A program made the position numbers and the translations under genes. A DNA stretch of 64,000 nt from Halobellus sp. LT62 (GTDB taxonomy: Archaea > Halobacteriota > Halobacteria > Halobacteriales > Haloferacaceae). The notes beneath the pieces are model-generated. The model was not told the DNA's origin and searched no databases. It worked only from the letters and a program-made list of their open reading frames with translations. Position 1 is the stretch's first letter; the number at the start of each line of letters is the position of its first letter. Positions 1-64,000 of this stretch are shown here, piece after piece. Where the stretch lies: positions 372,001 to 436,000 of the forward strand of contig NZ_JAYEZO010000001.1 in NCBI RefSeq assembly GCF_037031285.1. The letters run 5' to 3'.

Positions 1-2
1 TC

Positions 3-512
3 ATCCTCACCGTCGATCCGTTCGCCGGACCGATACTCGAAGGGGCGAACGGCGAGACCACTGTCGACGCCGCGTGGGCGCTCGCGGGCGACATCGGACG
101 GTCGATCGCCGCGCTGTCGCTACCGGTCATCCTCGGCGCGCTGTTTCCCGACGTCGACACCGCGTTCGGCCGCCACCGAAAGACGCTGCACAACCTCCCG
201 GTGCTGGGCATCTTCCTCGCGTTCCCGTACCTCTTTGGCAACCTCCAGTTCGTCTGGATCGGCGTCGCGACGCACTACGTCCTCGACATCGTGGGATCGA
301 AGCGCGGTATCGCGCTCTGGTATCCGTTCTCCGCGACGGAGTACGGCTTCCCGACCGGCGTCGCGACGTCGAGCAAGTGGGCGATGCGGGCCACCGTGCT
401 CGTCACGCTGATCGAACTCGGTATCCTCTTCGTCGTTCACAACTACCTCATCGCGCTCAATACGCCGGTCTCGGAGGCGACGAATCTCCTCGCGGCGTTC
501 GCCGGAATCTGA
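3..512 (+). CDS. Membrane-bound metal-dependent hydrolase, YdjM/DUF457-like (5' truncated)
   Basis: The reading frame is open from the window edge to TGA at 510-512, so the start lies outside. The visible 169 residues show the family layout: a hydrophobic segment, then PDVD, then HRKTLHN, then a long hydrophobic stretch ending in THYVLD, and a last membrane helix. The Asp/His residues match the pattern of YdjM-like inner-membrane hydrolases of unknown substrate. The assignment is by motif only. It stands alone, with the next gene on the opposite strand. Confidence 0.7.
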   Translation: MLTVDPFAGPILEGANGETTVDAAWALAGDIGRSIAALSLPVILGALFPDVDTAFGRHRKTLHNLPVLGIFLAFPYLFGNLQFVWIGVATHYVLDIVGSKRGIALWYPFSATEYGFPTGVATSSKWAMRATVLVTLIELGILFVVHNYLIALNTPVSEATNLLAAFAGI

Positions 513-573
513 TCGCGGCCGATGCGTTCGCTGCGGATCGCTCTCACGTCCCAGCGACCGGCTCTCGCCGCCC

Positions 574-1491
574 TCAGTACACGCTGACGTCGTCGAAGCG
601 TCCGCCGTAGGCGACGTGGCTCGGATGGGTCGGCTCCGTTCCGGAGAGGAACATCCGATCGAGCTTGCTCCACGAGTTCTCGTAGCCGAGGTGTGCGAAC
701 TCCGCAAGCCCGCGGGCCGCGTGCCACGGACCGTTCCGCCGATACACCGTCCGCGGCGCGCCATCGCGCAGCGCCTCGACGAGATCGAGCTCGGAGTCGA
801 TCTCGCGCTCGAACGTCGTCCACACCTCCCCGACGCTCCCGTGCAGATGTGCGTACGACGAGCCGAACCCGGGGCGATCGACGTCGTGCGCGATCCGTCG
901 CGCGCGGCGGTTCTGCCACTCGAACAGCTTCAGGTTGTGCGTCTCGACCGCGTGGATTCGCTCTCGGTGTGCTCGGATCTCCTCGGCGTCGAGGCTCACG
1001 TTGAGAAACAGCGGGTGCGGTACGAGCACGGCCGCGCCCTGCCGTCGGAAGGCGTCGAACGCGCCGTCGAGAGAGATGAAATCCGGAATCGGTTCGGCGA
1101 GTCCGACTGCGAGGAGGTGCCGCCGGTCGCGCCACGTCCCGGCGAACACTTCGCGAGCGGGAACGACGAGCAGGTCGTCGTCCGAGAAGCGCTCCGCACG
1201 GGCACGGAGTTCGGGAAGTCGCGTGAAATGCGGAGCGTAGACGAGTACGTCGAGGCCGCAAGCCTTCGCGCGGGCGACGACACGCTCGTTCAGGATCTTG
1301 ACGTGGAGGTCGACACGGGTTCCGTCGGTCGGCTCGCCCGTCCGCGTCGAAGCGTCCCCCGTCTGCGGCGACGTCACCGCCTCCGTCCGCGTCGAAGCGT
1401 CCCCCGACTCCCCCGCGGTCGAGTCTGCGTCGGCTGCTGAGTCCGGCCCGGACGCACCCGTATCGGTCACGTCCCCGGATTTTCGGTGCAT
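574..1491 (-). CDS. PHP-domain metal-dependent phosphoesterase family protein
   Basis: 305 residues. After an acidic, low-complexity N-terminus of about 58 residues comes a PHP-like core (VDLHVKI, YAPHF, VVPAREVF, then VLVPHPLF) and a C-terminal PHP-associated part (GFGSSYAHLHGSVG). The first metal motif reads DLHV rather than the usual HxH, so one ligand may be missing. The N-terminus holds an in-frame duplication: DASTRT recurs 15 residues apart, from a 23-nt direct repeat at 1339-1361 and 1384-1406. The true start could be further downstream than the ATG at 1491. Substrate unknown. Confidence 0.7.
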   Translation of the reverse strand: MHRKSGDVTDTGASGPDSAADADSTAGESGDASTRTEAVTSPQTGDASTRTGEPTDGTRVDLHVKILNERVVARAKACGLDVLVYAPHFTRLPELRARAERFSDDDLLVVPAREVFAGTWRDRRHLLAVGLAEPIPDFISLDGAFDAFRRQGAAVLVPHPLFLNVSLDAEEIRAHRERIHAVETHNLKLFEWQNRRARRIAHDVDRPGFGSSYAHLHGSVGEVWTTFEREIDSELDLVEALRDGAPRTVYRRNGPWHAARGLAEFAHLGYENSWSKLDRMFLSGTEPTHPSHVAYGGRFDDVSVY

Positions 1492-1559
1492 TCTGTTAGT
1501 GATTTCTATTTGCCGTCGGCTGCGGAACGGTTTTGTCGCCGGTGGTCGTGGCCTTCGGT

Positions 1560-1862
1560 ATGTCCCTGTGGAAGTGCGGCATCGGCGGCTGCTCGGAGCG
1601 GTTCGAGGACGTCGAATCCGCGATCATCCACCAGACGGTCGAACACAACCGTCACGAGTGCACGGTCTGCGGCAGCATCGTCCCCGACGGCTACTTCGCG
1701 ATCCGACACGCCTTCGAGGAGCACTCTCGGGCCGAATACGTCCGCGCTTACGACGCCGACTCGACGGCCGTTCGCGTCCGCGAGGACATCAAAGCCGCCA
1801 TCGAGGACGAGGCCGACCTCAGAGCCGTCGTCGAAGAGCTCAAGCGCCGGGACGCGCTGTAG
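1560..1862 (+). CDS. Small double zinc-finger protein (C2H2-like)
   Basis: 100 residues starting MSLWKCGIGGC; the ATG at 1560 is preferred over a longer in-frame start at 1533 because the conserved part begins here. Two finger-like units are visible: C-x4-C followed by paired His, then CTVCG followed by H and H (RHAFEEH). The C-terminal 40 residues are charged and probably helical. Such proteins are common in haloarchaea and presumed to bind nucleic acid or protein; the function is not known. Confidence 0.7.
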   Translation: MSLWKCGIGGCSERFEDVESAIIHQTVEHNRHECTVCGSIVPDGYFAIRHAFEEHSRAEYVRAYDADSTAVRVREDIKAAIEDEADLRAVVEELKRRDAL

Positions 1863-1997
1863 CGTCGTCGCTGCCGACTCGCCGTCGTCACTGTCGAGGC
1901 CGACTTCTGGCTCCTTCTCGACGGTCCGCTGCCGACGTCGCTGCGAGTGACGAGGTCGTGTGACCACCGGAACGGAAAAGCGGCCTGTTCGATCGGT

Positions 1998-2459
1998 CTA
2001 TCGCTCGTCGCTGTCGAGGACGCGGATCTGGTCGCCGCGGACGGTGACCGGAATCGGGACGGTCGCCTCGTACAGTTCGACGGTGACCTGATCTTTCGTC
2101 TCGTCGATCCGCTGGACGCGAGCCTTCTCGCCCTTGAACGGTCCGGCGATCAGTTCGACGATGTCGCCCTCGGCGATGCCCTCAACGTCGGGCGTCGGCG
2201 AGAGGAAGTGCTCGACCTCCGCCATCGAGGACTTCCCGGCGTCGCCGCCGGTCTTGACGAGTCCGCGAGCGTGCGGAATCTCTTCGAGGGCCCGCGTGAT
2301 CACCGCGTCGTTGTCGGCCTCGACCATCACGTAGCTCGTGAGCGAATCGGGTGCCAACACGGCGTGGATCTCGGGCTCCTCGCGGTTCGCGATCATATCC
2401 GCGACGGTCCGCTCTTGGCTCGCGGTCGTCTTCACCGAGAAGATCGGCACCTCAGACAC
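1998..2459 (-). CDS. spt5: Transcription elongation factor Spt5 (NusG homologue)
   Basis: About 150 residues: an NGN domain ([16 protein letters not shown] at the N-terminus) followed by a KOW domain ([18 protein letters not shown] around residues 97-115). Binds the RNA polymerase clamp with Spt4 and promotes processivity. Two GTG starts are possible: 2459, overlapping the secE stop, or 2450, which gives the more usual short N-terminus MPIFSVKTT. It is co-directional with secE immediately upstream, the classical archaeal secE-spt5 pair. Confidence 0.93.
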
Positions 2460-2625
2460 CTCCGGGGAGGAAGCTCATTACCGCGTAGATGAGAAAGCCG
2501 AGGAAGCCGACGAGAACGATGCCGGCACCGGCGATGAGGCTGATCTGTGAGAACTCCTCCCACCCGGGGGTGCTCGCCAGCTTCAGCACCCGCACGTAGC
2601 TCGTCAGGTCGTACTTGACGTCCAT
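2452..2625 (-). CDS. secE: Protein translocase subunit SecE (Sec61 gamma)
   Basis: 57 residues starting [20 protein letters not shown], the amphipathic helix of SecE, followed by a single membrane helix ([21 protein letters not shown]). It clamps the SecY channel in the membrane. The ATG at 2625 is chosen because the family begins here; longer frames upstream lack similarity. The stop touches the spt5 start, indicating one transcript. In many haloarchaea ftsZ1 precedes this pair; here four genes lie between secE and ftsZ1 or are read in the other direction. Confidence 0.93.
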
Positions 2626-2891
2626 TGTTGCGTGGAGATTGTGCGTCCGGCTTTTTCTATCTATTGATGCGCGCCGTCGGACGCCGAACTCCGAAAGCGG
2701 TGTGTGGTGGGTGGAGATCAGTAGTGATTTCTCTATCATCTCGATCGACAGACGCATAGCCGCTGTCGTCGCCGACGGCGAGGCGATCGTTGACGGCGAA
2801 GACGAGGTAATCGCCATCGAGGACGAGCCACCGCGGCGTGCCCGTACGGATCCCAGCAACTACAAGTGGTCCACGGGGGAGGTTGTGACTA

Positions 2892-3497
2892 ATGAGCGAA
2901 GGAAGTGACCCATCGTCGGCAGATTCGTCCCCGGACGAGAGCCGGACGGACGCGGAACCGTCCGAAAGCGCTTCCGAGCGCGACGCGGGACCGGACGATG
3001 GGGTCCCGGAGCGCAACGCGGAATCGCCGCAACCGTCGCCCGCGCTCCCGTTCGTCGGTGCGTTCCTGACCGTCGTAGTCGCCGGACTGCACTTGCTTCA
3101 TCCCAGTCACGGGCTGCTCAAGCTGTTCGTGATACTGAACGCCGATCCCGGGCTGTTGGTCTTCGATCCGCGGTCGTTCGCCTTCGTCGCGTCCGGGATC
3201 GCGCTCCTCGTGGGACTGTCGCTGAGCCGGAACGCGCCGAATCGGCGACCGTACTACCTCGCGGGAATCGCGCTCGCGCTCACGTATCTCGTCGGCTACT
3301 TCGCGTGGCACTTCACAGGTCACGGCGGGTTTCTTCCCGGACGCGAGCCGCTGCTTCACGGTCTCTCGCCGGTCGAGAACGTCGTCAGTCACCTCACGAC
3401 GGACGTGTGGGCGGCGGTGTCGAAGGCCACTGAAATCGCACTGGTCGCCGTCTTGACGGTCCTGTACCGCCGAGAGTCGTCCGAAAGCGATCGGTGA
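2892..3497 (+). CDS. Haloarchaeal membrane protein of unknown function
   Basis: 201 residues. The first 48 are an acidic, Ser/Glu/Asp-rich tail, followed by about four hydrophobic segments (ALPFVGAFLTVVVAGLHLL; FAFVASGIALLVGLSL; YLAGIALALTYLVGYFAW; ATEIALVAVLTVLY). No catalytic motif is recognised. It is read against the surrounding secE/JAMM genes. The preceding 266-bp gap (2626-2891) must hold the secE promoter on one strand and this gene's promoter on the other. Confidence 0.65.
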   Translation: MSEGSDPSSADSSPDESRTDAEPSESASERDAGPDDGVPERNAESPQPSPALPFVGAFLTVVVAGLHLLHPSHGLLKLFVILNADPGLLVFDPRSFAFVASGIALLVGLSLSRNAPNRRPYYLAGIALALTYLVGYFAWHFTGHGGFLPGREPLLHGLSPVENVVSHLTTDVWAAVSKATEIALVAVLTVLYRRESSESDR

Positions 3498-3591
3498 GCG
3501 CCCGGTACGCGGTCGTATCGGTCGCTCTCGGACCCTGTCAGTTACGGGATGTCAGAAAGGCCGTCACAACGATCGATCGGCCCGACGAGTC

Positions 3592-4014
3592 CTACTCGAC
3601 TAACTCGACGGCCTCTCGCTCGAACGCGTCGCCGGCCCAGCGCCACGAGCCGAGGTACGGGTAGCCGTCGAACGCGCAGATCGCATAGGAGTACCCCGGC
3701 CACGCCGCGCGCTCGGCGTCGGTGTCGCTGGGGTGCACTGGACCCGTTGGATGTGTGTGGTAGAAGCCGACGACCTCGCGGCCCGCCGCCTCGATCGATT
3801 CGATGGTTTCGAGCTGTTCTTCGGGATCCATCGCGTACCGGATCTGTGGCGTCTCGGCGACGTTATCGACTTGGTGAGCCTCGCTGACGACGCTTCGCTC
3901 GTCGCCGTACTCGCCCGCGAGGACGCCGCAGATCTCCTCGCTCCCGCCGCCGTAGCCCTGATAGACGATGTCGTCGTAGACCTCGCGCGTCAGGACGAGC
4001 GTCGAATCGGCCAC
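3592..4014 (-). CDS. JAMM/MPN+ metalloprotease, candidate desampylase
   Basis: 140 residues with GTG start at 4014. The JAMM zinc site is complete: acidic residues E26/E27 (SEEICGVLAG), then H86-x-H88-x7-S96-x2-D99 (HTHPTGPVHPSDTD). The length and single-domain form resemble the characterised Haloferax desampylase HvJAMM1, which cleaves SAMP ubiquitin-like modifiers from target proteins. It follows the rhodanese gene by 6 bp and is probably co-transcribed, which fits a shared role in sulfur/ubiquitin-like chemistry; that link is an inference. Confidence 0.85.
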   Translation of the reverse strand: MADSTLVLTREVYDDIVYQGYGGGSEEICGVLAGEYGDERSVVSEAHQVDNVAETPQIRYAMDPEEQLETIESIEAAGREVVGFYHTHPTGPVHPSDTDAERAAWPGYSYAICAFDGYPYLGSWRWAGDAFEREAVELVE

Positions 4015-4020
4015 GTTCGA

Positions 4021-4344
4021 TTACTCCTCGGATTCGAGTTCGTACTCCCACGCGTTGTACCCACCGGCGAGGCTCCGTACCTCGCCCGCGTCCTCGACGC
4101 CCTCGTAACTGCCGATGAGTCGGGCCGCTTGGATCGACGATTGGCCGATCGGGCAGGCGACGACGACCTCGTCGTCCCACTCGATCTCGTCGATGCGGCT
4201 CGGGAGTTCGTGCATCGGAACGTTGATCGCGCCGGGGATGTGTCCCTGGGCGAACTCCGCGGAATTCCGGATGTCGATGACCTGCGGGCCGTCGCCGGAC
4301 GTCTGCCGCTCGTGGAGTTCTTTTGCTGAGATCTCTTGGATCAT
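4021..4344 (-). CDS. Single-domain rhodanese (sulfurtransferase)
   Basis: 107 residues. It shows the rhodanese fold signature (VIDIRNSAEFAQGHIPGAINVP) and a catalytic cysteine C64 in the loop CPIGQSS. The ATG at 4344 (MIQEISAKEL) is chosen over a longer frame to 4446 because the domain begins there. It likely carries persulfide sulfur for cofactor or tRNA thiolation, or for SAMP-linked sulfur transfer. It lies just upstream of the JAMM protease on the same strand. Confidence 0.88.
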   Translation of the reverse strand: MIQEISAKELHERQTSGDGPQVIDIRNSAEFAQGHIPGAINVPMHELPSRIDEIEWDDEVVVACPIGQSSIQAARLIGSYEGVEDAGEVRSLAGGYNAWEYELESEE

Positions 4345-4473
4345 CGGTAATAGACGTGCGTAGACTACGAATGTGAATACCTGTTTCGAACCTCGCAGTC
4401 CTCTCCGTCTCTCTGACTCCGCCGTCGGGAGCGGCGTGCTCGACAAATCGATACGGCCCCCGAGACCGATTGC

Positions 4474-5637
4474 CTACTCGACGTAGTCGATCCCGGAACC
4501 TTGGCCCTGCCCCTGCGGCGACGCTTGGGGCTGCGGTTCCGGCTGGGACTCCTCTTCGCTACGGCCGTAGATCTGCGGCGACTCGACGCCGGTGACGACG
4601 ATCATCGTCCGCATCGTGCCGTCCAGTTCCTCGTCGACGGAGGTCCCCCAGATGATTCGGGCGTCGGGGTCGATCCGGTCGTAGATCTCCTCGACGACGC
4701 CCTCGGCCTCCTCGATGCTCATATCCGAGCCGCCGGTGACGTTCACCAGCGCGGAGTTCGCGCCCGAAATGTCGACGTCCAAGAGCGGCGAGCGGAGCGC
4801 GCTCTTGACGGAATCTTGCGCTTTCGATTCGGAATCGGACTCCCCGAGGCCGATCATCGCGACGCCGCCGCGCTCCATCACCGTCTTCACGTCGGCGAAG
4901 TCGAGGTTGACGAGGCCGGGCTTGGTGATCAGTTCGGTGATGCCCTTCACCGAGCGCATCAGCACCTCATCAGAGACCTTGAACGCCTGTCGGACGGGGA
5001 GCTTACCGACCGCGTCGAGCAGCCGGTCGTTCGGGACGACGATGACGGTGTCGGCGACGTCGCGGAGGCGCTCCAGTCCCGCCTCGGCGTTGGTGCGGCG
5101 CACCTCGCCTTCGGCCGTGAACGGCGTCGTGACGATCGCGATGGTGAGTGCGCCCGACTCGCGGGCGGCCTTCGCGACGACCGGCGCGGAGCCGGTGCCG
5201 GTGCCACCGCCGAGTCCGGCCGTGACGAACACCATGTCCGAGCCGTCGATCGCGTCGTAGATCTCCTCTTGGGACTCCAGCGCCGCTTCCTCGCCCACCT
5301 GCGGGAGCGATCCCGCGCCGCGGCCCTGCGTCTTCTGTTCGCCCATCAGGATCTTCGTGTCCGCCTCGATCTCAACGAGGTGTTGGACGTCGGTGTTGGC
5401 GGCGACGAGCGACGCGCCCTCGATGCCCTCTTGGTGCATTCGGTTGACGGTGTTGCCGCCGGCCCCGCCGCAGCCGACGACGGTGATGTCCGTCTGTAAG
5501 TCAACGAGGACTTCCTGCAGTTCCTCGTCGGTCATCGTTCCGGTCCGGGGCATCTCCCCGCCGGTGGGTCCGTCGACGGTGTTCCCATCCCCCGTCTCCT
5601 CGGCCTCGTCAATCGCATCGTCGACGATGGAGTCCAT
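4474..5637 (-). CDS. ftsZ1: Cell-division GTPase FtsZ1
   Basis: 387 residues. The GTP site is intact: [12 protein letters not shown] (about residues 55-66), the tubulin signature GGGTGTGS (143-150) and the T7 catalytic loop with N244, D246 and D249. The C-terminus is a flexible Gln/Pro/Ser stretch ending GIDYVE, the type of tail peptide seen in haloarchaeal FtsZ1, which positions the division ring with SepF and FtsZ2. The acidic 40-residue N-terminal extension is also usual. Location near secE-spt5 matches other haloarchaea. Confidence 0.95.
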
Positions 5638-5727
5638 AGTATGGGCGTTCTTTCCGAATACAGCCTAATGATCTTTCCCCCTTCCGTCCGACGCCCGTCT
5701 GACGCTGAGGCGGGTCTTCGCGGCGGT

Positions 5728-7203
5728 TCACGGGAGATCGGCGCGCGCGTCCGGCCGCTCGGTGGGGAACGTCACGCGCTCCGTCGTCGTGACCTCCTCG
5801 GGCGTCACCTCGACGCCGTCGACCTCGACCGCTTCGCCGGCGGATAACCGACCGAACGCGGGGCCCTCGGGCACGCCGGCCTCGGCCGCCGCGTTCGGGT
5901 CGAACGTCTCGCGCGTCGCGATCACGCGCTCGTCGCCGACGCGGACCTCGTCGTACTTCGACTCTAAGATCTGAGCGACGTCGTCGACGACGTCGTCGAG
6001 GACGGCTCGGTCGGCGACCGCCGCCCCCCCGCGGGGTTTCGTCCCGCCCTCTCGCGTCTCGAAGGCGACGACCTGCGACTCGACGGCCTCGAACGCCGCG
6101 TCGCGGTCGATCCCGGACGCCTCCGCCAGCAGGTCGTCCGGGAGCGGGACGATTTCGTAGCCGTCGCGGTCGTCGTCGGAGTCTCTCTCCGCCCCCGCGC
6201 CGAACCGAAGCCCTTCCTCGACCGTCGTGAGATCGGATTCCAGCGCGTCGACGAGGGCCAGACCGACACCCGACGTCGTGCGGAGCCACGTCTCGTCGAC
6301 GACGCGATAGCCCAGATCCTCGACGACGGCTTTCACCGCGGGGTCGTCGTCGACGACGAGCGCCCGCCTCGCCATCGACCGCTCGAAGGCGCTGTCGATG
6401 ATGTCGGCGTTCGCCGCCGGCGAGCCCATCGACTGCAGGACCCAGTCGCTCGCGACGTGGCCGACCGCCCAGTCGGTCTCGCGAATGATGCGCTCGAACT
6501 GCGGCGCGTAGTGGCCGCCACCGAAGCCGACGACGTGCCGGCAGCCGCGCGTGGCGGCCGACCCGTCGGCCTCGGTGGTCGTCGCCGACGCGTCGGATTC
6601 GGCGATCGACGCCGGGGCGTCGTCGGCGACATCGGCACGCGCGTCGGCAGCGACGCCCGAGAGTTCGAGGACAGCGCGGGCGACCGCTCGGGCCCCCTCG
6701 GGGTCGTCCCACTCGGCCTCGCTGCTCCCGAGTTCGACGAACAGCGACGGCGCGCCCGCGTCGCTCGGGCCGTGGTGCGTGCCCTCGATGCCGACCTCGT
6801 AGCCCTCGGGCGCGTGGCGGTCGAACGCCTCGACGACGGCGCGCTGGACGTTCGGACACGCCCGGGAGAGTTCGCCCGGTTCGCCGCCGAACTCCGCGGG
6901 CCCGAAGTTGCCGGTGAAGTGCGCCGTCAGCAGCGGGCCGGTGTCGCCGGCGTGCCGCGAGAGGAAGGCGACGAACTCCGGCGCTTCGGAGAACGCGTCG
7001 GCGACGCCGTCGAGTTCGAGGTGCCACTCGTCGAACTCCCGAAGCTCGAAGTCGCCGTGGCGGTAGTACGTCCCGCCGCCGTCGGCGTCGCTTCTCTCGG
7101 GGTCCTCGTGGGACTCCCATTCTGCGAGCGAGCGTAGTTCCTCGCCGATGGCGACCGACGCCGAGTCCGCGCGGCTGACGACCAGTCCGATCACGCTGTT
7201 CAC
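5728..7203 (-). CDS. dtdA: D-aminoacyl-tRNA deacylase, archaeal/plant (DTD2, GEK1) type
   Basis: 491 residues, GTG start at 7203. The deacylase part shows HFTGNFG (about residues 95-101), the GTHHGP motif (about 147-152) and FGGGHYAPQFERI further on, all characteristic of this family, which frees tRNA from D-amino acids. The last 200 residues (VVDDDPAVKAVVEDLGY onwards) form a haloarchaeal extension of unknown role. A CaCA exchanger gene lies 91 bp upstream on the same strand. Confidence 0.88.
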   Translation of the reverse strand: MNSVIGLVVSRADSASVAIGEELRSLAEWESHEDPERSDADGGGTYYRHGDFELREFDEWHLELDGVADAFSEAPEFVAFLSRHAGDTGPLLTAHFTGNFGPAEFGGEPGELSRACPNVQRAVVEAFDRHAPEGYEVGIEGTHHGPSDAGAPSLFVELGSSEAEWDDPEGARAVARAVLELSGVAADARADVADDAPASIAESDASATTTEADGSAATRGCRHVVGFGGGHYAPQFERIIRETDWAVGHVASDWVLQSMGSPAANADIIDSAFERSMARRALVVDDDPAVKAVVEDLGYRVVDETWLRTTSGVGLALVDALESDLTTVEEGLRFGAGAERDSDDDRDGYEIVPLPDDLLAEASGIDRDAAFEAVESQVVAFETREGGTKPRGGAAVADRAVLDDVVDDVAQILESKYDEVRVGDERVIATRETFDPNAAAEAGVPEGPAFGRLSAGEAVEVDGVEVTPEEVTTTERVTFPTERPDARADLP

Positions 7204-7294
7204 GCCCGGGTGTGGTCGCCTCTCGGTATAAAAGGTCTCGGAGCCGATCGTGCGGGACTCCCGATCGGGCCGAACCGTCAGATCGTCGGCCCGT

Positions 7295-8617
7295 TCAGTC
7301 TGCGCGATCGGGCTCTGAGATGGGCGTCCCGCGGATGTTGGCGACGGTGAGCCGCGCGAGCCGCCGGAGGTCGCTTTGACGCGTCGCGAGCAGCCCCGCG
7401 CCGAGGAGCAGATAGACGGCGGAGTACGTGAGAAGCAGGTCGATCGAGTACTGTTCGGCGAGCGCCGCCGGGTACGTCCGGATGAGGGCGAACTCGATCG
7501 CGACCTGCGAGACGAAGAGGACGAGCAGCGTGACGGCCTCGCCGACGCTGATTCGGAAGTTCACGAGAATCGCGATCGCGAAGAAGCTCTGGGCGGCGGT
7601 GAGCCAGATTTCGGCGGCCTGCTTGAAGTCGAACGGGAGGACGCCGTATCTGCCCAGCGCGATGCTGTAGACGACCGAGAGCGTCCCGATCAACAGCGTC
7701 CACTGGTTCAGTTTCGAGGAGATGAGCGCGTTGAACGCGGCGGTCGAGCGAGCCTTGTTCACGAGGTACGCGGTCACGATGAGTTCGGGGCTTTCGGAGG
7801 CCAACGGCGCGATCCATTGGATCATAAAGAACTCGGGGATGCCGAACCGGAGCCCCAGCGACTCCAGCCCGTGCGCGAACGGCTCGACCGCCGTGAAGAT
7901 CAGAAAGCCCGAGTAGACGAAAAGCGTCAGCACGATCGGCACGCGGACCGACCGGGCTTTCGCTTGGAAGTACCGGGGCACGCCGATCTGGTCGTCGTGG
8001 TCCTCGACGTCGCCGCGGATGATGATAGCGATGTAGGTGACGTAGAGGCCGACGAGTACGATGGTATCGATGGCGTCGATACCGCTGTTGAGCGGGACGA
8101 AGAAGGCGAAGACGGTCGCGAGAAACAGAAACAGGATTTCCGTGGAGATGCTCGGATCGAGCTTCACCGCGTCGCGGAAGCGACCCTCGCGGTTGACGAC
8201 GCTCGTGTCTGCTCGCGATCCCGACGTCGCCTTGTAGATCGAAAACAGCGCGATGCCGGACCAGCCGAGGCCGATGAGGATGCGGTTCGCCCCCGTCATA
8301 TTCGCCACGGCGAGATTCGCCTTCGAGGGATCGGTCGCCGCCTGCCACGCGTACAGCGCGTCGACGGCGTACTCGGGGGCGACCGCGAGCACCGCGAGGA
8401 CCGCGATGGCGAAGGCCCGCGGGACGTCCTTTTCGGCGGTCTCCGCACCCCACGCGAGGAGGAACGATGCGCCGAGTACCGCGAGTCCGGCGATGCCCAC
8501 GACGGTCAGCACCCCAAAGCCGTCGGACAGTCCCGTCGCCCACGAGACGACCCACGGAACCGTCAGGAGGAGCGCTCCGCCCGCGGCGGTGAGCGGGTGG
8601 CGCAAGCGCGAAGTCAT
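7295..8617 (-). CDS. Sodium/calcium exchanger (CaCA superfamily) membrane protein
   Basis: 440 residues with about 10-11 hydrophobic segments. The two inverted alpha repeats are recognisable: [20 protein letters not shown] near the N-terminus and [20 protein letters not shown] in the middle, each with the acidic residue that coordinates the cation. The ATG at 8617 is selected because the first membrane segment starts a few residues later; the 40 residues upstream are Arg-rich shadow sequence. Probably exchanges Ca2+ or another cation for Na+ or H+. Confidence 0.82.
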
Positions 8618-8766
8618 CACCGGAAGTGCTCTCTTCGGCCGCCTATCTCTTGCGGTTCGCAGCGTCGGCGAGGGCAGCCGCCGATCGGCGACGACCGAGC
8701 GATCTCCTCGCGTCCCGACGTCCGCGGAGGCGACCACTTAACTCGGTCGACGGCACAGGCGTCCGT

Positions 8767-9573
8767 ATGCAGGTATTCGGACTCCTCGGCAACCCGGTCG
8801 GCCACTCGCTGTCGCCGCCGATGCACGAGGCCGCCTACGAGGCGCTCGGTCTCGACGCGCGCTACGTCACCTTCGAGCCCGACCGTGACGCCGCGGCCGA
8901 CGCCGTCGACGCCGCGGAGACGCTCGGGATCGCCGGATTGAACGTCACGATCCCGTTCAAACGGGACGTCCTCGACGCGGTCGACCTCGACGATATCGCC
9001 CGGCGCGTCGGAGCCGTGAACACGATCGACTTCTCAACCGAAACGCCCCGCGGCTACAACACCGACGTCGCGGGCGTCGAGCGCGCGTTCGCACACCACG
9101 GCGTCTCGATCGACGGCCGCGACGCCGTCGTCGTCGGCGCGGGGGGGGCCGGACGCGCGGCGGCGTTCGCCCTCGCCGACGCCGGTGCGTCGGTCCACAT
9201 CGCGAACCGGACGGTCGAGCGCGCCGAGTCGCTCGCGGCCGACGTCCCCGGCGCGACCGCGGGCGGACTGGCCACGCTCGACCGGGTCGCCGAGGCCGAA
9301 CTCCTGCTCAACGCCACGAGCGTTGGAATGGAACCGGACGTGGAGGAGACGCCCGTTCCCGCGGAACACCTCCACGCTGATTTGGCCGTCCTCGACGCGG
9401 TCTACTCCCCGATCGAGACTCGACTGCTTCGAGAGGCGGCCGAGGCGGGTGCGGCCACGATCGACGGCGCGTGGATGCTGCTGTTCCAGGGCGTCGAGGC
9501 GTTCGAGATCTGGACCGGTCGTGACGCCCCCGTCGACGCGATGAACGAGGCGCTGCGAGCGGAGTTGGGCTGA
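8767..9573 (+). CDS. aroE: Shikimate dehydrogenase
   Basis: 268 residues, usual length. It reduces 3-dehydroshikimate with NADPH in the aromatic amino-acid pathway. Visible sites: GHSLSPPMH near the N-terminus (substrate serines), K65 in [10 protein letters not shown] (catalytic), N86 and D100, and the nucleotide loop GAGGAGR (124-130). The ATG at 8767 matches the conserved [14 protein letters not shown] start. An AT-rich stretch about 30 bp upstream suggests a nearly leaderless transcript. Confidence 0.95.
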
Positions 9574-9613
9574 CGCAACGAGGCGCCTCCCGGCTGTCGT
9601 CGCCGGACGACGC

Positions 9614-11554
9614 TCAGTCGTCGGCGTCCGTTTCGATCTCCGTCCGCGACGCGCGACGGCTGGCCCGCTCGACGAACTCGTCCGGCAGTTCGTCTATCTC
9701 GCCCGCCTGCACGCCCCAGAGGTGCGCGTAGAGATCGTCGTTCGCGAGCAACTCCTCGTGATCGCCGTGCTCGGCGATCCTTCCGTCCTCAAGGACGACG
9801 ATCTGATCTGCGTCCTTGATCGTCGAGAGCCGGTGGGCGATGCTGAACGTCGTTCGGTCCTCGGTGAGGCGGTCCAGTGACCGCTGGATGAGCATCTCGG
9901 TCTCCGTATCGACGTCGGAGGTTGCCTCGTCGAGCACGAGAATCTCCGGGTCGCGGAGGACTGCGCGCGCGATCGAGAGCCGCTGGCGCTGGCCGCCCGA
10001 GAGCTTCACGCCACGCTCGCCGATCTCCGTGTCGTAGCCGTCCGGGAGGTTCGTGATAAACTCGTGGGCCTCGGCGGCCTTCGCGGCCTCGACGACGTCA
10101 TCGTGGGTCGCGCCGAAGGTCCCGTAGCGGATGTTTTCCTCTACTGTCCCGTAGAACATGAACGTGTCTTGGCTGACGTAGCCGATCGAGCGTCTGAGGC
10201 TCGGAACCGTCACGTCCCGGACGTCGGTGCCGTCGATCGAGATCGAGCCCCCGTCGACGTCGTACATCCGGAGTAAGAGCTTGAGGACGGTCGACTTCCC
10301 GGCCCCCGTCGGGCCGACGAGCGCGAGCGTCTCGCCGCCCGCGACCTCGAATGAGACGTCTTCGACGATCGTCTCCTCTCGATCGTAGCCGAAGCTCACG
10401 TCGTCGTAGACGACGCGCCCCTCCTCGACGACGAGCTCCTCGGCGTCCGGCTTTTCCTCGATCTGAGCGGGCTCGTCCATCAGTCCGAAGATCCGCGCGG
10501 CGGAGGCGTACGCGCGCTGGTACATATTGATGATCTGGCCGAATTGGGCCATCGGCCAGATGAACCGCTGGGTGAAGAGGATGAAGCCGACGAACTCGCC
10601 GGGCGTGAGCCCGCCCGAGAAGAACAGCGGCGCGCTGCCGGTCTCCCGGTAGGTAAGCACCCAGATCCCGCCGAGGAAGAAGGTGAGGATGAACCCGATC
10701 CCCGAGAGCAGTCGGAGCCCCGGGAAGAACTTGATCCGTGTGCCGATCGCGTCCCAGTTGGCGTCGAAGTAGTCCTGTGAGACGTCGTCGACGCGTTCGG
10801 ACTCGAAGTCCTCGGTGTTCGAGGACTTGATCACTTGGATGCCGCCGAGGTTGTTTTCGAGCCGGGAGTTGAGTTGTCCCACCGAGGAGCGAACCGCCGC
10901 GTACTTCGGCTGGATCGTGTTGACGAACCGGTAGGTGAAGTAGCCGATGAGGGGAACGACGGTGAGGGTGACGACGGCGAGTTGCCAGTTCCAGTAGAGG
11001 AGGATCGCCGCGATACCGAGCACCATCACCCCGAGGCGGAACGCCGAGTTCATCCCGTCGTTGAGAAAGCGCTCTAATCGGTTGACGTCGTTCGAGAGAA
11101 TCGACATCATCTCGCCGGTCTGCTTGTCGGCGAAGAAGTCCATATTCAGCCGCTGCATCTTGTCGTAGGTGTCGGTGCGGACGGCGTGTTGGATGTGCTG
11201 GGCGAAGGAGTTCCACCCCCAGTTTCGCGTCCAGTGAAACGCCGCGCCGCCGAAAAAGGACAGGGCGATCAGCGCCGCGGCGAGGTGGAGCTGTCCGGTC
11301 GGCGTCGTCGGCAGCCACGCGTCGGGAACGAGCCACAGTGAGAACGGGCGCTCGTCGAAGAAGATGGAGTCGACAGCGACCGCGAGGAGGACCGGCGGGA
11401 GGAGGTCGAGGAGGCGCGCGACGACGCTGGACAGCAGGCCGACGACGAACGCGAAGGCGTTCTCGCGGCCGTACTCGTCGAAGAGCCGACGCATCGGGTT
11501 CTCCGCGCGCTCGCGCTGTCGCTCGAAGGGGTCGTCTTCGGCGGGATTGACCAT
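9614..11554 (-). CDS. ABC exporter, fused membrane and ATPase half-transporter (MsbA/MDR-like)
   Basis: 646 residues. An N-terminal six-helix membrane domain (about 30-340) is followed by an ATPase domain with Walker A GPTGAGKST, Q-loop, signature LSGGQRQRLS, Walker B ILVLDEATSDVD and H-loop AHRLST. Such half-transporters act as dimers exporting lipids or drugs. Start taken as ATG 11554; a GTG at 11557 directly before is equally possible. It is convergent with aroE (40 bp between stops). Substrate not inferable. Confidence 0.92.
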   Translation of the reverse strand: MVNPAEDDPFERQRERAENPMRRLFDEYGRENAFAFVVGLLSSVVARLLDLLPPVLLAVAVDSIFFDERPFSLWLVPDAWLPTTPTGQLHLAAALIALSFFGGAAFHWTRNWGWNSFAQHIQHAVRTDTYDKMQRLNMDFFADKQTGEMMSILSNDVNRLERFLNDGMNSAFRLGVMVLGIAAILLYWNWQLAVVTLTVVPLIGYFTYRFVNTIQPKYAAVRSSVGQLNSRLENNLGGIQVIKSSNTEDFESERVDDVSQDYFDANWDAIGTRIKFFPGLRLLSGIGFILTFFLGGIWVLTYRETGSAPLFFSGGLTPGEFVGFILFTQRFIWPMAQFGQIINMYQRAYASAARIFGLMDEPAQIEEKPDAEELVVEEGRVVYDDVSFGYDREETIVEDVSFEVAGGETLALVGPTGAGKSTVLKLLLRMYDVDGGSISIDGTDVRDVTVPSLRRSIGYVSQDTFMFYGTVEENIRYGTFGATHDDVVEAAKAAEAHEFITNLPDGYDTEIGERGVKLSGGQRQRLSIARAVLRDPEILVLDEATSDVDTETEMLIQRSLDRLTEDRTTFSIAHRLSTIKDADQIVVLEDGRIAEHGDHEELLANDDLYAHLWGVQAGEIDELPDEFVERASRRASRTEIETDADD

Positions 11555-11622
11555 CACCGTGTTTCAGGTCGCGCCGGTACTAAAGGGTTCCATCGCGTCA
11601 CGCTCAGCGCCTCCGCGCTCGC

Positions 11623-11892
11623 TCACAACGAGCGACGCTCGACCTCGGGATCGATCCCCGCCGCGTCGAGATCCTCACGGACCCTCGTGCGGAGCGGGTC
11701 GGGCACGGTGTCGCGACCGACGGGCACGGCGGTCTCGCCGTCGCCTTTCACTTTCCAGTAGAGGACGCACTCGGAGGGGCCGTAGAACTCGACGCTGTAG
11801 CGGTCGCCCGCGCCGCGGTAGTGAACGCGAGCGGCGTAGCCCTCGGCGTGCCAGCCGTCCAAGGCGTCGAGCGCGGCGGTGGGATCGCTCAT
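11623..11892 (-). CDS. Small conserved haloarchaeal protein
   Basis: 89 residues, MSDPTAALDALDGWHAEGYA onwards, with a compact alpha/beta pattern: a helix, several strands (ARVHYRG, YSVEFYGP, CVLYWKVKG) and a charged C-terminal helix. No catalytic motif. Codon use and acidity match the chromosome. It lies between the DUF192 gene (51 bp) and the ABC exporter (68 bp) on the same strand. Function unknown. Confidence 0.65.
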   Translation of the reverse strand: MSDPTAALDALDGWHAEGYAARVHYRGAGDRYSVEFYGPSECVLYWKVKGDGETAVPVGRDTVPDPLRTRVREDLDAAGIDPEVERRSL

Positions 11893-11943
11893 ACGTCACC
11901 GCAGGGTCGCGCTCGCCGTCGGGCTTTCGGTTCCATCTCTCGG

Positions 11944-12468
11944 TCAGGAGTCCGTCGACGCCGCCACGTCGTCGTCGATCCGGACTCGATCGCCCACTTC
12001 GACGCCGTGCTCGGTGGTGTACTCGTACGGCACTTCGAGCACGTACTGTCCTTGGCCGCGGTAGCGCCGCAGTTCGTCGTTGGAGGTCCCCTCCGGCGGT
12101 AGCTCGGCGTGGTGGATCGCGGTGATCGTCCCCTCTCCGTCGACGAAGACGATGTCGATCGGGAACGCCATATCCCGCATCACGTAGGCGTACTCGTCCT
12201 CTGTCTCGTGGACGAACAGCATTCCCTCGTTCGCACCCAGTGAGTCGGTGTCGCTGAGGCCGGTGATGCGCTTCGATCGCGTGTCGGCGACGCGGACGTT
12301 CACCGTCGCGAGCGTCTCGTCGGTGTCGCCGTCGACGAGAGTCACACTGGTCCGGTCGTACTCGCCGGTCGGCAGGAGCGCGGGGTTGCTCGCGACGGCG
12401 ACGACGCCGACCGCGATGAGGACGGCGACGGCGAGGAGGGCAGTGGCGAGTCGCGACCGATCGGGCAT
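11944..12468 (-). CDS. DUF192 protein with N-terminal membrane anchor
   Basis: 174 residues. A signal-anchor helix (LATALLAVAVLIAVGVVAVA) precedes a DUF192 domain with its hallmarks: RITGLSDTDSLGANEGMLFV, a Met-rich core VMRDMAFPIDIVFVD and VLEVPYEY. The domain presumably faces the outside of the membrane; its biochemical role is unknown. The next feature upstream is tRNA-Val on the other strand. Confidence 0.85.
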   Translation of the reverse strand: MPDRSRLATALLAVAVLIAVGVVAVASNPALLPTGEYDRTSVTLVDGDTDETLATVNVRVADTRSKRITGLSDTDSLGANEGMLFVHETEDEYAYVMRDMAFPIDIVFVDGEGTITAIHHAELPPEGTSNDELRRYRGQGQYVLEVPYEYTTEHGVEVGDRVRIDDDVAASTDS

Positions 12469-12523
12469 ACGTGACTGTTCGGATCTGTGGAGGGTAAGGA
12501 TTCCGGCGCTTGGGATTGGAAAC

Positions 12524-12532
12524 CGTTATACC
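12524..12532 (+). promoter_or_regulatory. Box A (TATA) of tRNA-Val
   Basis: CGTTATACC lies about 27 bp upstream of the first tRNA base, the normal spacing for an archaeal TATA element. Confidence 0.5.
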
Positions 12533-12556
12533 CGCGTGTGGGCTTTTTCGAGGTGC

Positions 12557-12629
12557 GGGCTCGTGGTCTAGTGGTTATGACGCTTCCCTTACAAGGAAGA
12601 GATCGGTGGTTCGACTCCGCCCGAGCCCA
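12557..12629 (+). tRNA. tRNA-Val, anticodon TAC
   Basis: A 73-nt cloverleaf: acceptor GGGCTCG pairs with CGAGCCC, discriminator A, and CCA is not encoded. The anticodon stem CTTCC/GGAAG closes the loop CTTACAA, giving anticodon TAC (codon GUA). The T arm contains GGTTCGACTCC. Immediately downstream is a palindromic element ending in a second copy of the last 24 nt of this gene. Confidence 0.95.
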
Positions 12630-12671
12630 TACGAGTGCCCGAGCGACAGCGAGGGCCGAGTATTTTCGCGA

Positions 12672-12731
12672 GGGCGGATCGAATCAGGGAGCAGCTTCGC
12701 TGCGACCGTGGTTCGACTCCGCCCGAGCCCA
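12672..12731 (+). repeat. Palindromic element ending in a second copy of the tRNA-Val 3' end
   Basis: The last 24 nt of tRNA-Val (12606-12629) recur exactly at 12708-12731, 102 nt further on. Before that copy stands its approximate reverse complement (12672-12686, GGGCGGATCGAATCA) and a perfect small hairpin GCAGC-TTC-GCTGC (12691-12703). The whole can fold as one stem: inverted T-arm, inner hairpin, T-arm. A matching element with the same 102-nt pitch follows tRNA-Phe. Confidence 0.85.
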
Positions 12732-12975
12732 CTCGGATTACGCACGGTTTCTAAGGCACCGATTTCATCGCGTAGAAGCGATATAGCCCAATTTTCCCAA
12801 TTTCTGTCGGCGTAACGACGGGGTTCAATTTTCTCGAACCCAGTCGTTTTTCGACTGGCCCCCGCCTCCGTCCGGGGTTCTGCGCTATCCGAACGCGTGC
12901 TGAATCATTAAGCTATCGCCTACTCGGATTTTCATATGTCGTCGACTGCCTGATGTAATCGCTGCGAGCCCGATA

Positions 12976-13197
12976 GTGAAGACGACGATTGCCCCCCGCT
13001 CGTCCGATCCACACCAGCGCTGTCACGTCGATCCACTATATTACGCCGCGTGGTCCGTCGAGGTGACGTTGGCGGCGACGGGGGTTGCGCCCGCGGTGTC
13101 GCGAGCTGTTGCGCGGGCCGGGCTGACGATCCGGACCGCGGGACCACGTGGGAATGCGTGGCATTTGGTTGCGGCGGCGAACTGGCGGAGGGCATAG
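12976..13197 (+). CDS. Small hypothetical protein (uncertain)
   Basis: 73 residues from a GTG: it contains HQRCHVDPLYYAAWSVEV and ends in NAWHLVAAANWRRA. GC content is higher than in the AT-rich DNA that follows. No motif is recognised and there is no clear ribosome-binding site. The frame is plausible because Tyr, Trp and His spacing looks protein-like, but a non-coding explanation cannot be excluded. Confidence 0.35.
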   Translation: MKTTIAPRSSDPHQRCHVDPLYYAAWSVEVTLAATGVAPAVSRAVARAGLTIRTAGPRGNAWHLVAAANWRRA

Positions 13198-13296
13198 CTG
13201 CTCTTTTTTCGTGGTGTCTTATACTGCTATGGGGGTCGTTGCCGGAAACGGCTCGCTGAGCCCAGAATTCGTGTTCTTATGAACGAAGGAGGCAAT

Positions 13297-13428
13297 ATGT
13301 CCGATAATATCCCGGAAACAGCCGGAAATTCTTTTTCAGAGTCAGTCCGTTGTTCCGGATCCGTTTCAATAGTGCGTGTTCTGACTAATTACGAGTTGCT
13401 GAAGGACAGTTCTGATTCAAAATTGTAG
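13297..13428 (+). CDS. Possible 43-residue small protein
   Basis: A GGAGG ribosome-binding sequence precedes the ATG at 13297 by a few bases. The product starts MSDNIPETAGNSFSE and ends in a lysine/serine tail. It sits alone in AT-rich intergenic DNA and has no recognised relatives, so it is a weak call. Confidence 0.22.
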   Translation: MSDNIPETAGNSFSESVRCSGSVSIVRVLTNYELLKDSSDSKL

Positions 13429-13758
13429 GTCTGAATTATATTTCCTACTCGGTCGAATTGCCACAGAGAGCATTCGACTACCGCCCATCAGTTCGATTCA
13501 ATAATCAAATTACTGCGTAGGTATTTATATCCGAAAATAATACTTCCGCTCCGGTCTGGGTAGCTTGATATTCGCAGACGGCTTTGTTTTGGTGTGGCCG
13601 TAATGGTCAGATAAGGACGGTGATCAGGTACGGAATCTGATATTTATATGCAGATACCCGGATACCGAAGCCTTAACTGACTATCCCACGCCACAAACGA
13701 CCGTCCTTCACGGGACGACGCCTGCTCGGGCGTCTAAGCAAGTCACGGGAGGTGCAAG
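13429..13758. other. AT-rich intergenic stretch
   Basis: No convincing gene. A TATA-like TGATATTTATATGC at about 13638-13651 and a hairpin GACGCC-TGCTC-GGGCGTC near 13719-13735 precede the small membrane ORF at 13759. Base composition is lower in GC than the flanking backbone, in keeping with imported DNA. Confidence 0.4.
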
Positions 13759-13872
13759 ATCACCGAAGCCAGATTGATCGTGGTCGCGATCTGCGGAACG
13801 ATCCTCGCTCTCTATGGAGTCCAAGCGGGGTTGGTCCTGCTGACGATCGCGGCCACGACCACGACACGGTAG
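13759..13872 (+). other. Possible single-helix membrane microprotein lacking a standard start codon
   Basis: GGAGGTG stands at ideal distance from an ATC codon at 13759, after which 37 codons run to TAG at 13870-13872. The product has a charged start (TEAR) and one clear membrane helix (LIVVAICGTILALYGVQAG). No ATG, GTG or TTG occupies the start position set by the ribosome-binding site. Either an ATC start is used or an ATG was mutated and the gene is dead. Confidence 0.25.
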
Positions 13873-14041
13873 TCTCGCTCGGTCGACTACCCATTGTGGA
13901 CACGGCCTAACGTGTCCTACTGGGTTCTTCATTCGTGGCGTAAAATAGCTTTCCTTCAGATCCATATATGGACATTAGAGGTCGTCTATGTGCTGTTTGT
14001 TGATAGTGTAGAAATCTAATTCACTGCTAACAGCCTCAAAG

Positions 14042-14172
14042 CTACGCCAGTTCGTCGTACTTCTTCAGCACCAACTCGAAGTACTCGTTGGTCATCCGTC
14101 TCGGATTCTGCACTTGGTAGGAATCCCCAAGGACGAACTTCATCTGAGCGCACCAAGCTGTAGAATTCTATG
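14042..14172 (-). pseudogene. C-terminal scrap of a type IIG/Eco57I-like restriction-modification gene
   Basis: On the minus strand the frame reads MKFVLGDSYQVQNPRRM, then TNEYFELVLKKYDELA, then TAG at 14044-14042. This resembles the C-terminal tail of large type IIG methyltransferase-nucleases. It aligns base by base with a second scrap at 15734-15822. Nothing of the rest of the gene is present; the frame is lost above about 14172. Confidence 0.5.
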
Positions 14173-14233
14173 GAGATCGCCGTCGCGTCTGTTCTTTGGT
14201 GAGTGGGGCAGAACGGATTGGTTTTAGAACAAT

Positions 14234-14542
14234 TTACGCCCAGTCGTGATTTTTCCATCCCTCGTAATGCTTGAGCCGACTCTTAATTACGAACGGTTCC
14301 CATTCACAGTTGTAATACAGGAAGTCAGCTAATTCACCGAAGCGGCTACTATTGAGTAACATTCCACGGTTTGGATTATGCCTCACGAACGGTTCGATTT
14401 GAACTACCTCAAAGGCATCTTTTGCTTTGCCCTTGTCTGAGACTGCTGCCCGATTGACCACACTATCCTTGTCCATCGGCGTTCCGTACGCGTGATTTGA
14501 GATGAGAACCGCTAAGATAGCACATATATACCTATCTTCCAT
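14234..14542 (-). CDS. Hypothetical protein, haloarchaeal accessory family
   Basis: 102 residues from ATG 14542 (MEDRYICAILAVLISNHAYG). The pattern suggests a mixed alpha/beta fold with a conserved-looking block PFVRHNPNRGMLLNSSRFGE and a C-terminal block EPFVIKSRLKHYEGW. It has no membrane helix and no catalytic motif that I can name. It is divergent from the winged-helix gene at 14639, and the roughly 100-bp gap would hold both promoters. Codon use is AT-rich, indicating transfer. Confidence 0.6.
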   Translation of the reverse strand: MEDRYICAILAVLISNHAYGTPMDKDSVVNRAAVSDKGKAKDAFEVVQIEPFVRHNPNRGMLLNSSRFGELADFLYYNCEWEPFVIKSRLKHYEGWKNHDWA

Positions 14543-14638
14543 CAATGAAAGGGAATTATCGATACGTGAAAAAACGCGGTGCCAAAATCTTTTGTCGAGT
14601 GCGCAAATATACTATGGTAACACCCGTTGATGGTCACA

Positions 14639-15061
14639 ATGAATTCAACAGAGAATGGCCCAGATATGAAGAAGGTTCGGAGAGAAAATCCGAGTTCCTG
14701 GCTGGAGCTTACCGACAACCAGACACTGCCATTGATTATCGATTCGCTTCTTGACTCGCCACCAGGCCGCGAGTTCAATAAGCAAGAGCTGGGGCGTCAC
14801 GCCGGAGTCAGTCGTGAATCAGTACGAAAATATATCGAAACTTTACTCAAATTCGGGATTATCAAGGAAGTTCCCCAAACCAAACCTCAACGCTACACGC
14901 TGAACGATAAAGGGAAAGCAACAATTGAACTATTTGAACTAAAAAGTGCCCTGAACGCAGCCGCAACCTCCGAAAATAAAGACTTTGAACAAGAGGCGAC
15001 AGAAGATACAGGAATGGAGTTGGATTTCCCGGCCGATGAGCCTCCAACTATCAACATTTAA
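14639..15061 (+). CDS. Winged-helix DNA-binding protein
   Basis: About 140 residues. A winged-helix core spans roughly residues 25-85: LIIDSLLDSPPGREFNKQEL, AGVSRESVRKYIETLL (recognition helix), FGIIKEVP and the wing QRYTLNDKGK. The acidic C-terminal tail is probably disordered. Starts at 14630 and 14639 are both ATG; 14639 is preferred. Only 3 bp separate it from the following gene, so the two form an operon in which this is likely the regulator. Low GC points to horizontal origin. Confidence 0.75.
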   Translation: MNSTENGPDMKKVRRENPSSWLELTDNQTLPLIIDSLLDSPPGREFNKQELGRHAGVSRESVRKYIETLLKFGIIKEVPQTKPQRYTLNDKGKATIELFELKSALNAAATSENKDFEQEATEDTGMELDFPADEPPTINI

Positions 15062-15064
15062 TTT

Positions 15065-15685
15065 ATGCCTTCTGATAAACAATACAACGACGCTGTAAAT
15101 ACCGTCTGTGATGACCTCGAAAAAGTCGACTGCTACGTTCTTGACGTTGTTGAGCCCGATAATTTTGAAGGCCACATCGTCTATTTCCGCCACGGATCAC
15201 GACAAATAGAGATATTCGCCGAAAAAGAGGAACGATTTTTCGACATTGGATATCGAATTAACCTTGCGGAGAACATCGGCCAGTCAATTGATTTTGAGCC
15301 GAATGAAGAACAACCTGACTTATTTGGAAAAAAAGTCTCACCTGAGACAGCTGTAGGTTATCATAAATTAGCTGAAATCCCAACAGATCAAATGAGAGAT
15401 TTCACTTACCAACTCGGAATGCATCTAAGTTCTCCGTTTACCAGTTATCAGTTATCAACAGATAATGATGGAGTAGTTTACTCGTATGCCGTCTGGAAGA
15501 AGCTGTTTCCGTATGAACGCGATTACACACTCAGAAGGTTAGAGGAAGCCATTCAGGCAGTCGTCAGCGTTGGTGTGAATGCGAATCGTTTTGTCAATCG
15601 TGTACTCCAGTCAGATTTTCTTGAAGGAGAATCTACCCATATTGAAGACAATAAATCTGTGAAGGAAGAGGATACAATAGACTAA
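15065..15685 (+). CDS. Unknown protein paired with winged-helix regulator
   Basis: 206 residues. A strand-rich first half (CYVLDVVE, GHIVYFRHG, QIEIFAEKEERFFDIGYRI) is followed by a helical C-terminal half (LRRLEEAIQAVVSVGVNANR). The order loosely recalls YbjN/type III secretion chaperone-like folds, but no diagnostic motif is present and this is a guess. It is translated directly after the winged-helix gene. Lower GC than the chromosome. Possible accessory or defence function by context only. Confidence 0.6.
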   Translation: MPSDKQYNDAVNTVCDDLEKVDCYVLDVVEPDNFEGHIVYFRHGSRQIEIFAEKEERFFDIGYRINLAENIGQSIDFEPNEEQPDLFGKKVSPETAVGYHKLAEIPTDQMRDFTYQLGMHLSSPFTSYQLSTDNDGVVYSYAVWKKLFPYERDYTLRRLEEAIQAVVSVGVNANRFVNRVLQSDFLEGESTHIEDNKSVKEEDTID

Positions 15686-15733
15686 TCCAAGTGGGATACG
15701 ATCTCGAAAGGTCTGTTTGCCATCCGCCCCAAC

Positions 15734-15822
15734 CTATTCTTGGTGGAAGTCGTCGAGGATGAACTTCGTCTGCTCGCCAGCCCGTAGGCGTGGAACGCGG
15801 TCGCGTCCAGTATCCGCCTGAA
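15734..15822 (-). pseudogene. Second C-terminal scrap of a type IIG/Eco57I-like gene
   Basis: The minus strand reads LDATAFHAYGL, then after a one-base frameshift EQTKFILDDFHQE and a stop. It aligns with the scrap at 14042-14172 through the shared segment ATGAAGTTC/ACGAAGTTC and beyond. The ELYGL/HAYGL block also resembles the C-terminus of the intact enzyme at 17634-21752. It marks loss of another related gene. Confidence 0.5.
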
Positions 15823-15873
15823 CGCGCTCACCTTGTCAGGACATTTTATTAAATACCGCCCTGTGCGTCGGTT

Positions 15874-17613
15874 ATGGCCAGTAGTTGGAGGGAAGTTCTC
15901 AAAGAGAACTATACCTCTATTTTCGGAGCAACACTGTTGCTTATCATCCTCGGTGTTACGGGGTATTTCCTATCTCCCGTGTTCCCACGAGAAAACCTTG
16001 ATACTCTGCTTTCGGTTATGATCGGCGCACAGGCGAGTGTCTTGGCAATCGTCATTTCTGTGACGCTCATTTCAACGCAGCTTGTCGCTACGCGATACGC
16101 TCCACGAATGGCTACGCTGCCATTCCGAACACCGCTATTCAAAGGAACATTCGCTCTCTTCTCAGCCTCAATCATCCTCGACTCGATTCTTTTGCTCGGG
16201 GCCGCAGAGGCGATGAATCCATTCTACCCTGCGGTTTTCGCTGTCGCGCTTGGGCTCTTTGTTCTCGTTCTGCTGTTTCTCTATTTCTTTGTTCGTGGAA
16301 TGGTCGCTATCAGCTCTCCAGAGAGTCTCGTTACGCTATTTACTGAGACGGTTTCTCCCGGCGAGTATCTAAGTAAATGCAGTGATCTTGCGGATTCTCC
16401 CGAAAAGAACGCACACCCTCTTCAGCCACTCTACCGATTCATAATGTCCGCTCTGTCGAGCGGTGAATACGGAACTGCAAAATCAGCACTTGATCAGTAT
16501 GAGCAATTCGCGTCGGAGACACTAACTGAATTGGATGACGATGAGGTCTTCAGCGATCCTTCTGTGGAATGTAAAGAGCAACTCTTTGGGCCAGTTCTGA
16601 AAGAGCACCTTCACTCGATAACTATCCACGCTGCAGAGAAAGACGAGTCCCAGATTGTTAGCGCGGCAATCGACGCACAAGTACGGCTCGGAAAGGAGGG
16701 GATGAGCGAGAATAGGAACCAGAGGATCCCTCGTCAGGCACTTTGGGGACTCCGCAAGACGATTATGCAATCTCCAGTAAACGGAGACGACATAGTGACG
16801 ATTAATCGAGTCTGGCCGGCAGTGTCTGAGTTAATGCTCGAAGAGACCAAATACGAACACTACAAAATTCTTCGCTCCGGAAATGACCTAATTGGTCAAG
16901 AGCTACTTTCAAATCTGAACCGATCTGAAGAGCCCAAGTGGCATACAAGTGCACTCAGAGAATTCTTCGATAATATTTACAAGGCTCATAAAACAGTCTT
17001 AGAAAACCTCGCGGAAAGTCACGAATTCAGCGAACTTGGGCTACACAAACCATCGCAGAGGGCCCCGGATTCAGAGGACACAGTTCAACAAGCAGGGCGC
17101 ACCAGAGACGCGGTGATCAAAGCCACGAGTAACTTTCTCCAGTTCCGCGTTGAGAACGAATACTACCCCATTACAGAAGGAAACTTCAGAAAAACGTGGC
17201 AGAATCTGTGTATAGACGCGGCATCATTAGATGCAGAAGAGTATGCGACTTGGCTCTGCCAAGTCCTCATCGAGATTGCTTTCATCGAGAATTCCAATCG
17301 GCCATATAAGCAACAAGATTCAAACCATAGACTGCTCACCGGCAAGAAGGACAATTTCCTCTATTGGACGCGAGAGTTGACCCACATCCGAAGCGAAACG
17401 TCCGACCCAATTGTAGAAAAGGCGTTTAATAATCTTTCTGGGTATGAGAATCAAGAAGAGCCAAGTCCAATTCCATACGCTGGCGAACCCTCTGAACGGC
17501 AAAAGGAATACTACTCTTTCAACCTCTCAATCCGCGGGTATAGAGACCTGAATACGGAGTCTGAGTATCCGGACCTAATTGAAAAAATCCGAAAAGCATC
17601 ATCTATAGAATAG
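15874..17613 (+). CDS. DUF2254-like membrane protein with large cytoplasmic domain
   Basis: 579 residues. The N-terminal 150 residues hold four hydrophobic segments; the second, with QASVLAIVISVTLISTQLVA followed by RYAPRM, resembles the DUF2254 signature. The remaining 430 residues are soluble, helical and charged, without recognised motifs. It starts MASSWREVLKENY at ATG 15874 and converges on the type IIG gene with 20 bp between the two genes. GC is low. A role alongside restriction systems is possible from its location only. Confidence 0.65.
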   Translation: MASSWREVLKENYTSIFGATLLLIILGVTGYFLSPVFPRENLDTLLSVMIGAQASVLAIVISVTLISTQLVATRYAPRMATLPFRTPLFKGTFALFSASIILDSILLLGAAEAMNPFYPAVFAVALGLFVLVLLFLYFFVRGMVAISSPESLVTLFTETVSPGEYLSKCSDLADSPEKNAHPLQPLYRFIMSALSSGEYGTAKSALDQYEQFASETLTELDDDEVFSDPSVECKEQLFGPVLKEHLHSITIHAAEKDESQIVSAAIDAQVRLGKEGMSENRNQRIPRQALWGLRKTIMQSPVNGDDIVTINRVWPAVSELMLEETKYEHYKILRSGNDLIGQELLSNLNRSEEPKWHTSALREFFDNIYKAHKTVLENLAESHEFSELGLHKPSQRAPDSEDTVQQAGRTRDAVIKATSNFLQFRVENEYYPITEGNFRKTWQNLCIDAASLDAEEYATWLCQVLIEIAFIENSNRPYKQQDSNHRLLTGKKDNFLYWTRELTHIRSETSDPIVEKAFNNLSGYENQEEPSPIPYAGEPSERQKEYYSFNLSIRGYRDLNTESEYPDLIEKIRKASSIE

Positions 17614-17633
17614 AACGAGGCTTTTCAATACGA

Positions 17634-20600
17634 TCACTCCGCGACCGCCTCTTCCACGATCTCGATCTCCTCATCAGTCAGCCCGTACAGCTCGTAGACG
17701 ATCTCGTCGATCAGCTCGTCAGTCCGTTCGATCTTCGCGTCCAACTCCTCGGCGCGCTCTTTGGCGTCGATGTACCGCTCCAGCCCGTCGGCGACGTCGT
17801 CGGGATCGGGAAGCGTCAGCGCCTCCAGACGATCGACGAGCGAGTTCGTTTTCGTCGCGGTCTCGCGGAAGTTCGCGAAGCCGCCCGCCTCGTCGACAGC
17901 GACGGGCACGAACGCCTCGACGAGCGCGGCCTCCTTGTCTGTCAGATCCGTGAGGGTGAACGCTTCTAGGTATCCGGTCTCAGTGTAGCCCCAGCGGTCG
18001 GTCTCGTGTTCCTCGCCGTCAGAGGGCTTGTAGCGTGCCGTCGCGCTGATTGTGACGCTCGACCCGTCGCGCTCGGTTCTTGCGTCGCCGATCCGGAGGT
18101 TCTCGTAGTCCTCCGCGGTTCCGCCGAGGACGTTCGAACTCGTCGGTTGGAAGAGGCCGATATCCGGGAGTTTCGGGCCGTCAGCGTAGTTTCCGAGGTA
18201 GTTGCGGAGATTGAGGTTGAGAGATGCACGGCGCTGTTTAAGATCTGAAATCTTCTTAGCAAGATTGCTCAAACCATCTCCCGCTTCGGTTTCGATCTCC
18301 TCCAAACGGGACGGTATCGGGAGATTTGTCAAGTATTGGGCTCTGAACTCAATTCGGCCTCTGTCCCTAGGATTTCCAAGCGTAGAACAGGTTTGTGCTA
18401 AATAGAAATGCGTCACATTACTGTTCAAAATCGCAAGCAGTTCGTGGTTCTCTTGGGGAATAAAGAAGCACTTATTGTTTGGATATAGAGGCCCGTCGTG
18501 GTAGGCGAATCGAGGCTCAAGAGCGATTTCTGGATACAAGATTTTCGGCTCGTCGAAATGACCTCGATACGCAGACTGTGGCTGTTGTAGTTCGTACCAT
18601 TCTTGCTCTGTCGCTCGATCTTCGAGGTCAGGTCGATACTGACTGAGGTATTCCTTAACAGCCGGATACGAATCAATATCCGTTCCGTGATCGATATAGA
18701 GGATCCACTGCTCGCGGTTCTTGATTCGGTATCTTTCCATATCGTCGCCCCTGACCAAGGGATTGATCACTTCCTTTGATCGAGTATCTTGATCTATCAG
18801 CTGGTCTCTAACTTCTCCATCTATCAAGAAAGCCTCGTTCAACCCCGTGACAATTCCACGCAGAATCTGATCGTTAACAACATCACCAAGAGGTTGACCT
18901 CGCTGATCGAGTTTATCCATTAGGTCTGAGACGTGTCGAGGTGCGACGCGCCAATCTGGTCCACTGATGGCGTCGGGATCACATTGGTAAGCCCGCTGAT
19001 CCACTCTCCGGAACAGAGTGTCAAAGTCCAGCGCGTGTATCTCAGCGTACCGTGGATGTTCGGGATAAGACCCTGTGGTTCCCAGAAGAATTAACGGCAT
19101 AACTGAGGCATCGTCAAAAACAGGAAGTTCTCCGAAGTCGATCATATTTTTTATTGAGACGTTACGAGAGAGGAACTGACGAAGACCACGACCGTAGTTC
19201 GCTCGGAGGAATTTATTCGAGATAATCGCTCCGTATTCCCCATTCGGTTGAAGCACTTCGATTGATCTCTCTACGAAGTACACGTACATATCCGACCGTG
19301 AAGCGTGTGTTTCGTATGCTCCACGAAGATAATTCTTCAAGTCCTTGAACTTCTCCATCCGAATATACGGCGGATTCCCGATCACCGCATCAAACCCAGC
19401 ATCCTCCAGCTTTTCGCCATCACCACCGTAGAACGCTACAGGGAACTCTAGTTCCCAGTGGAAGAATCGCTGCTCGTCAGCTATCGCCTGCGCGTCCTCA
19501 AACCAATCTTGGCCCTCGATGTCCGCCCACGACTCGCCACGTAGCGCCTCGGCCATCCGCTCGTAGGCGTCGCCGGGGACCGAGAGCCCGAACGCTTCGG
19601 CAGTGTGAACGTTGGCCATCGAGAGGAGATGCCGATACAGCGGATCGTCTTGTACCTCGTCGAAGGCGGCTTCCATCTCCTTGACGTCTTCGAGCGATTC
19701 GTTCTCGATTGAGAGTAGCTCCTGAAACCGCTCCATCACGTGTTCAAGAGCGCGCTGACGTGTGTGCTCGAAGGATTGCTGGAGGGTGAGTTGTCCGTCC
19801 TCGGCGTCAGCATCATCACCGTTGTCCAGCACGTCCTCGATGTCGCTCCCGACGAGTGAGTTCCCCTGCTTGAAGTGGTGATCGAGGAACGCCAACGGCC
19901 GATCGGCCGCGAGCGTCTCCAACCACATCGACAGCTTCGCCAGCTCGACGGCCATCCCGTTGAGGTCGACGCCGTAGATGCACTCCTTGGTGATTTCTCT
20001 CCGTACGTGCCGCTCGTCGAAAGCGACGCCGAACTCCGATTCCGCTTCGCGGACTTCGCTCATCACCTGCTCGGAGAGGTAGCCCGTTGCCTTCGTGAGG
20101 AAGTGCCCGCTTCCCATCGCGGGATCGAGAATTCGCAGGTCGGTCACGCGCCGGAAGAACGGCCCGATGTACTCCTGCGTCCCCGGCTCGAAGCCCTGCT
20201 CGATCAGATCTTCGCGAATCTCCTCGACCAGCGGCCCGACGGTCTCCTCGACGATGTACGTCACGACGTAGTCGGGCGTGTAGTACGAGCCCGTGGCCTT
20301 CCGCTCGCCCTCGTCGTTGACGACGTAGAGCCCGCCTTCGTCGACGGTCTCGACGGCGTCGGCGACCGAGACCTCCGTCGCGGGTTTCCAGACCTGCCCG
20401 CCGTCTTCTGCGACCGCGGCGTACTGCTCCGGCGCGATGCGGAACTGGTGCTCTAAGAGCCCCTCGTACACCGAGCCGAGGTGCCGCGTGTCCAAGTCCG
20501 CGTAATCGGCGAGCACGTAGCGCCCCTCGTCGTTCTGCGCGGTCGAGAGCCGGTAGATGACCTCCGCGAGATACCGATTGCTCACCTCGTTTTCGGTGAG

Positions 20601-21752
20601 GAACTCGTGCTCGTCGTGGTTGAACAGCCCGCCGTTGTAGGGCGGAATTCCGAGATCCTCCTCGCCTTGGTCGATCAGGCGGAACAGGTCTTCCAAGCGG
20701 CTCCACATCGACGTCGAATACGTGCTGAACTCGTCCTCGAAGCCGTCGTCGACCTCGCCGATCGCATCGTGGATCTCGATGCGAAGCTCGTCTAAGCTGA
20801 AATTGTTCTCGTAGTCGTCTTGGGCGGCCTGTCCCTCCGGGTGAATCAATCCCCGCGACTCGGCGTAGAGCACGAACATCAGCCGGTAGAGCAACACCAG
20901 CGATTGCTCTTTCAGTTCGCCGAGCGCCTCCTCGTCTCCGGGGTCGATGTCGAGACTGTCGTTCGTCTCGACGAAGCCCTTCCCAAGCACGCGGACGGCC
21001 GTGAAAACGTTGTCCTGTAGGTCTTCGCCGAGTTCCTGAGACGCGGTCTCGCTTTCGGACCACACCTCGTCGAGGAAGGTCGTGCCGCCCGATTCGTGGA
21101 ACGCTCCCGGCCGGAAGAACACGTAGAAGTATTTGAATGCCTCTAGGTCGCCGCGCTCCAAGAGCTCGGGTAGATCAACCTCGAAGTAGGTTTGGGTCTC
21201 GTAGTTTTTCGTCCCGTAGAGCCGCCACTTCCGGCCGTTCGTGAGTACGCCCCACTGGATGTTTTCGGGCGTGTTTTCGAGGTAGTGTTTGATCTGGTGT
21301 GAGGCGTTTCGATAGGGACGCTGCTCGCTGAATCGCGCAGTGAAGTCGGCGTCCCACTGTTTGGCCTCGACGAGCCCGACACCGCGTTCAAAGAGGTCTC
21401 TCGTATCCTCGCTGTCGAGATACACCTTCGCGGCGTTCCGTCGCCGCTCTGAATTCTCGAAGAGGAGTTCGTCGACGAAGCCGCCGCGGCCGGGAAGCGA
21501 TACCTCCACTTGCGTCCCGAAGCCCAAAGTGTCCAGCACCTCGTCGATCCAGTTGTCGATCAGGGCGTCTTCACTGTACCCGGTGACCAGTTCGCCTTCG
21601 AGCTCGTACAGCGCTTGAAGGTCGGCCATCGCCTCACTGGCGGCCTCGTCGCAGTCCCACTCGTCGCGATCTTGGAGGCGTTCGTCCAGATAGTGCCCCG
21701 AGAACAGATTCGAGTTGACGTAGGGGCGATCCGCAAGCGTCGCTTGGCTCAT
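17634..21752 (-). CDS. Type IIG restriction-modification enzyme (Eco57I-like, nuclease + N6-adenine methyltransferase)
   Basis: 1372 residues, apparently intact. The N-terminal nuclease region carries a PD-(D/E)XK-like core (GVGLVEAKQ near residue 125). Methyltransferase motif I is DPAMGSGHF (about 543) and motif IV is NPPY (about 790), for adenine-N6 methylation. The C-terminal third should be the target-recognition domain and ends EIVYELYGLTDEEIEIV. The segment 18240-19400, covering the post-NPPY region, is visibly richer in A and T than both ends, suggesting exchange of specificity. It would cut unmodified foreign DNA and methylate self. Confidence 0.88.
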   Translation of the reverse strand: MSQATLADRPYVNSNLFSGHYLDERLQDRDEWDCDEAASEAMADLQALYELEGELVTGYSEDALIDNWIDEVLDTLGFGTQVEVSLPGRGGFVDELLFENSERRRNAAKVYLDSEDTRDLFERGVGLVEAKQWDADFTARFSEQRPYRNASHQIKHYLENTPENIQWGVLTNGRKWRLYGTKNYETQTYFEVDLPELLERGDLEAFKYFYVFFRPGAFHESGGTTFLDEVWSESETASQELGEDLQDNVFTAVRVLGKGFVETNDSLDIDPGDEEALGELKEQSLVLLYRLMFVLYAESRGLIHPEGQAAQDDYENNFSLDELRIEIHDAIGEVDDGFEDEFSTYSTSMWSRLEDLFRLIDQGEEDLGIPPYNGGLFNHDEHEFLTENEVSNRYLAEVIYRLSTAQNDEGRYVLADYADLDTRHLGSVYEGLLEHQFRIAPEQYAAVAEDGGQVWKPATEVSVADAVETVDEGGLYVVNDEGERKATGSYYTPDYVVTYIVEETVGPLVEEIREDLIEQGFEPGTQEYIGPFFRRVTDLRILDPAMGSGHFLTKATGYLSEQVMSEVREAESEFGVAFDERHVRREITKECIYGVDLNGMAVELAKLSMWLETLAADRPLAFLDHHFKQGNSLVGSDIEDVLDNGDDADAEDGQLTLQQSFEHTRQRALEHVMERFQELLSIENESLEDVKEMEAAFDEVQDDPLYRHLLSMANVHTAEAFGLSVPGDAYERMAEALRGESWADIEGQDWFEDAQAIADEQRFFHWELEFPVAFYGGDGEKLEDAGFDAVIGNPPYIRMEKFKDLKNYLRGAYETHASRSDMYVYFVERSIEVLQPNGEYGAIISNKFLRANYGRGLRQFLSRNVSIKNMIDFGELPVFDDASVMPLILLGTTGSYPEHPRYAEIHALDFDTLFRRVDQRAYQCDPDAISGPDWRVAPRHVSDLMDKLDQRGQPLGDVVNDQILRGIVTGLNEAFLIDGEVRDQLIDQDTRSKEVINPLVRGDDMERYRIKNREQWILYIDHGTDIDSYPAVKEYLSQYRPDLEDRATEQEWYELQQPQSAYRGHFDEPKILYPEIALEPRFAYHDGPLYPNNKCFFIPQENHELLAILNSNVTHFYLAQTCSTLGNPRDRGRIEFRAQYLTNLPIPSRLEEIETEAGDGLSNLAKKISDLKQRRASLNLNLRNYLGNYADGPKLPDIGLFQPTSSNVLGGTAEDYENLRIGDARTERDGSSVTISATARYKPSDGEEHETDRWGYTETGYLEAFTLTDLTDKEAALVEAFVPVAVDEAGGFANFRETATKTNSLVDRLEALTLPDPDDVADGLERYIDAKERAEELDAKIERTDELIDEIVYELYGLTDEEIEIVEEAVAE

Positions 21753-21848
21753 TTCAGATACTCGTAACCCTCTGCGACATCACAAATAGATGACGACGCG
21801 AAGAGAGTATCCTCGAACCCACCACGATCAGAACCGATCGCGCATACC

Positions 21849-21941
21849 AACGGCGACACGGTGCTCTCCACGGAGCGGGATTACGACACCGTCGGCGTCG
21901 AGCGCATCCCCCTCGATTCGTATCTCCAGGATACCGTGTGA
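21849..21941 (+). pseudogene. C-terminal protein scrap of unknown family (possibly PIN-like)
   Basis: The frame NGDTVLSTERDYDTVGVERI continues to PLDSYLQDTV and TGA at 21939-21941, with no start upstream. The D/E spacing is reminiscent of a PIN-domain toxin end, but it is too short for a firm assignment. Confidence 0.25.
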
Positions 21942-21944
21942 GAT

Positions 21945-22193
21945 TCGCCAGAAGAGCCTCGACGCGCTCACACCGTACCAACGTACCGTCTACGATAAAT
22001 CGGCGAGTACGTTCTGGATGAGCACGGTCTGCCCGGCCCGAGCGCGGTCTACGACCGCCACGTCGACGCTGTCGAGGATCCGCGAACGAAGCCGACCGTC
22101 CGAACGTATCTCTCGAAGATGGAGCAGTACAACCTCTTGCACGCCGATGGCACGAGTCACGATCGGCGGTATTCGGTGGTCGACGTCGCGTGA
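21945..22193 (+). pseudogene. Orc1/Cdc6-family gene, 3' fragment (frameshifted)
   Basis: It reads IRQKSLDALTPYQRTVYD, shifts frame near 22002, then continues IGEYVLDEHGLPGPSAVYDR ... PRTKPTVRTYLSKMEQYNLL ... YSVVDVA and TGA at 22191-22193. This is the C-terminal winged-helix domain of archaeal Orc1/Cdc6 initiators. The AAA+ part is absent here, but an N-terminal Orc1/Cdc6 fragment on the same strand lies at 26592, downstream rather than upstream. Confidence 0.72.
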
Positions 22194-22389
22194 TTCGAGG
22201 GTGGTTCAGTCTTCGATTCGCGGGTGTCATAGAACGCTTGTCGCGGTGTTTATTTCACGACTCAACAACGGAATTAGCCGTGAAAACTTGTCTGCTAATT
22301 GAACATATGAACGAGCCTGTTATCCGGTTTATCAAAGGTCGTAAAAACTATGGGATTGATGATTTTGGCGCGAAAGGTTCGTGGTAATT

Positions 22390-22614
22390 ATGGTAAATCC
22401 TGTTCTTGATCAGATCACGCAGTCGATAGCCGAGGTTGAGAATACGGATCCGAAAGCTCTCGATGAATCCCTCGAACGGTACGTATCTACAGATGCGATC
22501 CGCGATTTAGAGGCTCACAATAGTAATTCGTGGCGTCTCCAGTTCGAAACACGAGACCACGTTATCGAGGTTGATGGAAATAGTACTATTCTCGTTGATG
22601 GAGAGAGAAAGTAA
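22390..22614 (+). CDS. HalOD1 output-domain protein
   Basis: 74 residues from ATG 22390: MVNPVLDQITQSIAEVENTD, then helix-strand pattern ending WRLQFETRDHVIEVDG and TILVDGERK. This is the small single-domain HalOD1 family, thought to be an output module of haloarchaeal signalling. A zinc-ribbon gene follows by 132 bp on the same strand, a common pairing. Confidence 0.75.
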   Translation: MVNPVLDQITQSIAEVENTDPKALDESLERYVSTDAIRDLEAHNSNSWRLQFETRDHVIEVDGNSTILVDGERK

Positions 22615-22746
22615 CCTCCCTCTTGAGCCGTGTCGTTCCTAAACTGTTCAATCTCCTCTTCGACTCATTCTATTCACCGTCGGTACCGAGTCGGCACTCG
22701 AATTGAAGTACGAATGGTTATCCCTGTCCGGAGTGAATATATTGGA

Positions 22747-22977
22747 ATGACGCCCTCTACTTCGACTCCTGAGCGACAGCCGCCCGACAAGGCGACGCTC
22801 TATTGCCCTGAGTGTGGTCACGAAAGTCGCATTAATGGAGACTGGCTCATCCACGTACTCGCCGATTCTCTGATCTACGAGTGCCCGAATTGTGGTGCTG
22901 TGATTGATTCTCGCCGGGACCAAAAAGAATTGACTGAAACGGGTGGTGGACCGCTTCACTTGACGGTCGAGAACTGA
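22747..22977 (+). CDS. Small zinc-ribbon protein
   Basis: 76 residues. Two knuckles CPECG and CPNCG, 33 residues apart, form a zinc ribbon around DWLIHVLADSLIYE. The ATG at 22747 (MTPSTSTPERQPP) is preferred to an upstream start at 22630. The role is probably accessory signalling with the HalOD1 protein upstream; not established. Confidence 0.7.
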   Translation: MTPSTSTPERQPPDKATLYCPECGHESRINGDWLIHVLADSLIYECPNCGAVIDSRRDQKELTETGGGPLHLTVEN

Positions 22978-23454
22978 TTTATAAGCAGACGGCTCTTTCA
23001 CTCCGGCTCGCTGGTGTCCGGACATACGATTCGATCCCGAATTATTGCTCTGGTGAATCGTGTACTCAGTTCTATGAATTGAACAGTCCAATCGATCGCC
23101 GACAAAGGTGATGTATCAGCCTGCACGGTCCGAAATCGCTTCTAATCGCTCGAAGAGAGGAATCATCGAAAGGGTATCGTCAAAAATCAACGATGAATCG
23201 ACTCATCTCTTATTTCAGATCCTATTCGTTCGCATCGCCAAAGCTACGTTATTCACAATCGGTAATTGCGAGGAACCATATCGTGAGTCAATTATGAATT
23301 GGGCTATAATAGCTATTTATGACGCTTAGAAACGGAAGTGTGCTGGCGCTCCTGTCTTTTGACACTCGGGGACCGCTCCACTATCTAGAGGTACTATTCA
23401 GCGTCTGGCAGATTGTGACAGAAACAGCACCTCCGCAACTAAAGGGTATCTGAA
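22978..23454. other. Intergenic stretch without convincing gene
   Basis: 477 bp of AT-rich sequence. A 73-codon plus-strand frame at 23108-23329 has irregular composition and no family resemblance. The final 60 bp should contain the promoter of the FNT-like gene at 23455. Confidence 0.4.
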
Positions 23455-24411
23455 GTGAGTGACGCAAATGACGATGGGTCGGATGACGAACTCCGTGAGT
23501 CGCTCGACCGAGCCGCATCCGGGGCTCCGGCTGCAGGGTGGGCAGTTCGGGACCGCTTCTCGGCGAATGAAATCTTCGAACGAATTCTGGCGAGTGCCGC
23601 CCAAGAAATCGGGGCCCCTAAGCAACAACTGTTTTTCAGCGGTCTGGCCGCCGGGTTCGCCATCGTCCTCACCTTCCTCGGGCATATCGTCGGTATGGAG
23701 ATGTTCCCCGATAATCGGTTCTTGAGCTCGATCCTCTATCCTGTTGGATTCATCTATATTATCCTCGGTCACTACCAGCTGTATACCGAGAATACGTTAC
23801 CTCCCGTTGCCCTTGCCCTCGCTCGCCTCGCCAGTATTCCACTCCTCTTGCGCGTCTGGGGGGTTGTCCTGATCGGCAACATCGTCGGAGCGGGACTCGG
23901 TGCGTACCTGCTGGTGTACGGTGGGGTCCTTTCGCCGGAAGCAGTCCAAACCGGGACTACGTTTGTCAGTAGCGGACTTGATCACGAATGGTGGTCGATC
24001 TTCAACCGGGCGTTGTTTGCCGGGTGGTTAGTCGCGGGGGTTGTGTGGCTCGATCACGCCGCGCGAGATACAATCTCGCGGTTGTTCGTCATCTATGTCT
24101 CTTTCTATCTGATAGCCGCTGCCGACCTCTATCACGTGATAACCGCTGCGTCTGAAGCATTCTACTTTCTGCTAACTACTGACTCGGGAGTTTTCATCGT
24201 CTTTTCTCAGTACTGGCTGCCGATCTTGCTCGGCAATACTATCGGCGGTGTGTTTTTGCTTACACTAGTGAACTATGCTCAAACCGAACAATCCCGGTAC
24301 CCGGGGATCCGTGAACTCACCATCCGTGAGCTACTGTTCAGCTGGCGCGGAGGGGCAGATCCACCAGTGTCAGAGGAAACAGACGATACTACCACCAATA
24401 CTGAGCACTGA
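23455..24411 (+). CDS. Formate/nitrite transporter (FNT) family protein
   Basis: 318 residues, GTG start at 23455. An acidic N-terminus is followed by about six to seven membrane segments. The FNT-like features are LPPVALALARLASIPLLL, GNIVGAGLGAYLLVYGGV and LLGNTIGGVFLLTLVNYAQ. It is a clear paralogue of the first half of the protein at 59528, including the N-terminal segment APAxGxAVRDRFSAxEIF, but lacks the two Usp domains. It probably passes small anions; actual substrate unknown. Confidence 0.85.
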   Translation: MSDANDDGSDDELRESLDRAASGAPAAGWAVRDRFSANEIFERILASAAQEIGAPKQQLFFSGLAAGFAIVLTFLGHIVGMEMFPDNRFLSSILYPVGFIYIILGHYQLYTENTLPPVALALARLASIPLLLRVWGVVLIGNIVGAGLGAYLLVYGGVLSPEAVQTGTTFVSSGLDHEWWSIFNRALFAGWLVAGVVWLDHAARDTISRLFVIYVSFYLIAAADLYHVITAASEAFYFLLTTDSGVFIVFSQYWLPILLGNTIGGVFLLTLVNYAQTEQSRYPGIRELTIRELLFSWRGGADPPVSEETDDTTTNTEH

Positions 24412-24424
24412 CAGTCACGTTTTC

Positions 24425-24640
24425 TTAGATCGCGTGCTCTAACAAGTGGTGATCTCCCAGATGGAAATTCACCTCGGCCAATTGAAGTTGGGTTAACAAC
24501 TCGTTGACTATCCGCCCTAGTACAGTCAGGCCTTTACTAGCGACCTTCCGGACCAGTCTGAGAGCAAGGGTGAAAGCCTTCAGACGAGACTTGTGCGACT
24601 GCACCGTCTTCCGAAGTCTCTTTGACACAACGAGCCGAAA
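24425..24640 (-). pseudogene. C-terminal remnant of an unidentified, possibly transposase, gene
   Basis: The minus strand has an open, Arg/Lys-rich, protein-like frame: SKRLRKTVQSHKSRLKAF, then LRLVRKVASKGLTVL and LAEVNFHLGDHHLLEHAI with stop at 24425. Its continuation beyond 24640 is only the antisense of the oxidoreductase. A basic helical tail of this kind is common in transposases, but I do not recognise the family. Confidence 0.35.
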
Positions 24641-24646
24641 GAGGGT

Positions 24647-25657
24647 GTGGAAGACACAAACCGCAGTTGGTACTTCGTAGAACGACCAACCGGTGAACCA
24701 GACGCGGACTGCTTCGAACTCAGAGAAGAGAACGTCCCAGAGCCCGCCGAAGGTGAACTGCTCGTCCGTGTCGAGCACCTCTCTGTTGACCCGTATATGC
24801 GCGGCCGGATGCGGGACCGCGAATCGTACGCGGAGCCGTGGGACGTCGGAGACGTCCTGAAAGGAGGCGTCGTCGGCGAAGTCGTCGAGAGCAACAGCGA
24901 GCAATACGACGCAGGCGACTTTGTGACCGGAGAGGGAACGTGGGCTGATTACAGCGTTCTCGACGCAGATGACGTCGCCCCCGTCGATCCCGAGGTCGCT
25001 GACCTGCCCGCCTATCTCGGCGTCCTCGGGATGCCGGGCCGGACGGCGTACTTCGGATTGCTCGATGTCGGCGAGCCCAAGCCCGGCGACACCGTCGTCG
25101 TTTCCGGGGCGGCGGGTGCGGTTGGATCGGTCGTCGGACAGATCGCGAAGCTAAACGGCTGCCGCGTCGTCGGATTCGCCGGGTCGGACGAGAAGACCCG
25201 CTGGCTCACCGACGATCTCGGATTCGACGCTGCGATCAACTACAAAGAGATTGACGACTACGAGGCCGCGCTTGATGAGGCCGCACCGGACGGCGTCGAC
25301 GTCTATTACGACAACGTCGGCGGACCGATCACGGACGCCGTATTCACGAAACTGAATCTCGACGCTCGTGTGGCCGTCTGCGGACAGATCGCGTACTATA
25401 ACGACGAGAGTATCCCGACCGGACCTCGAAAGCTGCCGCTGCTCATCGCGACACGCGCGAAAGTTCAGGGCCTTCTCGTCGGCGATTATGCGACCCGGTT
25501 CGGGGAAGCGAGCGAACAGCTCGCAGAGTGGGTTGCGAGCGGCGAGATCGCTCACCGTGAATCAGTCGTCGAGGGCTTAGAGAACGCACCGGATGCGTTC
25601 CTCGGACTGTTCTCCGGCGACAACATCGGGAAGCAAGTCGTCCGAGTGACGGAGTGA
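24647..25657 (+). CDS. NADP-dependent medium-chain oxidoreductase (CurA/prostaglandin-reductase-like)
   Basis: 336 residues, GTG start. The N-terminal part has VDPYMRGRM, typical of the zinc-independent MDR subgroup that reduces alkenals and enones. The Rossmann fold has SGAAGAVGSVVGQIAKLNG, then VYYDNVGGPI. The start MEDTNRSWYFVERPTG corresponds to the complete N-terminus although it lies at the junction with a minus-strand gene scrap, so its native promoter may have been replaced. Confidence 0.87.
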   Translation: MEDTNRSWYFVERPTGEPDADCFELREENVPEPAEGELLVRVEHLSVDPYMRGRMRDRESYAEPWDVGDVLKGGVVGEVVESNSEQYDAGDFVTGEGTWADYSVLDADDVAPVDPEVADLPAYLGVLGMPGRTAYFGLLDVGEPKPGDTVVVSGAAGAVGSVVGQIAKLNGCRVVGFAGSDEKTRWLTDDLGFDAAINYKEIDDYEAALDEAAPDGVDVYYDNVGGPITDAVFTKLNLDARVAVCGQIAYYNDESIPTGPRKLPLLIATRAKVQGLLVGDYATRFGEASEQLAEWVASGEIAHRESVVEGLENAPDAFLGLFSGDNIGKQVVRVTE

Positions 25658-25780
25658 CCACGTTGGAGTCGCGCGGCACCGATACCACCGATTTCGCGCA
25701 CTCTCGACCACAATGCTGGGGTGCAGCCCATCTGGAACGGTCACACGGGGAATTTTGTTCACACGGTACGTGCAGCCGGT

Positions 25781-26170
25781 ATGTCCGAACGGAACGTTCT
25801 CGGCGGGGAAATCGCCACCTGTAGCGCTGATCCGACGACCGGTTTCGAGCGCGACGGGTGCTGTGGAACCCATCCCAACGATCGGGGACGACACGAACTC
25901 TGTGCGGTGATGACCGGGGACTTCTTGGCGTTCAGCAAATCGCGAGGCAACGATCTCGTGACGCCGCGCCCCGAGTTCCAGTTTCCCGGACTGGACCCGG
26001 GCGATCGTTGGTGTCTCTGTCTTGGACGGTGGGTCGAGGCGCTCGAAGCCACGCAGGCCGAACGCCTTCCGGAAACGACCGTCCCGCCCGTCGTCCTCGA
26101 GGCGACGAACGAGGCGGTGTTGGATTCCGTGGAACTGGAGACGCTCGAAACCCACGCGTACGACGTATGA
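25781..26170 (+). CDS. DUF2237 family protein
   Basis: 129 residues. The start ATG 25781 gives MSERNVLGGEIATCSADPTT. The conserved DUF2237 blocks are GFERDGCCG, HELCAVMTGDFL, GNDLVTPRPEFQFPGLDPGD and WCLCLGRW, with several invariant cysteines. Function is unknown. The stop overlaps the ATG of the next gene (ATGA), so the two are translationally coupled. Confidence 0.88.
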   Translation: MSERNVLGGEIATCSADPTTGFERDGCCGTHPNDRGRHELCAVMTGDFLAFSKSRGNDLVTPRPEFQFPGLDPGDRWCLCLGRWVEALEATQAERLPETTVPPVVLEATNEAVLDSVELETLETHAYDV

Positions 26171-26430
26171 CCAGTGACCCGCAGACCGAATTATACGAGT
26201 GCCTTGCGGCGACGGCCGAACTCGCCGTCGAGCGGACCGCGAGTCGCCTGTTGGGTGAGGCCCAAGCGGTCGCCGCAGACGTCCGCGATCTCGACGATCC
26301 CGCAGTCGTCGCAGAACGGGCTGAAATCGTCAGCAACCTGCTCGCGGAGATCGACGAGACCGGACACCCGGAAGCGGACGAATACGTGGCGCGGGCCCGA
26401 AACCTCGCCGTGCAGATATCCGAGAGGTAA
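26167..26430 (+). CDS. Small helical protein coupled to DUF2237
   Basis: 87 residues, almost entirely helical and acidic (MTSDPQTELYECLAATAELA ... VARARNLAVQISER). No motif is recognised. The start codon overlaps the DUF2237 stop, making a two-gene operon; a partner or stabiliser of the DUF2237 protein is possible but unproven. Confidence 0.72.
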   Translation: MTSDPQTELYECLAATAELAVERTASRLLGEAQAVAADVRDLDDPAVVAERAEIVSNLLAEIDETGHPEADEYVARARNLAVQISER

Positions 26431-26450
26431 TGACTACCGGCCGCGCGGCG

Positions 26451-26541
26451 TTTCCGGAAGTTTCCGGAAACACTCCGTTTCCACAAACGAAATCGACGGA
26501 TACAATCGACCAAACAATCCCAAATCCCTTCTTTCCGGAAA
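26451..26541. repeat. Iteron-like cluster of TTTCCGGAA repeats upstream of the orc relic
   Basis: TTTCCGGAA(A) occurs at 26451-26459, 26461-26470 and 26532-26541, with a related GTTTCCACAAAC at 26477-26488. The cluster lies directly before an Orc1/Cdc6-type gene, the usual place of an archaeal origin. A similar TTTTCCGGAATGTTTCCG also occurs near 54990, so a transcriptional role is an alternative. Confidence 0.4.
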
Positions 26542-26591
26542 TCTCTCAGTCATCCTTTAGTGACCGCAATCGAAACCGCCTCACTACCACT

Positions 26592-27175
26592 ATGATCCGC
26601 GATGCTCGGGGACTCCGAGCCGGCTTCGTCCCCCGCGAGTCGAGCATCGCGACGCCGAGGTCAATCACCTCTCCAGCGTCCTCGAACCGATCACGGACGG
26701 CAAGCCCACCGACACCACACCGTGACCGGACCCAGCGGTGCAGGGAAGACTTGTCTCTCGAAGTTCGTCATCGAGCGCCTTCGCGAGGAAGTTCTCGGCA
26801 TCGAAGCCACATACGTCAACTGCTGGCGGAACAACACGCGCTTTCGGACGCTGTATCAGATTCTCGACGGTCTCGGCCAGACGACCGACATTCACCGGCA
26901 GTCGACGCCGCACGACGAACTCATCGACAGGCTTCAGCGCTACGACGGTCCCGAACGGTTGTCCTCCTCGATGAGGCCGACCAGCTCGGAGATCCCGACC
27001 TCATCTACGATCTGCACCGCCTCCCGCAATTCGCGGTCATCTGCATCACGAACAACGAGGAGATGCTGTTATCCCTCGTCGACGACCGCCTCGTGAGCCG
27101 CCTCCGACCCGCCGAACACGTCCGGATGGATAAGTACCACGACGAGTGACTCTTCGACATCCAGAACGCTTGCGT
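26592..27175 (+). pseudogene. Orc1/Cdc6-family gene, 5' fragment (two frameshifts, one stop)
   Basis: It begins [16 protein letters not shown], shifts to [19 protein letters not shown], shifts again to the Walker [21 protein letters not shown], and later to [20 protein letters not shown] (Walker B) and [20 protein letters not shown], where TGA (27147-27149) interrupts before LFDIQNA. These are the AAA+ motifs of archaeal replication initiators. It is inactive, and the missing C-terminal domain type is found at 21945-22193. Confidence 0.75.
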
Positions 27176-27316
27176 GATCCGGGGCTCGACTCCGCTCAGT
27201 CGCATATCTCTCGGATCTACTCACTGGATGGCGTTCGGAAGACATCTTTCTTGTATGTAATTAGTATCCAAAATGTACTTACTTCTCATTGTAGCCCTTT
27301 CCCTCGGTCCTGCTGG

Positions 27317-28390
27317 ATGGCGGACTATTCAGGTGATCCCTCCGAGTTCAAGGTGTACTGGTTTGCACGCGATCTCGTCGCCTCGAGTTTCGGCGGGTAC
27401 GCCACGAAGGAAGTAGACACGCTCAAACAGCTCTCCGCTCACCTCGAAGAGAACTTGGACGACGACCAACAAATGACCGAATCAGCCGTCGAAGTCCAAA
27501 AGCAACACATCGAGGACACGATTACTGGCTCTGTCACTCGAACGTACGGAGACGACATCTCGAAGCGGTACCGACAAACGGAGGACTTGGTCGAGCGGAT
27601 CCTCAGGCGGATCGAAGAACCCGACGACCTCCGTGAGTTCGGAATCGCGATCGACGCGGTTGTTCGAACCAGCGAAATTCTCGATATGACTCCCAGTTTC
27701 GGCGAGTCTGAGATCGTCGAGATCGTTGACGAGACCTTAGAAAACGAATCCGGTACGCTCGACCCCGCTGCGGCGTACGACGCGCTGTTTAATGTCGATT
27801 TCGAGGGCGAAGCCTATCAGCTGGGCGCGCAGCGGGAACCGCTTATCGAATACGTCCACGAGAAGATGCAGGCGCTTCGATCCGATCCGTATCTCTCAGA
27901 ACGGGAAGTCGCGAGGATCGTCTCCGGAATCGTACAGGAGTACGAGCGCCGTGCGGGCCAGAGTCGAGCCTCTACGGCAGGCAACGTCCTCGAAACTGGG
28001 CTACAGCATATTTTCGGTCGATTCGACATCCCCGCTACGGGCACGCCCGAACACTTCGGCGACATCGAGATCGACAATATGGTTAGTGGATCGGACGGGA
28101 GTATTGGGTTTTCTTGTAAGCGTACTCTCCGAGAACGCTTCCGGCAGAGTCTCTCTCGTGAAGCCGAAATCGGCGTCGACGAAGTCTGGTTCGTCTCGCT
28201 CCTGATGGCGGACGTCTCACGAGAGAAGCTTCAGGACATCAGTAACGACGGCGGTCGGATCTACGTTCCACGTGATTCCTTCGTTTGGAATCGGTACAGA
28301 GACGACGAGGAACTCTCCGATACGCTCCGGCCTGCGGATCAGTTTATCCGAGACGTCGTCGAGTTCACTGGTGTACCCGCCCGATTCTGA
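27317..28390 (+). CDS. Type II restriction endonuclease, EcoRII-like catalytic domain
   Basis: 357 residues from ATG 27317 (MADYSGDPSEFKVYWFARDL). The N-terminal two thirds are helical and unrecognised. Near residues 248-270 comes FGDIEIDNMV then IGFSCKRTLRERFRQ, resembling the PD-(D/E)XK core of EcoRII-type enzymes (D ... CKxxxxxRWRQ). It is convergent with a C5-cytosine methyltransferase, stop against stop with no gap, so the pair is a complete restriction-modification system. Cleavage site not predictable. Confidence 0.78.
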   Translation: MADYSGDPSEFKVYWFARDLVASSFGGYATKEVDTLKQLSAHLEENLDDDQQMTESAVEVQKQHIEDTITGSVTRTYGDDISKRYRQTEDLVERILRRIEEPDDLREFGIAIDAVVRTSEILDMTPSFGESEIVEIVDETLENESGTLDPAAAYDALFNVDFEGEAYQLGAQREPLIEYVHEKMQALRSDPYLSEREVARIVSGIVQEYERRAGQSRASTAGNVLETGLQHIFGRFDIPATGTPEHFGDIEIDNMVSGSDGSIGFSCKRTLRERFRQSLSREAEIGVDEVWFVSLLMADVSREKLQDISNDGGRIYVPRDSFVWNRYRDDEELSDTLRPADQFIRDVVEFTGVPARF

Positions 28391-29749
28391 TCAATCCGCT
28401 TTCTGGGGCTTTTCACCGTGGACTGAGTGATTGAAGATCTCAGAGCGGACCGCTGTTCCAATCGCTTGCGCCAATAGCGGTGGCACAGCGTTCCCGACCT
28501 GCTTGAATGCGTGGGTCCGTGAAACCGGGAACTCGAAGGTATCTTTGAACGATTGAAGCCTCGCAGCCTCACGAACCGTAATCGAGCGGGCCTCGTTCGG
28601 GTGAATGAACATATGCCCGTCCTTGTAGAGGTGCGCGACGACCGTCGTCGACGGCTCCGTCGGATTCTGTTTCTTCAGCTTGTCCGGGAAGATGTCCGTT
28701 CGGTACGGCTGGTGTTCTTCGGGAATATCTCCGATGATGTACGAAGTACCCTCTCCGAGTAGCTTGTACAGCGTCAGATCACGCATATTGTGCCCTCGAC
28801 ACTCGTGGTTCAGGAGGGGTTGCTCTTCCCAGTCCTGCTCCTCGTCGAGATCGCGAGCCCAGTACTGGTATTCCGAGACCGGGCCGAGTTCGTACTCTTC
28901 GGCTTTCGTCGGCGGTGTTTCTCCCGACGGTGAAACCGGCGGAAGATCGAGAATCGCGTCAGCTACGGTATTCCACGGCTTCTTGTTCCGTCGGTTTTTG
29001 TAGAACGTCGGGAAGATTTCCTCTTCTCGGTCATCAACGAACCCATCAAGGGTATGCTGATCCTCTTCAGACCGCTTCGACGGGTCTTCTCTGTATTTGA
29101 TGTTCTTTTCTTTCTCGTTCTTCGGAGCCCGGTGAGTCGCCCATTGCTCCATATCCGGATTTCCCACGCCGATCCGATTTCCGATAAAGAAGAGGCGCTT
29201 CCGGTGCTGAGGAACGCCGTAGTCGGCTGCGTCGAGCAACTGTACGCGGACAGTATAATTTAGATCCAGATCCAGATCCGCAACCTCTCTTTCGCCGCGC
29301 ATCTGCTCTTTGATGGTATCGACCACTGGAACACCATCCTCGTTTTCCGCCGAGAGCATCCCCTCGACGTTCTCCATCACGAACGCTTTTGGCTGATAGT
29401 GGTCGACGAACCGGAGGAACTCCTCGTAGAGCAGGTGACGCTCGTCTGTTTGATTATTCCGTCCTTCGAGAGAGTTGATTTTGCTTCGTCCAACGAGAGA
29501 GAACGTCGGACAGGGAGGCCCCCCGGCCACGAGATCCAATTCGCCCTCTTTGAGGCCGAGTTCGGGCGGTTCCTCCTCGCGGATGTCTCCGACAGTCATT
29601 TCGCACCCGTGGTTCGCCTCATAGGTCGGTTTGGTCTTCTCCTCGTGGTCAATGCCCCACAATACCTCAAATCCAGCATCGTGGAGTCCCTGAGAGAGGC
29701 CGCCAGCTCCACAGAAGAGGTCAATGGCAGTTAACTTCCCCTCGATCAT
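28391..29749 (-). CDS. DNA (cytosine-5) methyltransferase
   Basis: 452 residues. Motif I DLFCGAGGLS (about residues 10-19), motif IV with catalytic Cys GGPPCPTFSLVGR (about 79-91), motif VI ENVEG (about 125), motif VIII region YGVPQHRKRLFFIG, and C-terminal motifs IX-X (REAARLQSF, QVGNAVPPLLAQAIG). The variable region between VIII and IX sets specificity. It protects the host from the nuclease encoded head-to-head at its 3' end. The start is 115 bp from a divergent winged-helix gene. Confidence 0.93.
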   Translation of the reverse strand: MIEGKLTAIDLFCGAGGLSQGLHDAGFEVLWGIDHEEKTKPTYEANHGCEMTVGDIREEEPPELGLKEGELDLVAGGPPCPTFSLVGRSKINSLEGRNNQTDERHLLYEEFLRFVDHYQPKAFVMENVEGMLSAENEDGVPVVDTIKEQMRGEREVADLDLDLNYTVRVQLLDAADYGVPQHRKRLFFIGNRIGVGNPDMEQWATHRAPKNEKEKNIKYREDPSKRSEEDQHTLDGFVDDREEEIFPTFYKNRRNKKPWNTVADAILDLPPVSPSGETPPTKAEEYELGPVSEYQYWARDLDEEQDWEEQPLLNHECRGHNMRDLTLYKLLGEGTSYIIGDIPEEHQPYRTDIFPDKLKKQNPTEPSTTVVAHLYKDGHMFIHPNEARSITVREAARLQSFKDTFEFPVSRTHAFKQVGNAVPPLLAQAIGTAVRSEIFNHSVHGEKPQKAD

Positions 29750-29803
29750 TTCCTTAGTGAACGTACGGGGGGTCGTTTAAATTTCTCATTGCTCGGTATA
29801 TGC

Positions 29804-29834
29804 GTATCTTGTACGTAAGTTGTAGCCAAGATAC
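29804..29834. promoter_or_regulatory. Inverted repeat between methyltransferase and winged-helix genes
   Basis: GTATCTTG (29804-29811) and CAAGATAC (29827-29834) are perfect 8-bp arms separated by 15 bp. They lie between the divergent starts at 29749 and 29865, near a TATA-like GGTATATG. It is a candidate operator for the adjacent winged-helix protein. Confidence 0.5.
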
Positions 29835-29864
29835 ATACTACGACAGACGCAACGCTTCGGTTGA

Positions 29865-30119
29865 ATGGACGTTGAGGAATACTCGTGGGTCAAAGCAAGT
29901 GGTTACCGCGAGAATATTTTGCTGGCTCTCGAAGAAAAGCCTCGGACCCCGAAAGAGCTCGCTGAACGCACCGAATACTATCTCAGTCACGTGAGCAACA
30001 CGCTCTCAGATCTGAATGACCACGGTCTCGCCGAGTGCATAACTCCAGATCGGCGTAAAGGCCGTCTCTGGACTGCGACCGGCAAGGGGCAAAAAATAAT
30101 TGATGATCTAAAGAGGTAA
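29865..30119 (+). CDS. Winged-helix regulator, possible controller of the restriction system
   Basis: 84 residues: a whole-length winged helix with LLALEEKPRTPKELAERT, recognition helix LSHVSNTLSDLNDHGL and wing RRKGRLWTATGKG. It is divergent from the methyltransferase gene, with an inverted repeat between them. This arrangement matches controller proteins that time restriction-modification expression, although those are usually of a different HTH class. It may also be an unrelated regulator. Confidence 0.75.
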   Translation: MDVEEYSWVKASGYRENILLALEEKPRTPKELAERTEYYLSHVSNTLSDLNDHGLAECITPDRRKGRLWTATGKGQKIIDDLKR

Positions 30120-30143
30120 GGTGATCTAACATCGGAACCGCGG

Positions 30144-30353
30144 TCAAAACGGCGTATCGGCCGCTGTAGACAGTTGCCACACCACACTCCCGAGCAGATA
30201 GAGCACGGCGGCCGCGAAGGCGACGACACTGAACGCCTGCGATATCCCCGGGAGCGTGGCCTCGACGAACTCGGGAAACCCAATTGAGGACAGTGGGATT
30301 AGGAGGAGGGCGATACCACGGCGGATGGACCGCTTCAGGGCAGTCTCTGACAT
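30144..30353 (-). CDS. Small membrane protein
   Basis: 69 residues from ATG 30353 (MSETALKRSIRRG), with a short basic N-terminus and two hydrophobic stretches (IALLLIPLSSIGF; FSVVAFAAAVLYLLGSVVW). No family recognised. It converges on the winged-helix gene with 24 bp between the ends. Confidence 0.5.
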   Translation of the reverse strand: MSETALKRSIRRGIALLLIPLSSIGFPEFVEATLPGISQAFSVVAFAAAVLYLLGSVVWQLSTAADTPF

Positions 30354-30440
30354 CGGGACGCACATTCGATTCCCGAACAAAATGTCTATCGGACAGTTTG
30401 ACGCAAGAGTAATCCACTGCGAGCGTGTAACACACCGTCA

Positions 30441-30653
30441 ATGCGCGAGTTGGTGATGCTTCTGTTGATCGGGTCCCTGTTCATCCAGCTCCCGCTCGCT
30501 GTCGTGATGTACTTCGACGCGAAGCGACTCGATCTGCGGAACCCCGAACAGTACTGGCTCGGCGTCGTCGTCCCCACCGTTGGCTTCATCGTGATCCTGT
30601 ATTACTTCTCGGAGCGGCGCAACCTCCCCAAGAAGTCCGACGCGGACTCGTAG
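30441..30653 (+). CDS. Small two-helix membrane protein
   Basis: 70 residues: MRELVMLLLIGSLFIQLPLA, a loop DAKRLDLRNPEQYW, a second helix (GVVVPTVGFIVILYYFS) and a basic tail. Small proteins of this shape are common and uncharacterised in haloarchaea. The composition fits the host better than the genes to its left, suggesting the accessory block is ending here. Confidence 0.6.
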   Translation: MRELVMLLLIGSLFIQLPLAVVMYFDAKRLDLRNPEQYWLGVVVPTVGFIVILYYFSERRNLPKKSDADS

Positions 30654-30828
30654 GCCGGGTTGACTCGATCGGTGAGATTCGCGACATCGGTACAGGAAGA
30701 GCAATGAATCACCGCCTCCGTGCTCTTGACCCGATCCGAACAACGAACCAGTCACTCGTGATCTGTGACAGTTTCGCGCGACGGCGACGGATCTGGAATC
30801 TCCGCCGCGAATCGATCCGAAACCCTTT

Positions 30829-30836
30829 TTTATATA
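30829..30836 (+). promoter_or_regulatory. Box A (TATA) of tRNA-Phe
   Basis: TTTATATA lies about 25 bp upstream of the tRNA 5' end, a strong archaeal TATA element. Confidence 0.7.
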
Positions 30837-30858
30837 CTCGGCGTCGAGCGAAGTGCGC

Positions 30859-30932
30859 GCCGCCTTAGCTCAGACTGGGAGAGCACTCGACTGAAGATCG
30901 AGCTGTCCCCGGTTCAAATCCGGGAGGCGGCA
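30859..30932 (+). tRNA. tRNA-Phe, anticodon GAA
   Basis: A 74-nt cloverleaf: acceptor GCCGCCT pairs with AGGCGGC, discriminator A. Anticodon stem CTCGA/TCGAG closes the loop CTGAAGA with anticodon GAA. The T arm has GGTTCAAATCC. CCA is not encoded. A palindrome carrying a second copy of the 3' end follows, as for tRNA-Val. Confidence 0.96.
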
Positions 30933-30971
30933 TTTTCCTGCGAACGACGTGAGCAGTGAACGATACCCGAG

Positions 30972-31035
30972 CGGATTTGAACCAGCGAGCAAATCTGTGA
31001 TTTGCGAGTGAGGTTCACAATCCGGGAGGCGGCAT
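30972..31035 (+). repeat. Palindromic element ending in a second copy of the tRNA-Phe 3' end
   Basis: The last 17 nt around the tRNA-Phe end (30917-30933) recur exactly at 31019-31035; the wider T-arm copy has one inserted base (GGTTCACAATCC). The discriminator-to-discriminator distance is 102 nt, identical to tRNA-Val. Before it stand the reverse complement of the T arm (CGGATTTGAACC, 30972-30983) and a perfect 7-bp hairpin GCAAATC-TGT-GATTTGC (30989-31005). Confidence 0.85.
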
Positions 31036-31628
31036 CAGGTTTCTACACGGACTAAACTCGAGCGACAGCGACGTCATACGGCGGTTTTATCGTCCAAAAT
31101 CGGTGGTGATTTGAACCGACAACAACACGGAAACCGGTCTCGTCTTGCGTTCCACATCCATTGGCAACCTCTACGAATACAATTCTTCACCGTGGGATAT
31201 TACCAACCGCGCGTGATAGTTGAGACTCGCTGTTCAGTCCCTTTTTCAGGTCATCGAACTCCCCACAGTACCGATCTGAGGGGTTCGATAGTTGGCTGAG
31301 GATGTTGGGGTCTATCCACGTGTTCAGTACAGAGGACTTACGTAGCGATCTCCCTGTTGGATTACCCACTTTCTCTCAAGAACGCCGTGCGAGAGATAGC
31401 GGATGACTTTGCCAGTAGGTTTGATGATACTTCTACGTATGATCTCGGCTTGATCCGGAGATCCGCTCGGCCACGGGTAGCCCGGCAACGCCCGCCCGTA
31501 TGGCCGATCTTACCGTGACCCGCTGATTGCTGTTTACCGGCTCAGAAGCTGGTAACGCGGCTTTATCGTGGCTCTGAGGAGATACCACCTATATAACAAA
31601 CCCGTTCACGGGCCCAGTCCCGGTTGCG
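31036..31628. other. Intergenic stretch, mostly empty
   Basis: No complete gene. A protein-like plus-strand piece near 31350-31480 (LLDYPLSLKNAVREIADDFA) may be a decayed gene end, but I cannot name it. CTATATAAC at 31589-31597 is a good TATA box for the PRC-barrel gene that starts at 31629. Confidence 0.4.
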
Positions 31629-31874
31629 ATGGCACGAATGCACGTAACTGAAGACGATGAAGGGAAGAACGTGGTCAACTCCAGCGGGAAGAAGATCGGG
31701 ATAGTCACCGAGGTCAGAAACGGCACGGCGTACGTGAACGCGGATCCGGGAATCACGGACACCATCCGTTCCAAGCTGGGCTGGGGCGATGCCGACAAGG
31801 ACGACTACGCCCTGCAGAAGGATCGTATCGACACGATCACCGACGACGAGGTCCGACTCAAGAAAAACCTGTAG
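31629..31874 (+). CDS. Small PRC-barrel-like protein
   Basis: 81 residues. The sequence GKNVVNSSGKKIGIVTEVRN, GTAYVNADPG and DEVRLKKNL gives the strand pattern of a PRC-barrel, a small beta-barrel found in RNA- and division-linked proteins. The second half has the acidic loop GWGDADKDDYALQKDRID. TATA at 31589 lies 32-40 bp from the ATG, implying a very short or absent leader. The function in haloarchaea is uncertain. Confidence 0.75.
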   Translation: MARMHVTEDDEGKNVVNSSGKKIGIVTEVRNGTAYVNADPGITDTIRSKLGWGDADKDDYALQKDRIDTITDDEVRLKKNL

Positions 31875-32407
31875 CTCCGCGTCTCGCGTCGGTGCGCACT
31901 CCGATTTTTGCGGCTGTCACGACACGCTCCGATAGCGCTTCCGAACGAGCCGGTGTCCGTGGCCAACTGGTGTCGAACAGCGCCGTCTTCTCCTGTTACC
32001 GGAGTTCTCGTAGCGCTTGTAAGTCTTCACTCGCTCGATCGCTCGACAGCGTGCGATCGGATGCGCAATCAGTTGCAAACGTTACGATAGTTCCGACAAG
32101 TCGGCAGCCGGTTCGACGACTCCGCGGGAAGGAGCTGGCACTCGCCCGACGGGCGACTAGGTGGCCGAGACCGTGAGAGGCGACCGCCGAAGCGACCGGA
32201 ACCGACTCCCTAGAGATGGAGCCGCTTACACTGCTGTCGACTCCGATGACCTGCAGTCGCTGGTCGGCGGTCCGCCCGACAGCGCGAACGCGATGGCCAC
32301 TAGTCACCTTCGATTACGAGGGCCTACTGTCGGTAGGGCTTTGTATAGGGACCCGCTACCGGAGGTAATCCTTCGCTTCGACCGTGAAGCGAGCGGGAAC
32401 CCGGGCA
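31875..32407. other. Intergenic stretch without convincing gene
   Basis: 533 bp of mixed composition. Frames exist on both strands but none has a recognisable start, composition or motif. The last 60 bp contains a near-palindrome CGCTTCGACCGTGAAGCG just before the TraB-like gene. Confidence 0.35.
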
Positions 32408-33238
32408 ATGACCGAGCACCAGCATACGGACGAGCACGGAGCGGCTGACCCGACAGCACACGTAGAGAGCCACCGACCACCGGATCACGCAGCACACGAC
32501 CCGCAATTCGATGATCCGCGACTCGACGAGACCTATCTCCGAGTCGTTCCCGAGACCGAGGCGGGCGGGATTGTCGTGCTGGTCGGCGTCACACATGACC
32601 ACCCGGCGAGCCAGGCGCGGGCGCGACGGGTGGTCGCGGGAGTCGCACCGGCAGTCGTTGCCCTCGAACTGTCCCCGCTCGCGATGCCACTCTATAGACA
32701 GTACGCCAGTGCGCGCGACGGACGCACGGTCGGTGCGTACGACGGCGGGGAGATGGCCGCGGCGCTGGCAGCCAGTGGCGACGGTCGGGTCGTGGGAATC
32801 GACGCCCCCAACTGGGCGTACGGGCGGCGGCTCGTCGAGGCGCTTCGCGCACGGGAGACGGACCGCGAGGCGGCGGCTTCCGCCATCCGGGACACCCTCT
32901 CCGTCTCGAGACACGCCGTCACCTGTGCCGTCAGTGCGGCGATCCGCACGGTGACGCCTTGGTCGCCCACCGTCGAGACGCCGGCCGCCCACGACAGTTC
33001 CGTTGCCGATCCGCCTGCGGCACAGGCCGCCGACGAGGCCCGGAAGCTGTCACGGAGTCGGGCACTGCTGGGGGCGCTCGAGCTGCCGCCGGGGCAGGTG
33101 CTCGTCGACGAGCTCCGCGAGGCGAGTATGGCGTCGCGGATCGAATCCCTGCGAACCGAGGGATCCGTCGTCGCCGTGGTCGGGCACGCCCACCTCGGGC
33201 CGATTTACGATCGGCTAGCTGGGGAGGAAAGCGACTGA
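32408..33238 (+). CDS. TraB/GumN-type (TIKI-like) family protein
   Basis: 276 residues from ATG 32408 after a His/Asp-rich leader. Family features: VLVGVTHDHPAS at about residue 57, VALELSPLAMPLYRQ, then KLSRSRALLGALELPPGQVL and VAVVGHAHLGPI at the end. TraB-like domains resemble TIKI metalloproteases; the paired His-containing motifs are present. No membrane helix is evident, unlike longer TraB proteins. Substrate unknown. Confidence 0.72.
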   Translation: MTEHQHTDEHGAADPTAHVESHRPPDHAAHDPQFDDPRLDETYLRVVPETEAGGIVVLVGVTHDHPASQARARRVVAGVAPAVVALELSPLAMPLYRQYASARDGRTVGAYDGGEMAAALAASGDGRVVGIDAPNWAYGRRLVEALRARETDREAAASAIRDTLSVSRHAVTCAVSAAIRTVTPWSPTVETPAAHDSSVADPPAAQAADEARKLSRSRALLGALELPPGQVLVDELREASMASRIESLRTEGSVVAVVGHAHLGPIYDRLAGEESD

Positions 33239-33244
33239 CTAATC

Positions 33245-33312
33245 GACTACCCCACTCTACACGCCTTCGGCGTGTTGAGGTTGGGGCCTGTCTGTGAACT
33301 CGGCTTCAACCC
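33245..33312 (+). repeat. Structured repeat, copy A (related to 41666-41746)
   Basis: The order is CTACCCCACTCTAC, a perfect hairpin ACACGCC-TTC-GGCGTGT, then GTTGAGGTTGGGGC and TGTGAACTCGGCTTCAACCC. The CCCCA and CTC segments can also pair with TGGGG and GAG. It begins 6 bp after the TraB-like gene. The second copy shares both end blocks but has a different internal loop. A relic of an IS200/IS605-type end or a terminator-like RNA is possible. Confidence 0.5.
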
Positions 33313-33412
33313 ATCGAGATAGGCGGTAACTCAGCCCTCGTCGAAATCCTCGGGAGATCAGGAAGTGGAACAAGCATAACCGTCCAGCGCCCCTCTCACT
33401 AGAGAGTAACAG

Positions 33413-34621
33413 ATGAACATCTCAGAGATCCTCTCCCCAAAATTCACCGAGTTCGACATCGGCACACCGCTCTCGAAGGTCGCCGGGGCGTTCGAGAATC
33501 AGGAGCTCGATGCCGTCATCGTAACGGACGGCGACGAGTATCGCGGTGTCGTTAGTCGCCGACAGCTGGCGTCCTCGTCCAATCAGCCCTCTGCGAAGGT
33601 CGGCTCACAGGTACAGCACGTCCCGACTGTCGACCGCACCGAGGACGTCCGCGAGGTCGCGCGGCTTATGATCGGGAGCGACGCCAAAACGCTCCCCGTA
33701 CTCGACGACGACCGTGTCGTCGGTGTGGTAACCGGCGATGCCGTCCTCGAAGCCGTGCGTCCGTTCCTCGACGCGGTGACCGTCGAGGACGCCTACACGG
33801 CGGAGTTAATCAGTGCGACTCCCGAAACCACGATCGGGAAAGCGCTCAATCTGCTTCGAGAAGCCGGGATCGCCCATCTCCCGGTCGTCGACGGGGACGA
33901 TCCCGTGGGAATGCTGAGCCTGTACGACGTCATCGAGTTCACGACTCGGGGCGGCAGTAAGAGCCAAGGCGGTTCGTCGAGCGGCTTCGGTGGCCGCGGC
34001 GGTGGCGGGCAGAACCGTGGTGGGTTCGGCGCGCGCGAGGGCGATGCCGACCGGATGCTCGATCTTCCGGTGCGGAACCTGATGTCCGATGTAGTCGCGA
34101 CGGTCGAGCGGAGCGCACCGCTCGACGAGGTCGTCGAGACGATGTTCGAACGGGAAATCTCCTCTCTCGTCGTCACGGCCGACAACACCAACGAGCCGAT
34201 CGGTATCGTCACGAAAACGGACGTCATCGAGGCGCTCACCTGGGAGCGCGACGACCGGAACGCCGTGCAGGTGTTCGGGCTCGACCTGTTGGAGGGGATG
34301 GACTACGACGACGTCTCCGCGCTGATCGAGAGCGTAACCTCGAAGTACGGAGAGATGAGCGTGATCAAGGCCAGCATCCAACTGCAGGAGCACAAAGAAC
34401 AGAGCCGGGGTGTGCCGCTGGTGTTAGCACGGATTCGACTAGTCACCGACCGCGGCTACTTCACGGCCGATGGGGAGGGGTACGGTGCCTCCCACGCCCT
34501 CCGTCTCGCAGCGAACGCCGTCGAACGTCAACTCCTCAAGGGGAAGACCTACGGCCAATCGAAGAAGCACCCCGACACTGACGAGCAGGCACAGCTCTAC
34601 GGTTGGTGGCTTGGCGGGTAA
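33413..34621 (+). CDS. CBS-domain protein with C-terminal HPF/RaiA-like domain
   Basis: 402 residues. Two CBS pairs are visible (VSRRQL ... LPVLDDDRVVGVVTGDAVLEA; ATPETTIGKALNLLREAGIA ... LPVVDGDDPVGMLS; then NLMSDVVATV ... SLVVTADNTNEPIGIVTKTD), broken by a Gly-rich linker around residues 182-205. The C-terminal 110 residues (KYGEMSVIKASIQLQEHKEQ ... ALRLAANAVERQLLKGK) resemble ribosome hibernation factors. An adenine-nucleotide sensor tied to ribosome binding is inferred. Confidence 0.82.
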   Translation: MNISEILSPKFTEFDIGTPLSKVAGAFENQELDAVIVTDGDEYRGVVSRRQLASSSNQPSAKVGSQVQHVPTVDRTEDVREVARLMIGSDAKTLPVLDDDRVVGVVTGDAVLEAVRPFLDAVTVEDAYTAELISATPETTIGKALNLLREAGIAHLPVVDGDDPVGMLSLYDVIEFTTRGGSKSQGGSSSGFGGRGGGGQNRGGFGAREGDADRMLDLPVRNLMSDVVATVERSAPLDEVVETMFEREISSLVVTADNTNEPIGIVTKTDVIEALTWERDDRNAVQVFGLDLLEGMDYDDVSALIESVTSKYGEMSVIKASIQLQEHKEQSRGVPLVLARIRLVTDRGYFTADGEGYGASHALRLAANAVERQLLKGKTYGQSKKHPDTDEQAQLYGWWLGG

Positions 34622-34681
34622 TCGGATCGATGTCTACAATTATGGCAGTACCATCTGCTTCCGGGTGTTGATGTGAATCTC

Positions 34682-34760
34682 CCTCGGGGTCAAGTGGTTC
34701 GAGAGACCGTAGGTCTCTCGTCATCACGAAACGGCTACGCCGTTTCGGACGACCCCGAGG
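34682..34760 (+). ncRNA. Putative three-way-junction RNA
   Basis: A perfect 10-bp outer stem CCTCGGGGTC (34682-34691)/GACCCCGAGG (34751-34760) encloses two perfect 9-bp hairpins, CGAGAGACC-GTA-GGTCTCTCG (34700-34720) and CGAAACGGC-TAC-GCCGTTTCG (34727-34747). It lies between the CBS-HPF gene and an IS200/IS605-like hairpin at 34857, so it may be an element-encoded guide-type RNA or an independent structured RNA. The strand is not certain. Confidence 0.5.
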
Positions 34761-34856
34761 CACTTGCCTTGCTTATCTGTAGATCTGCGTTCGGACCTCT
34801 CAGAACATACCACGTCATCTCAATTCTCGGGATTTATGGAAGTTACAAGGCTAAAA

Positions 34857-34878
34857 CCCCGCCCTTCAGGGCAAGGGG
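34857..34878. mobile_element. IS200/IS605-like terminal hairpin relic
   Basis: CCCC-GCCC-TTCA-GGGC-AA-GGGG preceded by GGCTAAAA resembles the ends of haloarchaeal IS200/IS605 elements. No transposase or tnpB gene accompanies it. It stands 4 bp from the stop codon of the DUF5789 gene and may now act as a terminator. Confidence 0.45.
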
Positions 34879-34882
34879 TATG

Positions 34883-35215
34883 TCAACGATGTATCATCCC
34901 CAAGATCCGGCTTCTAACGTCGTCGGCGGAATCGTACGATTGATTATCGGTTGAGGCAAGCACTTCTTCGAGGGACTTTGTTCCGTCCTGCGTTTCGATC
35001 TCGTAGTCGCCATAGGCCTCGACCAATTCATCCGTCGTGATCGGATAGTCTTGGGATTCGAGTGCCTCATCAAGGTCACCGAGCCGTCCACTAGGGTCAC
35101 CGCTCATCGCTCGGTCTTCGTGGGCGCGGTCGCGTGCGTCCTCCCGCCTCCGCGCTGGTTGTTGTCGCTGTTCGTCGTCTGGGTGTTCGTCTCGGTCCCG
35201 TTTGTCGTCTGGCAT
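34883..35215 (-). CDS. DUF5789 family protein
   Basis: 110 residues from ATG 35215. A highly charged N-terminus (MPDDKRDRDEHPDDEQRQQP) leads into the conserved domain DLDEALESQDYPITTDELVE ... YGDYEIETQDGTKSLEEVL ... SADDVRSRILGMIHR. The family is restricted to haloarchaea and is uncharacterised. The gene ends beside an IS-type hairpin and is divergent from the aldolase gene at 35417. Confidence 0.8.
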   Translation of the reverse strand: MPDDKRDRDEHPDDEQRQQPARRREDARDRAHEDRAMSGDPSGRLGDLDEALESQDYPITTDELVEAYGDYEIETQDGTKSLEEVLASTDNQSYDSADDVRSRILGMIHR

Positions 35216-35416
35216 CCTTCGAGATAGGCGCTCGATTCGGATAACTGTGTGGACGCTTGTCAGTGTGAACTCCGCGGGGACATCTCGTGGACAGTAGCAG
35301 CTTTTCGAACGTATGCAGTATCCGCTGCCTTTCGAGATGCGTCTCGAACGAGTCGTGAAGGCAGTCTCCATCACTTGGTCAGTAGATGTTTCCTCTCCGT
35401 CCCGGAAGATACACTG

Positions 35417-36208
35417 ATGAACAATCCAGCGGTGACGAACGACCTCGCAGTCACGTTAGAGAGCGGAGACGTTGCGCTCGGGGTGCTCGACAACACGTAC
35501 AGTCCCACGCTCGTAGAGTTCTACGGTGAACTCGGCGTGGATTTCGTCTGGATCGACCTCGAACACGGTGGGCCGGATCCGTGGGATGCGAATCTGATGG
35601 AGGACCTACTACGCGCAGCCGAGCGGACGGACCTCGAACTGCTCGTCCGACTCCCCGACACGGACCCAACGCTGGTCCGGAAGGCTCTGGACCTCGGGGT
35701 CAGGAACGTCTTTCTTCCGCGCGTGGAGACGGCGACGGAGGTCCGTGAGGCGGTGAAATCCGCTCGATTCAGTTACGACGGGAGTCCGGGCGATCGGGGA
35801 CTTGGGTCGCCTCGGGCCCGACGCTGGGGGCTCGCCGACGACTACATTGCCACCGAGGACCGGGAGACGATCGTCGGCGTGACCATCGAAACCGAGCCGT
35901 CCGTTGAGAACCTCGACGCAATCCTCGACGTCCCGGAGCTGGGGTTCGTCTTCATCGGCCCGCTTGATCTCTCCGTATCGCTCGGCTGTCCCGGCGAAAT
36001 CGACCATCCGGACGTGCAGGAAGCCGTCGAGACGGTTCGTTCGAACGCCGTCGATGCAGGCGTTCCCGTCGGCGGTCTCGGATTCGGGATGGACGATGTC
36101 AACGAGAAAGCGGCGAACGGCTACCAGATGCTGAACCTCGGGAGCACGACTGGGGCGCTTCAGCAGACCGTCACTGGCTGGTTCGAAGCCTACGAGGGAG
36201 AGCGATAA
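35417..36208 (+). CDS. HpcH/HpaI-type aldolase
   Basis: 263 residues. Class II pyruvate-dependent aldolase features: GVLDNTYSPTLVEFYGELGV, FVWIDLEHG, LLVRLPDTDPTLVRKALDLG, VFLPRVETA, the metal Glu in GVTIETEPSVENLDAI and the metal Asp in IGPLDLSVSLG. It cleaves or forms 2-keto-hydroxy acids such as 2-keto-3-deoxy sugars or hydroxyketo-diacids. The start at 35417 matches the family. Neighbours do not reveal the substrate. Confidence 0.88.
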   Translation: MNNPAVTNDLAVTLESGDVALGVLDNTYSPTLVEFYGELGVDFVWIDLEHGGPDPWDANLMEDLLRAAERTDLELLVRLPDTDPTLVRKALDLGVRNVFLPRVETATEVREAVKSARFSYDGSPGDRGLGSPRARRWGLADDYIATEDRETIVGVTIETEPSVENLDAILDVPELGFVFIGPLDLSVSLGCPGEIDHPDVQEAVETVRSNAVDAGVPVGGLGFGMDDVNEKAANGYQMLNLGSTTGALQQTVTGWFEAYEGER

Positions 36209-36280
36209 ACGGGCGGGTAACAGTGAGAACGTTCATGCCGAGAGCAGTCACAATGGAGTGAAACCACCTGCTGCTCTCCG

Positions 36281-36790
36281 CTAGTTCGAAGGATCCTCTG
36301 TTAACTCCGCTTCTGGTGCATTCTTGATCACACTCCGGAGTCCTTTCCGAGCGTTGTGTTTGCGTGTGTAACCTTCGCCACTGGTTGCGATGATGTTCCC
36401 ATTGCGGTGGCGGAGTCGCCACCGCCATTCTTCGTCTTGGTCACGGAAGACTTCGAACCGGGCCAGGGCCTGAGATGCGTCGGCGGCACCCACGGGCACT
36501 GATAGTTCGTCGCCTTCCCCTTCGGGGATCTCTTCGATGGGGGAGGATCCGGATCCCTCGCCTTTTGGAGAGGGCCATGTCAGTTCGAGTTCCAGACTCG
36601 ACTCGTCGTCCTCGGCCTCGAGTTCGATTTCGAGAGCAAGTTCCTCGGGAAACGCAACAGTGGTGGCGTCCTCGCCGTCACCCAACCGAATTGAGCCGGC
36701 TAGAACCCCATCTACCACGCCACTCAGTACGGCTGCGATCTCCTCGCGATCGGCCGTCAGTTCGGACTCGTAGTCGTTTGCTTCGACCAT
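36281..36790 (-). CDS. Amphi-Trp domain plus YegP/DUF1508 (HVO_2922-type) fusion
   Basis: 169 residues. The N-terminal 75 residues end in the amphi-Trp pattern ELALEIELEAEDDESSLELE followed by TWPSP. The C-terminal 60 residues, RFEVFRDQDEEWRWRLRHRN ... IIATSGEGYTRKHNARKGL, are a YegP-like repeat. Both modules are common in haloarchaea and of unknown function; HVO_2922-type proteins are often found alone. ATG 36790 is preferred to the longer frame. Confidence 0.82.
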   Translation of the reverse strand: MVEANDYESELTADREEIAAVLSGVVDGVLAGSIRLGDGEDATTVAFPEELALEIELEAEDDESSLELELTWPSPKGEGSGSSPIEEIPEGEGDELSVPVGAADASQALARFEVFRDQDEEWRWRLRHRNGNIIATSGEGYTRKHNARKGLRSVIKNAPEAELTEDPSN

Positions 36791-37026
36791 ACCAAAAAGT
36801 ACGGGAACAACAGTGGTAAACCATCGCAAAGGTATCTCCCGTTCGATAAGAAGGATCCGTACGACGATCCCGAACCGACTGTCGGTTCGGCGTGCGAGAA
36901 GCCAGTCGACTGACTGATGTCAACGATATCGTGTTCGTCATCGTCGTAATCCTCGGTGTTGCCGCGGCCAGTCACTGATCGGTTCTCCAAGACGTGACGG
37001 ATTACTCTCGAATCTACTATGGCAAG

Positions 37027-38277
37027 TCACGCCGTTTCTGACATCCCATTTTCCGGGAGGCGTGAGAGGGCGCGCCGGAGCAGTGGCGGCGTCATCACGG
37101 AGGTAACGATGGCGACGAGCACGATGACGGCATAGATGGTGGGCGTGAGAATCCCGATTGCCAAGCCGAGTGCTGCCACCACGAGTTCCATCGCCCCGCG
37201 AGCGTTGAGACCGATGGCGAGGCAGATGGTCTCCGTTCGGGTGAGATCCGTGAACGTCGCTCCGAGTACCACGCCGAGTGCCTTTCCGAGCACGGCAACG
37301 GAGAGTGTGATCCCGACGATCAGCAGCGTATCCAGCGTGAACAGCCCACTCAGATCGACCCGTAACCCGGCCGTCGCAAAAAAGACCGGCGCGAACAGCC
37401 CAAGCGTCACCATCTGGAACACCCGTTCTGTCTCCGTATCGAGGCGGTTCCTGACTAGGACACCTGCGAGGAATGCGCCGAGAACGGCCTCCAGCCCGAG
37501 TGCGAGCGAGGCACCCGCCATCCCGAGCCCGACGACTATGACGATCGAAAAACCGGTTAACACGGGCGATCGAACAGCGGAGGCGACATCGAAGAGTGTA
37601 CCGACGATTCGCGGGCCGAGCACGACGACGACCACAACGAACACAGCGAGGACACCGAGTGTCCGACCGACCCCTAACGGGTTCATCTGGCCCACTCTTG
37701 CGATGTCGGACGCGATTGTGAGGGCGATCCATCCCGCCGCGTCGATGACGACAGCGACAGTGAGAGTGAGTTGTCCCACCGTCTGATCCATCGCGTCGAG
37801 GTCGATCAGCACGCGAACGGCGACGGGAACCGCCGAGATACTCAGAGCGGTCGCCAGGAACAGCGCAAATGGGAGTCGCTGTTCGGGAGTGACAAGGAAT
37901 CTCGCGGGGAGAACCCATCCCAAGGCGAACCCCAGAAGGAACGGCACGGCCGAGGCCCCTGTAGCGAGGGCTATCGTCGGTCGGACATAGCGACGGACCG
38001 TCTGAACGTTGACTTCAGTTCCAGCCAGCACGAGAAGGAGGATGAGCCCGAGCGACGCGAGGGCCGCCAGCCGATCGGGAACCGGGACGACGATCGACGT
38101 GACGTTCGGAGCGACGAGCCCGAGAAGCGACGGACCCAAGACCAATCCGGTGAGGAGTTCACCGACAACCGGTGCGAACCCCAGTCGGTCGGCGACCGTT
38201 CCAAGAGTATGCGCGGCGGCCAAAACGAGCGTCAGTCCGGCGAGAAACGTGAGTAACAGACCCGACTCAACGGCCAT
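37027..38277 (-). CDS. Cation:proton antiporter, CPA2 (NapA/KefB-like) membrane domain
   Basis: 416 residues, about 12-13 membrane helices and no RCK/TrkA tail. Family features: GFAPVVGELLTGLVLGPSLL early, ALATALSISAVPVAVRVL with the ion-site Asp just after (DLDAMDQTVGQL), and LNARGAMELVVAALGLAIGI near the C-terminus. It exchanges Na+ or K+ for H+. The start ATG 38277 overlaps the end of a small upstream gene by 11 bp. Confidence 0.9.
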   Translation of the reverse strand: MAVESGLLLTFLAGLTLVLAAAHTLGTVADRLGFAPVVGELLTGLVLGPSLLGLVAPNVTSIVVPVPDRLAALASLGLILLLVLAGTEVNVQTVRRYVRPTIALATGASAVPFLLGFALGWVLPARFLVTPEQRLPFALFLATALSISAVPVAVRVLIDLDAMDQTVGQLTLTVAVVIDAAGWIALTIASDIARVGQMNPLGVGRTLGVLAVFVVVVVVLGPRIVGTLFDVASAVRSPVLTGFSIVIVVGLGMAGASLALGLEAVLGAFLAGVLVRNRLDTETERVFQMVTLGLFAPVFFATAGLRVDLSGLFTLDTLLIVGITLSVAVLGKALGVVLGATFTDLTRTETICLAIGLNARGAMELVVAALGLAIGILTPTIYAVIVLVAIVTSVMTPPLLRRALSRLPENGMSETA

Positions 38278-38461
38278 AGGTACATTCACACTCCGTGGGC
38301 CAGTCACCGATTCGTCGTTCGTCGTTCATTGTCACGTGATAGTCCTCGAATCTCTCGTCAGTGAAGATCGTCACTCGTCCGTCTTCTTCGCTGAGCGTGG
38401 TCGCCGTGATCACTTTCTCGCGGGTCGCGGTTTTCAGCGCGCTTCTGTGGCGGATACCCAT
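38267..38461 (-). CDS. Small hypothetical protein upstream of antiporter
   Basis: 64 residues: basic start MGIRHRSALKTATREKVITA, strand-rich middle GRVTIFTDERFEDYHVTMND, Cys-containing end ECECTYGR. It overlaps the antiporter start by 11 bp, suggesting translational coupling. It is not a recognised family and could be a chance frame. Confidence 0.4.
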   Translation of the reverse strand: MGIRHRSALKTATREKVITATTLSEEDGRVTIFTDERFEDYHVTMNDERRIGDWPTECECTYGR

Positions 38462-38709
38462 TCATCCACGACGGGAAATCCGTCGATCCCACCCGTTCGG
38501 CCGTTGATAGCTGGCTGAGTCGGACCACTTCCTCGTTAATCGCGCCGTCGTTGTGGATGATGACTTCACCGTCGCAGGAAAAGGTAACTCCTCGTGCTGT
38601 CTCAAGGGCCGCGTTTAGTTACGCGATTGCGGCCGGAAAATCGCTGGCGGGTGGGAGTCCCACGAGTGGAACGAGCGGGACGTCGATGGACGCGTCGGGT
38701 CAATTTGGA

Positions 38710-39129
38710 ATGGAAGGGGATTCTGAGGTCTTCTCCGCACCGTTCTCGCCGATTTCAACTTGCCTAAACGGTACCGTGGATAGTATTCCCGAAATTCATA
38801 ACGAGGCGAGTTTTGATTATCAGGGTGAAAAACTCATAAGGTTTTACTCGGCCAGCCTTACTAGAGTTGTGGAGTACGAAATCGGAGTAAACGAATCGGT
38901 GAGTGCGGCTGTCGTTCGCGCGGTGAGCGCCGTGGAGGGACGTGAACCCTGTTCTCTCCGACCGCTGGCGTGCGTCCTCGACACGGACGCGCTGGATGCG
39001 CTATTCGAGTCCCGGGCGAACGGTCAACCCCGGACGGGTGGCTGTCTCTCGTTCGTCTATAGCGGCTGTCGCGTCTCCATCGACAACGGCGAATATCTCA
39101 CCCTTCAACCGCTCGAAAGCCCCCGCTGA
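38710..39129 (+). CDS. HalOD1 output-domain protein
   Basis: The HalOD1 domain occupies the C-terminal 75 residues: VSAAVVRAVSAVEGREPCSL, DTDALDALFESR, LSFVYSGCRVSIDNGEYL. An N-terminal strand region (FDYQGEKLIRFYSASLTRVV) precedes it. The start is uncertain: ATG 38710 is given, with in-frame ATGs at 38551, 38560 and 38686. Probably an output module of two-component or stress signalling. Confidence 0.65.
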   Translation: MEGDSEVFSAPFSPISTCLNGTVDSIPEIHNEASFDYQGEKLIRFYSASLTRVVEYEIGVNESVSAAVVRAVSAVEGREPCSLRPLACVLDTDALDALFESRANGQPRTGGCLSFVYSGCRVSIDNGEYLTLQPLESPR

Positions 39130-39200
39130 GCAGCTACCGACGGAGGATCGTACGGTAACGGCACGTACTGACGAGTGGACCGATAGCCGCAGCAGTTAGA

Positions 39201-40004
39201 TTATTGCTTCGGATCACGAACGGTCAACAATCCCTGCGCCATGAGGCGACGCGCGATCACGACGAGACCGTTCCCGAACCCTTCCCCGAAGACCGCTCGT
39301 TCCTCCCTAGTGGTGGGCATAATCGAGCTCACCAGAATCGTCGATCGGTCAACCAACAGCAAACGGCCGATCGCCGTCTCGTCTACGGTGGCGTTCTCGC
39401 CGTGAAGCCACTCCAGTCCCGAGATGAACGTCGTGGCCTCCGGCACGGCCACTCGAATCCGGTCCTGAATGGTCTCAGTCAACGCGCCGATAAGCAGATC
39501 AACCCCGTTGCCGACCTCGTTGAGGGTATCGATTAGATCCTCGGTCAACAGTGACTCATCGCCCACCACCAGAACGATCTCGTCGGTCGCCTCCCGGATG
39601 AGGTCGTTCGTCCGATTCTCGATCGCGTCTTGGCCGGTCATTGCCCACACTTGCTGGACGGAGGATTCGTCATCCGTATCGACAATTTCGACCGTTTCGA
39701 GAGCGTCGTGGAGTCGCTCTACGCGGGCATCGTATTGATCCCGAAGCGTCTCTGTGGCCTCTTCGAGCGGAACGGCGCGGAACTGCTGTGGGCTCGAATG
39801 CTGGATCTCGACGAGGCCCTGCGCCTCCAGCATCCGAATCGCATCATACACGCGTGTCCGGGGCACTTCGGTCATCTCGCTCAGTTGCTTTGCCGTCCCG
39901 GAGTGTAAGCGCGATAGCCCGACGAAGCATCTCGCCTCGTATTCCTTTAAACCGAGCTGTTGGAGAACTTCGACCGCTTCCTCCAGATTCGAGGTCGTAT
40001 CCAT
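39201..40004 (-). CDS. TrmB-family transcriptional regulator
   Basis: 267 residues from ATG 40004 (MDTTSNLEEAVEVLQQLGLK). N-terminal winged helix: LKEYEARCFVGLSRLHSGTA, recognition helix SEMTEVPRTRVYDAIRMLEAQ and wing VEIQHSSPQQF. The C-terminal half resembles the PLD-like effector domain of TrmB (EIVLVVGDESLLTEDLIDTL ... GRLLLVDRSTILVSSIMPTT). It is divergent from a paralogue at 40393 across a region with a duplicated operator candidate. Confidence 0.82.
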   Translation of the reverse strand: MDTTSNLEEAVEVLQQLGLKEYEARCFVGLSRLHSGTAKQLSEMTEVPRTRVYDAIRMLEAQGLVEIQHSSPQQFRAVPLEEATETLRDQYDARVERLHDALETVEIVDTDDESSVQQVWAMTGQDAIENRTNDLIREATDEIVLVVGDESLLTEDLIDTLNEVGNGVDLLIGALTETIQDRIRVAVPEATTFISGLEWLHGENATVDETAIGRLLLVDRSTILVSSIMPTTREERAVFGEGFGNGLVVIARRLMAQGLLTVRDPKQ

Positions 40005-40162
40005 GTGTCCCAACTCCCCGGATAGCCCGGGAATTGATTGGGGGTTGGTCACCGGGACAGATAGGTATTGTTACTGCGGCTATGACTCGTCGAGACGTTG
40101 AAATGCGTAAAACCGGCTAAATCAGTTGGCTCCAACGTTTCGACAGTGACTGGCCAATACTG

Positions 40163-40183
40163 TTGTAACTTTTCTAGTCACAA
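40163..40183. repeat. Operator-like motif, copy 1
   Basis: TTGTAACT ... TCACAA, identical to copy 2 at 17 of 21 positions. The ends TTGT and ACAA are inverted repeats. Located on the side of the minus-strand regulator. Confidence 0.5.
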
Positions 40184-40236
40184 CAAACAAATCGACTATT
40201 CGAGTGATATAGAGTCGGATAAAATGATTGTTTAGA

Positions 40237-40257
40237 TTGTAACTCGTTTAATCACAA
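40237..40257. repeat. Operator-like motif, copy 2
   Basis: Same motif as 40163-40183, 74 bp further (start to start, about seven helical turns). It abuts the TATA-like element of the plus-strand regulator, a position suited to repression or activation. Confidence 0.5.
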
Positions 40258-40392
40258 AAAATATATTACTACAGGACGCTACCTCTCCACAGGTATGCAG
40301 CCGAGTATTCGTGTCCCAACCACCTTACCCCTGCGTGCCGACTTGTCACCTCGCGTGGCAGATTCGAGAAGGCGAGACAAACCAGACATCTG

Positions 40393-41193
40393 ATGAGTAG
40401 CGATCCCACCGGAAGCCCAGAGGCGACCGCCGTCGAGCAGCTTGAACACTTCGGACTGAGCACCTATGCGGCCCGGACATTCGTTGCGCTCGCGAGCCTC
40501 GGTACGGGAACGGCTAGAGACGTGAGCCAAGTCTCACAAGTGCCCCGAACCAGAGTATACGACGCCATCGACGAATTACACGAGCGCGGAATCGTCGATG
40601 TTCTGCAGTCGTCGCCCAAGCAATTCTGGGCAATCTCGGCTGAAACCGCCAGTCGAACGTTCGAACACGAACTGCGATCTCGCACGGAGTTACTGCGGAC
40701 AGCCCTCAGCGAACTCGAATCCGTCGAGCGGCGAGCCGAACAGCGCGGTGTCTGGACTGTCGATGGACAGACCGCAGTCACGGAGCGTGTACGAGAGTTC
40801 TTCGCCAGCGCGGAGGAGGAAATCGTCTACATGACCGTCGAGGACCTCCTCACCGAGGAGCTGATCGAGGAGTTAAGCGAAGCGGCGGAGCGGGGGGTTT
40901 CGATCAAGCTCGCGGGCGTTTCCGCAGAGGTGCAGGACCGAATTCAGGATACCATCCCCGGCGCGACGATGTTCGAGTCGCTCTGGGTCTGGTCGGATAC
41001 CTCGGCCGGTCGGCTTATGATGGTGGACGGGCAGAAAACCCTCGTGAGTGCCCTCGTCAATGGCGAGGACGCGAGCCCAACTGATCCCCGGTCGGAGACG
41101 GCCATCTGGGGTGAAGGGGAGACGAACAGTCTGGTCGTGGTTTTGAAGGCGATCTTCACGTGGCGACTCGAGACGACTGAATCGGATGAGTGA
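40393..41193 (+). CDS. TrmB-family transcriptional regulator (paralogue)
   Basis: 266 residues. Winged helix GLSTYAARTFVALASLGTGT, DVSQVSQVPRTRVYDAIDEL, RGIVDVLQSSPKQFWAI; then a coiled helix (SRTELLRTALSELESVERRA) and an effector-like domain (EIVYMTVEDLLTEELIEELS ... AGRLMMVDGQKTLVSALVNG). Roughly collinear with the divergent regulator at 39201 along its whole length, so the pair arose by duplication. Ligand unknown. Confidence 0.82.
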   Translation: MSSDPTGSPEATAVEQLEHFGLSTYAARTFVALASLGTGTARDVSQVSQVPRTRVYDAIDELHERGIVDVLQSSPKQFWAISAETASRTFEHELRSRTELLRTALSELESVERRAEQRGVWTVDGQTAVTERVREFFASAEEEIVYMTVEDLLTEELIEELSEAAERGVSIKLAGVSAEVQDRIQDTIPGATMFESLWVWSDTSAGRLMMVDGQKTLVSALVNGEDASPTDPRSETAIWGEGETNSLVVVLKAIFTWRLETTESDE

Positions 41194-41233
41194 AGAGTCA
41201 AATCACACCAGACGCGTTTATCTTGCGGAACAG

Positions 41234-41606
41234 GCGCTAAAACCCCGTGCTTTAGCGCGCGGATACAGCGCCGTCTTAGTGATGTAACCGCCCGCACCGG
41301 CAGAGTTAGCTGCCCTCTGAACGTTTCTCTCTCCGTCGAACCGAGCGTTTCCGTTCGGGTTTCGGCGGTCCGAAAACTGGCAGTTGACTCGGTGTTTGCC
41401 TCATCAAAAAGTAAGCCCTCGGACACGCAGACCGACACAAAACAATCAGGTACCTCCGAATCTCGTCCGAACTCTCTCGGAGAGGATAGGAGTAACGGCC
41501 ACGTGGTATGGCCAGCACCTCGTCCGGGCGCAAACCGTAAATCTCCCAACCCAGCAGGCCTTCGCTTGTGGGAAGCCCCGCCGTTTACCGCGGGGAGGAT
41601 GTCACT
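41234..41606 (+). mobile_element. Non-coding IS200/IS605-type element relic
   Basis: The left hairpin GCGCTAAA...TTTAGCGC (41234-41258) and the right hairpin CCCCGC...GCGGGG followed by GGATGTCAC (41576-41604) resemble the two ends of haloarchaeal IS200/IS605 elements. Only about 370 bp lie between and no transposase or TnpB is encoded. It is therefore an internally deleted or MITE-like copy. Confidence 0.55.
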
Positions 41607-41665
41607 GATCCTCCGATGCCACACACTTGGATCCAATACTGGTGGCATCACTGCTGCCTGAGGTC

Positions 41666-41746
41666 AACGACCCCACCCTACTTCGCTCAGTCTAACGACT
41701 TCGCTCGTTGAGGGAGGGGCTTGTCCGTGAGCTCGGCCTCAAACCC
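41666..41746 (+). repeat. Structured repeat, copy B (related to 33245-33312)
   Basis: GACCCCACCCTAC, a loop with a small hairpin AACGA-CTTCGC-TCGTT, then GTTGAGGGAGGGGC and GTGAGCTCGGCCTCAAACCC. The two end blocks match copy A while the central hairpin differs in sequence but is preserved as structure. It follows the IS relic at 41234-41606 by about 60 bp. Confidence 0.5.
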
Positions 41747-41862
41747 GTCTGGGTGGGGTGAAACAGCCAGAGGATGGTGGACCGATAGTAGCTAACGGGA
41801 CTTAGGCCCGACTGGTCCAGTGTGCCGATTCCAGACGACAGTTCGACGATTCGTTGCGACCA

Positions 41863-42195
41863 TTAGGGGCTGGCTAGCGGCTGTTCGTCGGGTAGTACAT
41901 CCAATATCGTCTCAAACTGGTCGTCAGGCCGATACCGGACGGTACGATTTTCGGGGTCGAATTCAACGACACCGTGGTCGGCTAACTTTGGTAGGTGAGC
42001 GTGACACAGTTGGACGGCGAGCTGTTCCCGGTCGATAGTTTGGCCATCGGCATCCGATCTACCGTTGTGCAATCGATCGACGACCTCGTCGATCGTTGCT
42101 TTGCCGTTGGCTTCGTGCCGCAGATGGTGAATTGTCTGCCGTCGGTGCCGATCGGCCACGAGCTGGAGAACCGTGTCGAGACTGCGTTCAGTCAT
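41863..42195 (-). CDS. DUF7344-type winged-helix protein
   Basis: 110 residues: MTERSLDTVLQLVADRHRRQ, helix TIHHLRHE, ATIDEVVDRL, then QLCHAHLPKLADHGVVEFDP and RYRPDDQFETILDVL. This ArsR-like haloarchaeal winged helix is widespread among small regulators. No membrane or sensor part. Standing alone after the repeat element. Confidence 0.8.
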   Translation of the reverse strand: MTERSLDTVLQLVADRHRRQTIHHLRHEANGKATIDEVVDRLHNGRSDADGQTIDREQLAVQLCHAHLPKLADHGVVEFDPENRTVRYRPDDQFETILDVLPDEQPLASP

Positions 42196-42385
42196 AGTAT
42201 CGAGTAACGTACCCCTCTCTCATTAGGAAGCGACATTTTCATACGCATCTGACTTTTGATTAAGCGAGTCACAAGTTTAGGAGTTGGACGATTCCGCTCG
42301 CTCTTGGGCGAGTCGGTCGAGGACGACCTTCGATCCACCGAGCACGACTGGCCCAACGAACAGCCCCATCGCTCCTGCTCGCCGT

Positions 42386-42949
42386 TCACCAATCGAGGAC
42401 GCGCAACTGCTCGACGGGGAGGAAGACGTGCGGCTTGGGTCCGTCCCGATCCCATCGCTCGAACGGGCCGATATCGTATTCCCCGTCTGGATCGAGGTGG
42501 TGTATCGTCACGCAGTCTTCGAACGCGATCAGTATGTGGGACGGAACGCCGTACTCCTCGGCGAGGGTTCGCGCCTCCTCGACTTTCAGGTCGCGAAACA
42601 CGGTCTCCGCGTACGCGTTGAGCGTGGCGTTCCGCGTTTTGATCTCGAGAAAGTGATCGAGCGCCCCGTTTTCATCGAAGATCTTGAGATCGATGTCGCG
42701 GGTCGCCTGCTCGTGGTGTGCGCCGCTCGGCAGCTCGCGTTCGACGTATCGGTCCGCGAGTTCCGCCTCACTCGTCTCGCCGCGGGACACGGCTTTCGCC
42801 TGCGACCCTCGAACGACTTTGTCGAAGTCGTGTGTCGCGTACACCGGCTCGCCGCACGCGGAGCAGTCTGCGAGGTGGTCGTCCACGTGCGAGGCTTTTT
42901 GCGGGACTTCGACCGAGTCGTCTCGGGTTCCGCAGTACGGACAGATCAC
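42386..42949 (-). CDS. Zinc-ribbon protein with nuclease-like (PD-(D/E)XK) core
   Basis: 187 residues. The N-terminal ribbon has CPYC and CSACGEPV with H23/H27-type histidines between. The middle has DIDLKIFDENGALDHFLEIK, an arrangement D-x(n)-ExK typical of PD-(D/E)XK nucleases, followed by a helix EEARTLAEEYGVPSHILIAF. This suggests a DNA-cutting or DNA-binding protein, but the catalytic call is by pattern only. Confidence 0.55.
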   Translation of the reverse strand: MICPYCGTRDDSVEVPQKASHVDDHLADCSACGEPVYATHDFDKVVRGSQAKAVSRGETSEAELADRYVERELPSGAHHEQATRDIDLKIFDENGALDHFLEIKTRNATLNAYAETVFRDLKVEEARTLAEEYGVPSHILIAFEDCVTIHHLDPDGEYDIGPFERWDRDGPKPHVFLPVEQLRVLDW

Positions 42950-43018
42950 ACCACTGCGTGGCTCCCGCTGTGACTTTTACGTTTCGTGTACGCGACTCGT
43001 GGCCTGCTTTCGATATCC

Positions 43019-43720
43019 TCAAAATCCCAGCCGCGACTCCACGCGTGCGACCGCATCGCGAACGGCTTCTTGCTTGTAGTACCCGACCGCCGAGAGCGCG
43101 ATCACGACACCGATGAGCGCGATTCCTTGGATGAACCGGCCGCTGGCCAGTTCGCCGCCCGCGTAGACGGTGATGACGTACGCCGGAAGGCGACCGACGC
43201 TGATCACGGCGATGAACGTCCTGAGCCGAAAGGAGGTGAGACCGGCCAGAAAACAGATCGCGTCGTCGGGAAGCCCGGGGATGATGACGAACGCGAACAG
43301 CCCCGGAACGCCGACGGTCTCGACGAAGTCGTCGAAGCGCGCGACGACGTCCTCGTGGAGGATGTCCTCGACGAACGAGCGGCCGTATCGCTTCGCGAGG
43401 CTGAACGCGACGGCGCTACCGATGAGGACGCCGGTGAGGCTGTAGACGGTCCCCCAGAACGGACCGAACAGATAGCCCGCGACGAGCGCGACGACCTGTC
43501 CCGGGATCGGCGCGACGACGACTTGGACGGCCTGAATGAGCACGAACACCAGCGGTGCGAAGACGCCGAACTGTGCGATCCACGCGCGGAGCTCCGCGGC
43601 CCGAAAGACGAACGGCGCGTACCGTTGAACGGCGACGTAGAGCGCGAAGAACGCGGCCGTGACGAGGAGCAAGACGAGAATTCCCCGCCAGCGGTCCGCC
43701 CTCGACGAGAAGACTCTCAT
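43019..43720 (-). CDS. TVP38/TMEM64 (VTT/DedA-like) membrane protein
   Basis: 233 residues, about five membrane segments. The VTT signature is present: VAPIPGQVVALVAGYLFGPF followed by SLTGVLIGSAVAFSLAKRYG and later PGLFAFVIIPGLPDDAICFL. The family is linked to lipid scrambling. The C-terminal basic tail faces the cytoplasm. ATG 43720 gives MRVFSSRADRWRG before the first helix. Confidence 0.87.
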   Translation of the reverse strand: MRVFSSRADRWRGILVLLLVTAAFFALYVAVQRYAPFVFRAAELRAWIAQFGVFAPLVFVLIQAVQVVVAPIPGQVVALVAGYLFGPFWGTVYSLTGVLIGSAVAFSLAKRYGRSFVEDILHEDVVARFDDFVETVGVPGLFAFVIIPGLPDDAICFLAGLTSFRLRTFIAVISVGRLPAYVITVYAGGELASGRFIQGIALIGVVIALSAVGYYKQEAVRDAVARVESRLGF

Positions 43721-43869
43721 TCCTCTGCTGAGAGGGTAGTGGCGGACTTGAATCTTGCTTGTGACCGAGAGAGCGTCGCGGCGAGAGCCGAAGAGGGATT
43801 TCCGGGACCGTGCGGGTGGTGAAAGTCACGGGGGGTATCGAAGCGCCTCACAGAGATTCAAGGAGGGAG

Positions 43870-43889
43870 CCCACGACTTCAGTCGTGGG
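43870..43889. mobile_element. IS200/IS605-like terminal hairpin overlapping the gcvPB stop
   Basis: CCCACGAC-TTCA-GTCGTGGG is a perfect 8-bp hairpin followed by TCGATGAC, like the ends of haloarchaeal IS200/IS605 elements. The stop codon of gcvPB lies in its loop, and the last codons of gcvPB are encoded by its stem. It could now end transcription of the gcv operon. Confidence 0.5.
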
Positions 43890-45357
43890 TCGATGACTCC
43901 AGCGAGTGCCAAGAGAGAACCGGATTCCGGGCCGCCGTGGCTTGGTCGATGTGGCCGCTCGCGGTCGTGTTCGGTGCGTCGGCGATCGTCTCCTCGCTCT
44001 CGGCGGCGACCGCGTTGAACGCGGCGGCGAGCTCGTCAAGCCGATCTTTCGTCTCCGTCTCCGTCGGTTCGGTCATCAGCGCCTCGGGAACGATCTCGGG
44101 CCACTTCGTCGTCGGCGGGTGGACGCCGTAATCGAGCATCCGCTTTGCGACGTCAGCGGCGTCGGCGTCGGCGCTGGCGACGAACTCGTGGTGGAACGGC
44201 TCGTAGGGGATGTCGTAGTCGATCTGGGTAGCGAGGTAGTTCGCATTCAACACGGCCGTCTCGCTGGCGTTTTCGAGCCCCTCGTCGCCGTGGCGGAGGA
44301 TGTAGGCGTACGCCTTCACCAACACGAGCCAGTTTCCGGAATACTCGTGGACGCCGCCGATGGAACTCGCGGGTTCGTATCGCTCGTAGGTCCCATCGTC
44401 GCTCGCGCGGACCTGTGGGCTGGGGAGGAACTCGGTGAGATCGTCGACGACGCCGATCGGTCCCTGTCCGGGGCCGCCGCCGCCGTGCGGCGTCGCGAAC
44501 GTCTTGTGCAGGTTGAAGTGCATCACGTCGAAGCCCATATCGCCGGGGCGGGCCTGCCCGAGCAGCGCGTTGAGGTTCGCGCCGTCGTAGTACAGGAGGC
44601 CTCCGACACCGTGGACGATGTCGGCGATCTCCTCGATGTCGCGCTCGAACACGCCGAGCGTGTTGGGATTCGTCAGCATCAACAGCGCCGTTTCGTCCGA
44701 AACTGCGGCAGCGAGGGCGTCGAGGTCGACGCGGCCGTCCTCGCCGGAAGGGAGTTCGACGACGTCGTAGCCGGCCATCGCCGCGCTCGCGAAGTTCGTG
44801 CCGTGTGCCGATGCGGGCACGATGACCTCCGAGCGCTCCTCGTCGCCGTTGGCCTCGTGATACGCCTTCGCGACGAGGATGCCCGTGAACTCGCCGGCGG
44901 CACCCGCGGGCGGTTGCAGCGTCACCGCGTCCATTCCGCCGATCGAGGCCAGCATCTCCTGCAACTCGGCCTGCAACCGCAGCGCGCCCTGCTGGTCCTC
45001 GTCGGCTCGCAGCGGGTGCAGCTGGGCCGACGGCCGCGCGGCCACGTCTTCGGTGAACTTCGGATTGTACTTCATCGTACACGACCCGAGCGGGAACGGC
45101 CCGCTCTCGATGCCGTAGTTCATCTGCGAGAGCCGCGTGTAGTGGCGTGCGACCTCGGGTTCCCGGAGCGCGGGGAGCTCGAGCGTGTCGCGGGTCAGTT
45201 CGTCCGGCAGCGACGTCTCGACATCGACGCTATCCGGCGACTTCTCACTCAGCAGCGGTTCGTTCCGCCCGTCGTCGAACCACCGAGCCTGCCGGTACGG
45301 CGGCTCCCGTGCCATCGGCCGCTCCTCCGGCGCTTCCTCCCCGGCCTGCCGGCTCAT
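43879..45357 (-). CDS. gcvPB: Glycine dehydrogenase (decarboxylating) subunit 2
   Basis: 492 residues. The PLP lysine is in [19 protein letters not shown]; other sites are [11 protein letters not shown] and [14 protein letters not shown]. With GcvPA it forms the P-protein that decarboxylates glycine and loads the aminomethyl group on GcvH. ATG 45357 overlaps the gcvPA stop (ATGA). The final residues ESSTHD and the stop come from an IS-type hairpin, so the C-terminus was altered by insertion; the conserved end LSWHSL is intact. Confidence 0.95.
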
Positions 45358-46733
45358 TCCGACACCTCCGAGACCGACGCCAGCGCGTCGGCGAGGTCGT
45401 CGACGGCGTCCCGGTTCGTGTCGGTCACGCAAACGACGAGATACTCGTCGTCGGATTCGTCGTCATCCTCGGATCCGTCCTCACCCTCGGCCCCGTCGCC
45501 GCCGTCGGATCGCGTTCGAAGGGCGAACCCCTCCTCGCGGAGCCGCCCGGCGACCACCGCCGCCGGAGCGTCGGTTTCGACGGCGACCTCTCTGAAGTGA
45601 GCGCCCTCGTAGACCGGCGCGGTGACTCCTTCGACCCCGTCGAGGCGCGCACAGAGTTCGTCGACGCCCGCGACGCATTCCTCCGCGAGATCGATTAGCC
45701 CCCGCGGGCCGAGCCACGCCGCGTGGATCGACGCGCGGAGCGCCACCCACGCCTGGTTCGAGCAGATGTTCGAGGTGGCGCGCTCGCGTCGGATGTGTTG
45801 CTCGCGGGTCTGCAGCGTCAGCGTGTACGCGCGGTTGCCGCTGTCGTCCTCGCTCGCGCCCACGAGTCGCCCCGGAAGCTGGCGGAGGTACTCCTCGCGC
45901 GCGGCGAAGATCCCGAGGCCCATCCCGTAGGTCGTTCCCATCCCGAGGACGCTCGCATCGCCGACGACGATGTCGGCTCCGGCGGTGGCGGGCGGTTCGA
46001 GCACCGAGAGCGCCACGGCGTCGCTGCCGACGCAGAACAGCGCGTCGGCGTCGTGCGCGAGCGCGCCGATCGCGTCGAGTTCCGGTTCGAGCAGTCCGTA
46101 GTCGTTCGGCGTCGCCGCGTACACCAAGAGCGTGTCGTCGCCGACGAGCGACTCCAGGGCGTCCACGTCGGCGGTCCCGTCGGTCGTCGGATAGCGCTCG
46201 ACCGCGATTCCCGGTCCGTTGGTGTAGTTTTCGAGCACCGACCGGACGCGTTCGGGGAGCGAATCCGGGACCAAGACGGTGTCGCCGTCGGCCCCTCGGA
46301 CGCGACTCGCCAACAGCGCCGCCTCGCCGAGCGCCGTCGATCGATCGTACATCGAGGCGTTCGCGACGTCCATCCCCGTCAGCTCCACCACGAGCGACTG
46401 GAACTCGAAGAGCGCCTGCAGGAACCCTTGGGCGATCTCGGGTTGGTACTGCGTATAGGAGGTCAGAAACTCCGAGCGCAGCGAGAGGTGGTCGACGACG
46501 GAGGGGACGTAGTGGTCGTAGTGACCGCCGCCGAGGAACTCGGTCAGCTCCGTCGACTCGTCGAGGACGGAGCCGACGCGGGCTCTCGCATCCCGTTCGG
46601 AGTGCGCGTCGATGCCGTACTCGCCCGTGAATCGGACCGCATCGGGGATGTCGAACAGCTCAGCCGGGTCGTCGATACCGACTTCGTCGAGCATCGCGGC
46701 GCGCTCGTCGGGCGGATGCGTCGCGTACGGCAT
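45354..46733 (-). CDS. gcvPA: Glycine dehydrogenase (decarboxylating) subunit 1
   Basis: 459 residues starting [20 protein letters not shown]. Family blocks: [55 protein letters not shown] and [19 protein letters not shown]. It is the cofactor-free half of the split P-protein. It has an acidic Asp/Gly insertion near residue 420 typical of halophilic loops. It lies 34 bp after gcvH and is coupled to gcvPB. Confidence 0.95.
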
Positions 46734-46767
46734 CAGTCTCCCCCACGAGACTGTTTACGCTCGGCGG

Positions 46768-47151
46768 TCATTCCGTCTGCTCCTCGTAGGCGTCGGCGTC
46801 GAGGAGTTCCTCGACGGCCGCCTCGTCGACGTTTTCGAGTTCGATCAGCCAGCCGTCGCCGTACGGGTCGTCGTTGATCAACTCCGGCGCGTCCGTCAGC
46901 GCCTCGTTGACCGCCGCAACGGTCCCCGAAACGGGAACGTAGACGTCGGAGACGGCCTTGATCGACTCGACGACGCCGTACTCCTCGCCCTCGTCGAGGT
47001 CGGTCCCCTCCGCGGGGAGTTCGACGAAGACGATGTCGCCCAGTTCGTCCTGCGCGAAGTCGGTGATGCCGACGCGGTAGGTCCCGTCGGTCGGTGCGAT
47101 CCATTCGTGCGATTCCGTGTAGCGTCGGTCTGTCGGTACGTCAAAACTCAT
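46768..47151 (-). CDS. gcvH: Glycine cleavage system H protein
   Basis: 127 residues. The lipoyl lysine sits in [28 protein letters not shown] near the C-terminus is typical. It shuttles the aminomethyl group between the P- and T-proteins. It is 18 bp downstream of gcvT on the same transcript. Confidence 0.96.
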
Positions 47152-47169
47152 ATTTGTGCTCCTGTGTGT

Positions 47170-48267
47170 TCAGTTCGATCGGCGTCGCTGCAGAAACCGC
47201 TGGTCAGTGATCGTTGCCTCGCGTCCCTCGCCGCGGATTTCGACGCTGACAGGGGTGCTCTCCTCGGCGTGCTCCGTATCGACGTAGGCGAGCGCGATCG
47301 GCAGATCGAGCGTCGGGCTCATCGTTCCGCTGGTCACGCGGCCGACCTCGTCGCCGTCGACGACGACCGGGCAGCCGTGGCGGGGGACGCCGCGCTCGCG
47401 GAGTTCGATTCCGACGAGTTTCTCCTCGGTTCCTTCGCTCCGGAGGCGTTCGAGCGCGTCGCTGCCGACGAACTCGCCGCTCTCGTCGACGGCGAAGCCG
47501 AGCCCCGCCTCGACGGGCGTTCGCGGCTCGTCCGCGGGGTGGAAGTCCTGCCCGGAGAGAAGCAGTCCGGCCTCGAGCCGGAGCGTGTCGCGAGCGCCGA
47601 GCCCGCAGGATCGGACGTCGTCGAAGGCGGCCCAGACCGCTTCGGACTCCTCGGCGTCGAAGACGATCTCGACGCCGTCCTCGCCGGTGTAGCCGGTCCG
47701 CGCGACCAGCGCGTCGACGCCGTCGATCTCGCTCCGCCGCGCGCCGAACCGCGGCACGTCGGCGATCGGATCGGCGGCGACCTCCTCGACGCGGTCGATC
47801 GCCTCCGGGCCCTGCACGGCGACCATCCCGCGGTCGTCCGTGCTGTCGGTTACTGTCACGTCGAGGCCGTGCTCGGCGGCCGCCTCGCGCCAGCGCGCCG
47901 TCATCTGTTCGTTGTGGCCGGCGTTCGGGACGAACAGGTACCCCGACTGCGCGGGCAGATCGTAGACGACGGTGTCGTCGAGGATGACGCCGTCTTCACG
48001 GAGGATACACGCGTACTGCGCACCTCCCGGTTCCAACGACGCGACGTCGTTGGTCGTCAGCCGGTCCATCAGTTCGGCGGCGTCGGGGCCGTCGACGTAC
48101 ACCTCCCCCATATGGCTCACGTCGAAGATCCCGGCCGATTCTCGGACCGCCGCGTGCTCGGCCCGGATCGAGTCGAACTGGACGGGCATCTCCCAGCCGC
48201 CGAACTCGGTCGTCCGTGCGCCGGCCGCCTCGTGAACGGCAGCGAGCGGCGGTCGCTTCGGCGACAT
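47170..48267 (-). CDS. gcvT: Aminomethyltransferase (glycine cleavage T protein)
   Basis: 365 residues: RTTEFGGWEMPVQFDSI, FDVSHMGEVYVDGPDA, ARTGYTGEDGVEIVFD and GTMSPTLDLPIALAYV. It transfers the methylene group to the folate carrier and releases ammonia. Its ATG overlaps the stop of the alcohol dehydrogenase gene (TGATG), so the two are translationally coupled. Confidence 0.95.
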   Translation of the reverse strand: MSPKRPPLAAVHEAAGARTTEFGGWEMPVQFDSIRAEHAAVRESAGIFDVSHMGEVYVDGPDAAELMDRLTTNDVASLEPGGAQYACILREDGVILDDTVVYDLPAQSGYLFVPNAGHNEQMTARWREAAAEHGLDVTVTDSTDDRGMVAVQGPEAIDRVEEVAADPIADVPRFGARRSEIDGVDALVARTGYTGEDGVEIVFDAEESEAVWAAFDDVRSCGLGARDTLRLEAGLLLSGQDFHPADEPRTPVEAGLGFAVDESGEFVGSDALERLRSEGTEEKLVGIELRERGVPRHGCPVVVDGDEVGRVTSGTMSPTLDLPIALAYVDTEHAEESTPVSVEIRGEGREATITDQRFLQRRRSN

Positions 48268-49460
48268 CAGATCCGTTCCTCGTACTCCAAATCGCCGTCG
48301 AAGGCGCTCTCGAGGATGCCCGCGAGATCCTCGACGGCCGTCGCCCGCGGGTTCCCGGTGAGGCTGCCGTCGTCGGACGCCTGTTCGGCCAGTCGGGTGA
48401 CGGCGTCGCGTTCGGCGGCCGTCTCTTCGAGCGTCTCCGGGATACGAACCGAGTCTGCCAGCCTGCGGGTCGCGCGAACGGCCTTGTAGCCCTCGACTGC
48501 GGCGGGATTCGAACGGTCGACGTCCTCGCCGAGCGCCTCGGCGACGTCGACCATCAGCTCCGGAACTTGGGGAAGGTTGTACTCCATCACGTACGGGAGG
48601 ATGATCGCGTTCGCTAACCCGTGCGGGACGCCGAACGCGCCGCCGACCTGGTGGGAGATGGCGTGTACCGCACCGAGTCCGGCCCCGTTGAACGCCATTC
48701 CGGCCTGCATACTCGCGCGGGCCATCTCGGTGAGCGCCTCGCGGTCGCCGCCGCGGTACTCGACCGCCCGCGGGAGGTGTTCGCCCACGGACTCGATCGA
48801 ATCCAGCGCGATCGCGGAGGTCTGGCTCTGCGCCTTGATCGAAACGTAGGCCTCCACGGCGTGCGTGAGCACGTCCATCCCGGTCGCGGCCTTGATCGGC
48901 GCGGGCGCACTGGCGGTCAGTTCGGGATCGACGAGCGCCAGGTCAGCCAGCAGTTTCACGTCACCGATCTCCTCTTTGATGTCGGTGTCGGCGTCCTTCA
49001 CGATGGTCCAGTGGCCGACCTCGCTTCCGGTCCCCGCCGTCGTCGGGACGTAGATGCTCGGCGGCGGCTGATTCGGGACGTTACCGCTGCCTTTGTAATC
49101 GAGAATATGACCGTCGTTCGTCGCGAGGATACTCGCGGCTTTCGCGGTGTCGATCGAAGAGCCGCCGCCGACGCCGATGATGAGGTCCGCGTCGGCGTCG
49201 TCGTAGGCGTCGGCCGCTTCGTGGACGACTTCGTCGGTCGGATCCGGTCGGACGCCGGTCCAGACGTCGGACGCTCCGCCCGCGTCCTCGATCGCGTCGA
49301 CGATCGGCTCGAGGACGCCCGCCTGCGCGACGCCCTCGTCGGTCACGACGAAGGCCCGCTCGGCGTCGAACTGTGCTACGTACGTTCCGATCTCCGATGC
49401 GGCACCCCAACCGAAGAGCATCCTGTTCGGGGCGTTCCACATCTTCAGTGAGTCTGTCAT
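48267..49460 (-). CDS. Iron-containing alcohol dehydrogenase, first gene of the gcv operon
   Basis: 397 residues, group III (Fe-ADH) family: N-terminal NAD fold with GVGGGSSIDTAKAA and TAGTGSEVGHW, then metal ligands in DVLTHAVEAYVS, SHQVGGAFGVPHGLANAI. It oxidises or reduces an alcohol/aldehyde with NAD(P). It shares a codon overlap with gcvT, which is unusual for this family and suggests its product or substrate is tied to one-carbon or glycine metabolism. Confidence 0.92.
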   Translation of the reverse strand: MTDSLKMWNAPNRMLFGWGAASEIGTYVAQFDAERAFVVTDEGVAQAGVLEPIVDAIEDAGGASDVWTGVRPDPTDEVVHEAADAYDDADADLIIGVGGGSSIDTAKAASILATNDGHILDYKGSGNVPNQPPPSIYVPTTAGTGSEVGHWTIVKDADTDIKEEIGDVKLLADLALVDPELTASAPAPIKAATGMDVLTHAVEAYVSIKAQSQTSAIALDSIESVGEHLPRAVEYRGGDREALTEMARASMQAGMAFNGAGLGAVHAISHQVGGAFGVPHGLANAIILPYVMEYNLPQVPELMVDVAEALGEDVDRSNPAAVEGYKAVRATRRLADSVRIPETLEETAAERDAVTRLAEQASDDGSLTGNPRATAVEDLAGILESAFDGDLEYEERI

Positions 49461-49687
49461 TGTCGTGTGTCGGGTGGTGGTCGAGGACGGCGGTTGTTAT
49501 CGGAGCGTTCTCGCACGTGTCCGGTCACCCGATCGCCCCCTGTGGCGCGATCGTATGAGCCATCGTCGCAAACGCTTCGATACCGTGTCACTCGGCCCCG
49601 CGGTACCCGGAGCGTGGCCGCTTCGCCGCATCACTATTCTGTCTCATATATATGGGGCGTTAAGTACGGCCACGCCCGGACCGCTTC

Positions 49688-51160
49688 TCAGTCCCCGTCG
49701 AGCGGATATTTGGGACGCTCGACGTGCTCGTAGCTGAACGACGAGAGGTCGGGGCTACACAGCCCCGGTGCGGAGACCTCTCTGATCTCCCCGGCGATCG
49801 GCTCGAAGGCCGCCCGGTAGTGCACGGTGCTCTTCAGGACCAGCACGCGCTGGCGCTCTGGGGTGATCCCCTGGCTCCGAAACACCTCCGGATCGTACGG
49901 CTGCTGGCGGTGCGAACCGACGATCACGTCGATACCGCCGATTTCGAGGACCGCCGTCCGCTCGAAAGAGACCTGCAGCCCCGTCGACATCGGTCCCTGA
50001 TTTCGGTAGGTCCCGTCCGAGAGCGAGCGGACGTAGGCGTCGACGGCGATCGGATCGCCGTTGTCTTCGATGTGTCCACCCAACTCGAGGGTGACCGACG
50101 AGCCGACGCCCGCCTCGACTGCGACGTCGACCGCCGCCGGGTCGTAGATGGCGGCGAGGGCGACGTCCTCGACGCCCGCGTCGAGCAGCGCTTCGAGGAT
50201 CACGGTCCCGTCCTCGGCGCTCCCGCCGCCGGGGTTGTCCGCGATGTCGGCGAGGACGAGCGGGCCGTCGCTCGCGTCCCACTCGCTCGCCTCTGTGACC
50301 GCCTCGTCGACGTCCGTGTACGTCCGATCGAACTCGTGGCGTCGGTCGGCGGCGTCGCTCGCGATGTCGGCGCAGGCGGCGCGCGTCTCGTCCGTGCGAG
50401 ATTCGTCGGTGACGCCGACGACGCTGAACCCCGCTTCGGGGACGTCCGCGTTGGCGAAGCCGCCGAAGACGGAGACGTCGGGTACCTGCGCGGACTCGGC
50501 CTCGGACGCGGCATCCAGCAGTGACGCCATCGGCTCGTCGGCGGTCTGGAGCACCGGAAGCGGCGGCAAAAGCGGCGCGCGCTCGACGACGATCGTGGGA
50601 TCCAACTCGCCGTTCAGCGTCGCGGCCATCGCCCGCGCGGCCGTCTCGCCGGTGTCGCCGATGTCGACGTGCGGGTACGTGTCGTACCCGAAGAGGCCGT
50701 CGGCGTGGGCCCTCATCCGTTCGGAGATATTCGCGTGCAGATCGAGCGTCGCCATCACCGGGACGTCGTCGCCGGCGGCCTCGCGCACGCGCTCGAGGAT
50801 GTACCCGTCGCCGTCGCGGTCGCGCTCGCTCACCATCGCGCCGTGGAGTCCCAACAGGACGGCGTCGGGATCGTGCGCGTCGATCCCCGAGAGCAACCGA
50901 TCGAGGAAGCTATCGAGCGCGTCGGCGGTGACGACGCCTCCGGGCGTCGCGTTCGCCGCCACCGTCGGGACGACCTCCCAGCCCTCCTCGTCGGCGACGC
51001 GGAGGAACCCGCCGAGATCCGTGTTCGTGCCGCGGAACTCGGGGACGATCTCCTCGCAGACGAAGTGAGAGGTCGACTCGAACGCCTCGAACCCCGTCGA
51101 CAGCGACGAGAACGTGTTCGTCTCGTGTTTGATCCGGGCGACGACGACGGTCTCGGTCAT
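49688..51160 (-). CDS. M81-family (MlrC/microcystinase C-like) metallohydrolase
   Basis: 490 residues. The N-terminal zinc domain shows ARIKHETNTFSSLSTGFEAF, GLHGAMVSERDRDGDGYIL and ATLDLHANISERM; the C-terminal MlrC domain has VLADIADNPGGGSAEDGT and LKSTVHYRAAFEP. The family cleaves linear peptides and related amides; most members are untested. The GTG/ATG start overlaps the aldehyde dehydrogenase stop by 4 bp, so both act in one pathway. A hydrolase of gamma-glutamyl amides is a possible role here. Confidence 0.9.
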   Translation of the reverse strand: MTETVVVARIKHETNTFSSLSTGFEAFESTSHFVCEEIVPEFRGTNTDLGGFLRVADEEGWEVVPTVAANATPGGVVTADALDSFLDRLLSGIDAHDPDAVLLGLHGAMVSERDRDGDGYILERVREAAGDDVPVMATLDLHANISERMRAHADGLFGYDTYPHVDIGDTGETAARAMAATLNGELDPTIVVERAPLLPPLPVLQTADEPMASLLDAASEAESAQVPDVSVFGGFANADVPEAGFSVVGVTDESRTDETRAACADIASDAADRRHEFDRTYTDVDEAVTEASEWDASDGPLVLADIADNPGGGSAEDGTVILEALLDAGVEDVALAAIYDPAAVDVAVEAGVGSSVTLELGGHIEDNGDPIAVDAYVRSLSDGTYRNQGPMSTGLQVSFERTAVLEIGGIDVIVGSHRQQPYDPEVFRSQGITPERQRVLVLKSTVHYRAAFEPIAGEIREVSAPGLCSPDLSSFSYEHVERPKYPLDGD

Positions 51161-52605
51161 CGGTAGGGGTCCTCCATCTCGTCGTACTCGACCACGACGC
51201 TGTCGACCGTCGTGAACGCCTCCACCCCTTCGAGACCGCCCTCACGGCCGATTCCGCTCTCTTTGTTGCCGCCCCACGGGCTCTGTGGCATCGACACCGG
51301 GAACGTGTTGATCGCCACGAGACCGTGATCGAGGCGATCGGCCAGCCGCGTCGCGTCGATCCCGTCGGTCCAGATCGCGGCCGCGAGGGCGAACGGCGAG
51401 TCGTTGGCGACCGAGATCGCTTCCTCACTGGATTCGACCGGGACGATCGACAGCACCGGCCCGAAGATCTCCTCGCAGGCGATCGTCATCGAGGGGTCGA
51501 CGTCGTCGAAGACGGTCGGCTCGACGAAGGTCCCGTCGACGAGCGCCTCGTCCTCGGGGACGCCGCCACCGGTCAACAGTGTCGCGCCCTGTTCTTTCGC
51601 TGACTCGATGTACGACAGGATGTCCTCGCGGGCTTCCTCGGAGATGACCGGACCCATATCGGTCTCGGGGTCGGTTCCGGGCCCGAGCGTGACCCGCTCG
51701 GTCTTCTCGACGATCTTCTCGACGAGTTCGTCGTGGACGGACTCGTGGACCAGACACCGCGAGGTCGCGACGCAGTTCTGCCCGGCGTTCGAGAAGATGC
51801 CCGCGACGACGCCGCGGGCGGCGTTTTCGATGTCGGCGTCGGGGAGCACGATCGACGGCGCTTTCCCGCCGAGTTCGAGGTCGACGGGCGTGATGTGCTC
51901 GGCCGCGGATTTGAGCACGCCCTTGCCGACGCCCGTCGATCCGGTGAAGGTGATGGCGTCGATGCCGGCGTTCGAGGACAGTTCGGCCCCGACCTCGCTC
52001 CCCGGGCCCGGGACGAAATTGACGACGCCGTCGGGGAACTCATCGAGCAGGAACTCGCCGATCCACATCGTCGTGAGCGGCGCTTGCGTCGGCGGCTTGG
52101 CGACGACGGTGTTGCCCGTCGCCAGCGCGCTGGCGATTCCGCGCGTGCCCAAGAGCAGCGGGTAGTTCCACGGGACGACGTGGGCGGTGACGCCGTAGGG
52201 AACCCGCCGGGTGTAGTTCAGGCGGTTCGGCGACGTGGGGATCGTATCGCCGCGGACCTTGTCGGCGACGCCCGCGTAGTACCGGAACTGCGCGGCGGTT
52301 TCTGCGACCTCGCCCTCGGCCGTCGCGAGGCACTTTCCCGTCTCTTTCGCGAGGAGCGTCGCGATGTCGTCGGCCGTCGCTTCGATCCAGTCGGCCGCGG
52401 CGCGGAGCGACCGTTCGTAGGTCGCCGGTGATCGATCTCCCCACTCGTCTTTCGCCGCACCGGCCGCGTCGATGGCCTCGCGCGCGTCCGCCGCGTCTCC
52501 CTTCGCGACGGATCCGACGGTCTCGCCCGTCGCCGGATTCTCGACAGCGACCGTCTCCGAGGACGAACGGCGCGCTCCGTCGATCAACAGTTCGTAGGAT
52601 ACCAT
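51157..52605 (-). CDS. NAD(P)-dependent aldehyde dehydrogenase
   Basis: 482 residues from ATG 52605 (MVSYELLIDGARRSS). Catalytic Glu in DLELGGKAPSIVL and catalytic Cys in NAGQNCVATSR; PWNYPLLLGTRGIASALATG and FTGSTGVGKGVL bind the cofactor. It is close to succinate-semialdehyde/aminobutyraldehyde-type enzymes. In a gamma-glutamyl route it would oxidise the aldehyde formed from the amine (PuuC-like). Divergent from the glutamine-synthetase-like gene. Confidence 0.93.
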   Translation of the reverse strand: MVSYELLIDGARRSSSETVAVENPATGETVGSVAKGDAADAREAIDAAGAAKDEWGDRSPATYERSLRAAADWIEATADDIATLLAKETGKCLATAEGEVAETAAQFRYYAGVADKVRGDTIPTSPNRLNYTRRVPYGVTAHVVPWNYPLLLGTRGIASALATGNTVVAKPPTQAPLTTMWIGEFLLDEFPDGVVNFVPGPGSEVGAELSSNAGIDAITFTGSTGVGKGVLKSAAEHITPVDLELGGKAPSIVLPDADIENAARGVVAGIFSNAGQNCVATSRCLVHESVHDELVEKIVEKTERVTLGPGTDPETDMGPVISEEAREDILSYIESAKEQGATLLTGGGVPEDEALVDGTFVEPTVFDDVDPSMTIACEEIFGPVLSIVPVESSEEAISVANDSPFALAAAIWTDGIDATRLADRLDHGLVAINTFPVSMPQSPWGGNKESGIGREGGLEGVEAFTTVDSVVVEYDEMEDPYR

Positions 52606-52838
52606 TGTCCCGTACTGGCCGATAAACCCGCCTAAGCGTTGCCCGGTGGATGTGGGAGTTTTTATATACTGACGGCGGCCGAGCGCGGGCCTCTCACGCT
52701 GCGCCGGCGGTTCGAGATCGGGACGCGACCGTCGGTCGCGACGTCGAAAATGCGGTATGCGCCCGAGACGCATATAAGAAGCCGTAAGCCTGCGGGTGAA
52801 CTCATATGTCCCGATAGCGACCTCACTAGCGTATTCCG
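52606..52838. promoter_or_regulatory. Divergent promoter region, aldehyde dehydrogenase / glutamine-synthetase-like gene
   Basis: An AT-rich TTTTTATATAC at 52659-52669 lies about 55 bp from the ALDH start; CATATAAG at 52771-52778 lies about 62 bp before the GS-like ATG. Between them is a perfect inverted repeat CGCGACC-GTC-GGTCGCG (52724-52740), a candidate operator. Confidence 0.5.
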
Positions 52839-54170
52839 ATGACCACCCTTTCAGAGTACGACAGCGTCCGATTGGTGTGGACGGACCTCAACGGCGTCGC
52901 CCGGGGGATCACCGTGCCCGGCGAGGAGGCCGCGAACGCCCTCGATGAGGGCGTCGGGTTCGCAAACGGCGTCGCCGAACTGACGCTCGAACCCGGACTG
53001 CTCGATGACCCGCACTACGGGGCGGAGGGCGGCGATATGATGGCCGTCCCCGACGCGGACTCGACGGTCCCGATCGAGTGGGCCGACGACACCGCCGCCG
53101 TCTTCACCAGCCTCAGCAACGTCGACGGATCGCCGTTCGATCTCTGCGCCCGGGGAGCGCTCGAAAACGTCCTCGACGAACTCGAATCAGAGGGGTACCG
53201 CGCGCTCGCGGGCGTCGAAACCGAGTTCTCGCTACTCAGCCCGGACGGGGACGGCGGCTGGGTTCCGTACAACGACCGCTGCTCGTACGATCTCGACGCC
53301 ATCGATATGAGCTCGGAACTCATCTCGGCGTGGCGCTCGGCGATGGAGACGGCCGGCTACAACGTCCTCGGCGTCCACCAGGAGTCCCAACCGGGCCAAT
53401 ACGAGGTCAACATCGAGTACGACGACGCGCTGACGACCGCCGACGGCATTACGTTCTTCCGCCATATGGCCAAGTCGATCACGCGGGATCACGGCCACAA
53501 GGCGTCGATGATGCCGCGTCCCCACTCCGGCGAGGACGCGAACGGACTCCACTTCCACCTCTCGCTGTGGGACCTCGACGAGTCCGAGAACCAGTTCGCC
53601 AGCGAAACCGGGAATATGCAGTTCCCCGCAGGCAAACATCCCGCGGGCGACTCCGGGATTTCGGACGAGGGCCGGTACTTCATCGGCGGGCTACTCGAAC
53701 ATATGAAGGCGCTGACCGCGATCTGTGCGCCGACGGTGAACTCCTACAAACGGCTCATTCCGGGCATCTGGGCCCCGGTCAACATCGCGTGGGGGCCGGA
53801 CAACCGATCGACGGTCCTCCGGATCCCGCCCGAACTCGGCCCGGCGACGCGGATCGAACACCGCGTCCCCGACTCCTCGTGCAACCCGTACCTCGGGATG
53901 GCGGCGTCGCTCGCGGCGGGCCTCGACGGGATCCGCCGCGAGATCGATCCGGGTGAGCCGACGATGAAAAACGCCTACGAGGAGGAGTACGAGCGCCTCC
54001 CGCGAACGCTCTGGTCGGCGCTCGATCACCTCGAAGACGACGACGTGCTCGCGGAGATGCTCGGGGCGTCGCTGATCGAATCGTTCGTGAAACTCAAGCG
54101 CGACGAGTTCAACCGCTCCATGGATCACGTCTCGGCGTGGGAACGCGACGAGTACCTCGACGAGTTCTAG
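52839..54170 (+). CDS. Glutamine-synthetase-family ligase (gamma-glutamylpolyamine synthetase-like)
   Basis: 443 residues. GS-type active-site blocks: GVETEFSLL (metal Glu), HQESQPGQYEVN, GHKASMMPRPHSGEDANGLH (metal His), NSYKRLIPGIWAP and RIEHRVPDSSCNPYLGMAAS. The glutamine-synthetase housekeeping form differs in several of these, and the neighbours (aldehyde dehydrogenase, polyamine-type ABC importer) point to a PuuA/GlnA3-type enzyme that ligates glutamate to an amine using ATP. The stop shares CTAG with the convergent regulator. Confidence 0.85.
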   Translation: MTTLSEYDSVRLVWTDLNGVARGITVPGEEAANALDEGVGFANGVAELTLEPGLLDDPHYGAEGGDMMAVPDADSTVPIEWADDTAAVFTSLSNVDGSPFDLCARGALENVLDELESEGYRALAGVETEFSLLSPDGDGGWVPYNDRCSYDLDAIDMSSELISAWRSAMETAGYNVLGVHQESQPGQYEVNIEYDDALTTADGITFFRHMAKSITRDHGHKASMMPRPHSGEDANGLHFHLSLWDLDESENQFASETGNMQFPAGKHPAGDSGISDEGRYFIGGLLEHMKALTAICAPTVNSYKRLIPGIWAPVNIAWGPDNRSTVLRIPPELGPATRIEHRVPDSSCNPYLGMAASLAAGLDGIRREIDPGEPTMKNAYEEEYERLPRTLWSALDHLEDDDVLAEMLGASLIESFVKLKRDEFNRSMDHVSAWERDEYLDEF

Positions 54171-54886
54171 TTCTGCTGCGTGCGCATCCGTTGCGGGCGA
54201 TCGAGCATCGGCGCGACGGCCTTCAGGATCTTCGCCTCCGAGCGTCGGAGGTGCTCGCCGACCGTCGAGGTGTTCGCGGAATCGAGTTCGGCCAGCTCCT
54301 CGATGTTGCACGCGCGCGGCGAGTCGTAGTACCCTTCTTCGATGGCGCGTGAGAGGACTTCGAGCTGACGCGGCGAGAGGCTTTGGACGGCCTCTTTGAC
54401 TTCCGTGAGGCCGGTGAGGAGCCCGTCGAGATCGGGCGTCCGGAGCGAGTCGACGTCGACGGAGCCGAGCTGTCTGAGTTCCTCGTGCGCCGTGCTCACC
54501 TGTTCGTGGCTCGAAGCGAGGACGCTCCAGTGCTCGCGACCGCGAGCGACCGTCGCCGGGATCGTCGGAAAGCAGTTGTTCCGCAGGAGAACGTTCAGGA
54601 CGGGCTCGGTGTCGGTATCGTAATCGCCGGCGAGGCTCACGAAGGCTTTCTGCCCTCTATCGTCGTAACTGACCAATTGGCTCGTGTTCATCACCGGGTG
54701 GTTTCCGAGCCACTCGATCAGTTCGTCGAGTTTCTCCTCGCCGACGCAGGTCAGTTCGACCATCGTGATGCTCGTCCCGGTGAGGCGGTACGAGTAGATG
54801 ATCGTCCCCCTGACGTCCGGAAAGGCGTCGTTCAGCGTTTCGGTCCAGCAGCCTTTGTGTTTGATACTGAACGTGTATTCGAGCAT
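54167..54886 (-). CDS. Bat-type HTH-10 transcriptional regulator
   Basis: 239 residues. The N-terminal part is a bacterio-opsin-activator-like sensory domain (MLEYTFSIKHKGCWTETLND); the C-terminal HTH-10 domain has LSPRQLEVLSRAIEEGYYDS, RACNIEELAELDSANTSTVG and EHLRRSEAKILKAV. ATG 54886 is chosen because a strong TATA (54930-54938) would lie inside a longer protein. Convergent with the GS-like gene (4-bp overlap of stops), it is the likely regulator of the amine cluster. Confidence 0.85.
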   Translation of the reverse strand: MLEYTFSIKHKGCWTETLNDAFPDVRGTIIYSYRLTGTSITMVELTCVGEEKLDELIEWLGNHPVMNTSQLVSYDDRGQKAFVSLAGDYDTDTEPVLNVLLRNNCFPTIPATVARGREHWSVLASSHEQVSTAHEELRQLGSVDVDSLRTPDLDGLLTGLTEVKEAVQSLSPRQLEVLSRAIEEGYYDSPRACNIEELAELDSANTSTVGEHLRRSEAKILKAVAPMLDRPQRMRTQQN

Positions 54887-54929
54887 AATCGGCGTCCTGA
54901 CGTCTGACACCTCCGATTTCTCATACACC

Positions 54930-54938
54930 TATATACCG
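54930..54938 (-). promoter_or_regulatory. TATA box of the Bat-type regulator
   Basis: GGTATATAG on the minus strand, 44-52 bp before ATG 54886. A downstream start is therefore preferred over the in-frame GTG at 54928. Confidence 0.55.
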
Positions 54939-55031
54939 TTGTCGGGTACTGTGCGATTTCGGAAAATCGGTCGGATCTTCCCTCGTTTTCCGGAATGTTT
55001 CCGATTATCCGAATCGTGTTTCGCCCCTCCG

Positions 55032-55850
55032 CTACTCGTCGTCGACCGCTCGATATTCGAGCACGGCCGCGCCGACGACCAAGAGGATCGAGACGTAGAA
55101 GATGAGCGATGCGACCGCTGGAACGACGGGAGTGAATCCCTGCGTCATCCGTCCGTGAATCCACGTCGTGATCGTGCTCTGCGGACCGGAGAGATACGAG
55201 ACGATGTAGTAGTTGTTCCACGAGAGCACGAACGCGAAGATCGCGCCGGAGACGATGCCGTCGGAGATCAGCGGCAGCAAGACCTTTCGGTACAGGGTGA
55301 CCGTGTCGGCACCGAGGTCTTTTGCGGCCTCCTCGATGTTCGGATCGATTCCGAGCGCGGTGATCGAAACGACGAACATCACGATCGGGGAGATCCAGAC
55401 GAGTTCGCCGATGATCGACGGGACGATCCCGTAGCCGAGGTTGATCTGACTCGACCACATCGACATTCCCAGCCCCAAGAGGATGAGCGGGAAAAAGATC
55501 GGCAGCAGCGCGAACAGCTTGAACTGCTCGCGGTACGGGAAGTCATAGCGCGTGTACGCGATTGCCGCGGCCGTTCCGATGACGGTGCTCAGGATCGTCA
55601 CCGGAATGGAGATGTACAGCGTGTTCATCAGCGCGCTGCGGATGCTCCCCGAGGTGACGGCCGCCTCGTACCAGCCGAGCGTGAACTCGTAGTCGACGAT
55701 CGAGAAGAACCGACCGTCGTAGAACGACGCGATGACGAGGCTCACGAGCGGCGTCATCAAGAACAGCGCGACGAGGGCGACGTAGACGTACCAGACGCCG
55801 GCCCCGAGTCGATCGCCGAGTCGGGTGGCGGTGTTCGTGCTCATACTCAC
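55032..55850 (-). CDS. ABC transporter permease, polyamine type (PotC-like)
   Basis: 272 residues, six membrane segments. The EAA loop reads EEAAKDLGADTVTLYRKVLL. Last gene of a four-gene importer operon; it overlaps the preceding permease by 4 bp. With the other permease it forms the membrane channel for spermidine/putrescine-type or other small cationic solutes. Confidence 0.9.
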   Translation of the reverse strand: MSMSTNTATRLGDRLGAGVWYVYVALVALFLMTPLVSLVIASFYDGRFFSIVDYEFTLGWYEAAVTSGSIRSALMNTLYISIPVTILSTVIGTAAAIAYTRYDFPYREQFKLFALLPIFFPLILLGLGMSMWSSQINLGYGIVPSIIGELVWISPIVMFVVSITALGIDPNIEEAAKDLGADTVTLYRKVLLPLISDGIVSGAIFAFVLSWNNYYIVSYLSGPQSTITTWIHGRMTQGFTPVVPAVASLIFYVSILLVVGAAVLEYRAVDDE

Positions 55851-56779
55851 TCACCCCGCGAGGCGATTTCCTGCAGATCGATCGTTCGGAGGATGACGAT
55901 ACCCGCGACGAGAGTGATGAGGAGCAAGGCGACCGCCTGCGTCGACCCCAGCGGCCAGTTCTGTGAGTAGCCGAAGGAGTACTGGATGTTGCTCGCCATC
56001 GTGAAGATCGAGCCGCCGCCGAGGATCTCCGCTTCGACGTTCGCCCCCAGACTCAGCACGAAGACGAACAGCGAGCCGATGATGATTCCGGGCTTGCTCA
56101 ACGGCAGCAGGATCTTCCTGAAGAGCGTCAGTCGGCTCGCACCGAGGTCCTTGGCGGCTTCGAGGGTGGTTTCCTCGATACTGAGCATCGACAGGTAGAT
56201 CGGAAACAGCATAAACGGCAGGTAGATGTACGTCGTCCCCAAGATGATCGTCGAGCGCATGTACATCAACGAGGCGTACTCGCGCACGCCGAACAGGTTG
56301 ACGATGCTCTCGAGGACGCCGTTCTGAACGAGAAAGAGCGCCCAGCCGAACACCCGGATGTTCACGCTCGTAAAGAGCGGGATGATGAGGATCATCAGGA
56401 AGACCAGTTTGTAACGGGTGATCTTGTGTGCGAGCGCGTACGCCGCCGGGTACGAGACGAAAAGCGTGAGCGCGGTCGTCGTGATGCTCACCGCGACGGT
56501 GTTCACGAGGACGTCGCCGTAGACGCCCTCGCCCGACACCATCCCGCCGACGACCTCCTCGTAGGTCGCGACCGACCACTCGAGGGGGTTCAACGCGATG
56601 CTGTTGCCCGTCTGAAACGAGAACACGACGATCGCCAACATCGGCCCGATGAACATACACAGAAGCAACACGCTCATCGGGATCATCAGGATTCCCGGGG
56701 GCGTGATGAGCCGCCCGATCGGATGGTCGGTCTCGGTCACGGCGTCGACCCGCGTTCGGAGTGAATCCATCGTCGACAT
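55847..56779 (-). CDS. ABC transporter permease, polyamine type (PotB-like)
   Basis: 310 residues from ATG 56779 (MSTMDSLRTRVDAVTETDHP), six membrane segments and EAA loop TLEAAKDLGASRLTLFRKIL. A longer frame to 56920 reads Arg-rich shadow sequence and is rejected. It is 5 bp downstream of the ATPase gene. Confidence 0.9.
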   Translation of the reverse strand: MSTMDSLRTRVDAVTETDHPIGRLITPPGILMIPMSVLLLCMFIGPMLAIVVFSFQTGNSIALNPLEWSVATYEEVVGGMVSGEGVYGDVLVNTVAVSITTTALTLFVSYPAAYALAHKITRYKLVFLMILIIPLFTSVNIRVFGWALFLVQNGVLESIVNLFGVREYASLMYMRSTIILGTTYIYLPFMLFPIYLSMLSIEETTLEAAKDLGASRLTLFRKILLPLSKPGIIIGSLFVFVLSLGANVEAEILGGGSIFTMASNIQYSFGYSQNWPLGSTQAVALLLITLVAGIVILRTIDLQEIASRGE

Positions 56780-56784
56780 CGGGA

Positions 56785-57846
56785 TCACTCCGGCACCAAG
56801 ATCGATTTCGAGGCGTCCCACTGCAGGTACGCCGTGTCGCCCTTTTCGACCGCCGTTTCCCTGAACTCGTCGACCGGGATCTCCGCGACGTATTCGCCGT
56901 CGAATTCGGGCGCTCCGCACTCGACTAAGACGGTGTTCCCGCGCACGAGGATGTTCTCGACGACGACTTCCAGCCCGAGGTCCGCGGTCAGTTCGGAGCC
57001 GATCGCAGAGTCGTCGTATCTGACCACGAGATACGCGGGTTCCGTGTCGTGATGAGAGCGGACGGTCGTCGTCTGCGCGAACCGCGAGGACCTGACCTCG
57101 TACCCGTCGCCCTTCTCGACGGCGTCGTCGAGCGCGAAGACGTTCGCGTCGCCCATAAACTCGGCAATGAACTTCGTGCTCGGTCGACGGTAGATCTCCT
57201 CTGGCGACCCGGTCTGGATGATGTCGCCGTCCTGTAGGACGAACAGCTTATCGCTCATTAGAAGCGCGGATTCGAGCGAGTGGGTGACGTAGATGAACGT
57301 CATTCCCAACTCCTCGTTGAGATCGGCCAGCTCCCGCTGGAGCCGCTTTCTGAGCACGTAGTCCAACGACGCGAGGGGTTCGTCGAGCAGCAGAATGTCC
57401 GGGTCGTACGCGAGCGACCGCGCGAGCGCGACACGCTGTTTCTGCCCGCCGGAGAGTTCGGTCGCTTGCTTGTCCGCGTGGACGTCCGGGTCGAGACGGA
57501 CCTGTTCGAGGAGTTCTTCCACCCGGTCTCCGACCTCGATCCCGTTGTTCCGCATCGGGAACTCGATGTTCTCCCGAACCGTCATGTGGGGAAACAGCGC
57601 CCACGACTGAAACACCAGACTCGTCGGCCGGTTTTGGGGTTCCGTGTTCGTGATGTCTTCCCCGTTCAATTCGACGGACCCAGACGTCGGATCTTGGTGG
57701 CCCGCGAGCATCCTGAGGAGCGTGGTCTTGCCGCAGCCGCTCGGCCCGACGATCGTCGCGAACTCGCCGGTTTCGATCTCGAGATCGACGTCGTTGACGG
57801 CGACGAGCGACCCGTATTCCGCTCTGAGATTTGTTGCTTTTAGCAT
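56785..57846 (-). CDS. ABC transporter ATP-binding protein, PotA-like
   Basis: 353 residues. Walker A GPSGCGKTTLL (about residues 34-44), Q-loop LVFQSWALFPHMT, signature LSGGQKQRVALARSL, Walker B ILLLDEPLASLD, H-loop VTHSLESAL, and a C-terminal TOBE region (VFALDDAVEKGDGYEVR onwards). Drives the importer encoded around it. Confidence 0.94.
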   Translation of the reverse strand: MLKATNLRAEYGSLVAVNDVDLEIETGEFATIVGPSGCGKTTLLRMLAGHQDPTSGSVELNGEDITNTEPQNRPTSLVFQSWALFPHMTVRENIEFPMRNNGIEVGDRVEELLEQVRLDPDVHADKQATELSGGQKQRVALARSLAYDPDILLLDEPLASLDYVLRKRLQRELADLNEELGMTFIYVTHSLESALLMSDKLFVLQDGDIIQTGSPEEIYRRPSTKFIAEFMGDANVFALDDAVEKGDGYEVRSSRFAQTTTVRSHHDTEPAYLVVRYDDSAIGSELTADLGLEVVVENILVRGNTVLVECGAPEFDGEYVAEIPVDEFRETAVEKGDTAYLQWDASKSILVPE

Positions 57847-57880
57847 AGTGAAAGATGGAACATAACGTCGCTTCCGCGTC

Positions 57881-59107
57881 TTATATTCGCGCTTTCGCTT
57901 CCCGCCAGATCGGCTCGAACTTATCGAGGTCCGGGACGCCGGTGTAGAACACGGATTTGTCGACGATGTCCGGAATATCGTCGACTCGGAGGACCTCGCT
58001 CTGCTCTTCGTCGACCGCGTCGATGGCCGCCCGGTGCGGGACGACGTTGGTGCCGCCGGAGCTCGGCCACATCAGGTTCTTCGCCGTCTCCTCCTGCTGC
58101 ATGTACGCGAGGTAGTTGTCGGAAACGGTGGGCTGGTCACCCTTCACCAGACACGTCGTCTCCACCCAGATGATGGCTCCCTCCTCGGGGACGTGCGCCT
58201 CGAAGTTGAGGTCGCCGCCGCGTCGGAGGGTTCCGTTGATCCAGTTACCGGAGATAAACCCGATGTCGATCTCGCCCGATTTCAGCGCCTGGTTCATCGA
58301 TGCGAAGTCCGGAAGCAGCGTCTTCGCGTTGTCGAAGAGGTCGAACGTCGCCTGTCGGACCTGTTCGACCTCCTCGTCGGTGTGCTCTTTGTACGGATCG
58401 ATTCCCTCCCGGAGCATAATGATCTGCATCGCCCAGAACATCAGGTCGTAGACGCCGACGTCGTAGTCCTCGCTCCACGCGGCGTCGTAGCTGCTGTAGT
58501 CGGACTCCGAGACGGTGTCTTTGTTCACGACGAACGACGCCCAACCGAACCGCTGCGGGACGCCGTACATCGTCCCGTCGACGTCGAAGGAGTAGTCGTC
58601 CTCGTTGAGGAACGCGAACTTGTACCCCTCCTCTTTCGTGAACATATCGATGTACTTATCGAACGTGTAGGGCTCCCACTCCTCGTAGTTCAGCGGCCGG
58701 ATCAACTCGGCCTCCGCGAGGTCGGGAAGCCAAGCCATATCGAATGTGGCTTGGTGGAACTGCTCCCACTCGCCGGACTCGAGGCGGTTGAACGCCTTCG
58801 GGTTCGAGGTGAACAAGTCCAGTTGGGTGTCGCAGTCGAACTGGTCGCGGAACGGACCCTGCACGTTCGAGGCGTCGTAGCCGGTCCACGTCAGGTGGTT
58901 GATCGTCTCGCCAGTCTCGTCCTCATCGCTCGGTTCGTACAGGCTGTCGTACTCCTCGGCGGGAACGGCGGCGAGTTCTTGGGTCCGCCAAGTCGATTCG
59001 CCGCCGCCACCGCCACCGCCGAGACAACCCGTGAGTGCGGCTAGTCCGGCCGTGGCGGAGGCAGCTTTCATGTACTCTCGACGACTGAGTGAACGGTCTA
59101 GTGGCAT
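57881..59107 (-). CDS. Extracellular solute-binding lipoprotein, polyamine type (PotD/F-like), Tat-exported
   Basis: 408 residues from ATG 59107 (or 413 from ATG 59122). A twin-arginine signal (SRREYMKAASATAG) and a lipobox LTGC followed by a Gly-rich spacer indicate export folded and lipid anchoring. The mature part has the family pattern (INHLTWTGYDASNVQGPFRD, VPQRFGWASFVVNKD, DIGFISGNWINGTLRRGGDL). First gene of the importer operon; binds the substrate outside the cell. Confidence 0.9.
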   Translation of the reverse strand: MPLDRSLSRREYMKAASATAGLAALTGCLGGGGGGGESTWRTQELAAVPAEEYDSLYEPSDEDETGETINHLTWTGYDASNVQGPFRDQFDCDTQLDLFTSNPKAFNRLESGEWEQFHQATFDMAWLPDLAEAELIRPLNYEEWEPYTFDKYIDMFTKEEGYKFAFLNEDDYSFDVDGTMYGVPQRFGWASFVVNKDTVSESDYSSYDAAWSEDYDVGVYDLMFWAMQIIMLREGIDPYKEHTDEEVEQVRQATFDLFDNAKTLLPDFASMNQALKSGEIDIGFISGNWINGTLRRGGDLNFEAHVPEEGAIIWVETTCLVKGDQPTVSDNYLAYMQQEETAKNLMWPSSGGTNVVPHRAAIDAVDEEQSEVLRVDDIPDIVDKSVFYTGVPDLDKFEPIWREAKARI

Positions 59108-59122
59108 AGTGGTTTTATCCAT

Positions 59123-59527
59123 AGGTGTATCCAGCGGGTCGACGTCGAAGCCGCCGTGTGACGCTGCATCTATGGTACGTCACTGATTCTCACAGAATAG
59201 GGTATGATCATTGTGCCGTCAACCTACGGCTGTTTATATTGGGTCATTTGTGTGCATATTTGTGCCGAATAAACAAACAATACCGCGGAACAATATTTGG
59301 ATATACTATTAACACGCGGATTATGAAAACACACCGTTACAGTATGGATAAATAGTGTACGTTCACCCGGCGTGACGCGCGTGTCGCCTCCGTGATTCTC
59401 CCCGCTACTTGCGCTTGATTCCCCAGTACTCGAACCGGGTTACGGACGACCGTTCGGAGTCGAACGACCCCGTCCGGTCTGTATGTAAACACTACAGTAA
59501 AGTTATCCCGGTCAGTGGCGTCACCCA
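59123..59527. other. AT-rich divergent intergenic region
   Basis: 405 bp without a gene. It must contain the promoter of the solute-binding protein operon (minus strand) and of the FNT-Usp gene (plus strand). A run of A/T near 59260-59350 carries several TATA-like words (TTTATATTG, ATATACTATTAA). No clear repeat was seen. Confidence 0.5.
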
Positions 59528-61387
59528 ATGGACGAGTCCACCGACGAAGAGCAAGCGAGTCCACGCGACCGTTCGGAGCTCGATGAGTTCCCCGATCGCT
59601 CGGAGCTGGATGAATCCGTCCGCGAGGCGGTCGAACGCTCTCGGATGGGCGCACCCGCCGTCGGCGAGGCCGTCCGCGACCGCTTTTCGGCCGACGAGGT
59701 GTTCCAGCGGATCGTCGCCGCGGCCGACGAGGAGGTCACCTCGACCGGTCGGGAACTGTTCTTCAGCGCCGTCGCCGCGGGCTTCGCGATCAGTATCACC
59801 TTTCTTCTATATGCGTCGCTCTCGGCGACCACCGACCACAAGATCGTGGGGGCGATCCTCTACCCCCTCGGCTTCATCTACATCATCATCGGCGGGTATC
59901 AGCTCTACACCGAGAACACGCTCCCGCCGGTCGCGCTGACGTTGGAGCGAATCGCGAGTCTCCCGGCGCTGTTGCGCCACTGGACGATCGTCCTGTTCGG
60001 CAACTTCCTCGGCGGTGCGATCGGGACCGTCGTCCTAGTATGGGGCGGCGTGTTCGACCCCGCCGCGGCCGACGAGGCCCTCGCGCTCGCCCGCCACGGG
60101 GCGTTCGAGGTCGGCTGGTGGGCGCTGTTCTCCAAGGCCGTCTTCGCGGGGCTCATCGTCGCCGGCGTGGTCTGGGTCGGATTCAGCTCCCGCGACACAA
60201 TCTCGCGGATCGTCGTTACCTACTTGGCCTTCCTCTCGATTCCGGTCGGCGGCCTGTTCCACTCGGTCGTCGCCTTCTCGGAGGCTTGGTTCCTCGTACT
60301 GCACGGAGAATTGGCGTTCACCGCCGGAATGACCGGGTTCGTCCTGCCGGTCCTCCTCGGCAACACGATCGGCGGCGTCGCGCTCGTGACGCTCGTCAAC
60401 TACTTCCAGACGAGCGAGGACCGGCTGGAGTCCGCTCGGTTCAAGGGGATCGACCGCCGGCTGACGCCCCGTGAGTGGCTGTTCGGACGGCTCGCCGGAC
60501 GGACGTACGTGCCGATACTGGACCCCTCCGAACGCTCGCTCTCGCGGGACGGCGACTTCCGGATTATGGTGCCCATCGCGAACCCGCGAACGGAGTCGGG
60601 GCTCGTCGACTTGGCGTGCACACTCGCCAGTACCAAGGAGTCGGCGACGGTCCACGCGGTGCACGTGATCCAGACGCCGGGACACCGCCCGGCCGATCCG
60701 AGTTACCGACAGCGACAGCGGATCTCCGGCGAATCCACGCGATTGATGGAACCGATTCGTGACACCGCCGCCGGCTACGACGTCGACTTCGAGACGTCGT
60801 TAGTCGTCACGAACCGCTCGTTCGAGGAGGTGTTCAACGCCGCACGGCGGACGAAACCCGACCTCGTCGTGATGGGCTGGGAGGAGAACCGGCTGTGGAG
60901 CGACGCGCGAGCGGAACGGCCGCTCGCGGAGCTCACCAACCAACTGCCGTGCGATTTCCTGATCGTCAAGGACCGCGGTATCGACGCCTCGAAAATCCTG
61001 CTGCCGACGTACGGCGGCCCGGATTCGGATCTGAGCGCCGAAATCGTCGGGATGCTGCAGGCCGCCACCGGATCGGCCGTTTCGCTGCTGCACGTCGTCG
61101 ACGACGACGACGAGGTCGACGCCGGCCAGCAGTTCCTCGAAACGTGGGCGCTCGACCACGAACTCACCGACGCGGAACTCCTCGTCGAAGCCGGCGATGT
61201 CGAGGCCGCCATCGAGCGCGAGGCGGAGGAACACAGCCTGTTGATCCTCGGCGCGACCGAACGCGGGTTGCTCTCGCGGTTGCTGACGGATTCGCTTCAC
61301 CTCGAAGTCGTCAACGACGTCGACTGCTCCGTTTTCCTCGCCGAGCGACCGTCCGAACGGCCGCTCCTCGAACGACTGTTCGGTTGA
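59528..61387 (+). CDS. FNT-type membrane channel fused to two Usp domains
   Basis: 619 residues. Residues 1-75 are acidic, 75-310 form the FNT-like membrane part (LPPVALTLERIASLPALLRH, GNFLGGAIGTVVLVWGG, LLGNTIGGVALVTLVNY), and two universal-stress-type domains follow (about 335-470 and 475-610). The second ends in the ATP-type loop ILGATERGLLSRLLTDSLHL. The Usp pair could gate the channel by nucleotide or energy state. The island protein at 23455 is a paralogue without Usp. Confidence 0.87.
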   Translation: MDESTDEEQASPRDRSELDEFPDRSELDESVREAVERSRMGAPAVGEAVRDRFSADEVFQRIVAAADEEVTSTGRELFFSAVAAGFAISITFLLYASLSATTDHKIVGAILYPLGFIYIIIGGYQLYTENTLPPVALTLERIASLPALLRHWTIVLFGNFLGGAIGTVVLVWGGVFDPAAADEALALARHGAFEVGWWALFSKAVFAGLIVAGVVWVGFSSRDTISRIVVTYLAFLSIPVGGLFHSVVAFSEAWFLVLHGELAFTAGMTGFVLPVLLGNTIGGVALVTLVNYFQTSEDRLESARFKGIDRRLTPREWLFGRLAGRTYVPILDPSERSLSRDGDFRIMVPIANPRTESGLVDLACTLASTKESATVHAVHVIQTPGHRPADPSYRQRQRISGESTRLMEPIRDTAAGYDVDFETSLVVTNRSFEEVFNAARRTKPDLVVMGWEENRLWSDARAERPLAELTNQLPCDFLIVKDRGIDASKILLPTYGGPDSDLSAEIVGMLQAATGSAVSLLHVVDDDDEVDAGQQFLETWALDHELTDAELLVEAGDVEAAIEREAEEHSLLILGATERGLLSRLLTDSLHLEVVNDVDCSVFLAERPSERPLLERLFG

Positions 61388-61468
61388 GACGGGGGATTTG
61401 TTGCCTCGATACACGGTTGCTGTCGGCCCCGATCCGACCGAAGTCCGTGGTACCACGCACCGCACAAC

Positions 61469-61477
61469 AGTTATACC
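61469..61477 (+). promoter_or_regulatory. TATA box of the cold-shock gene
   Basis: AGTTATACC ends 25 bp before ATG 61503, so transcription would begin at or next to the start codon (leaderless mRNA). Confidence 0.55.
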
Positions 61478-61502
61478 TCGCGGGTGATTGGATACGGTCG
61501 CA

Positions 61503-61697
61503 ATGGCAAACGGTAAGGTTGACTTCTTCAACGACACGGGCGGCTACGGCTTCATTTCCACTGACGACGCAGACGAGGACGTCTTCTTCCACATGGAAGA
61601 CATCGGTGGTCCGGACCTCGAAGAGGGTCAGGAAGTCGAGTTCGACATCGAGCAGGCGGACAAGGGTCCGCGTGCGACGAACCTCGAGCGCCTGTAA
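61503..61697 (+). CDS. cspA: Cold-shock domain protein
   Basis: 64 residues, one CSD barrel: RNP1 GGYGFIST and RNP2 VFFHMED, ending PRATNLERL. Single-strand nucleic-acid chaperone. The ATG 61503 (MANGKVDFFNDTGG) is chosen over an upstream in-frame start at 61488 because of the TATA position. Confidence 0.95.
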   Translation: MANGKVDFFNDTGGYGFISTDDADEDVFFHMEDIGGPDLEEGQEVEFDIEQADKGPRATNLERL

Positions 61698-61883
61698 ACA
61701 GGAGCAGTCAACGCGACTGCGGTAGCGGACGGAGGCTGGCGGGCGAGCGGGCAGACGGGTCCGATTCGGTTGCGGCAGTTCTCTGAACTATTCTCATTTC
61801 TATCCCCCCTGAGTCGCGACGCCGCCCGTTCCAATAGTCGCGCGAGCCGACACGTTCTCGGTGGCGGGGACCGAACGTCACGT

Positions 61884-62729
61884 ATGGACGAGGTGGACGT
61901 CGAGATGGAATACGCCGAAGCGTACGGTGCGCGCGTTCCGAAGGTGGGGCTCGGGACGTGGCAGCTCACCGGCGAGTCGTGCTACGAGACGGTGTCGACG
62001 GCGCTGGAACTCGGATATCGCCACGTCGACACGGCGCAGATGTACGGCAACGAGGCCGAGGTCGGGCGTGCGATCACCGATGCCGACGTCGACCGCGAGG
62101 AGGTGTTTCTCACGACCAAGGTGTCCCCGCGTAACGCCCGTTACGACGACGTGGTCGAGTCGACCAGAGCGAGCCTCGATCGCCTCGACACGTCCTACGT
62201 CGACCTCCTGTTGCTCCACTGGCCCAACCCGCTCGTGTCGGTCTCGAAGACGATGCGCGCGATGGATCGGCTCGTCGAGCTGGGCGAGGTGTACAACGTC
62301 GGTGTCAGCAACTTCCCGCAGGTGTTTCTCGACCGCGCGCGGGCGGCGGCGGAGACGCCGATTGCCACGAATCAGGTCCAGTTCCACCCGTACAAGCCCC
62401 AACGCCGGATGCTCAGGTACTGCCAGTCGGAGGGGATGTTCCTCACTGCCTACAGCCCGCTGGCTCGCGGGACGGTCCTCGACGACGAGGACGTCCGACA
62501 GCTCGCCGAGGCGTACGACAAGACGCCCGCCCAAGTCGTCCTCCGGTGGGCGATCCAGCACCGCGACGTCGTCGTGATCCCGAAGTCGTCCGACGAGGAG
62601 CACTTGCGAGAGAACCTCGAACTGTTCGATTTCAAGCTCACGCGCGAGGAGATCGATACGCTGACCAAACCGTCGCTGTTGAAGTCCGGGAAGGCGATGC
62701 TCGACGGGATGGTGGGCGAGTTTCGCTGA
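61884..62729 (+). CDS. Aldo/keto reductase
   Basis: 281 residues from ATG 61884. Catalytic tetrad visible: D and Y in YRHVDTAQMYGNE, K in LTTKVSPRNARYD, H in LLLLHWPNP. NADPH loop IPKSSDEEHLRENLELFDF at the C-terminus. It resembles diketogluconate/xylose-type reductases; substrate unknown. The stop overlaps the ATG of the VanZ-like gene (TGATG). Confidence 0.93.
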   Translation: MDEVDVEMEYAEAYGARVPKVGLGTWQLTGESCYETVSTALELGYRHVDTAQMYGNEAEVGRAITDADVDREEVFLTTKVSPRNARYDDVVESTRASLDRLDTSYVDLLLLHWPNPLVSVSKTMRAMDRLVELGEVYNVGVSNFPQVFLDRARAAAETPIATNQVQFHPYKPQRRMLRYCQSEGMFLTAYSPLARGTVLDDEDVRQLAEAYDKTPAQVVLRWAIQHRDVVVIPKSSDEEHLRENLELFDFKLTREEIDTLTKPSLLKSGKAMLDGMVGEFR

Positions 62730-63271
62730 TGGACGACGGCGCAGTATCGCAGCAAAACAGCCGCTCGCGACGCCCCTCACATCCCTCGCGACACCGCTCG
62801 TCGCGACGCGCTCGCCGCCTCGCAGCGTCGTGGATCGGGCTCGTCGTCCTCGTCTCCGTCGTCGATCCGGCGGTCGTGTTCGACGCGGTCTCGGGGGTCG
62901 CAAACGCCGCGTCCGAGCCCACCGCCTCCGGATCCAATCCGGGCGCATCAATCGGCATCGTCGGTGCCACCGCGTCCCGAATCAACGTCTTCGCGTTATC
63001 GCACGTCGTCGCGTACGGCGTCCTCGCGTGGCTCCTCGCGGACGGACTCGGTGGACGCGGCGGCACCGACGGGGGCGGGAGTCACCGGGGCCGACGGTTG
63101 CTGATTGCCGTCATCCTCGCCTCCATCGTCGGCCTCGGCGTCGAATTAGCCCAAGCGCCGCTTCCGGTCCGCACGGCGAGCACCGTCGACGCCGCGGTCA
63201 ACGCGCTCGGCGCGGTCGCGGGCGTCGGCGTCCGCGAAGGGATTCGAGCGGCGCGGGGCTCACGTCACTGA
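62729..63271 (+). CDS. VanZ-like membrane protein
   Basis: 180 residues. Basic, Ser/Arg-rich N-terminus, then about four hydrophobic segments with the VanZ-type pattern SRINVFALSHVVAYGVLAWL and LIAVILASIVGLGVELAQAP, TASTVDAAVNALGAVAGVG. Role unknown; probably cell-envelope linked. Coupled to the aldo/keto reductase gene. Confidence 0.78.
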   Translation: MDDGAVSQQNSRSRRPSHPSRHRSSRRARRLAASWIGLVVLVSVVDPAVVFDAVSGVANAASEPTASGSNPGASIGIVGATASRINVFALSHVVAYGVLAWLLADGLGGRGGTDGGGSHRGRRLLIAVILASIVGLGVELAQAPLPVRTASTVDAAVNALGAVAGVGVREGIRAARGSRH

Positions 63272-63374
63272 GAGGAGTCGATGGCGACCCGTGACCTGAG
63301 AAGAGTCGATGACGACACGCGCCCGCGACGACGCGCGGTTTTTACCCGCCGAGCACCAACGGGAGGCAGATCCG

Positions 63375-64000
63375 ATGTCCGCGACGGCGCTTCACCGACC
63401 GACTCACCGCGACGCCCTCGGGCTCTTAGAGGCCGCATTCGGCGACGGGCGGCTGGTGACCGTGTTCGGTCGGTGCACCGTCGACTACGACGGCCGGGCG
63501 TCCTCGGAACTCGGCCCGGGAGACAGGCTCGTCGTCTGTAAGCCCGACGGGACGATCCTCGTGCACACCGACGAGAACCGCAAGCCGGTCAACTGGCAGC
63601 CGCCGGGTTGTGTCCACCGCGCGAGCGTCCGGGACGGTCGACTCCGGATCCGCAGCGAGCGCTCCGCGCCCGACGAACGGCTCGATGTCGGCTTCGAGCG
63701 CGTCGAGCAGGTCACCGCCTACGAGGTGAGCGACAGGAGCGATCTCCGGCTCACCGGCAGCGAGGAGGACCTGCGCCAGCGGATCCTCGACGACCCGGCG
63801 CTCGTCGAAGCGGGCTTCGAACCGACGGCAACGGAGCGGGAAACGACCGCCGGTCCGGTCGACATCTTCGGCGGGGACGACGCGGGCCGGCCGGTCGTCG
63901 TGGAGTTGAAACGCCGTCGCGTCGGTCCGTCGGCGGCGAGTCAGCTCCGGCGCTACGTCGAGGCAGTCGACGAGGAGTTCCCCGACGAGGGCGTTCGCGG
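63375..64000 (+). CDS. nucS: Endonuclease NucS (3' truncated by window edge)
   Basis: The visible 208 residues cover the N-terminal DNA-binding half (MSATALHRPTHRDALGLLEA, VFGRCTVDYDGRASSELGPG, NWQPPGCV) and the start of the RecB-like nuclease: GPVDIFGGDDAGRPVVVELK, with D and ExK catalytic residues. NucS cuts mismatched or flapped DNA and interacts with PCNA. Start ATG 63375 fits the family. Confidence 0.93.
   Translation, partial: MSATALHRPTHRDALGLLEAAFGDGRLVTVFGRCTVDYDGRASSELGPGDRLVVCKPDGTILVHTDENRKPVNWQPPGCVHRASVRDGRLRIRSERSAPDERLDVGFERVEQVTAYEVSDRSDLRLTGSEEDLRQRILDDPALVEAGFEPTATERETTAGPVDIFGGDDAGRPVVVELKRRRVGPSAASQLRRYVEAVDEEFPDEGVR

Follow-up and report, generated by a model that had tools for sequence, protein, structure and literature searches.

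The tRNA-Phe gene in the stretch of Halobellus sp. LT62 DNA analysed here (64,000 nt, hereafter the window) is followed by a unit that folds into two hairpins and ends in a copy of the tRNA's own 3' end, and a second unit of the same family lies behind tRNA-Val. On balance, the sequence comparisons reported below lead us to regard these units as non-autonomous, non-coding hairpin elements of about 100 nt that sit at haloarchaeal tRNA 3' ends and are putatively moved by a recombinase. The anatomy of the units, their distribution, the empty sites, the tandem arrays, the sharing of cores between tRNAs and the strand asymmetry are directly supported. The features of the two units are as follows.

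30859 to 30932, plus strand: tRNA-Phe(GAA), host gene (ARAGORN; Rfam tRNA, 65.5 bits)
30933 to 31034, plus strand: whole Phe unit, 102 nt, comprising hairpin 1, hairpin 2 and the copy of the tRNA 3' end
30935 to 30960, plus strand: Phe hairpin 1, TTC-CTGC-GA-AC(GAC)GT-GA-GCAG-T-GAA (RNA fold)
30972 to 30983, plus strand: Phe inverted T arm, CGGATTTGAACC (folds; repeat search)
30984 to 31011, plus strand: variable core of Phe hairpin 2, type B
31012 to 31034, plus strand: Phe distal T arm, GGTTCAcAATCCG, plus acceptor copy to the discriminator
12557 to 12629, plus strand: tRNA-Val(TAC), which hosts the window's other unit
12630 to 12731, plus strand: whole Val unit, 102 nt, core type A
12637 to 12656, plus strand: Val hairpin 1, GCCC-GA-GC(GACA)GC-GA-GGGC (folds)
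12672 to 12723, plus strand: Val hairpin 2, with inverted T arm, GGGAGC..GCGACC core and distal T arm (covariance model R1, 63.6 bits, E 1.5e-14)
12708 to 12731, plus strand: distal copy of the tRNA-Val 3' end, 24 nt exact, spacing 102

At tRNA-Phe, the word AATCCGGGAGGCGGCAT from the tRNA tail is found twice (30917-30933 and 31019-31035; spacing 102), and the 3' part of the tRNA itself, from T loop to discriminator, forms the proximal copy of the unit's repeat. The distal copy has one extra T-loop base, C31018, which is bulged when the inverted T arm (30972-30983) pairs with 31012-31024 in the fold. The core carries tandem G.A mismatches (30987-30988 / 31006-31007) and a perfect 7-bp inner stem, GCAAATC/GATTTGC (30989-30995 / 30999-31005), and hairpin 1 has tandem G.A mismatches of its own (30942-30943 / 30951-30952). 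A sequence-only reading of this DNA had described the inverted T arm at 30972-30983, a 7-bp hairpin at 30989-31005 and a 102-nt spacing, and these and the other features it named are all present. The sequence of hairpin 1 is conserved at tRNA-Phe of other genera and families. The core, for its part, is nearly identical to cores in the second unit at tRNA-Ser(TGA) and at tRNA-Arg(GCG), and a genome search with the Phe spacer returned three other matches, all adjoining tRNAs (Ser(TGA), Arg(GCG) and Thr(CGT)). Further 3' of the Phe unit (window 31055-31120), a word resembling the G.A module, CGAGCGACAGCGACG, was observed at about 31059-31073 and a word resembling an inverted T arm, GATTTGAACC, at 31108-31117; the two are possibly what is left of a decayed second unit.

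Because the first loci had been picked by an exact motif, covariance model R1 was trained on 59 Val-type cores taken from other species and none from the window. When run on the window, R1 recovered the Val unit (63.6 bits, E 1.5e-14) and the Phe unit (31.8 bits, E 4.2e-6) as the only significant places, the next-best place in the 64 kb having an E of 0.04. The two units, whose core types differ (A at Val, B at Phe), are members of one family and their likeness is not due to chance, which bears out the earlier proposal of one shared element type at both tRNAs. That proposal had also pointed to the identical 102-nt pitch of the two units, which does not hold up as a diagnostic mark. Over 165 units, the pitch had a median of 104 (10-90% range 93-147) and equalled 102 in only 11, and in this genome the values spanned 92-167 nt, apart from a single copy at 239 (Ala-GGC), lengths at which no gene fits between the tail copies. 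A fixed 102-nt pitch was rejected as a meaningful constant, the value lying near the family median, and its recurrence at Phe and Val is partly coincidence.

The genome was read around its tRNAs only, using 44 Rfam places with their flanks, of which 43 were recognised by ARAGORN. A downstream copy of the tRNA's own tail was found at 20 of these 43, with scores of 13-30 compared to at most 10 upstream (tandem tRNA-Asp apart); subtracting the tandem tRNA-Asp pair, which accounts for one of these copies, gives 19 of 43 tRNAs with a unit, where an exact 15-nt tail copy within 300 nt would be expected by chance at about 1e-6 per tRNA. Truncated units occur at two more tRNAs, Ser(CGA) and Arg(CCT), and truncated and degenerate units are common. 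The order of parts is constant (i.e., tRNA, hairpin 1, inverted T arm, core hairpin, T arm plus acceptor): hairpin 2 consists of the inverted T arm, a variable core and the T arm, and the unit closes by repeating the tRNA's stretch from the T loop through the discriminator, with the tRNA 3' end directly repeated at both ends of the insert. Family-wide, identity of the tail copy to the tRNA is 0.93 at the discriminator and about 0.4 two bases past it. Since the unit ends in the tRNA's own T-loop-to-discriminator segment, the tRNA is intact with or without it. Three main core types were distinguished: type A, GGGATTTGAATCAGGGAGC..GCGACCGTGGTTCAAATCCC; type B, as at Phe, ..CAGCGAGC..GCGAGTGAGG..; and type C, ..CCCTACCAGTCGC..CACGTCTGGTTTCGG.. 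Two tandem units each are present at Ser(TGA), Glu(TTC) and His. A further unit type, in which the G.A hairpin is reversed (T.C on the sense strand) and precedes a tail copy starting ACTCCC or similar, was observed at tRNA-Gly(TCC) of genomes G009 and G013, at tRNA-Arg(CCG) of G009, and as second copies at Gly(CCC), Arg(TCT) and Arg(GCG) of G000.

Outside this genome, a search of a genome collection for core A's exact split motif matched at least 119 stretches; all records listed for it are haloarchaea or archaeal bins. Haloferax species other than Haloferax volcanii are among the carriers of related units. Eighty of 86 core A motifs lay within 600 nt 3' of a same-strand tRNA (80 loci, 15 isotypes), and several of the other six lay at locus ends or behind tRNA-tail-like sequence. 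R1 detected the family in 133 of the 145 Halobacteria genomes scanned. Across 296 genomes sampled from the phylum, it was positive in 65, all of them Halobacteria (of roughly 73 in the sample), and in none of the roughly 220 non-Halobacteria genomes, i.e., the family is restricted to the class Halobacteria within the phylum sampled. All 30 of the 30 best R1 matches were 3' of a same-strand tRNA, which was mostly about 40 nt upstream. A covariance scan, suggested earlier as the check on a shared element, has thus returned a class-wide family that is almost always beside tRNAs and not random T-arm matches. The covariation score of core A was 0.195, compared to 0.096 when shuffled and at most 0.062 when slid; together with the conserved G.A mismatches, this describes a folded, imperfect hairpin with unpaired bases and a variable tip. 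Few or no R1 matches were observed in the nearly complete genomes of G012 and of genus g37 of family f12, a scarcity that may reflect either lineage-wide loss or a family that was never gained there.

The core A pattern had no matches in viral contigs, no element match was found in plasmid and phage collections, and the three matches of the core C pattern, in surroundings that lack a tRNA or T arm, look like chance. No autonomous, longer version of the element was seen and no enzyme gene was linked to any unit. In Rfam scans of the window, only tRNA passed the cut-off, and no account of these tRNA-tail units was found in the open-access literature (subscription journals lay outside the scope of that search).

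Comparison of filled and empty sites revealed gain or loss of whole units. tRNA-Val is filled in G000, where the unit is followed by CTCGGATTACGCACGG, and empty in G007, where CTCGGATTACGTACGG comes straight after the tRNA; with G002, G003 and G009, four genus relatives are empty at this tRNA. The Phe unit is missing in genus relatives whose flanks match: tRNA-Phe is filled in G009 (unit followed by TCCGGTTTCTACACGG) and empty in G011 (TCCGGTTTCTACACGA straight after the tRNA), and it is also filled in G017, from another genus, and empty in G010 and G015. When all tRNAs of three sister genomes (G000, G009 and G013) were compared, unit presence differed at many, with Gly(GCC) and Leu(TAG) providing further empty-site cases. 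Among 32 filled/empty pairs in these sisters, eight had flank similarity above the 99% control level, although some of the eight are alike through shared hairpin words only and not all are clear empty sites. Tandem units with constant pitch were found at loci L055, L093, L097 and L100.

The two hairpins differ in what they share between tRNAs. Across 61 units of the same three genomes, a hairpin 1 similarity of at least 0.6 was reached by 23% of orthologous-tRNA pairs compared to 0.3% of different-tRNA pairs. Cores, by comparison, were similar in 5-6% of different-tRNA pairs, with maxima of 0.90-0.94 over about 40-50 nt; the likeness of type A cores stems partly from fixed words, while in types B and C it extends to arbitrary inner sequence. 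At one and the same tRNA of sister species, the same hairpin 1 was found combined with different cores. Cores are shared across tRNAs and hairpin 1 is bound to its tRNA; therefore, cores travel and hairpin 1 stays.

Hairpin 1 contains a recurrent module, C-GA-[A/G]C(loop)G[T/C]-GA-G, with tandem G.A mismatches. GA/GA internal loops with these flanking pairs were present in 96 of 164 units, compared to 3.8 in shuffles, and tandem G.A also occurs in core types A and B. The antisense strand would carry T.C at these positions, which identifies the sense strand as the folded one. In agreement with this, the sense strand had the lower fold energy in 105 of 147 units and the antisense strand in 40 (composition-corrected p 5e-5, an optimistic value as the units are related), with two sense-favoured hairpins per unit near both ends. 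The G.A hairpin word GCGNAGCGAG was also tried as haloarchaeal background, a candidate that was rejected (window count 2 versus 2.1 expected). Neither a bulge-helix-bulge splice motif nor a classical kink-turn was found by eye in the folded cores, which show no 3-nt bulges in the arrangement required.

A folded sense strand could be RNA or DNA. As RNA, the unit would be a transcribed pre-tRNA trailer whose hairpins and second tail steer 3' processing or give rise to a small RNA. Every unit seen lies on the tRNA's strand, the sense strand is the better folder of the two, tandem sheared G.A pairs are common in RNA, and a T run after the distal copy at Gly-gcc means that some units are probably transcribed. 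The loops, however, look different. DNA tetraloops of the GNNA form with a pyrimidine in third position follow a known stability rule, and 24 of 30 module tetraloops are of this kind whereas none of the 30 is GNRA. Triloops of the GNA form make up 50 of the 81 module triloops and are described as exceptionally stable minihairpins in DNA (Yoshizawa 1997, cited in PMC6479982). In addition, selection on an RNA helix would be expected to produce a pattern like that of this genome's own tRNAs, in which G-U pairs amount to 8.5% in the sense and 4.1% in the antisense fold; in hairpin 1 the bias is reversed (5.0% sense versus 7.6% antisense), which favours DNA. These comparisons are statistical, draw on related sequences and rely in part on general loop rules, and they lend moderate support to a sense strand that acts as single-stranded DNA and not as RNA. 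A transcribed element also fits poorly with a genome in which half of the tRNAs carry no unit, with orthologous tRNAs of close relatives that gain or lose theirs, with the frequency of truncated and degenerate units, and with Rfam matching nothing beyond tRNA. Overall, we consider an RNA element rather unlikely. The sequence-only reading had named a recombinase, a processing signal and a small parasitic element that rebuilds its target as possible shared mechanisms; the processing signal is weakened by the DNA-like loops, the lack of sense-strand G-U enrichment and the frequent loss of whole units, while a recombinase-dependent or small parasitic, target-rebuilding element fits the clean empty sites, tandem arrays and core sharing.

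For the mobile element that we favour, we infer a single-stranded DNA form, a recombinase and an insertion step. The sense strand would act as single-stranded DNA, in which inverted and distal T arms would pair into a 12-13 bp duplex of essentially T-arm DNA sequence. A recombinase acting at T arms might then accept folded hairpin 2, as integron integrases accept attC. Insertion would spare the tRNA, since the same tail closes the unit; recombination between two tRNA tails would lead to unit loss or tandem arrays, and the near-universal T-arm sequence would let cores pass between tRNAs. More tentatively, the units could represent an undescribed class of mobile DNA, i.e., a gene-less hairpin cassette of about 100 nt, limited to the tails of tRNA genes throughout the class Halobacteria, whose folded strand mimics the T arm, so that a host recombinase may insert and remove it while the tRNA stays unbroken; we regard this stronger claim as possible but doubtful.

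Candidate movers were assessed by surveying gene content in 22 relatives' genomes (10 element-rich and 12 element-free, chosen by element count). Y1_Tnp was absent from G000, G004, G013 and G146 (10-20 R1 matches each), and the element-free sister G012 has 10 copies; an HUH/Y1 mover, absent from the studied and other element-rich genomes and abundant in G012, was therefore rejected. Reverse transcription (group II intron or retron) was likewise rejected, RVT_1 being present in two of the 10 element-rich genomes and absent from the other eight, with none in the studied genome. A Cas1/casposase mover was rejected as Cas1 was found in none of the 10, the studied genome included. Cas1 occurred in six of the 12 element-free genomes compared to these 0 of 10 (Fisher p 0.015, a value that ignores relatedness and the choice of genomes by element count). 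The 17-24 nt tail repeat fits a long target duplication, and a recombination att site would look alike. Phage_integrase (a generic Pfam) was present in 22 of 22 genomes, with a single Pfam match in G146 despite its 20 R1 matches. Since tyrosine recombinases are also found in element-free genomes, their presence proves little and does not single out this candidate; among the movers tested, a tyrosine recombinase nevertheless appears to be the best candidate. It is possible that the mover was lost or transient, as gene tests reflect present content only.

Several known systems share part of this design. In integrons, one strand of attC folds into an imperfect hairpin with unpaired bases and a variable tip, whose arms mimic a double-stranded site, and units are arranged in tandem. 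The tRNA-tail units resemble attC in their imperfect sense-strand hairpin, unpaired bases, variable tip and tandem arrays, but their arms are the tRNA T arm and gene cassettes are not shown for them. REP-like, RUP, ERIC and PATE/MITE repeats are short, non-coding, hairpin-forming and present in many copies, presumably being moved in trans. The units have the same traits (short, non-coding, hairpin-bearing, many copies); unlike REP-like and MITE repeats, they occur only at tRNA tails, carry a 17-24 nt tRNA copy and are found here where Y1 is absent. Some casposons insert at tRNA genes and duplicate a long stretch of the target; Cas1 is absent from the studied genome and nine other element-rich genomes, and no casposon genes occur. 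In the tyrT/rtT repeats of E. coli, units lie 3' of a tRNA and each includes part of its 3' end, with a larger unit at one tRNA locus in one bacterial group. By contrast, the units described here are found at many tRNAs, and Rfam scans of the window gave no rtT match. Tyrosine-integrase elements at tRNA 3' ends (e.g., SNJ2, SSV and Haloquadratum GI3) are similar in that the tail is repeated at both ends, the tRNA is intact and the empty site is clean, and dissimilar in that they span kilobases, compared to gene-less units of about 100 nt with hairpins of fixed design at roughly 20 different tRNAs in one genome. The tRNA-tail copies described in PMC3119063 and PMC8371274 are likewise those of kilobase-sized proviruses and islands.

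In the studied genome, units accompany about half of the tRNA genes, and they are present in nearly all sampled haloarchaea yet absent from Rfam. They bear on tRNA 3' ends as integration hot spots, on whether archaea have folded single-stranded att sites and on the spread of very short gene-less elements. As copies of tRNA ends are used to delimit proviruses and islands in annotation, these units would mislead such searches in haloarchaea.

The units might instead involve no mobile element at all and have arisen by local duplication and fold-back template switching at T-arm palindromes, with spread by gene conversion among copies and, via the universal T-arm sequence, among tRNAs. T-arm sequence borders every core in both directions and supplies 10-13 nt of near-universal homology, old units keep distal copies identical to the tRNA, which suggests conversion, and the inverted arm in G011 tracks mutations of the distal copy. 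We judge this origin unlikely, as it leaves unexplained the class-wide conserved core GAATCAGGGAGC..GCGACCGTGGTTC, the recurrent two-hairpin layout, the G.A modules of hairpin 1 and the absence of the family from other sampled Halobacteriota. Attachment-site scars, left where a provirus or plasmid had entered a tRNA 3' end and its interior was later lost, are very improbable: integrative elements do often insert at tRNA 3' ends, where part of the tRNA stays behind as a copy (PMC3119063, PMC8371274), but the units are uniform in size, have two hairpins with a shared motif, occupy about 20 tRNAs in one genome and form tandem arrays of the same short unit, and no virus, phage or plasmid with the motif was found.

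The long-lived Phe-type hairpin 1 and some whole units could reflect slow turnover or a cellular function. At tRNA-Leu(CAA) of Halorubrum, eight loci (L050, L056, L062, L083, L087, L106, L115 and L125) were observed to carry a unit, in which the core is nearly constant and the distal copy equals the tRNA exactly. This pattern suggests that the Halorubrum tRNA-Leu(CAA) units persist for long periods, with gene conversion or selection.
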